25,906 nt of DNA, from positions 1 through 25,906 of the IMG/VR virus record IMGVR_UViG_3300042298_000163; one strand, written 5' to 3'. This DNA comes from a virus. The notes below the pieces were generated by a model that was not told the DNA's origin, searched no databases, and was given only the letters and a program-made list of their open reading frames with translations. Position numbers and translations under genes: made by a program. Each line of letters opens with the position of its first letter. Position 1 is the first letter of the stretch. Below, piece by piece: positions 1-25,906 of this stretch.

Positions 1-519
1 ATCACCAAGCAGCTTACCAAGACGCTGTTGTTTACCAGCCCCACGATGGTCACGCCTGTGCTGGGTACAGTGACCAGCGGCAATATCAGCGCCTGCACCA
101 GCACCAGCATGGTCATGGTCACTCCTGTCATTGGTGCAGCCACAGGCACAAGCCTTGCAGTCACCGCAGCGGTCACATCCTCTGGCACGGCTGGTGTGGG
201 TTATGCCACTGGTGCTGGCGGTGCAGTTACGCAGATCACCAGCCGAACCACAGGTGTGACGCTAGACAAGACCACTGGTGCAATTACGCTGTTCAGCGCA
301 GCAGGTTCGGCAACAGCGGCAACCTTCACCGTTACCAACAGCACTGTGGCAGCGACTGATGTGATTATCTTGAACCAAAAGTCAGGCACAGACCTGTACG
401 ACTTGATGGTCACGGCTGTTGCGGCAGGCAGTTTTAACGTCACCTTCCGAACCACTGGCGGCACGACAACAGAGACACCCGTGTTTAACTTTGCCGTCAT
501 CAAGGGCGTGGCAGCGTAA
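1..519 (+). CDS. Virion protein, C-terminal part (fibre/decoration-like), cut by window edge
   Basis: The reading frame is open from base 1 and ends at TAA 517-519, so the true start lies left of the window. The visible 172 residues are almost entirely Ala, Gly, Thr, Ser and Val, with short beta-strand-like repeats (TPVLG/TPVIG, ATGTSL) followed by a compact segment ending FAVIKGVAA. I remember this type of low-complexity, Ig-like beta domain from phage tail-fibre or head-decoration proteins, but cannot name a family with certainty. It lies directly before a P22 gp10-like gene and shares one base with it (TAATG), which places it in the virion assembly operon. An in-frame TTG at 28 and ATG at 46 are unlikely to be the real start because the frame is open upstream with the same composition. 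Confidence 0.7.
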   Translation: MTKQLTKTLLFTSPTMVTPVLGTVTSGNISACTSTSMVMVTPVIGAATGTSLAVTAAVTSSGTAGVGYATGAGGAVTQITSRTTGVTLDKTTGAITLFSAAGSATAATFTVTNSTVAATDVIILNQKSGTDLYDLMVTAVAAGSFNVTFRTTGGTTTETPVFNFAVIKGVAA

Positions 520-2162
520 TGAAAACGCCCATCCTCGGTTCATCCTACGTGGCCCGCAGTGTCAACGCTGCGGATGCCCGCATGGTCAACCTGTTCCCCG
601 AGGTCATCCCCGAGGGTGGACTAGAGCCTGCGTTTCTGAACCGTGCGCCAGGGTTGCGCTTGCTGGCGTCGATCGGCAACGGTCCAATCCGTGGCCTGTG
701 GGATTTTGCGCCTGACAGCAGCACCGCCTTTGTTGTGTCGGGCAACCAGTTCTTCAAAATCACCAACAGTTACGTTCCCACGTTGCTGGGCACCGTGGCG
801 GGCACTGGCCCCGTGAGCATCGCTGACAACGGAACCCAAGTGTTCATTGCAGCCAACGGGCCAAGCTACATCTACAACAACACGACCAACGTGTTCCAGC
901 AGATCACCGACCCTGACTTTCCCGGCGCAGTGAGCGTGGGCTATCTGGACGGCTACTTTGTGTTCAACGAGCCAAACAGCCAGCGCCTTTGGATCACCAG
1001 CCTGCTGGACGGCCTGTCCGTGGACCCGCTGGATTTTGTAAGCGCCGAGGGTGCGCCTGACGACATAACCGCCTTGATCGTTGACCACCGCGAAGTGTGG
1101 GTGCTGGGCACCAACTCGGTCGAGGTTTGGTACAACGCCGGGACAGCAGACTTTCCGTTGCAGCGCATCCAAGGCGCTTTTAACGAGATTGGCTGCATCT
1201 CCCCCTACTCGCTTGCCAAACTCGACAACGGCGTGTTCTGGCTGGGTTCTGACGCCCGTGGCAAGGGCATCGTCTACCGGGCCAACGGCTACACGGGCAC
1301 CCGCATCTCGACACACGCTGTCGAGTGGCAAATCCAGCAGTACGACGACATCACTGACGCCTTTGGGTACACGTACCAGCAAGACGGTCACGCTTTCTAC
1401 GTCCTGATCTTCCCATCGGCCAACACCACATGGGTGTATGACGTGGCAACGCAGGCATGGCACGAACGGGCTGGGTTTGAGAATGGGCAATTTACCCGTC
1501 ACCGCAGCAACTGCCAAATGGCGTTTAACAACGAGATTGTTGTCGGTGACTTTCAGACTGGCAACATCTACGCCTTTGATCTTGAGGATTACTCGGACAA
1601 CGGCCAGATTCAAAAGTGGTATCGCACATGGCGGGCACTGCCTACGGGCCAGAACAACTTCAAACGCACTGCGCAGCACAGCCTTCAGCTTAACTGTGAA
1701 GCAGGTGTTGGCTTGAACTTGTACCCCGCCTACGATGCGGAAGAATTAACGGCTGAAAACGGCGACATTTTGATTGCCGAGTACGTGCAAAACGAAATTA
1801 CTGCCGAAACGGGCGAAGTGCTGACCACCGAGGCGGGTGATGGTTTTGAGCCGCTGGTTGATGCAGCCGCCTACCCCGTGCCGTTTGTGCCGCCCATGAT
1901 GTTGTCAACCATTGGTTATTCTGCTGCACCTGGTTACGACCCCCAAGTCATGCTGCGCTGGAGCGATGACGGTGGACACACATGGTCTAACGAGCACTGG
2001 ACATCTTTGGGTCCAATCGGTGCTTATGGACGCCGTACATTTTGGAGGCGCTTGGGCATGACGCTCAAGCTGCGTGACCGGGTGTACGAGTTGTCGGGCA
2101 CTGACCCCGTGAAGATTGCCATCATGGGTGCTGAACTTATCCTCAGTCCGACTGTCGCGTAA
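519..2162 (+). CDS. Packaged DNA stabilisation protein, P22 gp10-like (tail hub/head completion)
   Basis: The 547-residue protein resembles the phage stabilisation family typified by P22 gp10, which forms a ring below the portal and gp4 and helps keep packaged DNA in the head. Visible hallmarks are the N-terminal segment about Ser-Tyr-Val-Ala-Arg-Ser and NLFPE (residues 9-28), the APGLRLL motif near residue 44, and many Trp/Tyr-rich beta-propeller-like repeats (for example WVLGTNSVEVWY near 195 and WVYDVATQAWHERAGF near 306). Family size is usually somewhat under 500 residues; this one carries an extra acidic segment around residues 408-440 (repeated TAENGD/TAETGE). The ATG overlaps the stop of the upstream gene by one base (TAATG) and its own stop overlaps the next start the same way, indicating translational coupling. 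Confidence 0.88.
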   Translation: MKTPILGSSYVARSVNAADARMVNLFPEVIPEGGLEPAFLNRAPGLRLLASIGNGPIRGLWDFAPDSSTAFVVSGNQFFKITNSYVPTLLGTVAGTGPVSIADNGTQVFIAANGPSYIYNNTTNVFQQITDPDFPGAVSVGYLDGYFVFNEPNSQRLWITSLLDGLSVDPLDFVSAEGAPDDITALIVDHREVWVLGTNSVEVWYNAGTADFPLQRIQGAFNEIGCISPYSLAKLDNGVFWLGSDARGKGIVYRANGYTGTRISTHAVEWQIQQYDDITDAFGYTYQQDGHAFYVLIFPSANTTWVYDVATQAWHERAGFENGQFTRHRSNCQMAFNNEIVVGDFQTGNIYAFDLEDYSDNGQIQKWYRTWRALPTGQNNFKRTAQHSLQLNCEAGVGLNLYPAYDAEELTAENGDILIAEYVQNEITAETGEVLTTEAGDGFEPLVDAAAYPVPFVPPMMLSTIGYSAAPGYDPQVMLRWSDDGGHTWSNEHWTSLGPIGAYGRRTFWRRLGMTLKLRDRVYELSGTDPVKIAIMGAELILSPTVA

Positions 2163-3073
2163 TGGCAACCGCACAACTGACCAACATCACGCCTCCTCGG
2201 GTTCCTTTGCTGGACCCGAAGACTGGCCTTATCTCGCGTGAGTGGTATCGCTTTTTCTTGAGCCTGTTTGTGCTGACCGGCAGCGGCCAGAATACCGCAT
2301 CGCTGACCGACTTGCAGGTGGGGCCACCCATGCCCACCCAAGAAGACTTTGGCGAGATCGTCATCAGTATTGATTCGCTCAAGACACAGCCAAGTCAGGA
2401 AAGCGCACTTGACCAAATCGCCGAGTTGCAGAAACAGATCGACGGGTTGCAAAAGCAGATTGAGTGTCCTTGCACCGAACTGACAGCCGAGTTGCAAAAG
2501 CAAATCGAGGGGTTGCAAAAGCAGATCGAAAGCCCTTGCACTGAACTGACAGCCGAGTTGCAAAAGCAGATCGAGGGTCTTCAAATGACCCCAGCCCCTC
2601 GTGAGTTTGAACGATCGCGGTACGGCTCGTTCTACGACACCACGACTCAGACGGCCACCACGATCAACACGGCCCAAGCGATTACGTTCAACACTACGGA
2701 CTTGAGCCGAGGTGTGTATCTTGGCACCCCAACATCAAGGGTGTACGTGGACACACCGGGCATCTACAACTTTGACACCTCGTTTCAGTTGGACAAGACC
2801 ACAGGCGGCGTGGCCGAGTTCTACTTCTGGTTTCGACTCAACGGCACAGACGTGCCCGACAGCGCCAGCCAGATCAGGATTCAGGGCAATGACGCTGAGA
2901 TATTTTCGTCACTCAACTACTTTTTTGACCTCAACGCTGGCGACTACGTTGAGATGATGTTTTCAACGACCAGCCTGAGTGTTGAACTTCTTTCCGTGCC
3001 TGCGACTGCACCTGTCCCCGGCATACCGTCTATCATTCTCACAGTTTCAAACAATATTGGGGGTATCCAATGA
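2162..3073 (+). CDS. Tail-needle-like protein: coiled coil with C-terminal knob
   Basis: This 303-residue protein has three parts. Residues 1-60 carry the segment PPRVPLLDPKTGLISREWYRFF, broken here by a hydrophobic stretch, and look like an anchoring region. Residues 84-145 form a coiled coil built from a 22-residue repeat (AELQKQIxGLQKQIE...PCTELT). Residues 150-303 look like a beta-rich knob with alternating aromatic and polar residues (YFWFRLNGTDVP, GDYVEMMF), similar in style to C1q/TNF-like phage knobs. In P22 and Sf6 the gene after gp10 encodes gp26, the trimeric needle that plugs the tail, and Sf6-type needles end in a TNF-like knob. Gene order and architecture therefore suggest a gp26 analogue. 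Sequence identity to gp26 was not seen, so this is inference. It could also be a fibre. Confidence 0.62.
   Translation: MATAQLTNITPPRVPLLDPKTGLISREWYRFFLSLFVLTGSGQNTASLTDLQVGPPMPTQEDFGEIVISIDSLKTQPSQESALDQIAELQKQIDGLQKQIECPCTELTAELQKQIEGLQKQIESPCTELTAELQKQIEGLQMTPAPREFERSRYGSFYDTTTQTATTINTAQAITFNTTDLSRGVYLGTPTSRVYVDTPGIYNFDTSFQLDKTTGGVAEFYFWFRLNGTDVPDSASQIRIQGNDAEIFSSLNYFFDLNAGDYVEMMFSTTSLSVELLSVPATAPVPGIPSIILTVSNNIGGIQ
2420..2584 (+). repeat. 66-bp tandem repeat (2.5 copies) in the coiled coil
   Basis: Three consecutive units begin with GCCGAGTTGCA at 2420, 2486 and 2552. The period is exactly 66 bp (22 residues) and the third copy breaks off after about 33 bp. The units are nearly identical at DNA level, including silent positions, so the duplication is recent. 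Each unit encodes a Leu/Ile heptad-like helix followed by a Cys-Pro-Cys or Ser-Pro-Cys turn. Confidence 0.9.
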
Positions 3074-3405
3074 CAGTCACCGTTAAAAACCTTGTGCCAT
3101 CGAAAGATGTTGCAAACAGCCAGACAACCCAGTACACCGCAACCGGCGTGACCACGATCATCGACAAGTTTACGGCGACCAATTACAGCGCCAGTGCTGC
3201 CACGATCTCGGTCAACTTGGTTACCCTGGCAGGCTCCGCTGGCAACAGCAACCTGATCACCAAGACCAAGACGCTTCAGCCGTCCGAGGTCTACACGTTT
3301 CCCGAGTTGGTCGGGCAGGTTTTGAACCCCGGCGACTTCATCAGTACAATCGCTGGAACCGCCACCGCCATCAACATGCGGGTTTCTGGCCGCGAGGTGA
3401 CCTGA
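3070..3405 (+). CDS. Small virion-type beta protein, function unknown
   Basis: The 111-residue product has no charged or hydrophobic transmembrane segment and alternates Thr/Val/Ile residues, as expected of a single beta-sandwich domain (for example TATGVTTIIDKFTATNYS near residue 23 and TKTLQPSEVYTFPEL near 66). It starts at an ATGA overlap with the needle-like gene and carries GGGGGT 5 bases before the ATG. Small beta proteins of this kind often lie between the needle and ejection genes of P22-like phages. I do not recognise a named family. A head- or tail-decoration role is only a guess from position. Confidence 0.75.
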   Translation: MTVTVKNLVPSKDVANSQTTQYTATGVTTIIDKFTATNYSASAATISVNLVTLAGSAGNSNLITKTKTLQPSEVYTFPELVGQVLNPGDFISTIAGTATAINMRVSGREVT

Positions 3406-3872
3406 TGCAAGTGACTTACGGTGAAGGGTTCGCTGTTGCGCCGCCTCAAATGATGCGGCAAAAGGTAGAATCGTTGCAGCAAGAGTTGTCAAAACTGCCG
3501 CAATACGAACCCAAGACAAAGCACTATTTCCACGGCGGTATGTACTGCCGCGAAGTGTTTCGTCACGCCGGAGTGCTGGTAGTTGGGGCAATCCACAAGA
3601 AAGAACACTTGTACCTCATCGTGTCAGGCACCGTGGCGATCACGGACGGTGAGGGTAATGTGCAAGAGGTCACCGGGCCTCACTTGTTTCAAAGCAAACC
3701 CGGGACAAAGCGGGCAGTGTACGCAGTTACTGATGCGCTTTGCATGACGTTTCACGCCATTGAGGCAACAACGGTCGAGAAAGCCGAAGCCGATCTGGTT
3801 GAGGTAGAACCCGATTCGATGTATGCTTTGGGCAACACGGTCAAGAACAAACAAATTGAGGTGTCACTATGA
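3405..3872 (+). CDS. Cupin-like (RmlC-fold) phage protein, function unknown
   Basis: The 155-residue product carries a sequence suggestive of a small cupin barrel: YFHGGMYCREVF (residues 42-53), HKKEHLYLIVSGTVAI (about 65-80), and GPHLFQSKPGTKRAVYA (about 91-107), ending DALCMTFHA. The His and Glu residues in HKKEH and the later His are where cupins place metal ligands. A leading helical segment (residues 15-35) precedes the barrel. It shares one base with the upstream stop (TGATG) and its stop overlaps the next start (ATGA), so it is coupled to the ejection gene. Cupin-like proteins occur in many phage virion operons without a proven role; enzymatic activity is not implied. Confidence 0.72.
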   Translation: MQVTYGEGFAVAPPQMMRQKVESLQQELSKLPQYEPKTKHYFHGGMYCREVFRHAGVLVVGAIHKKEHLYLIVSGTVAITDGEGNVQEVTGPHLFQSKPGTKRAVYAVTDALCMTFHAIEATTVEKAEADLVEVEPDSMYALGNTVKNKQIEVSL

Positions 3873-4624
3873 CATTTTGGGTAGCTGGTGCCGTTGTCGG
3901 CAGTGCATTAATTGGCGGTCGAGCGTCTGGTAAAGCAGCCGAGGCGCAAGCTGGCGCTGCTGACCAATCCGCGCAAATTCAAAAGCAAATTGCTGATCAA
4001 CAAATTGCACTTCAACGTGAGCAATTTAATCGACAAATTGAATTGCAGCAACCGTTTCGCGATGTAGGATTGCGGGCACTAAACAAACTAGAAGGTGCGA
4101 CAGATTACACGCCTTTTGGTATGTCGCAGTTTCAGCAAGACCCCGGTTATTCATTTAGGATGTCCGAGGGGATGAAGGGTCTGGAGCGATCCGCTGCTGC
4201 TCGTGGTGGCCTGCTCTCGGGTTCTACGCTTAAGGGCATCCAGCGATTTGGTCAAGACCTTGGATCGCAGGAGTACCAGAACGCTTTTAACCGTTATCAA
4301 ACTGAACGCAGCGCCCGTTTAAACCCACTTCAGTCGTTGGCCGGTGTTGGTCAAACTTCGGCACAGCAAGTCGGAGCAGCGGGTCAAAATATGGCTTCGG
4401 GAATAAGCAATGCGTTGGGTGCTTACGGTCAAGGTGCAAGTGAGGCTTTTGGTGCTGCCGGTCAAGCCCGAGCCTCGGGTTACGTGGGTGGTGCCAACGC
4501 GTTGACTGGTGCCTTGAGCACTGGTCTGAACTACTATCAGGGTCAGCAATACTTAAACGCACTGCGTCCTCCGACACCAACTGTTGGGTACTCGGGTCAA
4601 GGCCCAATGGGTTACGCCCCGTAA
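3869..4624 (+). CDS. DNA-ejection-type virion protein (P22 gp7/gp14 position)
   Basis: The 251-residue protein begins with a hydrophobic, glycine-rich segment (WVAGAVVGSALIGG, residues 4-17), continues as a long Gln-rich helix (QIQKQIADQQIALQREQFNRQIELQQPF) and ends in a Gly/Ala/Gln-rich tail. A central block, PGYSFRMSEGMKGLERSAAARGGLLSG, is one I remember from proteins annotated as phage DNA transfer or ejection proteins. In P22 three proteins (gp7, gp20, gp16) are packaged in the head and ejected to form a DNA conduit across the envelope. This is the first of three consecutive genes of that character here. It starts at an ATGA overlap with the cupin-like gene. Confidence 0.7.
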   Translation: MTFWVAGAVVGSALIGGRASGKAAEAQAGAADQSAQIQKQIADQQIALQREQFNRQIELQQPFRDVGLRALNKLEGATDYTPFGMSQFQQDPGYSFRMSEGMKGLERSAAARGGLLSGSTLKGIQRFGQDLGSQEYQNAFNRYQTERSARLNPLQSLAGVGQTSAQQVGAAGQNMASGISNALGAYGQGASEAFGAAGQARASGYVGGANALTGALSTGLNYYQGQQYLNALRPPTPTVGYSGQGPMGYAP

Positions 4625-4633
4625 GGACTGAAA

Positions 4634-6229
4634 ATGGCAACTAATCCCAACATCTCATTGGCCGTCAGAGGCATCGAACTACAAGACCCACTGGCTCAGT
4701 ACGGTCGTGTGGCAGCTATCCAAGGCGCACAGCAGCAAAACCAACTGGCCCAGTTGCAAATGCGGCAAGTGCAGCGTGAGCAAGAATCAACCAATGCGCT
4801 GAACCGCGCATACGCCGAGGCGTACAACCCACAGACCGGTGAAATTGACATCAACAGGCTGCGTGGGTCACTCTCGACTGGTGGCTTTGGCTCCAAGTTG
4901 CCCGGTATTGAAAAGGGTTTAGTTGATTTGCAGACTGCCCGCACGACACAGCAAAAGTTACAAGGTGATGTAGCAGCACAGCCTACGACATTGGCGGCTG
5001 CTCAATCTAAGTTGCTTGACGATAAACTAAAACAGTCGCGTGGTTTTCTTGAAACGCTTGACCCAGCCTCGCCCGATGCTGCCGAAAGATACATGCAGTG
5101 GCACCGCGCCAACCATGCTGACCCCGTAATCGGCAAAGCATTGGAAGCCCGTGGTATCACGGTGGACCAGTCAATGGCCCGCATTCAACAATTGTTGCAG
5201 ACCCCGGGTGGCTTAAACCGTTTGATCAACGAGTCCAAGCTGGGCACCGAAAAGTTCATGGAGATGAACAAGCCGCAACTGTCCACTAAGGACACCGGCA
5301 ATGTGTTGATTGACCGCACGTTCCAACCGTTGACAGGTCAAATTACCGAAGTCAGTCGTACCCCTAAGATGATGGCTCCGGGTGAGCAAGAGCGCATTGA
5401 CATCGGTCGCAGTCAACTTCGTACATCACAAGGTCAACTCAGTTTGGCGCAGGAAAAGTTTGCGTTTGAACAGGCCAATCCTGGCTTTGAACTTAAAGAA
5501 GCTGAAGATGGCTCAATTGTTGGTGTGAACAAGCGCACCTTGCAGGCTTTCCCTGTTTCAATTGGTGGCGCTGCGCCTGCGGCTGCTCCAGCGGCACCTG
5601 GTGCGGGTATGCCTGGGCCACGTATGCCAGCACCAGCAACGCAAGCCATCCCAGGCATGACCAGTGTGCTGGATCAACCCGCTGTCGCTGCCGCACCTGG
5701 GGTTGCTTCTGCTGCTGGTCCAACACAACTGCGTGGCAAATCCACGGCACTTAACGAGGGGCAAGCCAACGCTACGGCGTTTGGCATCAGGATGCTAGAA
5801 GCCGAAACCATTTTGGAAGACTTGGCCAAAAAAGGCGTTTTGAAAGGTGCGGTGATTGAGCAGACCCCATTTATTGGCGGAACCTTGGGCCGAGTCTTGC
5901 CAAGTGCTTTGGGCGGCACCAGCACAGCGCAACAACAAGTCAATCAAGCAAAATCAAACTTCATTACTGCTGTGTTGAGAAAAGAATCTGGCGCTGTAAT
6001 TTCAGATTCAGAATTTGCCAGAGAAGATGAAAAATACTTTCCACAAATTAATGACAATCCTGAAGTTGTAAAACAAAAAGCCAGAGCAAGGCGATTGGCT
6101 ATTGAGTCTATGAAAATTCAAGCAGGGCCAGGTGCAAAAAACATTTCGCCTAAGTTTATAACCGGCATTCCAAGTGCAGTTGGCGCAACAAACAACGATC
6201 CACTTGGACTTGGAATTAGGGGCCAATAA
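4634..6229 (+). CDS. DNA-ejection-type virion protein (P22 gp20/gp16 position)
   Basis: The product has 531 residues. AAGGA six bases before the ATG supports the start. Residues 20-110 are helical and Gln-rich (RVAAIQGAQQQNQLAQLQMRQVQ, broken by charged residues). Residues about 315-365 form an Ala/Pro-rich linker. The C-terminal 150 residues contain SNFITAVLRKESGAVISDSEF followed by YFPQINDNPEVVKQKARARR, a helical motif I recall from the C-terminal regions of podovirus injection proteins. The last 290 bases are clearly AT-richer than the rest (about 38 percent GC over 5941-6180), hinting at a different origin for this domain. Assignment rests on position, helical composition and the C-terminal motif. 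Confidence 0.68.
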   Translation: MATNPNISLAVRGIELQDPLAQYGRVAAIQGAQQQNQLAQLQMRQVQREQESTNALNRAYAEAYNPQTGEIDINRLRGSLSTGGFGSKLPGIEKGLVDLQTARTTQQKLQGDVAAQPTTLAAAQSKLLDDKLKQSRGFLETLDPASPDAAERYMQWHRANHADPVIGKALEARGITVDQSMARIQQLLQTPGGLNRLINESKLGTEKFMEMNKPQLSTKDTGNVLIDRTFQPLTGQITEVSRTPKMMAPGEQERIDIGRSQLRTSQGQLSLAQEKFAFEQANPGFELKEAEDGSIVGVNKRTLQAFPVSIGGAAPAAAPAAPGAGMPGPRMPAPATQAIPGMTSVLDQPAVAAAPGVASAAGPTQLRGKSTALNEGQANATAFGIRMLEAETILEDLAKKGVLKGAVIEQTPFIGGTLGRVLPSALGGTSTAQQQVNQAKSNFITAVLRKESGAVISDSEFAREDEKYFPQINDNPEVVKQKARARRLAIESMKIQAGPGAKNISPKFITGIPSAVGATNNDPLGLGIRGQ

Positions 6230-8101
6230 ATGGCAACACTTGCTGAATTTAGAACACAGTACCCTCAGTACAACGATGTTCCTGACCTGACATTGGCTGA
6301 CTCACTGCACCAAAAGTTTTACAGCCAGATCCCCAAGATGGACTTTTACAAGACCATCGGTTTGGGTTCGGCTGCGGCAATCCCAGGCGCTGAAAATGTT
6401 GTGACTGGCGTTAAGCCACCAGAGGTGTCTATGCGTGACCGAATCTCGGGCATCATAGAAACACCGCTGGCGCTGGGTGCGACTTTGGCCGGAGGTTTAA
6501 TCTCTCCAATTGCCGGTGGCATCTCACTTGCTGCCAGCGGTCAAGGCATTAACACGCCAGAAGGCCGCAGGGCTATGGAAGCAGGCATGAAGGCTGTTCA
6601 GTACCAACCCCGTACACAAACCGCAAGGCAAGCGTTGGGTGCCGTTGGCGAGTTCTTGCAGCCGTTGACTGCGGCACTGCCGCCAACACTTGGTAGTGTT
6701 GGCACTTCGTTGAACGCTCTGGCTTTTCCTGCCATACAGCAGACCGGCGCTGCCCTGCGGCCAATGGTTGCGCAAATGGCACCACCAGTGCAAAACGCTT
6801 TGGCAAGAGTCTTGCCAACGCCACAACAGCCTCAAATGCAGGGCATGGGCGCTGCGACTACCGCAGAAGATCTGATGCGCCAAGAGCGTTTGCAGCGTTT
6901 GGGCATTCGTGCCACGGCTGGTGAGCGTGAAAAGAATTTACAAAAGCAACAGTTTGAGTCTGAAGTTCAGCGTGGCGTCATTGCTGGCATTCCTGAAGAC
7001 GTAAAAGTTGAATTGTCTGAAAAAGCCAGAACATTTAAGACCGGCCAAAAACAAGACATCATCAACAACTTTGAACGCATGACTAGCGAAGTCGGTGCAG
7101 AAGTTGCCGACCCAACGCAGATGAGGGCTGTGGGCCGAATCGTAGACAAGGCGTTGAACGACGAGTACACCAAGAAATTTGATGCTTACAAGCAGTTGTA
7201 TGCCCGAGCCGACAACGCTGGCGAGACATTGCAACAAGTGCCGTATCAAAGTTTGCTGGATTACATCAACACCAAGACACCAACACAGCGCCAAAAGCTA
7301 GATCCAATTTTGGATTCTGTGGCTGAGTCATTGAGAATGAATGACCCACAAAACACTGGCGCAATTTCTGTGCGTGCGCTTGAAGACATCTACCAACAAA
7401 TTGGCACGGTCAAAGATTCGGCAAACGCCAAGCCTATGAAGAACATCATTACCCAGATGGGTGAGGGTGCCGGCGGTGAGTTGTATCAAGCAGCACGCAA
7501 AGCCAGAGAGCAATTGGCAAAGCAGTTTGAAGACGTGTCCAGAGTGGACAAGCTGTTGAGCACCAAATCTGGCTACGCTGACCGCAGGGTGGCGCTTGAC
7601 GATGTGTTCAAGCATATTGTGTTGGACGGCTCTTTGGAAGAAATGCGCACGGTCACCACTTTGCTGAAAAAAGGTGGACCAGCCGGCCAACAAGCCTACA
7701 AAGAATTGCAAGGCCAGACCATTCAACAGATGAAAGAGATGCTCACCAAAGGTGATCAGATGTCTTTCAGAAACCTGAACACGTTGATCAATCAATTGGA
7801 CAACGAAGACAAGCTGGTTTACATGTATGGCAAATCTGGCCGTGATCAGATCATGGATCTACGAGATGCCATCAAAGATGTGGTGGTCAAAGAGCCTGGC
7901 GCTGTCAATTACAGCAACACTTCTGGTGCTGTCTTGCGTGGCCTTGAGGCTTTGCAGAAATTGCCAGTGCGCATACCTGGTGTGCAAACAGCCGCTGAAG
8001 TTGCGCGTACACGCCAAGTAAAAAAGCAGTTTGAACAATCACTGCAACAGCCAAACCAACTGGCCCCAAAAACTACCAAACAAAACTACCTTGCGCCTTA
8101 A
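6230..8101 (+). CDS. DNA-ejection-type virion protein, large (third of the block)
   Basis: The 623-residue product begins immediately after the previous stop (TAAATG) with AGGGG as ribosome site. Its N-terminus, LAEFRTQYPQYNDVPDLTLADSLHQKFY with a following PKMDFYKTIG, is a motif I recognise from many large phage ejection and polyvalent virion proteins. A Gly/Ala-rich hydrophobic segment lies at about residues 80-110 (TPLALGATLAGGLISPIAGG), able to touch or cross a membrane. The remainder (210-600) is long, charged and helical. This matches the behaviour expected of P22 gp16/gp20-type conduit proteins, but no catalytic motif is visible. Its end is followed by a short gap and then the lysis genes. 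Confidence 0.68.
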   Translation: MATLAEFRTQYPQYNDVPDLTLADSLHQKFYSQIPKMDFYKTIGLGSAAAIPGAENVVTGVKPPEVSMRDRISGIIETPLALGATLAGGLISPIAGGISLAASGQGINTPEGRRAMEAGMKAVQYQPRTQTARQALGAVGEFLQPLTAALPPTLGSVGTSLNALAFPAIQQTGAALRPMVAQMAPPVQNALARVLPTPQQPQMQGMGAATTAEDLMRQERLQRLGIRATAGEREKNLQKQQFESEVQRGVIAGIPEDVKVELSEKARTFKTGQKQDIINNFERMTSEVGAEVADPTQMRAVGRIVDKALNDEYTKKFDAYKQLYARADNAGETLQQVPYQSLLDYINTKTPTQRQKLDPILDSVAESLRMNDPQNTGAISVRALEDIYQQIGTVKDSANAKPMKNIITQMGEGAGGELYQAARKAREQLAKQFEDVSRVDKLLSTKSGYADRRVALDDVFKHIVLDGSLEEMRTVTTLLKKGGPAGQQAYKELQGQTIQQMKEMLTKGDQMSFRNLNTLINQLDNEDKLVYMYGKSGRDQIMDLRDAIKDVVVKEPGAVNYSNTSGAVLRGLEALQKLPVRIPGVQTAAEVARTRQVKKQFEQSLQQPNQLAPKTTKQNYLAP

Positions 8102-8118
8102 TACAAATTAGTTAAAAT
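8091..8118 (+). promoter_or_regulatory. Possible promoter before the lysis cassette
   Basis: TTGCGC (8091-8096) and TAAAAT (8113-8118) are separated by 16 bases. The first overlaps the end of the ejection gene. Transcription would begin near 8125, close to the lysis gene start at 8131. The -35 match is only 4 of 6, so the call is weak. Confidence 0.3.
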
Positions 8119-8130
8119 ACGGGAACTTTC

Positions 8131-8376
8131 ATGATGGAATCAGCAGAAATGGCCGAGATCGACCCAGTGAAGTACGGAGTCTTGTGGGAGCGCGTCAAGG
8201 GTTACGAACGCCGCTTCGATGAGATGAGCACCAAGATCGACAAGATGGAAAGTCATGTCGAGAAACTGGTGGCCCTTGCGAACCAAGGCCGTGGTGGGTT
8301 TTGGGCTGGAATGGCTTTTGTGTCATTCATTTCCAGTGGAGTAGGGTTTACCTTAAGCTGGATCAAAGGGCACTGA
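8131..8376 (+). CDS. Small coiled-coil protein with C-terminal membrane anchor (lysis cassette)
   Basis: The 81-residue product has a charged helical N-terminal part (residues 10-52, WERVKGYERRFDEMSTKIDK and following heptads) and one hydrophobic segment at about 57-76 (FWAGMAFVSFISSGVGFTLSW). This resembles the XhlA/haemolysin-like layout of helper proteins found next to holins: cytoplasmic coiled coil plus one membrane span. GGGAA lies five bases before the first ATG and eight before the second (8134), so either methionine may start the protein. It is the first gene of the lysis block, upstream of a holin-like gene and an endolysin. Confidence 0.68.
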   Translation: MMESAEMAEIDPVKYGVLWERVKGYERRFDEMSTKIDKMESHVEKLVALANQGRGGFWAGMAFVSFISSGVGFTLSWIKGH

Positions 8377-8377
8377 G

Positions 8378-8833
8378 ATGGTTGACCTTACCAAGGCCAT
8401 CGGAGCAGTTGCCGCAAGCGTTGCCGCGCTAGGCGGCAGTTACACGCTGGCCGACAAATTTGGTTGGCTTGACAGGGCCATCATCGAATGGTCTCCTGAG
8501 AACTTCAAGATCGTGGCGCAGGCCGGTGAGCCAATTAACGTCACCGTTGCGCGGATCAAAAAGCGCGACGATTGCTCTGTTGAAAGTTTTACCCCAAGCA
8601 TTCGAGATGCTGCGGGCATGGTCCATGCAGCGACTACCACGGCCAGCAAGTTTAGCGGCCCAGCAGGGCCAGAAATTGACACCTTCACGTACCAGCTTAC
8701 GATGGTGCAAAAAGAAAAGATCGCTGATGGCAGGGCCACTTTGCTGGCGACGATTAAATACAAATGCCCAGAGGGCGAGCGAGTGGTTCAGTATCCCCGC
8801 CATCCAAACCTAAGTTTTGACCTAAAGGGGTAA
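8378..8833 (+). CDS. Membrane-anchored protein of the lysis cassette, unknown function
   Basis: The 151-residue product starts with a hydrophobic Ala/Gly-rich segment (AIGAVAASVAALGGSYTLA, residues 7-25), probably a signal anchor, and continues as a beta-rich domain with two cysteines (near residues 65 and 128, in RDDCSV and KYKCPEG) that could pair outside the cytoplasm. AAGGG seven bases before the ATG supports the start. It lies between the anchored coiled-coil protein and the holin-like gene. A periplasmic accessory role in lysis or superinfection exclusion is conceivable, but no family was recognised. Confidence 0.66.
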   Translation: MVDLTKAIGAVAASVAALGGSYTLADKFGWLDRAIIEWSPENFKIVAQAGEPINVTVARIKKRDDCSVESFTPSIRDAAGMVHAATTTASKFSGPAGPEIDTFTYQLTMVQKEKIADGRATLLATIKYKCPEGERVVQYPRHPNLSFDLKG

Positions 8834-8835
8834 GC

Positions 8836-9327
8836 ATGGACTGGCTCAAACAAATTGCACCCACCATCGCTACGGCGATGGGTGGCCCACTGGCAGGCAT
8901 GGCTGTGTCGGCCATCTCCAAGGCCATTGGGGTTGACCCTGACAAAGTGGGAGACATGATCTCCAACAACAAACTGTCAGCCGAGCAGATTGCCCAGGTC
9001 AAGATCGCAGAGATCGAATTGCAAAAACAAGCGCAGGAACTGGGCCTGAACTTTGAGAAGCTGGAAGTTGAGGACCGCAAGTCAGCCAGGGACATGCAGG
9101 CCACCACTCGCAGCCTGATGCCACCCATCTTGGCTGGCGCAGTCACCATTGGCTTCTTTGGCATCATGGTCATGATGTTCTTCAACCAGATCGACAGCGG
9201 CAACCCGGCGATCTTGATGATGCTGGGCAGCTTGGGTACTGCGTGGACGGGCATCATTGCCTACTACTTCGGATCGTCTGCTGGCTCCCAGGCCAAGACT
9301 GACATTCTCTCAAGAACAGCAAAATGA
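8836..9327 (+). CDS. Holin-like membrane protein
   Basis: The 163-residue product has an amphipathic N-terminal region with a Gly/Ala-rich helix (residues 5-32), a charged helical middle (48-92) and two clear hydrophobic segments at about 97-116 (PPILAGAVTIGFFGIMVMMF) and 124-146 (PAILMMLGSLGTAWTGIIAYYFG), ending in a short polar tail. This matches the 3-TM phage/GTA holin type, in which the central loop is charged and the C-terminal two spans end in YYFGSS. GGGG five bases upstream supports the ATG. It is followed by an ATGA overlap with the endolysin gene, the usual holin-endolysin arrangement. Holins form pores in the inner membrane that release or activate the endolysin. Confidence 0.78.
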   Translation: MDWLKQIAPTIATAMGGPLAGMAVSAISKAIGVDPDKVGDMISNNKLSAEQIAQVKIAEIELQKQAQELGLNFEKLEVEDRKSARDMQATTRSLMPPILAGAVTIGFFGIMVMMFFNQIDSGNPAILMMLGSLGTAWTGIIAYYFGSSAGSQAKTDILSRTAK

Positions 9328-9761
9328 ACCTGACACCCAACTTCACCCTTGACGAGTTGACGGCTTCCGAGTCAGCCGAGCGCAACGGCTGGGACAACAG
9401 CCCCAACGATGCAGAACTTGAGAACCTCAAGCGACTGGCTGACTTTCTGGAGCAGGTCAAAGTGGTGCTGGGCGGCAAGCCGGTCATGATCAATTCGGCC
9501 TTTCGGTCCAAAAAGGTCAACGATGCCGTGGGCAGCAAGGACACCAGCCAGCACCGCATTGGATGCGCTGCTGACATCCGTGTGCCCGGTATGACCCCAG
9601 ACGAAGTGGTGCGCAAGGTCATCGCCAGTGGTATCAGTTACGATCAGGTGATCCGAGAGTTCGACCGCTGGACACACATCAGCATCCCCAACAGCGTGGA
9701 CACCAGCCCCCGCAAGCAGGCGCTTATCATCGACAAGGCTGGAGCGCGTCAGTTTGCGTAA
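9324..9761 (+). CDS. Endolysin, M15-family peptidase (D,D-carboxypeptidase-like)
   Basis: The 145-residue protein fits the single-domain peptidase M15 endolysin type, which cuts peptide bonds in peptidoglycan stem peptides. The zinc-binding signature is visible: SQHRIGCAADIR places His77 and Asp84 with the expected spacing, and WTHISI supplies His118; the acidic residue just before (Glu112 or Asp114) is the probable catalytic base. The N-terminal FTLDELTASE and the segment INSAFRSKKVN (about 56-66) are also typical. There is no cell-wall-binding domain or signal peptide, so it needs the holin for release. It starts at an ATGA overlap with the holin-like gene. No Rz/Rz1 spanin pair was recognised after it; the next genes run convergently. 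Confidence 0.88.
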   Translation: MNLTPNFTLDELTASESAERNGWDNSPNDAELENLKRLADFLEQVKVVLGGKPVMINSAFRSKKVNDAVGSKDTSQHRIGCAADIRVPGMTPDEVVRKVIASGISYDQVIREFDRWTHISIPNSVDTSPRKQALIIDKAGARQFA

Positions 9762-9973
9762 AAGTACACGCAAGTTGCCAAGAACGTCAGCCACACCACG
9801 CCAACAATGCCCAGCAGCATCCACTCGGCCAAGTATCGAAGCTGCTGACGCCAGACAGACGTGGGCAGCGGGTCAGCGGCCCGCATCACGGGCTTGTACT
9901 TAGCCACACGCACCGGGCAGTTGCGGCCTTGGTTGCATCCGTAGTTTGCACAGTATTCATCGCAGCAATTCAT
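9749..9973 (-). CDS. Cys-rich small membrane protein, last gene of the leftward operon
   Basis: The 74-residue product has a Cys-rich start (MNCCDEYCANYGCNQGRNC: five Cys in 19 residues) and one C-terminal membrane span (about residues 48-71, LAEWMLLGIVGVVWLTFLATCVYFY). The start overlaps the stop of the upstream gene (ATGA) and GGGAG lies five bases before it. Its 3' end overlaps the endolysin's 3' end by 13 bases, tail to tail, so there is no terminator space between the two operons. The Cys cluster could bind zinc or be oxidised outside the cell. Function unknown. Confidence 0.7.
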   Translation of the reverse strand: MNCCDEYCANYGCNQGRNCPVRVAKYKPVMRAADPLPTSVWRQQLRYLAEWMLLGIVGVVWLTFLATCVYFYAN

Positions 9974-10227
9974 TGGAACTCCCTCAGTTTGTGTTTCAGA
10001 TCGCGTATCTCGCCCTGCGCCTTAAGTGCCAAGGTACGGGTGCGTTGGTAGTCAGCAGCGGCTTCTTTGGCCGCTGCGATCGCCTTGTCCAGCTTCCTAG
10101 CCTCACGCTTTAGGATGCGCTCATGCTCTTTGCGTAGGCCCGCAAGCGCAGGCTCGGTGATCGCTGCGACTTGGGCCTCGGTCAGCGCCAGCGTGACGAC
10201 CGGGGCACGGTAGAGTTTGGCTGTCAT
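9970..10227 (-). CDS. Small coiled-coil protein, unknown function
   Basis: The chosen start gives 85 residues and forms an ATGA overlap with the upstream 214-residue gene; a longer in-frame start at 10272 would lie inside that gene and looks unlikely. Most of the protein (about residues 30-83) is a highly charged helix with Ala/Lys/Glu repeats (EHERILKREARKLDKAIAAA and onward), a probable coiled coil. No catalytic motif is visible. It belongs to the leftward operon. Confidence 0.68.
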   Translation of the reverse strand: MTAKLYRAPVVTLALTEAQVAAITEPALAGLRKEHERILKREARKLDKAIAAAKEAAADYQRTRTLALKAQGEIRDLKHKLREFQ

Positions 10228-10868
10228 GTGCGCTCTTGGATGTCGTAAAACCAATCGTCGCCCGCGGACCACTTGCGTGTGCCGTCTACGGTCCAGAATG
10301 TTTTGGCAGCATGGAAGTCAGGGAACTTCACCTCCGCAGGGATCAGGCTCTGGTCGTACCAGAGGCACCGGTTGTTGGGCTGACAGGCGAACTGGCCGTT
10401 CTCCAGTTGGATGAAGTTGAAGCTCTTGTGCTCCTCAGCCTGCTCGGTAAACCCTGTGTCGAGATCCTGGCCGTCAGCGCAGAAGTCCACAGTGAACAGG
10501 TAGCGCCCGTGGTGCCACTGCTTGTCCTTGCCCAAGAACTTGACCCCGAGGTTGCGCAGGCCAATCTTCTCGCAGACAGTGAAGCGGTAGCCCATGCAAT
10601 CCCACAGTTGCAGGGCGTCAATGGGCAGGTCACCGTCTTCAGTGGCATCGTAGTCCTCACGCCACACGTAAGCGTGTAAGGGCAACTTGTCGTACAGAGC
10701 GCCGTAGTTGGGCAGCAGCGACTCGATGCGGAACACTTGGCCGCGCAGCGCCTTGATGCTGACCCAGATGGCAGGCTCCAACTCGCCAAAGCCTTTGGTG
10801 TGGTTGTACAAGAACTCGCGGCGCACAAAGCACTTGAGTGGTGGCAGCGATGCAATGATGTAGCTCAT
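10224..10868 (-). CDS. Conserved-looking phage protein of unknown function
   Basis: The 214-residue product is globular and rich in aromatic residues. Distinct blocks are FVRREFLYNHTKGFGE (13-28), VWREDYD near 69, GKDKQWHHGRYLFTVDFC (about 123-140), and PNNRCLWYDQSL (about 174-185), finishing with DDWFYDIQERT. Several His/Asp/Cys residues are grouped but I see no known active-site pattern. It sounds like a protein I have met as an uncharacterised phage early-region product, without a role. Start and stop each overlap a neighbour by four bases (ATGA), so it is translationally coupled in the operon. Confidence 0.75.
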   Translation of the reverse strand: MSYIIASLPPLKCFVRREFLYNHTKGFGELEPAIWVSIKALRGQVFRIESLLPNYGALYDKLPLHAYVWREDYDATEDGDLPIDALQLWDCMGYRFTVCEKIGLRNLGVKFLGKDKQWHHGRYLFTVDFCADGQDLDTGFTEQAEEHKSFNFIQLENGQFACQPNNRCLWYDQSLIPAEVKFPDFHAAKTFWTVDGTRKWSAGDDWFYDIQERT

Positions 10869-10984
10869 TCAGTCTTCCCCTTCAGCATGGCCCATGCCGT
10901 TTCGTTGCACTTGGCGCATTGGTAACGGTAGTGGTTGCGGTCTGGCACTGGGGTCAGTATCCAGCGGTGTTTACATTGGTTCAT
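10865..10984 (-). CDS. 39-residue zinc-ribbon-like micro-protein
   Basis: The small frame reads MNQCKHRWILTPVPDRNHYR, then YQCAKCNETAWAMLKGKTE. Cys4 and His6 followed by the CAKC pair (Cys23, Cys26) make a plausible single zinc knuckle. It begins at an ATGA overlap with the upstream gene and ends at an ATGA overlap with the 214-residue gene. This double coupling, the full use of the gap and the metal-binding pattern support it as real despite its size. It could be a nucleic-acid-binding accessory factor. Confidence 0.68.
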   Translation of the reverse strand: MNQCKHRWILTPVPDRNHYRYQCAKCNETAWAMLKGKTE

Positions 10985-11199
10985 GGTTTCATTCCTTTCA
11001 GCATCTCTGCCCTGCAATCGTTCCAGCCCTGCACATATTGGGGATGCTCACCCTCTCGCGTTCCAAACGCATCAGGCACGGCTGGCTGTGCAGCCTGTGC
11101 TTCTCGCAGGGCGTCTTTTGCATTCTCAAATCCCCCAGCGCCGTATCGTGTTGCAGCTTCCAACGCCTCCAGCGCCATGCGTAGTGCTTCGTCTTTCAT
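10981..11199 (-). CDS. Small early protein, unknown function
   Basis: The 72-residue product starts with an amphipathic helix (MKDEALRMALEALEAATRYG) and has a second block PQYVQGWNDCRAEMLKGM near the C-terminus. The EALRMALEALE start is common in small phage proteins of unknown role. AGGAG-like bases lie within the upstream gene's end, and both ends overlap neighbours by four bases. Confidence 0.72.
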   Translation of the reverse strand: MKDEALRMALEALEAATRYGAGGFENAKDALREAQAAQPAVPDAFGTREGEHPQYVQGWNDCRAEMLKGMKP

Positions 11200-11405
11200 G
11201 CCTGCTCCTCAGTGGCCTTGTGCAAATAGGCCGTCAGGCGCTTGATCTGCGCCTCGCGGTACTTGCACATGCTGTCGGCGTATTCACGCGCTGTCTGGGC
11301 CTCCAGCAGCCTGCGCTTGCTGTCCTCCAGTTCACGCAGCGCCAGCGATTCAGCGGTCGGTGTGGCGTAGGCGCTTTTCACCCACTCAATGGTTTGACGG
11401 ATCAT
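11196..11405 (-). CDS. Small coiled-coil early protein, unknown function
   Basis: The 69-residue product is mainly helical and charged (SLALRELEDSKRRLLEAQTA and onward, residues 20-66) and looks like a coiled coil. It shares one base with the stop of the DUF3310 gene (TAATG) and four with the next gene. No enzymatic motif is visible. Confidence 0.72.
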   Translation of the reverse strand: MIRQTIEWVKSAYATPTAESLALRELEDSKRRLLEAQTAREYADSMCKYREAQIKRLTAYLHKATEEQA

Positions 11406-11665
11406 TATTTGGCTCCTTGGTGGCGTGTCTCTAGTTCGATCAACAACTCGATGTAGTGCTTGGCCTTCTCCAAATCAGCCATGCCGTTCTTTTTGCGCCA
11501 GCGGCTGATGTACTTGACCACGTTGCCCTCAAAGTAACCCAGTGCATTGGCGTGTATGTACTCAACTGGCTGGATCGGCAGATCCTTGTAATGGTTGCCA
11601 GCGACTTGCTTGTCCAACGCATTAAATGCTTCGTCTTCTTCCATCGTGATGGGTAAATCATTCAT
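11405..11665 (-). CDS. DUF3310 (SaV-like) phage protein
   Basis: The 86-residue product contains the conserved block VAGNHYKDLPIQPVEYI, then GYFEGNVVKYISRWRKKNG and DLEKAKHYIELLIELE, the hallmark of the DUF3310 family found in the early region of many phages (sometimes labelled nucleotide-kinase-like without proof). The ATG at 11665 is chosen because AGGAG lies seven bases before it; a further in-frame ATG at 11692 lacks such a site. The gene is preceded by an operator-like inverted repeat at 11701-11717, suggesting that it and the five to seven genes after it can be controlled separately from the rest of the leftward operon. Confidence 0.88.
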   Translation of the reverse strand: MNDLPITMEEDEAFNALDKQVAGNHYKDLPIQPVEYIHANALGYFEGNVVKYISRWRKKNGMADLEKAKHYIELLIELETRHQGAK

Positions 11666-11698
11666 GTGTTTGCTCCTATGTTTGGTTGACACGCATAC

Positions 11699-11717
11699 AG
11701 TCTAGCATATTGCTAGA
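11699..11717 (-). promoter_or_regulatory. Operator-like inverted repeat overlapping a -10 hexamer
   Basis: TCTAGCA-TAT-TGCTAGA (11701-11717) is a perfect 7-3-7 inverted repeat. Read on the minus strand it is followed by CT, so its last TAGA becomes TAGACT, a -10-like hexamer (11699-11704) pointing at the DUF3310 gene. No good -35 is visible. It matches three other sites in the window (17463-17479, 17539-17555, 23070-23086) and overlaps the last codon region of the upstream gene. Confidence 0.65.
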
Positions 11718-11916
11718 ACGGGATGTTATCCCATGCCCAGTGCTCACAGTCCACGGTGCCGTGCAACCACTCAGCCGGTGGCCTGGCATCAAACTTTTGG
11801 CATACGTTGCCAGATTGCAAATGCTCACAGCGCAGGCAAGTGACTTGGATGGACTCAATGTCCTTCAGTTGCTTCTTCAAATGCGTTTTGATAGCGTTCA
11901 GTTCGACTAAATTCAT
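11713..11916 (-). CDS. Small Cys/His-rich protein, unknown function
   Basis: The 67-residue product has a helical start (LNAIKTHLKKQLKDIE) and a metal-site-like second half: CLRCEHLQSGNVCQKF and DCEHW provide four Cys and two His. AGAGGT eight to nine bases before the ATG supports a start that lies inside the 3' end of the helicase gene (62-base overlap in another frame). A zinc-binding role is likely from the ligand pattern; the job is unknown. Confidence 0.72.
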   Translation of the reverse strand: MNLVELNAIKTHLKKQLKDIESIQVTCLRCEHLQSGNVCQKFDARPPAEWLHGTVDCEHWAWDNIPF

Positions 11917-13507
11917 ATTCTTTAACCTCTGTAAATTTTCCGTTCTTGCGGGTGGAAATGCGGGTGGGTGTTTTCAGTGTGTAGCCGGTGTCAAGCAATT
12001 CTTCGGTGGTGGTTTGGCATCCATTGCGTTGGTCGCACCAGTTCAGCGCCTTGCTTCTTGCAAAGCCACCATGATCTAAGCACACCCACTCACTGGCGCA
12101 GCGCAGCAGGCCATCGTAGTAATCCACTCGCACGCTGTCGGGCTTGCCGGGTTTGCGGTGCAGCTTGTACTCAACCCTGGTGACATCGTGCCAAGTGTTA
12201 ACGGCCTGCTGTTGCGCTGACAACAAGGCAGCGTAAGACAGCTTGGCATCTATCGGCTTTGCCACCTCTGGCTCTTTGATCGTGCCACCACAAGCAGCGC
12301 ACACCAGTGCTGCCGGTGCGTTGCGCTCACCGCACTCTGGGCAGATGCAAAACGGTGCAGACTGGTCACCAGTTCTCTTGCCACGGCTTTTGCCCTTGAT
12401 GATGTCAACGGGGCCAAGGCGCTCAACGGTGTCAGTAAAGTCCAGCACCAAGCAATCATCCTTGCCATCTGAAATACGTGTGCCCCTGCCCATGCCCTGC
12501 ACATACAGCACTGGCGACTTGGTGGGCCGGCACCAGATGATGCAGTCAACGTCCGGCACATCAAAGCCAGTGGACAGCGCCAGCACAGTCACCAAGCAAT
12601 GGACCTGATGCGCCTTAAAGTCACGGATCAAGTCTTCACGCTCTTGTGCCGGTGTCTCGCCACAAACCACGGCGCTGACAATGCCTCGCTCATTCAGCTT
12701 GTCTGACAGGCTTTCAGCGTTGGCAACACTTGGTGTAAAGGCAATCCATTTGCGTCGATGCTGGGCCATTACAACGGCTTCTTGCGCCACTTGCAGCAGA
12801 TAGCTGTCCACCACCTCAGACAGTTCGCCAATCTTGTAGTCACCATTGGAGATGCCCACTTGGCTGGCGTCAATCTTGGTGACCATCTGCACTGGCGGTG
12901 GCACCAGTGGTGACAGAAACTTCTGGTCCAGCAACTCACGCATGGTGACGTTGGACGCAATGCCAGTAAACAGCGGCTCATCGCCATCGGTCAGCCACAC
13001 CTGGTTACCTCTGAACGGTGTAGCCGTCATGCCCACCGTGCGGAACTGGCAGATCTCGCCCAGCTTGGACAGAAACGTGCGGTACATGCCAGCGTCAGAC
13101 GCCTTGGTGCTGACAAGGTGGGCCTCGTCAATGATCACCACCTTGATGTCACCCAGCAGGTGTGCTGATTTGTGGATGCTGCCAATGGTGGCAACAATCA
13201 CGTCAGCGTGGTGCTGCTTCTTGCCCAGGCTGGCGCTGACAAAGCCCACATGGATGTTGTCAGGCAGCAATGCCTGCAACTTGGCTGCGTTCTGCTCGGC
13301 CAACTCCTTGCTGGGCACCAACACCACCGTGCGTGGCCGGTACTCAGGCCACTGGTCCCACATCTGGCGCACGATCTCAGCGCAGATCACCGACTTGCCA
13401 GAGCCAGTGGGCAGCACCAGCAAGGGGATCTCTTCATGGCTCTGGTGCTTGGTCCACCAATCAAACAGGTCACTGATCGTGCGGTTTTGATATTCACGAA
13501 GCTGCAT
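11855..13507 (-). CDS. Superfamily 2 DNA/RNA helicase (DEAD/DEAH, RecQ/SSL2-like)
   Basis: The 550-residue protein shows SF2 helicase motifs in order: LREYQ (Q-like, 3-7), Walker A PTGSGKS (33-39), VPSKELAEQ (64-72), VATIGSI (105-111), DEAH (127-130), TATPFRG (161-167), STGFDVPDVD (312-321) and QGMGRGTR (337-344). A four-Cys zinc knuckle follows (CPECG at 389-393 and CAACG at 403-407). The C-terminal 110 residues carry an extra domain (YYDGLLRCASEWVCLDHGGFAR). AGGAG seven bases before the ATG fixes the start. It is encoded with a recombination ATPase and a nuclease, so a role in DNA recombination or replication-fork processing is likely. Phage helicases of this family often accompany RecB-like nucleases. 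Confidence 0.92.
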   Translation of the reverse strand: MQLREYQNRTISDLFDWWTKHQSHEEIPLLVLPTGSGKSVICAEIVRQMWDQWPEYRPRTVVLVPSKELAEQNAAKLQALLPDNIHVGFVSASLGKKQHHADVIVATIGSIHKSAHLLGDIKVVIIDEAHLVSTKASDAGMYRTFLSKLGEICQFRTVGMTATPFRGNQVWLTDGDEPLFTGIASNVTMRELLDQKFLSPLVPPPVQMVTKIDASQVGISNGDYKIGELSEVVDSYLLQVAQEAVVMAQHRRKWIAFTPSVANAESLSDKLNERGIVSAVVCGETPAQEREDLIRDFKAHQVHCLVTVLALSTGFDVPDVDCIIWCRPTKSPVLYVQGMGRGTRISDGKDDCLVLDFTDTVERLGPVDIIKGKSRGKRTGDQSAPFCICPECGERNAPAALVCAACGGTIKEPEVAKPIDAKLSYAALLSAQQQAVNTWHDVTRVEYKLHRKPGKPDSVRVDYYDGLLRCASEWVCLDHGGFARSKALNWCDQRNGCQTTTEELLDTGYTLKTPTRISTRKNGKFTEVKEYEFSRTERYQNAFEEATEGH

Positions 13508-13652
13508 TTTGACGCTCCTTGATCATCTGATCGGCCAACTTCAAGGCTTGTTTAACTGCGGTCAAACGATCACCGTTGGCAAGCAAACCAGTCAATGCAG
13601 CAGCGGCGAAATAGTCACGCAAGGTGATGTCTTGGATGGGTGGGGGTGTCAT
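13494..13652 (-). CDS. 52-residue early protein, unknown function
   Basis: The small frame begins MTPPPIQDITLRDYFAAAAL and continues TGLLANGDRLTAVKQALKLA. The RDYFAAAALTGLLA block is frequent in short phage proteins of unknown role. GGAGGA eight bases before the ATG is a strong ribosome site. Its start overlaps the nuclease stop (ATGA) and its end overlaps the helicase start by 14 bases, leaving no spare sequence. Confidence 0.8.
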   Translation of the reverse strand: MTPPPIQDITLRDYFAAAALTGLLANGDRLTAVKQALKLADQMIKERQNAAS

Positions 13653-14731
13653 ACAAATCGTCCTCCGTGTTGAAGTCTGAGATCCAAGGCAAACTCATCA
13701 ACCAAAACCGTCTTGTCATTGCAAGCGTGGATCTCAGCACTGCTGATGTGCGTTGCATGGTTGGCTGGCGTGCCGTTGACAAACCTTTTGCCATCCATCT
13801 CATACACCACACCACCAGGCACTAGGTCAACTGGCGTGGCGCTCTTGGACAGCAAGATCGGAATGTATCGGTGCAAGTCACAGCCAGTGCGCTGAATGTC
13901 AACAGGCAAATCGGCTCGGTGCTCCATGCAAGACCAGCGTGCATTGCCATCCATCTCTGGCGTGGCATGGGCGCATGACCGGCAAGTGGGCGCTGGCACA
14001 TCAGTGCCGTGGCAGATGCTGTGGTAATCGCAGAACTTGCACTCGTACCATGACGGGTCTTGGCTGATCCCCACCGGCGGCTCGGTGGCCGTGATCACCG
14101 CCACGGCTTTTTCAATGATGGCTTTGGCTTCGTCCTTGTCAAACTCAAGGCGCTCGGTGTAAATGTCTTCATCGTTCTTGTTGACCACAATGTAGATGGC
14201 GCGGGTGCAGCCGTTCTCACCGTACAGGTCAATGCTCCACTTCATGTACATCTGCATCTGCGCGTAGTGCTCGGGCTTGGCCTTCTTGACTCCAGACTTT
14301 TGCATCTCCTTGAACATCTTGTCTGATGCCGTCTTGATCTCCAGCACATGCGGCGACTTCGGCGCTTGCGGCAGGCCAGTCACAATGCCGTCAGCATTGC
14401 CCTTGAAATGGTTGCCACTGGTTGGTTCTGTGAACGACCACTGCTTGCCGGTCGATGGATCCATGTCATACACGGTGCAGCCAATCGCAGCCAGGTCAGC
14501 GTAGATGCGCGGCTCTTGCAGGTGACCCGTCTGGAAAACTCGATACAAGCGGCCAGAAAACTCGGCAGGCTTGGACCACCGAAAACTGTACCAGTGCTGG
14601 CGCAAGCAGGGCTTGCCAATCGCACTGGCACCAAGATAGGGGCGCTGTGACTCGGCGCCATACTTTGCCTTGTAACTGGCAAAGATGGCATCGGCCACAG
14701 GGTCCACAACAGATTGTGGAAGTGCGGCCAT
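13649..14731 (-). CDS. PD-(D/E)XK nuclease with Cas4/AddB-like cysteine set
   Basis: The 360-residue protein carries the RecB-family nuclease motifs: NADG with Asp114, EIK (Glu131, Lys133), and the QxxxY-type helix HYAQMQMYMKW (155-165). One Cys before the core (Cys42 in KPCLRQ) and three after it (Cys231, Cys234, Cys240 in CKFCDYHSIC) match the arrangement that holds a 4Fe-4S cluster in Cas4 and AddB. A second Cys-rich stretch follows (CRSCAH, SCMEH). Such nucleases probably process DNA ends for recombination. Neighbours are a DUF669 protein and a Sak4-like ATPase upstream and a helicase downstream, which together look like one recombination module. The final ATGA overlap couples it to the next gene. 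Confidence 0.87.
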   Translation of the reverse strand: MAALPQSVVDPVADAIFASYKAKYGAESQRPYLGASAIGKPCLRQHWYSFRWSKPAEFSGRLYRVFQTGHLQEPRIYADLAAIGCTVYDMDPSTGKQWSFTEPTSGNHFKGNADGIVTGLPQAPKSPHVLEIKTASDKMFKEMQKSGVKKAKPEHYAQMQMYMKWSIDLYGENGCTRAIYIVVNKNDEDIYTERLEFDKDEAKAIIEKAVAVITATEPPVGISQDPSWYECKFCDYHSICHGTDVPAPTCRSCAHATPEMDGNARWSCMEHRADLPVDIQRTGCDLHRYIPILLSKSATPVDLVPGGVVYEMDGKRFVNGTPANHATHISSAEIHACNDKTVLVDEFALDLRLQHGGRFV

Positions 14732-14734
14732 GAT

Positions 14735-15214
14735 TTACTTCTTGGCCCAGGCTGGTGCGCTCGGCTTGGCTTGTGCTTCTTCGGCCTGCGCCACAAAGGC
14801 TGGTGCAGCCGGACGAATACCACCAGCGGCTTCGTAGCCTTTGATGTTGTTGCTGGCCTGATACTCACCCTTGGCCTCACGCACCACCACCTTGATGCTG
14901 ACCGGCTTCATATGCAGGGCAGCAGTGTCTTGCAGCTTGATCACGTTCACGGCGTGACACAGCGCAGACAGTTGCGACTGGGCAATGCGCTGCGTGTCTT
15001 CGTTGCTGTGCTGGATGTTCAAGTTGTCCCACACCTTGCGGCCCTTGTACTGGCCGTCAATGATCTCAAACGTCAGCTTCAAGCCAGTGCCGTTGCCCGA
15101 GCGCAAGGGCGCAACGTCAGACTCTGTGATGTGTGCCAGATAAGTGCCAGCAGGGATTGGGCCGTTGGATGCCTGGGGTGCCACTTGCGAGGCGTCAAAA
15201 TTAAAATGTGCCAT
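14735..15214 (-). CDS. DUF669 protein (probable single-strand DNA-binding accessory)
   Basis: The 159-residue product matches the DUF669 family by its N-terminus (AHFNFDASQV), IPAGTYLAHI, GLKLTFEIIDGQYKGRKVWD (58-77) and NIQHSNEDTQRIAQSQL (80-96). DUF669 genes sit next to Sak/Sak4 recombinases in many phages and are proposed to bind single-stranded DNA in recombination. The C-terminus ends in an Ala/Pro-rich tail (PSAPAWAKK). The ribosome site is weak (GAAAG). Thirty-six untranslated bases (15215-15250) separate it from the upstream ATPase gene, one of the few gaps in this operon. Confidence 0.85.
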   Translation of the reverse strand: MAHFNFDASQVAPQASNGPIPAGTYLAHITESDVAPLRSGNGTGLKLTFEIIDGQYKGRKVWDNLNIQHSNEDTQRIAQSQLSALCHAVNVIKLQDTAALHMKPVSIKVVVREAKGEYQASNNIKGYEAAGGIRPAAPAFVAQAEEAQAKPSAPAWAKK

Positions 15215-15250
15215 TGTTTTCTTTCAAAGTTAAAGTTACGAACTGAGTGA

Positions 15251-15994
15251 TCAAGACTGCGCTGTGGTCAGTGCGTCTTGGAATGCCGCCCAGTCAAGCG
15301 GCATATTGGTAAGGCCAAAGCGGTTGCCACCGCAATGAGCCGGGTGAGGTTCAACGTGCAAGATGCGCTCACCAGTGGTGGTGGCCTTGGTTTCTTTGTT
15401 GCCAAAGCCAGCGTCTGTTTTACTGGTAAAGATGCGATACCCTGCGTAGCCAACAACGTCAGCCCATTCTTGGACCAAGCCAGCAGCACGGTCATGCAGC
15501 TTCAAAACATGGCTGTCATAGCCCTCTGTCAACGGGTCTTCAACTCTCTTGATCTTGTCGTGAGCAATCAAAATGATGCCCATGCCCTTGCTGGAGCGCA
15601 GCACCTCAAGACCAGACAACAGGTTGCGCCACTCTTCGGCTGCGGCAATGTAGCCCTTGCCAAATCCTGGCTGCTCAATGTTCTTCCAGTTGTTGGCCTT
15701 GCACACATGGTCTTGCACCAGTGGCTCAAGCCAATCGAGCGAGTCAATAAACAGAGTCTGGAACTCATGGTCTTGGTTGATCAGCGTATCAATGGCCGTG
15801 TAAACCTCGGCCAAGCTGGTCGCCAGTGGGAATGCGTTGGCATCCACAGCGTCAGCGCCGTCCTCGGTCAAAATGCCAATGGCGTTTGGCGCCATAGCGG
15901 CAAAGGTGGTCTTGCCGATCTTGCCTTGACCAACGATCACGATTTTGGGGCTGCGCACTCGGCGCGTCTTAGAGATGGATTTCAAATCAAACAT
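15251..15994 (-). CDS. Sak4-like RecA-fold ATPase (AAA_24), recombination
   Basis: The 247-residue protein has Walker A GQGKIGKTT (22-30) and Walker B TLFIDSLDW (80-87). It continues with a conserved ILIAHDKIK segment (about 154-162) and a His/Arg-rich patch near residue 175. The overall layout matches the AAA_24/Sak4 family, single-domain RecA-like proteins that help phage single-strand annealing or strand exchange. The ATG at 15994 is chosen because AAGGA lies five bases upstream; an ATG at 16012 would place that site inside the gene. Two bases after the previous stop (TGATATG), it is coupled to the upstream gene. Confidence 0.86.
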   Translation of the reverse strand: MFDLKSISKTRRVRSPKIVIVGQGKIGKTTFAAMAPNAIGILTEDGADAVDANAFPLATSLAEVYTAIDTLINQDHEFQTLFIDSLDWLEPLVQDHVCKANNWKNIEQPGFGKGYIAAAEEWRNLLSGLEVLRSSKGMGIILIAHDKIKRVEDPLTEGYDSHVLKLHDRAAGLVQEWADVVGYAGYRIFTSKTDAGFGNKETKATTTGERILHVEPHPAHCGGNRFGLTNMPLDWAAFQDALTTAQS

Positions 15995-15995
15995 A

Positions 15996-16361
15996 TCAGT
16001 CCTTGAGTTCAATGGTGGGTTTTGCAGGTTTGCTAGTGATGTATTCAGCGGCTTGTGCGTAGGCTGCCGAATCCAAATCTTTTAAGGCACGCAGGTGCGT
16101 CAGGTCTACCTCGGCCTTCCAGCGGAAAGCACTCTGGGCGTTGGGTTTCAGTGTGTCCCAGCCGGCTTGCACCTTGGCCGTGTCAACCGTGCGGTTGATC
16201 TTCCAGGTGATCTTGACCTCCTCGTCGGTGTGTGTGCCTTCACCGCCATCTGGCTTGGTGAATTGCTTTTCAATCAGGTCTTCAAGGCGCAGGCGCTCGG
16301 CCTTGGCGGTGGCTTCGGCCAGCTTGGCTTGACGCAGTTGTGCGGTCAGTTCAGAAATCAT
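15996..16361 (-). CDS. Recombination-cluster protein, unknown function
   Basis: The 121-residue product begins with a coiled coil (ELTAQLRQAKLAEATAKAER, residues 4-23) and then a domain with EVKITWKINRTVDTAKVQAGW (48-68) and RWKAEVDLTHLRAL. A similar pattern occurs in small genes directly before Sak4-like ATPases, but I cannot name a family. AGGAAG six bases before the ATG supports the start. It overlaps the previous gene by 11 bases. Confidence 0.76.
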   Translation of the reverse strand: MISELTAQLRQAKLAEATAKAERLRLEDLIEKQFTKPDGGEGTHTDEEVKITWKINRTVDTAKVQAGWDTLKPNAQSAFRWKAEVDLTHLRALKDLDSAAYAQAAEYITSKPAKPTIELKD

Positions 16362-16725
16362 TTTGGTCTTCCTCGATTTGTTTTAATGCGGCTTGCTCAA
16401 TTTCCTCAACGATATCCTCTGACAGCAAGTGAGCGATATCCCGACCGTAGTGGTAGGCGCTGTCGAGGGTGATACTTTCAGGGCAACCAGGCTCGTCACG
16501 TGAACCCGCAAAGGCTGGCTCGTAGTCAAGGTGGCAGATCAGATTGATGTCACCCTCAAAACTCATGGGCATGACCATGACACCTCGGGGTTGTTGGGGA
16601 GCCTTGCAGTGCTCTTCAATCACCAGTTCAGCAAAGCGGTGCAACTCGTTGACGGTGAACACAGCAATGGACAACTCGTCGTGTGCGGCTTGGTGGGCCA
16701 GACGGATAATGGTGCTGTCGTCCAT
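16351..16725 (-). CDS. Small early protein, unknown function
   Basis: The chosen start (seven bases after GGAGGT) gives 124 residues beginning MDDSTIIRLAHQAAHDELSI; ATG 16728 is only four bases from that site and the longer frame to 16902 would cover two better-supported small genes. Features are an acidic helical body with VFTVNELHRFAELVIEEHCK (21-40) and an acidic C-terminus rich in Glu/Asp. No catalytic motif is visible. Confidence 0.74.
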   Translation of the reverse strand: MDDSTIIRLAHQAAHDELSIAVFTVNELHRFAELVIEEHCKAPQQPRGVMVMPMSFEGDINLICHLDYEPAFAGSRDEPGCPESITLDSAYHYGRDIAHLLSEDIVEEIEQAALKQIEEDQNDF

Positions 16726-16835
16726 CATGATGACCTCCGGCATTGCATGGCACAAGATGGCGCTTGCTTTGATTGACACACGCCAAGAATTTGGCAACGT
16801 GTCAGCGTTTTTGGTTTGATCCAAATGGTTTTCAT
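16725..16835 (-). CDS. 36-residue Cys-containing micro-protein (tentative)
   Basis: The frame reads MKTIWIKPKTLTRCQILGVC, then QSKQAPSCAMQCRRSS. It has four Cys, starts at an ATGA overlap with the upstream gene and shares one base with the following start (TGATG). Overlap on both sides suggests it is real, but its high basic content and short length leave doubt. A GGTGG lies six bases upstream. Confidence 0.5.
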   Translation of the reverse strand: MKTIWIKPKTLTRCQILGVCQSKQAPSCAMQCRRSS

Positions 16836-16975
16836 GACGACCACCAAGCAACAAGCAGAACGGCCAAGCCAATGCCAATGGCGAGGGCCAGCACCAAGTC
16901 AAGCGCAGCCTCTGCGCGTGCGTGCAACTTGGCTGCTTTGACTTGTGGGTGGTAGTGGTATTTGTGGTGTTTCAT
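16832..16975 (-). CDS. 47-residue single-span membrane protein
   Basis: A His-rich start (MKHHKYHYHPQVKAAKLHAR) precedes one hydrophobic span at residues 25-44 (DLVLALAIGIGLAVLLVAWW). GAGG six bases before the ATG supports the start. The His cluster could bind metal or sit at the membrane surface. Possibly an early membrane effector, for example in superinfection exclusion, but this is speculation. Confidence 0.68.
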   Translation of the reverse strand: MKHHKYHYHPQVKAAKLHARAEAALDLVLALAIGIGLAVLLVAWWSS

Positions 16976-16983
16976 GGTTTGCC

Positions 16984-17151
16984 TCAGATGGTTGTTAAAT
17001 TGCCAAACAAAGCGCCAAAGTTAGTTGGCGTGTTGTTCTTGTCCCATTGAGGCAAGTCCTCTGGCCATTGCATGGCGCGTTCCAATTCGTTGTATTCCTC
17101 TGGAGTCAACTTGATGACCCTCTTGTCTTTGCTTTTGGTTTCTTCGTTCAT
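16984..17151 (-). CDS. 55-residue early protein, unknown function
   Basis: The frame starts MNEETKSKDKRVIKLTPEEY and continues NELERAMQWPEDLPQWDKNN. It is a charged short helical protein with a Trp/Pro block. The ribosome site is weak (GAAAG). It lies between the first leftward gene and the small membrane protein, each separated by short gaps. Confidence 0.68.
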   Translation of the reverse strand: MNEETKSKDKRVIKLTPEEYNELERAMQWPEDLPQWDKNNTPTNFGALFGNLTTI

Positions 17152-17199
17152 GGTTTGCTTTCAATGGTAGGGGGCCGTGGCCCCGTGGGTGATTTGGTT

Positions 17200-17400
17200 T
17201 TAAGCAAGGCTCAATGCGTTGACTGCTGCACGCTTAGTGTCAAAAGCGGTGTAGAACTCAAGGCCGTTGCCGTATGTATTTGTGAGCGTCCAACCGTTGG
17301 ATGTTTTAAGGATGCTGTACTGAACCAATGAACCACCAGCAGTGTGGCCCGTGATGTAGTACAGACCAGAGCTGATGCGGGAAATATTAGGTTTGCTCAT
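17200..17400 (-). CDS. First gene of the leftward operon, small protein of unknown function
   Basis: The 66-residue product is compact and beta-like (RISSGLYYITGHTAGGSLVQ and NGWTLTNTYGNGLEFYTAFD). AAAGGA six bases before the ATG gives a good start. About 54 bases of leader separate it from the predicted leftward promoter, so it would be the first product made from that promoter. No family recognised; its place suggests an immediate-early factor. Confidence 0.74.
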   Translation of the reverse strand: MSKPNISRISSGLYYITGHTAGGSLVQYSILKTSNGWTLTNTYGNGLEFYTAFDTKRAAVNALSLA

Positions 17401-17460
17401 TTTGTTTCCTTTGGCCTTTTGGCGTGATGGTCAGTGAACTATTTCCCTGCCATGTGATGA

Positions 17461-17488
17461 ATTCTAGCGTAATGCTAGATCTTGTCAA
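17461..17488 (-). promoter_or_regulatory. Strong leftward early promoter
   Basis: On the minus strand TTGACA (17488-17483, perfect -35) is followed by a 16-base spacer and TAGAAT (17466-17461, five of six to the -10 consensus). Transcription would start near 17454 and run through the whole leftward operon. The spacer and -10 are filled by one operator-like inverted repeat and the -35 overlaps a second one, so a bound repressor would block polymerase. Confidence 0.85.
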
Positions 17489-17555
17489 GCCCCCTGCTAG
17501 AAAATAAATCATAGGTGCTTTCCCTAATGCGTTGTTGTTCAAGCAGTCTGCTAGA
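17463..17555. promoter_or_regulatory. Three operator-like 17-bp inverted repeats between divergent promoters
   Basis: Site 1 is TCTAGCG-TAA-TGCTAGA (17463-17479), site 2 is TCAAGCC-CCC-TGCTAGA (17485-17501) and site 3 is TCAAGCA-GTC-TGCTAGA (17539-17555). Right half-sites are identical in all three and left halves differ by one to three bases from a perfect repeat. Sites 1 and 2 are 22 bp apart centre to centre, about two helical turns, and cover the leftward promoter. Site 3 lies over the rightward -10. The layout is like lambda OL/OR operators; the natural binder is the regulator encoded at 17567 (inference). Confidence 0.78.
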
Positions 17556-17557
17556 CT
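17529..17557 (+). promoter_or_regulatory. Rightward promoter with weak -35, probably giving a leaderless mRNA
   Basis: TAGACT (17552-17557) is a fair -10 (four of six); the -35 at 17 bp (GCGTTG, 17529-17534) is poor. The -10 ends only nine bases before the regulator's ATG, and no Shine-Dalgarno sequence is present, so the transcript would begin at or next to the start codon, as for lambda cI from PRM. The weak -35 suggests it needs activation or is deliberately low. Confidence 0.6.
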
Positions 17558-17566
17558 CAGCCACCT

Positions 17567-17785
17567 ATGAACACACAAATCACACCAGACGAGCGCCGAC
17601 AACTGGCAGAAAAAGTTGGCATCAATGAACAGTATCTCTACCAGTGCCTGACTGGCCGCAGAGAGATGTCGGCCTCTGAGGCTGTGAGGGTAGAACAAGA
17701 GACAGGTGGCCGGTTGGGGCGCAAGATGGTGTGCCAAGGCAGTTGGCAGTCCATCTGGCCAGAACTGGTGGAGGCTCGGGCATGA
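17567..17785 (+). CDS. Cro/YdaS-like helix-turn-helix regulator
   Basis: The 72-residue protein is a single helix-turn-helix domain of the Cro/YdaS type: RRQLAEKVGINEQYLYQCLT (residues 11-30) is the helix-turn-helix, followed by GRREMSASEAVRVEQETGG and a C-terminal Trp-rich end (SWQSIWPEL). Proteins of this size act as dimers on short inverted repeats. The gene stands at the head of the rightward early genes, directly beside the operator array, so it probably represses the leftward promoter and controls its own. No ribosome site is seen and the mRNA is likely leaderless. Its stop overlaps the primase-helicase start (ATGA). No separate CI-type repressor is visible in this window. Confidence 0.87.
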   Translation: MNTQITPDERRQLAEKVGINEQYLYQCLTGRREMSASEAVRVEQETGGRLGRKMVCQGSWQSIWPELVEARA

Positions 17786-19827
17786 GCAGCCTTACATCTA
17801 TTTTCCCCAATGGCTTTGCGGCAGCAACAGAAAGCCAAGACCTGATCAACCCTGAAGCTGCGTTCAGGACTCACTGTGAGGCTAGTGGCCTGCTGATCAA
17901 AGACCTGATTGCCGATGGCGAGATCCATAGGGTGCCTCATGTGTCAAGCAAGAAGGGGTCACTTGACGGGTGGTACATCTTGCACACCAGTGGCAAGGTG
18001 CCAGTGGGCATTGCCGGCTGCTGGAAAGAGCCTACGTTTGAGGCCAAGTGGGTGGCTGACATTGGCCGCACCATGTCGTTCACCGAGAGGTTTGAACATG
18101 ACAAGTGGGTAGCAGACCTAAAAGCCAAAAAGGATGCTGAGAGACTTGCCAGCCAAGCAGTGGCAGCAGAGCGTGCAGAGGATGAGGTCGGCACCTATGC
18201 TGATGCCAGCGATGATCATCCCTACCTAGTGAGGAAACACATCAGCGCACATGGCATCAAGATTGACCGTGCTGGCCGGTTGGTGGTGCCAGTGATCAAC
18301 CAGTCTGGTGAGATCTTGTCGTACCAGACCATTGACGCAGAAGGCAACAAACGGTTTCTCAAGGGTGGCAAGATTGAGGGTGGTTTCTTTGAGTTGCGCG
18401 GCAATCGTAAGATTGTGTTCGTGGGTGAGGGCTTTGCCACTTGTGCCAGTATTCATGAGGCTACGGGGTACACCGTCATGGTGGCGTTTGACTGTGGCAA
18501 CCTGTCCAAGGTAGCCAAGGCAGCCAAAGAGATGTTCCCCGGCTCCAAGATTGTGATCGGCGCTGACAATGACCAGTTCACTGAGGGCAACCCTGGTGTG
18601 ACCAAGGGCCGAGCAGCGGCAGCGATGGTGTTTGGCGAGATTGTGTATCCATCATTCGGGGATGCTGACATGGTGGACAACAAGCCAACAGACTGGAATG
18701 ACCTGCACTGCCTGCAAGGACTGGATGCCGTGAAAGAACAAATCGAGCGCGTGGCTGGGCCTGTGCGTGACAAGCTGGCGTTTGAGTTCACGAGAGCAGA
18801 TGCCTTGACTCTCAGCGAGATCAAGTGGGTGGTCGATGATTACATTGAGGCAGATTCGCTGGCGCAGGTGTTCGGTGATCCAGGTGGGGGAAAGTCATTT
18901 GTGAGCATTGACTTGGCCTGCTGCGTGGCAACCGGCAAGGATTGGCACGGTCACCAAGTGCAGCAAGGGGCAGTGTTCTACATTGCCGGCGAAGGCCACA
19001 ACGGACTGGCTCGGCGCTTTAAGGGTTGGGAGTTGGGCAATGGGGCCACATTGGACGGGGCACCGTTGTTCAAAAGCCACAGGGCAGCGCAACTGTATGA
19101 CGCAACAGAGGCTGCTCTAGTGGCTGACTCCATCAAAACCTTGTCGGCAGAGTGTGGGCACATCCCGTCCATGATCGTGATCGATACCTTGGCTCGGAAC
19201 ATGGGCGGGGATGAGAACTCAACCCAAGACATGAACAGCTTTATTCAGCACTTGGACACGTATCTGCGCCAAGATTACAAGTGCTGCGTGCTGGTGGTCC
19301 ATCACAGTGGGGCGATGGACAAGGACAGAAGCAGGGGCAGCACAGCCCTGAAAGGCGCACTGGATGCGGAGTACAAGTGCCAGTTGGATTCGGGCACCAA
19401 AACCATCCAGTTTGAGTCCAAGAAGATGAAGGACGCAGAGATGCCAGCGGCCAAGAACTTCCAGATTACCCAAGTGGATCTGCCCATCCTCGACAAGCAC
19501 GGCAATGCAGTCAAGGGTGCGTACCTCACCAGCGTGGACATCTCTGGGCTGGTCAGCAGTGTGCAAAAGCGGACCATCTTGCCAGGTAACCAGTTGATTG
19601 CACTTAACTGCCTTGTCGCCATTGAGGTCAAGAAGCAGGCTGATGGCTTGGACGGTATGGCCGTGTCAGCGAACTACGATGAGTGGCGGGAATCTGCCAA
19701 GAGCCACGGGCTGAACTCCAGAAGATTCAAAGAATCGGTTGAGGGTTTGACTAAAAAGGATATGGTCAACGTGCGCAATGACGTGTACCGAACCGTACCG
19801 AAGGCACCAAATTCTGAGGCAATTTAA
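17782..19827 (+). CDS. TOPRIM primase fused to RecA-fold helicase (replication)
   Basis: The start at 17782 overlaps the regulator stop (ATGA) with GGAGG seven bases before it, giving 681 residues; an in-frame start at 17731 would lie inside the regulator gene. Residues 205-300 form a TOPRIM domain with the catalytic Glu in VGEGFAT (214-220) and the metal-binding Asp pair in GADND (260-264). Residues 340-560 form a RecA-like ATPase: Walker A GDPGGGKS (365-372), Walker B SMIVIDTLAR (463-472) and VVHHSGAMDKDRSRGSTALKG (505-525), as in RepA/DnaB-type helicases. A zinc finger is not evident at the N-terminus. The last 80 residues look like a winged helix that could bind DNA. Two copies of the GTACCGA repeat lie in its last 43 bases, hinting that it acts at the adjacent repeat array. 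Confidence 0.9.
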   Translation: MSSLTSIFPNGFAAATESQDLINPEAAFRTHCEASGLLIKDLIADGEIHRVPHVSSKKGSLDGWYILHTSGKVPVGIAGCWKEPTFEAKWVADIGRTMSFTERFEHDKWVADLKAKKDAERLASQAVAAERAEDEVGTYADASDDHPYLVRKHISAHGIKIDRAGRLVVPVINQSGEILSYQTIDAEGNKRFLKGGKIEGGFFELRGNRKIVFVGEGFATCASIHEATGYTVMVAFDCGNLSKVAKAAKEMFPGSKIVIGADNDQFTEGNPGVTKGRAAAAMVFGEIVYPSFGDADMVDNKPTDWNDLHCLQGLDAVKEQIERVAGPVRDKLAFEFTRADALTLSEIKWVVDDYIEADSLAQVFGDPGGGKSFVSIDLACCVATGKDWHGHQVQQGAVFYIAGEGHNGLARRFKGWELGNGATLDGAPLFKSHRAAQLYDATEAALVADSIKTLSAECGHIPSMIVIDTLARNMGGDENSTQDMNSFIQHLDTYLRQDYKCCVLVVHHSGAMDKDRSRGSTALKGALDAEYKCQLDSGTKTIQFESKKMKDAEMPAAKNFQITQVDLPILDKHGNAVKGAYLTSVDISGLVSSVQKRTILPGNQLIALNCLVAIEVKKQADGLDGMAVSANYDEWRESAKSHGLNSRRFKESVEGLTKKDMVNVRNDVYRTVPKAPNSEAI

Positions 19828-20094
19828 GCAATGACCATGCCAGAAACAGCCAGAATTGATGTACCGATGTACCGAAACGGCAATTATTTTGAGGGTGAAA
19901 TGTACCGAACCGTACCGATCTGTACCGATTTCGGTTCGTTCGGTACAGTCCAAGTGTACCGAAACCATGTACCGATGTACCGAAACGTACCGAAACGTAC
20001 CGATGCCCGACTTGCCCGTTGTACCGAAACGTACCGAAGGGGTATATATACCCCCTTCGGTTCGGTACACAAAGTCGGGTCGAACCTTCGGTAC
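19785..20094 (+). repeat. GTACCGA iteron-like array (17 copies), candidate replication origin
   Basis: Direct GTACCGA copies begin at 19785, 19795, 19861, 19869, 19902, 19912, 19922, 19956, 19969, 19977, 19987, 19997, 20021 and 20031. Inverted TCGGTAC copies begin at 19940, 20062 and 20088. Many steps are 10 bp, one helical turn. Seventeen exact 7-mers in 310 bp cannot be chance. The first two lie inside the primase-helicase gene, the rest fill the 295 bases before RusA where no convincing gene is present. Iterons next to a replication gene usually mark an origin bound by an initiator (family knowledge); another role, such as partition or a regulator's operator, is possible. Confidence 0.9.
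20034..20060. repeat. Large imperfect inverted repeat inside the iteron array
   Basis: CCGAAGGGGTATA (20034-20046) faces TATACCCCCTTCGG (20047-20060), a stem of about 13 pairs with one extra C in the right arm and a TATATATA centre. Its AT centre could be the first place to open if the array is an origin; there is no T-run, so an intrinsic terminator is unlikely. Confidence 0.8.
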
Positions 20095-20122
20095 ATGGGA
20101 TTTGGGTTTTTAAGGGGTTGGA

Positions 20123-20461
20123 ATGATTGAAGTTGAAATGGACATGAAGGTGGTCAGCATGGCGAACATGAGGATGCACTGGGCAGTGAAGGCGAAGTTG
20201 GTGAAGAGTCAGCGCCAGAAGGCGTTTAACGCGCTGGCAAGTGTTGCTGCACCTCCGGCCCCACCTTGCACGATTGTGCTCACCAGAGTGGCTCCTAGGG
20301 CTTTGGATGGGGATAATCTGCAATCTGGATTTAAGGCTGTGCGTGATGGGGTGGCTGACTGGCTTGGCATTGATGATGGCAGCCAGTTGGTTGAATGGCA
20401 GTATAGGCAGCGACCGGGTACGGTTAAGACTTACAAGGTTGAGATTGAGGTGATAGCATGA
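20123..20461 (+). CDS. rusA: RusA-like Holliday junction endonuclease
   Basis: The 112-residue product matches RusA endonucleases, dimeric enzymes that resolve Holliday junctions. The acidic active-site core is visible: PRALDGDNLQSGFKAVRDGV (59-78, Asp62 and Asp64), then WLGIDDGSQ (80-88, Asp84 and Asp85). The terminal EWQYRQ segment is also typical. AAGGGG five bases before the ATG supports the start. Phage RusA is believed to clear branched DNA before packaging or to complete recombination. It is placed right after the repeat array and before the small terminase. Confidence 0.93.
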   Translation: MIEVEMDMKVVSMANMRMHWAVKAKLVKSQRQKAFNALASVAAPPAPPCTIVLTRVAPRALDGDNLQSGFKAVRDGVADWLGIDDGSQLVEWQYRQRPGTVKTYKVEIEVIA

Positions 20462-20547
20462 TGGCGTGTGCAAATGCAGTTGCCGCACTTTCGGGGAAAG
20501 CACCGCACCGGTGTGAGTACCCTTATTTTTTAGGAGTCTACAAGTGA
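20458..20547 (+). CDS. 29-residue micro-gene linking RusA and small terminase (tentative)
   Basis: The frame reads MMACANAVAALSGKAPHRCE, then YPYFLGVYK. It starts at an ATGA overlap with RusA and ends at a GTGA overlap with the small terminase start, so the three genes are fully coupled. The APHRC...LGVYK pattern looks protein-like. Being so short, it could be only a translational bridge. Confidence 0.5.
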   Translation: MMACANAVAALSGKAPHRCEYPYFLGVYK

Positions 20548-21059
20548 CTGAAAACTTGGCGTCAGAAATGACAGTGAAGAATCGTCCAGGCAGGCCAATG
20601 CTGTATCCGATTGAGCACCCAATCTGGGCTGAGATATGCAAACAGATCTCAACTGGTAAAAGCATCACCAGCACCCTCAAGCAGCCTGGTATGCCCAGCT
20701 ACCAATGCGCCATGCTCATGATTCGGAACAATCCAGAGTTCCGCGCCATGTACGAACGAGCAACCGAAAGCCGTGCTGATCGACTGGCTGAAGAGATCAT
20801 CGAGTTGTCCGATGAAGAGATGCCAGCACACTTGGAAGGACCAATGGCGTCTGCTTGGGTTCAGCAAAAACGTATGCAAGTGGACGCACGCAAGTGGGTA
20901 GCGTCAAAGCTGTACGCCAAACGATATGGTGATCGCATCGACGTTGCCGTGACCGACACCCGCATTAGCGTCATGGATGCGCTCAAAGAAGCAAAGCAGC
21001 GTGTTCTCAAGGATGAAAGCAATGTTGTGGATGTGGAGAGTAAGGCTGTCGATTCGTGA
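20544..21059 (+). CDS. terS: Terminase small subunit
   Basis: The 171-residue product starts at GTG with AGGAG seven bases upstream. Visible parts are WAEICKQISTGKSITSTLKQ followed by PGMPSYQCAMLMI (30-65), a helix-turn-helix region, then PEFRAMYERATESRADRLAE (72-91) and RMQVDARKWVASKLYAKRYG (116-135), the pattern of Sf6-type small terminases. These form a ring that recognises the packaging site and loads the large subunit. Unusually, about 2 kb with an origin-like region and another gene separate it from the large terminase at 23090. Confidence 0.88.
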   Translation: MTENLASEMTVKNRPGRPMLYPIEHPIWAEICKQISTGKSITSTLKQPGMPSYQCAMLMIRNNPEFRAMYERATESRADRLAEEIIELSDEEMPAHLEGPMASAWVQQKRMQVDARKWVASKLYAKRYGDRIDVAVTDTRISVMDALKEAKQRVLKDESNVVDVESKAVDS

Positions 21060-21175
21060 CATTTGGTGAGGTAATCGGTTGGGGTTTGGCTGGATTAGGT
21101 GTTGTTAGGGGCAGGGTTATGCGCTTTACGCATAGATTTTGTACAGTTACGCACACGCGCCCAACCGGCTACGCA

Positions 21176-21191
21176 TCAGGGTTAACCCTGA
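21176..21191. repeat. Perfect 16-bp palindrome
   Basis: TCAGGGTTAACCCTGA reads the same on both strands. It lies in the non-coding stretch between small terminase and the DnaA boxes. Nearby TACGCA repeats occur (near 21127, 21149 and 21170) and ACGTACGT at 21197-21204. A protein-binding site is plausible; none is identified. Confidence 0.7.
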
Positions 21192-21244
21192 CAAAAACGT
21201 ACGTCTACTTCATACAACGTCCATTATGTAAAGTCGATGCCAAG

Positions 21245-21333
21245 TTATCCACAGAAAAATTAACACCGACTGCCTACATTCCTAGTTATCCACAGGCTGG
21301 TGTGGATAACCCGCGCAAAAACCCTGTGGACAA
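21245..21333. promoter_or_regulatory. Cluster of four DnaA boxes (candidate origin)
   Basis: TTATCCACA occurs at 21245-21253 and 21286-21294, its reverse complement TGTGGATAA at 21301-21309, and TGTGGACAA (one mismatch) at 21325-21333. Three perfect consensus boxes plus one near match within 89 bases is far above chance. An AT-rich tract follows 80 bases later. Host DnaA could therefore help start phage replication or regulate the neighbouring genes. The stretch 21060-21461 holds no convincing gene: the frame 21056-21424 ends in low-complexity sequence. Confidence 0.88.
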
Positions 21334-21348
21334 CCCGTGGCTGGCCGT

Positions 21349-21383
21349 CCCGCCGGCAAGGGCGGGGGGGGGAGGGCCGGCGG
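21349..21383. repeat. GC-rich hairpin with G8 run
   Basis: CCGCCGGC (21350-21357) pairs with GCCGGCGG (21376-21383), and an alternative inner stem is CCCGCC/GGCGGG (21349-21354, 21361-21366). The loop holds a run of eight G. A second small palindrome, GTCACGGTGAC, follows at 21390-21400. It might be a barrier or part of a terminator together with the T-runs at 21417-21438. Confidence 0.6.
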
Positions 21384-21412
21384 CGAAGGGTCACGGTGAC
21401 GGTACCCCCACG

Positions 21413-21452
21413 AACATTTTTTAATTTTTTGTTTTTTTAAAAATCAATTAAC
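21413..21452. other. AT-rich tract, possible unwinding element or terminator tail
   Basis: Only four of 40 bases are G or C. Runs of T6, T6 and T7 are followed by A5. Next to four DnaA boxes it resembles a DNA-unwinding element; after GC-rich hairpins it also resembles a transcription-termination tail. A run of C7 then directly precedes the next gene's ATG. Confidence 0.6.
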
Positions 21453-21461
21453 ATCCCCCCC

Positions 21462-22874
21462 ATGCCGATCTACCAAAACGCTTTAGCCCAGCGTCCAGCC
21501 AACAGGCTGGCGTACCAAGACACCATGAGTGCGACCCCGCGCAACCAGGTGCTTGGGTACTTGGCTGATTTGGCGGCTGCGTCTTACGCACCGCAGCGCA
21601 CGCAGCAGATGCAGGGCATGGCGCAGTTCTTGTCACTGCCAGCGGTGAGTCAGACGCTGGACCGGCTGTCCTATGGTGAGCCACTGACCACTGGCAGAGG
21701 GATGACCACCCAGATCAGGCCAGAGGCAATTGAGGCGGCAATGGCCGTAGCACCACTGGCGCAACCGGTGACGATGGCGACGCTGGAGGCGGCAAGGCAG
21801 GCACGCAGGGCTGCGATGGCTGGTGGCCGTATGGCTGGCGAGGAGTTGGCTGCACGCATGATGTCTGGGCAGTCAACGATACCTGGCGTGCCGGCTGCGT
21901 TTGCGCCATCGCCTGTGAACTTTGCTGTGCCGCCATCTGGCCGCAGTGGGTTTGGTGCATTTGACCCGAGGTATGACCCGAGGGTGTTGGAGCAAGAGCG
22001 TTTGCGTGGCATGACTCGGGACATTCAGTTGAATCCTGGTGCGGCGAATGCACCGGCTGTTTCACTGGCTGATTTTGAGGGCAGGCCGTTTATCACGAGC
22101 ATGGCTGACAGGACGGCTGCTGGTGGTAAGTTGGTGGGCATCAATGATGTGCGGTTTAACAGGCCGGTGGAGTTGCGTGGCGGTCAGGACTACATGTTCA
22201 GCAATCCTGGTCAGGTGTGGGCATCTGGACAAGGGCCGGCCAAGGCTTTGATGAAGTATGCGGAAGAGGTCAAGAGCGCAACGGGTCAGAATCCTTTGTA
22301 TTTGCCGTATCGCATGGCGCCAACTGGTGGTGATTTTGCGCAAATGACGGGTGAGACGATGTTGGCGTATGCTGACAGCGCGATGGGGAAAATTCAAAAG
22401 AGAAGCCTAGACAAGTCGATCAAGAAGATGATTCCTGATTGGTCTGGTGTGTCAGATCCGGCCAGTGTGCAGCAGTTCCGCGATGCGCCAGACAAGGTGC
22501 GCAAGGCCGTGAAAAATATGATGGACACCAATTTCCGCAATACTGGAGGTCTGAACATTGGTGGCGCAAGGTTGGCCGTGTCTGACCCTGCGCAATTGGC
22601 TGCGCAAGAGGGTGGTGTGATGAACGTGGGTGAGATCTTTGCTGGAAGCCCGTTGTTGAGATCGACGCATCCGGCGTACCCAGGTGGGGTGCCGGGTCAG
22701 GGCATTGGCACCTTGGCTGAAGATGTCAATGTGTTTGAGTTGTTGCCGCAAGTGGTTCAAGGCCGTGGCATACCGGACCCAAAAAATCCGAGGGCATCAG
22801 ATTTAAGGGCGATGCAAATGCACCCTTACGCGGGAGTCATCACCAACCAGTTGCTCAAGCGCCTGGGATACTGA
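21462..22874 (+). CDS. Large protein between terminase genes, unknown (polyvalent/virion-type)
   Basis: The 470-residue product has an N-terminus MPIYQNALAQRP, a helical Ala/Met-rich region (30-140), a Pro/Gly-rich linker (140-185) and a well-conserved-looking C-terminal domain of about 280 residues with INDVRFNRPVELRGGQDYMF, YLPYRMAPTGGDFAQMTGET and FELLPQVVQGRGIPDPKNPR. I recall a domain of this kind within very long phage polyvalent or ejected proteins, but cannot name its activity. There is no Shine-Dalgarno sequence: seven Cs precede the ATG. An alternative start (21525) also lacks one. Possible roles are a virion-delivered factor or a packaging-associated protein; both are guesses. Confidence 0.72.
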   Translation: MPIYQNALAQRPANRLAYQDTMSATPRNQVLGYLADLAAASYAPQRTQQMQGMAQFLSLPAVSQTLDRLSYGEPLTTGRGMTTQIRPEAIEAAMAVAPLAQPVTMATLEAARQARRAAMAGGRMAGEELAARMMSGQSTIPGVPAAFAPSPVNFAVPPSGRSGFGAFDPRYDPRVLEQERLRGMTRDIQLNPGAANAPAVSLADFEGRPFITSMADRTAAGGKLVGINDVRFNRPVELRGGQDYMFSNPGQVWASGQGPAKALMKYAEEVKSATGQNPLYLPYRMAPTGGDFAQMTGETMLAYADSAMGKIQKRSLDKSIKKMIPDWSGVSDPASVQQFRDAPDKVRKAVKNMMDTNFRNTGGLNIGGARLAVSDPAQLAAQEGGVMNVGEIFAGSPLLRSTHPAYPGGVPGQGIGTLAEDVNVFELLPQVVQGRGIPDPKNPRASDLRAMQMHPYAGVITNQLLKRLGY

Positions 22875-23061
22875 ACAGGAATTTGGGGTTAAATTTGCTG
22901 GCGAATTTTTCACCGTACCGAGCAGACAGGAATGCCCGCACCGATTCTTCGGTGACAACGCTTACGCCGGTGACAACGCACCTGGTTTCATGCAAGCCAA
23001 GTGCGTCAAGCATTTGCTTTGGCATCTTGATGTCGGTGTTGACAATTGGAGATAGAATCAT
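22855..23061 (-). CDS. Small convergent gene inside the late region, unknown function
   Basis: The 68-residue frame lies opposite the late genes, its end overlapping the upstream gene's 3' end by 20 bases. The product, including MPKQMLDALGLHETRCVVTG and VRAFLSARYGEKFASKFNPK, has normal composition and helical pattern, more protein-like than the plus-strand frame over the same bases. Directly before its ATG lies a promoter whose -10 ends six bases upstream, so its mRNA would be leaderless; this fits the lack of a properly spaced ribosome site. An internal ATG at 23025 is an alternative start. Confidence 0.48.
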   Translation of the reverse strand: MILSPIVNTDIKMPKQMLDALGLHETRCVVTGVSVVTEESVRAFLSARYGEKFASKFNPKFLFSIPGA

Positions 23062-23089
23062 GGCTCCATTCTATCAAAACGCTAGATAA
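23060..23089 (+). CDS. Nine-codon leader peptide before the large terminase (tentative)
   Basis: ATG at 23060 follows GGAG with an eight-base spacing and reads MAPFYQNAR, then TAA. The stop is immediately followed by the terminase ATG (TAAATG), and the terminase has no ribosome site of its own, so translation may be coupled through this mini-frame. The peptide resembles the first residues of the 470-residue protein (MPIYQNALA), also at DNA level, so it may instead be a truncated copy of that gene's beginning. Confidence 0.45.
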   Translation: MAPFYQNAR

Positions 23090-23096
23090 ATGCAAA
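23068..23096 (-). promoter_or_regulatory. Leftward promoter with operator-like repeat next to the large terminase
   Basis: On the minus strand TTTGCA (23096-23091) and TAGAAT (23073-23068) are separated by 17 bases. The spacer and -10 hold TCTAGCG-TTT-TGATAGA (23086-23070), matching the central operator consensus and placed relative to -10 exactly as in the main leftward promoter. It also overlaps one arm of an 8-bp inverted repeat, GATAGAAT (23051-23058) with ATTCTATC (23068-23075). The terminase ATG (23090) lies inside this element. Confidence 0.58.
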
Positions 23097-24616
23097 CCAC
23101 CATCTACAAGCCCGAAGACGAACAGGAGTTAATGGCAACGCTGTGGACACCGGCGATTGCCGATGACCCCGAAGCCTTTGTGCTGTTTGCTTTTCCTTGG
23201 GGCCAAGAGAACACGCCACTGGCGAACTTCAAGGGGCCAAGGAAGTGGCAGAGGGAGGTGCTGCGTGAGATCACTGAGCACATCAAGCGCCAGGGTGGCC
23301 GCATAGACTTTGAGACACTGCGCAATGCTGTGTCTTCTGGCCGTGGTATTGGCAAGTCTGCACTGGTGTCGTGGCTCACCATCTGGATGCTGTCCACCAG
23401 GATTGGCTCGACCACCATCATTTCGGCCAACTCAGAGTCGCAGCTTCGTGCGGTGACATGGGCCGAGATCACCAAGTGGTTGGCGATGAGCATTAACAGC
23501 CACTGGTTTGAAGTTGCGGCGACCAAGATCACCCCTGCCAACTGGCTCACTGAGCTGGTGGAAAAAGACCTGAAAAAAGGCACACGCTATTGGGCTGTTG
23601 AGGGCAGGCTGTGGTCAGCCGAAAACCCAGATGCCTATGCTGGAGTTCACAACTTTGATGGTGTGATGGTGATCTTCGACGAAGCATCCGGTATTGAGGA
23701 CAGCATCTGGGCAGTGACTGCTGGATTCTTTACCGAAAACACACCTAATCGCTTGTGGCTGGCTTTTTCCAACCCACGGCGAAACACGGGGTACTTCTAC
23801 GAAACCTTTCACAGCAAGAGGGATTTCTGGAACACCAAGGTGGTGGATGCCCGGACGGTGGAAGGCACTGACAAGGCTGTGTACCAGAACATCATTGACG
23901 AGTATGGACCAGACAGCAGCCAGGCTCACGTCGAGGTTTACGGGCAGTTCCCGAACGCTGGTGACGACCAGTTCATTCCGTCAAACATTGTGGATGAAGC
24001 GATGGGCAGGTCTAAGTACAAGGACCAGACAGCGCCGATCATCATTGGAGTTGACCCAGCTAGGTTTGGAGCAGATGCCACGGTGATTGCCATCAGGCAG
24101 GGCCGTGACATTGTGCGCATTGACCGGCATCGAGGGGATGACACCATGACGGTGGTGGGACACATCATTGAGGCCATTGAGGAGTTCAAGCCTGCCCTGG
24201 TGGTGATTGATGAGGGAGGTCTTGGCGCTGGCATTGTTGACCGGCTGAAAGAGCAGCGGTACAAGATCAAGGGTGTCAACTTTGGCAACAAGAGTGCGAA
24301 CCCCATCATGTACGGCAATAAGCGTGCTGAGATGTGGGGCAAGATGAAAGATTGGCTGAGATCTGCCAGCATTCCAAAGGACAGGTTCTTGAAGACTGAT
24401 CTGGTTTCGCCTATGATCAAGCCTGATTCAAGAGGTACGATTTTTCTGGAGAGCAAGAAGGACATGAAAGCCCGTGGCTTGGCGTCACCCGATGCTGCTG
24501 ACGCCATTTGCGTGACTTTCGCGTTCCCTGTGGCTCACAGAGAGTACACTGAGCAACCACTCACTAGGCGCAACGCTCAAAACGGTGCTGCCACAAATTC
24601 ATGGATGGGTTCGTGA
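23090..24616 (+). CDS. terL: Terminase large subunit (packaging ATPase and nuclease)
   Basis: The 508-residue protein packs DNA into the procapsid and cuts it. The N-terminal ATPase shows the adenine-proximal FKGPRKWQREVL (47-58), a Walker A-like SSGRGIGKS (82-90), and Walker B VMVIFDE (192-198) followed by a coupling segment LAFSNPR (224-230). The C-terminal RNase H-fold nuclease has its acidic residues in GVDPARFGADA (Asp322), VVIDEGG (Asp374) and SPDAADAI (near 466-473). Length is normal. The first ATG has no ribosome site and may depend on the mini-frame before it; ATG 23132 with AGGAG three bases upstream is an alternative start. The stop overlaps the next gene by one base. Confidence 0.94.
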   Translation: MQTTIYKPEDEQELMATLWTPAIADDPEAFVLFAFPWGQENTPLANFKGPRKWQREVLREITEHIKRQGGRIDFETLRNAVSSGRGIGKSALVSWLTIWMLSTRIGSTTIISANSESQLRAVTWAEITKWLAMSINSHWFEVAATKITPANWLTELVEKDLKKGTRYWAVEGRLWSAENPDAYAGVHNFDGVMVIFDEASGIEDSIWAVTAGFFTENTPNRLWLAFSNPRRNTGYFYETFHSKRDFWNTKVVDARTVEGTDKAVYQNIIDEYGPDSSQAHVEVYGQFPNAGDDQFIPSNIVDEAMGRSKYKDQTAPIIIGVDPARFGADATVIAIRQGRDIVRIDRHRGDDTMTVVGHIIEAIEEFKPALVVIDEGGLGAGIVDRLKEQRYKIKGVNFGNKSANPIMYGNKRAEMWGKMKDWLRSASIPKDRFLKTDLVSPMIKPDSRGTIFLESKKDMKARGLASPDAADAICVTFAFPVAHREYTEQPLTRRNAQNGAATNSWMGS

Positions 24617-24879
24617 TGGCTACCAAGAAAAGTGTTTCCCTCTCTGTCGGTCGTGGCGAGAAGCTGCCTGCATCCAAGGGCGCGGGCTTGACAGAGAAGG
24701 GCCGTGCAAAGTACAACGCAGCTACTGGCAGCAATCTCAAAGCGCCAGCGCCCAGCCCCAAGACAAAGGCCGACCAGGGCCGTAAAGATTCGTTCTGTGC
24801 CCGCATGGAAGGGGTTGTCAAAAACGCCAAAGGTCCAGCAGAACGGGCCAAGGCATCACTTAAAAGATGGAAGTGCTGA
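24616..24879 (+). CDS. Small basic protein (DUF6321-like)
   Basis: The 87-residue product is very basic and shows VSLSVGRGEKLPASKGAGLT, then EKGRAKYNAATGSNLKAPAP and KDSFCARMEGVVKNAKGPAE. I recognise this as the DUF6321-type pattern common beside phage terminases. The ATG shares one base with the terminase stop (TGATG); an upstream ATG at 24601 lies inside terL. The basic content suggests DNA binding, unproven. Confidence 0.8.
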   Translation: MATKKSVSLSVGRGEKLPASKGAGLTEKGRAKYNAATGSNLKAPAPSPKTKADQGRKDSFCARMEGVVKNAKGPAERAKASLKRWKC

Positions 24880-24881
24880 TC

Positions 24882-25046
24882 ATGGCTACAAAACCCGGAC
24901 TCTATGCAAACATCAACGCCAAGCGCGAGCGTATCGCTGCTGGCTCTGGCGAGAAGATGCGCAAACCCGGCGCTGCCGGTGCACCTACGGCCAAGGACTT
25001 TAAGGAGTCGGCCAAGACTGCAAAACCTGCTAAAAAGGCCAAGTGA
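24882..25046 (+). CDS. 54-residue basic protein, unknown function
   Basis: The frame begins MATKPGLYANINAKRERIAA and continues GSGEKMRKPGAAGAPTAKDF, ending in Lys/Ala repeats. This small protein is a frequent companion of phage terminase and portal genes in my memory, with no known role. GGAAG lies eight bases upstream. Its stop shares one base with the next start (TGATG). Confidence 0.8.
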   Translation: MATKPGLYANINAKRERIAAGSGEKMRKPGAAGAPTAKDFKESAKTAKPAKKAK

Positions 25047-25198
25047 TGCCACTCGTCAAGTCACCCTCAAAAGAGGCATTTCGCAAGAACGTCAAGGCCG
25101 AAGTGTCTGCGGGTAAACCCGTAGCCCAAAGTGTGGCAATCGCGTATGCCGTCAAACGTGAAGCTGCCAAAAAACCAACAATGAAGACCAAAAAATGA
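25046..25198 (+). CDS. 50-residue basic protein, unknown function
   Basis: The frame begins MPLVKSPSKEAFRKNVKAEV and continues SAGKPVAQSVAIAYAVKREA, ending in a Lys-rich tail. The KSKEAFRKNV...GKPVAQSVAIAYAVKR layout is typical of a short phage protein near terminases. It is coupled on both sides (TGATG, ATGA). Role unknown; the positive charge suggests nucleic-acid or scaffold contact. Confidence 0.8.
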   Translation: MPLVKSPSKEAFRKNVKAEVSAGKPVAQSVAIAYAVKREAAKKPTMKTKK

Positions 25199-25443
25199 GC
25201 CTCCAAGCCCTGCAAGACTGCCTGATCGTGCGTCCAGACATGGAAAAACACGAGTTGTTTATCCTTTTGAGACAGAAACAAACTGGCACGGGTGTGGTAA
25301 TCTCCGTTGGGCCTGAAGCCAAGGACGTGAAAGTCGGCGACAAAGTGCTATTTGGTGATTCCATCGGCCAAGACCTAAAATACGAGGGTGACAACCTTCT
25401 GGTCATGAGGGAATCACACACCCTCGGAGTATTTGACGCATGA
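25195..25443 (+). CDS. GroES-like co-chaperonin
   Basis: The 82-residue product resembles the Cpn10/GroES fold: LQALQDCLIVRPD (3-15) as first strand, then a loop (EKHELFILLRQKQTG, 17-31) in the mobile-loop position with a hydrophobic FIL in place of GroES IVL, GTGVVISVGPEA, VKVGDKVLFGDSIG (46-59) and EGDNLLVMRESHTL. It is about 15 residues shorter than bacterial GroES. Phage co-chaperonins such as T4 gp31 replace GroES so that host GroEL can fold large capsid proteins. Its place between the terminase block and the portal, just before where the coat gene should be, fits that role. Stop and portal start overlap (ATGA). Confidence 0.82.
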   Translation: MSLQALQDCLIVRPDMEKHELFILLRQKQTGTGVVISVGPEAKDVKVGDKVLFGDSIGQDLKYEGDNLLVMRESHTLGVFDA

Positions 25444-25906
25444 AAGACACCACCGGAATCGTAGCCGCAGCAAATGTGGCAAAAAACGGACCAAACTCGT
25501 CAAAAGGCGGTTCCGAGGAAATTCTGACCGTTGCCCGTTCACGTTTGAACACAGCGATGACTGCGTTTTCCGAGACTCGGGAAGACGAACTCGACGATTT
25601 GCGGTTCTACGCTGGCTCTCCAGACAACCAGTGGCAGTGGCCCGCTGATGTGCTCCAGACCCGTGGCTCTTTGCAGGGCCAAACGATCAACGCCCGCCCC
25701 TGCCTAACCATCAACAAGCTGCCGCAGCACGTTCACCAAGTGACGAACGAGCAGCGCATGAACCGTCCCGGCATCAAGGTGATCCCGGCTGACGACAAGG
25801 CCGATGTGGACATGGCAGACGTGTTCAACGGCGTGATTCGCCACATTGAGTACATCTCCGATGCTGACGTGGCCTACGACACCGCCTGCGAGAACCAAGT
25901 GTCCTA
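25440..25906 (+). CDS. Portal protein, P22 gp1-like, N-terminal part cut by window edge
   Basis: The first 155 residues are visible. Features are ILTVARSRLNTAMTAFSETR (28-47), DLRFYAGSPDNQW (54-66), INARPCLTINKLPQHVHQVT (82-101) and NEQRMNRPGIKVIP (102-115), the pattern of P22-type portals (DNA-entry dodecamer at one capsid vertex). The full protein should be roughly 700 residues. It follows the GroES-like gene with an ATGA overlap. Confidence 0.9.
   Translation, partial: MKDTTGIVAAANVAKNGPNSSKGGSEEILTVARSRLNTAMTAFSETREDELDDLRFYAGSPDNQWQWPADVLQTRGSLQGQTINARPCLTINKLPQHVHQVTNEQRMNRPGIKVIPADDKADVDMADVFNGVIRHIEYISDADVAYDTACENQVS

Follow-up and report, generated by a model that had tools for sequence, protein, structure and literature searches.

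Gene order and domain plan at the needle position

The window analysed here is the whole 25,906-nucleotide stretch of IMG/VR virus record IMGVR_UViG_3300042298_000163, and near its start, on the plus strand, lies a gene for a 303 AA tail-tip protein (2162-3073) at the place where P22 and Sf6 have their needle gene. It follows a 547 AA Hc3/P22 gp10-like packaged-DNA stabilisation protein (519-2162, plus strand; phrog_578, E 2e-128), which also matched a stabilisation protein in PDB (9vyg_M, 7.6e-36), the needle head protein of the Pam1 tail (7EEQ, as 7eeq_1, E 3.5e-33) and, in a single comparison, P22 gp10 (E 3e-7), and which is likely the hub at which the needle base docks. The ATG of the needle-position gene sits on the stop codon of this preceding gene, as in Sf6. 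Downstream on the same strand follow a 111 AA protein with no assigned function (3070-3405), a 155 AA short tail fibre- or adhesin-like protein (3405-3872; phrog_12032) that stands in place of P22 gene 14 and is dissimilar to it, and a P22 gp7-like ejection protein (3869-4624; phrog_598, E 1e-41; P22 gp7, 4e-7). The order Hc3, target, small gene, 155 AA gene and gp7-like gene resembles gp10-gp26-gp14-gp7 of P22 and 8-9-10-11 of Sf6, in which the needle genes (P22 gp26, Sf6 gp9) lie in the same place as the target, directly after gp10 and before gp14-gp7, and the small terminase subunit of the window is of the Sf6 type. Counterparts of P22 gp14 and gp20 were sought with no match, and the gene at 1-519 did not match the tail adaptor of phage DSL-LC05.

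Elsewhere in the window, 10-bp repeats (TGTACCGATC and GTACCGAAAC; TRF scores 44 and 54) form two short arrays at 19901-20003 inside a 99 AA frame, and a 470 AA frame upstream of the terminase (21462-22874) had no match in Pfam or PHROG. Positions 1-8070 were identical over 8070 bp to IMGVR_UViG_3300034356_000086 (L001); judging from this stretch, the two are probably the same phage.

A pattern search of IMG/VR gave at least 574 relatives among the 600 matches listed. The set compared below came from three IMG/VR scans yielding at least 230 loci, with some contigs repeated; the needle frame was found in 229, L212 being the exception, and the loci held at least 157 unique stop-to-stop needle-position proteins. 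Two anchors occur among these, anchor A (PPRVPxxDPxTGLxSREWYRFFL), which is that of the window, and anchor B (LTRDQLAxFLTDQQQIRQFE), and we refer to the proteins as type A and type B. The Hc3 gene was directly upstream in 142 of the 144 unique relatives with more than 700 nt of upstream flank: 58 of 59 with the window-like anchor and the knob, all 51 with the anchor only, and 33 of the 34 type B relatives, which have only the knob in common with the window. The exceptions were L041, whose flank lacked an Hc3 match, and L072, in which Hc3 is there and the stop-to-stop frame runs into it. Among 102 unique relatives, the ejection protein was present within 3500 nt in 78, the small gene within 300 nt in 57, and the short tail fibre-like gene within 1500 nt in 30.

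The target gene is a genuine open frame with tandem 66-bp repeats, and its product has three parts: the conserved anchor occupies about residues 1-45 (2162-2296), the helical stalk about 79-142, and the C1q/TNF-fold knob about 149-303 (2606-3070). The anchor was delimited by alignments, AlphaFold and our own search. With an alignment of 52 relatives, AlphaFold predicted a helix in the anchor (26-39), a low-confidence linker (52-78), two helices in the stalk (79-99, then 105-141) and, from about residue 150, a beta domain; pLDDT was mostly above 90 in the knob and about 65-77 in the stalk, and confidence was likewise low for a relative whose stalk has about five units. All models were of single chains. 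Of the non-redundant proteins with C1q knobs, the alignment covered 34 out of 38 in type A and 18 out of 24 in type B, the window standing for L001 (omitted were L026, L093, L117 and L142, and L035, L036, L037, L043, L062 and L063).

Structure comparison of the knob found BxpB (8d02, VIA Z 16.3), BclA (1wck, 15.5), the central spike knob of phi812 (9eul, 15.2), C1q (5hkj, 14.7) and a chain of the cyanophage A4 portal-tail complex (9k09_A, 14.4); as modelled, the knob has a C1q/TNF fold, i.e. it is a TNF-like C-terminal domain. The predicted fold of residues 149-303 is thus common to trimeric heads of the BclA, ExsF and C1q type and to the phi812 spike knob (Z 14-16), with about 10-18% identity to the window knob, and a common fold shows no function. 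By sequence the window knob scored 15.9 bits with Pfam BclA_C, below the gathering cut-off of 38, and 26 of the 52 relatives matched that family with E values of 0.01 or below, the best being 8.2e-5. Entries for the Sf6 or HS1 knobs did not appear among the 50 structure matches listed, nor did the window protein match the Sf6 knob in sequence.

The original prediction of a needle-like protein with a knob is well supported by the gene position, the adjoining gp10 and gp7 homologues, and the C1q/TNF-fold knob. Gene position is nevertheless no proof of a needle, because Pam1 has a homologue of Hc3, its needle head protein, and yet its annotated needle lies four genes further on, with another protein encoded directly after the needle head; by eye, the translation of the annotated needle differs from the target.

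Stalk units, their number and their cysteines

The stalk is encoded by a 66-bp tandem array (2420-2577, 2.4 copies) with a TRF score of 253, against a maximum of 61 (median 40) for the top array of any kind when the window was dinucleotide-shuffled 100 times, so that the 22-residue tandem repeats proposed for this gene are clearly there. Unit alignment resolved two full units and half of a third: unit 1 (2420-2485, residues 87-108), ending in CPC-TELT, unit 2 (2486-2551, residues 109-130), ending in SPC-TELT, each of 22 residues, and the partial unit (2552-2584, residues 131-141). The units had been described as nearly identical, which goes too far: they are clearly repeats, yet only 57 of 66 bases (86%) agree between units 1 and 2. 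Similarly, each unit was said to end in a turn, and this is supported for CPC only (C102-P103-C104, 2465-2473), because the predicted helix breaks there (residues 100-104, between helices 79-99 and 105-141) but crosses SPC (S124-P125-C126, 2531-2539), through which the single helix 105-141 runs.

The hydrophobic period of the window stalk was 3.63 (2 of 2000 shuffles). Of 14 stalks tried for hydrophobic periodicity, six had p≥0.10, and in three more the peak lay at the limit of the tested range (3.20-3.22), which is not a coiled-coil period. Against the 22-mer apolipoprotein repeats of Pfam (PF01442) the window scored 18.2 bits, below the gathering cut-off of 90. Stalk matches in Pfam and PHROG to Phage_scaffold, Mu Gam, Gp58 and apolipoprotein were rejected as coiled-coil cross-matches, being below the cut-off wherever one was given.

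Comparison of related phages, proposed along with the idea of a variable needle length, revealed relatives with a single unit. At the junction of units 1 and 2, exactly 66 bp are missing in frame from the genes of L002-L005, L099, L106 and L107, which elsewhere are 92-97% identical to that of the window; L083 and L087 contain the same two units as the window. These differences separate very close phages: the window and one-unit L099 were 97.8% identical over 2.4 kb, and two-unit L001 and L099 are sisters on the Hc3 tree with a branch length of almost nil. Stalk length moreover differs in steps of whole units, which supports a variable needle length. In 40 pairs with Hc3 identity of at least 95% and C1q knobs in both members, the difference was 0 residues in 21 pairs, 1 in two, 9 in one, 22 in 11, 24 in four and 25 in one; among 40 type B stalks, 20 had 67 residues, one 75, two 91 and 17 had 92, a step of 25 residues. 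Two further loci (L124:2971-3984 and L126:3770-4783) encode long stalks of about five proline-punctuated, ELQKQI-type units related to that of the window, in which the CC pair adjoins the anchor rather than sitting in the units.

The exact 66-bp absences indicate that unit number changed recently, and to that extent the claim of a recent expansion stands; the two copies themselves are older than "recent" implies, because unit 2 is 97% identical in L007, which has another anchor, and the data would fit either direction of change. One-unit genes read as the 5' part of unit 1 joined to the 3' part of unit 2, a structure compatible with deletion but also with divergence after duplication. The diverged L006 also has the two-unit form with CPC and SPC, which would fit loss as well as or better than gain, although gain may have occurred instead.

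On the Hc3 tree (98 rows, units counted by the pattern PC.EL), the 24 proteins with a PC.EL turn had to switch between one and two units at least 7 times, compared with a mean of 7.6 (range 5-9) for shuffled labels, so that unit number hardly follows the tree. Lability of this order would be expected if the 66-bp array were neutral slippage noise in a low-constraint spacer, with incidental cysteines and a unit number that has no effect, and Rhodoferax phage P26218, which does without a stalk, points the same way. We regard this explanation as quite unlikely, given that stalk length moves by whole units in both of the unrelated stalk types and that the cysteines, absent from the anchor, are enriched in the stalk, with pairing in every cluster that has more than one.

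The only cysteines of the window protein, C102, C104 and C126, are all in the stalk. When 96 splittable proteins with C1q knobs were reduced to 38 stalk clusters, cysteines made up 27 of 2885 stalk residues, 0 of 1763 anchor residues and 8 of 6251 knob residues (8 of 8014 for anchor and knob together; Fisher 5e-10, a value that overstates the contrast because the stalk clusters are still related). Ten clusters have more than one stalk cysteine, and in every one of them the cysteines are neighbours (CC) or separated by a single residue (CPC); four other clusters have one cysteine and 24 have none. A cysteine pair is present in 41 of 104 type A proteins, whereas eight have a single cysteine and 55 none; on the Hc3 tree, presence of the pair changed at least 11 times. 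From the comparison of sequences, the pairing and these frequent switches suggest that the cysteines function at the putative trimer axis, and their excess and pairing in the stalk lend indirect support to the proposed cross-chain disulphides. Some disulphide-clasped or segmented trimers, unrelated to the target, have paired cysteines or loops beside a three-stranded rod, as in the GPCCG knot of collagen III, the CxC of matrilin and T4 fibritin.

CxC and CC in a trimer would equally give a six-thiolate site, and the pairs could then bind metal or stay reduced and form no interchain disulphides. The drift of the motif among CPC, CC, SPC and a single C exceeds what would be expected of a metal site, and we consider this alternative unlikely, with nothing direct against it.

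Anchors and exchange of tips

A profile comparison of anchors A and B found no similarity between them. Hc3 identity to that of the window was about 59-100% in phages with anchor A and 25-29% in type B; because the anchors are dissimilar and Hc3 is so distant in type B, the unrelated anchors pair with different Hc3 lineages, with the knob common to both. L019, L057, L064 and other type B loci thus represent a second needle family: the knob is the same, but the anchor is unrelated, Hc3 is distant and the stalk units have 25 residues. Within type A (53 proteins), Spearman correlations were 0.33 for Hc3 and anchor, 0.26 for Hc3 and knob, and -0.03 for anchor and knob, so that the tie of the anchor to Hc3 appears weak, and only a little closer than that of the knob.

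The tips vary widely on anchor A, where 101 proteins fell into 12 tip clusters, and on the Hc3 tree (98 rows) the C1q tip and other tips replaced one another at least 24 times. One of the anchor A tips (L214) carries an S74 endosialidase chaperone, a domain of trimeric fibres. The window and L007 are 93% identical from position 2414 onwards and 76-81% in matched stretches before it, which places their junction at the first unit, and the similarity of type B relatives to the window starts mostly at residues 117-143, in some at 63-92. Judging from these breakpoints, tips seem to be exchanged between anchors at the stalk, which would act as the joint. Phage DSL-LC05 and Rhodoferax phage P26218 have the same anchor in the gene after gp10, with another stalk or none and with other tips, and their proteins are annotated as sialate O-acetylesterase or hypothetical protein. 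In P26218 gp31 (L239:7001-7321) the anchor is fused straight to a short tip, perhaps a minimal plug; the stalk is therefore dispensable in some phages.

Rapid exchange of tips would also be compatible with a receptor-binding side fibre. The protein could be a tail fibre or adhesin on the nozzle, in one or several copies, rather than an axial plug, with stalk length and tip varying through host range. The 12 tip clusters on one anchor, including that with the S74 chaperone, would suit such a fibre, as would the tail fibre-like gene two genes downstream of the target and the knobs of C1q type that occur in the phi812 central spike and the A4 complex, whose 372 AA chain equals in length the A-4L gene product annotated as tail fibre (a match in length only). 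The immediate linkage to Hc3 and the P22/Sf6-like gene order speak against this reading, and the tips of P22 needles are exchanged as well, with the knob apparently not setting host specificity (PMC3741392), for which reason tip exchange is compatible with a needle. Taken together, we judge the nozzle fibre unlikely, though it is the main rival of the needle reading.

Comparison with known needles and a proposed mechanism

The needles of P22, Sf6 and HS1 follow a plan like that proposed for the target, with an N-terminal virion part, a coiled-coil shaft and an exchangeable tip. In the P22 group the base of the needle plugs the DNA exit and needles are 220-320 Å long; Sf6 and HS1 have the same TNF-like knob on shafts of different length, with 16 heptads in HS1 compared with 11 in Sf6 and P22 (PMC3741392). 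Both variable needle length and exchangeable tips are therefore known in kind. Unlike P22-type shafts, those of this group are assembled from units of 22 or 25 residues that contain proline and paired cysteines, and the words "cysteine" and "disulfide" have zero occurrences in the main text of PMC3741392. Sequence homology with the P22 group was not detectable: hhalign of the anchors with 48 P22-type needles, a set with a Neff of only 1.2, gave probabilities of 0.15% (type A) and 0.22% (type B), and whole proteins compared with P22 and Sf6 needles gave 0.2-0.3%. A search for the anchor or stalk in solved structures gave nothing convincing, and in the open-licence PMC literature we found no paper on needles of this group. 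New here are the unrelated anchors in the same gene place, the exact unit-by-unit length steps between near-identical phages, and the paired stalk cysteines.

Based on these data, we conclude that the target is probably a trimeric tail needle, the central tail-tip protein of a podophage with P22/Sf6 gene order. Its trimeric state is inferred from the knob fold and from the S74 chaperone tip on the same anchor. In the virion, the N-terminal anchor would dock in and plug the exit of the Hc3 hub, residues 79-142 or so would form a parallel three-stranded helical rod, and the C-terminal C1q/TNF-type knob would cap the trimer and meet the cell. The rod would be modular, with whole units of 22 residues (25 in the second family) added or removed in frame as the repeats recombine or slip, each step moving the knob by an estimated 3.3 nm (22 residues x 0.15 nm) while anchor and knob stay unchanged, and different tips would swap between anchors at the stalk. 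In such a trimer the CPC and CC pairs would bring six thiols together, and we propose that they may clasp it covalently once the virion has left the reducing cytoplasm.

A still bolder reading would combine all of these features in a length-adjustable needle with a redox clasp, in which the units set reach, rings of cysteines oxidising after lysis lock each length, the repeats join swapped tips, and the two unrelated anchor families have converged on this arrangement. As a whole we hold this to be improbable.

A trimeric needle of this kind would bear on what sets needle length and on the role of the needle during DNA delivery. In the P22 group, genetic changes of the tip alter potassium release and hence the kinetics of delivery (PMC3741392). 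The near-isogenic natural pairs that differ by one rod unit make the effect of reach directly testable. The modules of the tail tip, moreover, are apparently joined in the repeat region. For the large group of proteins to which the target belongs, to which Pfam and PHROGs assign no needle family, these results provide a hypothesis of function.
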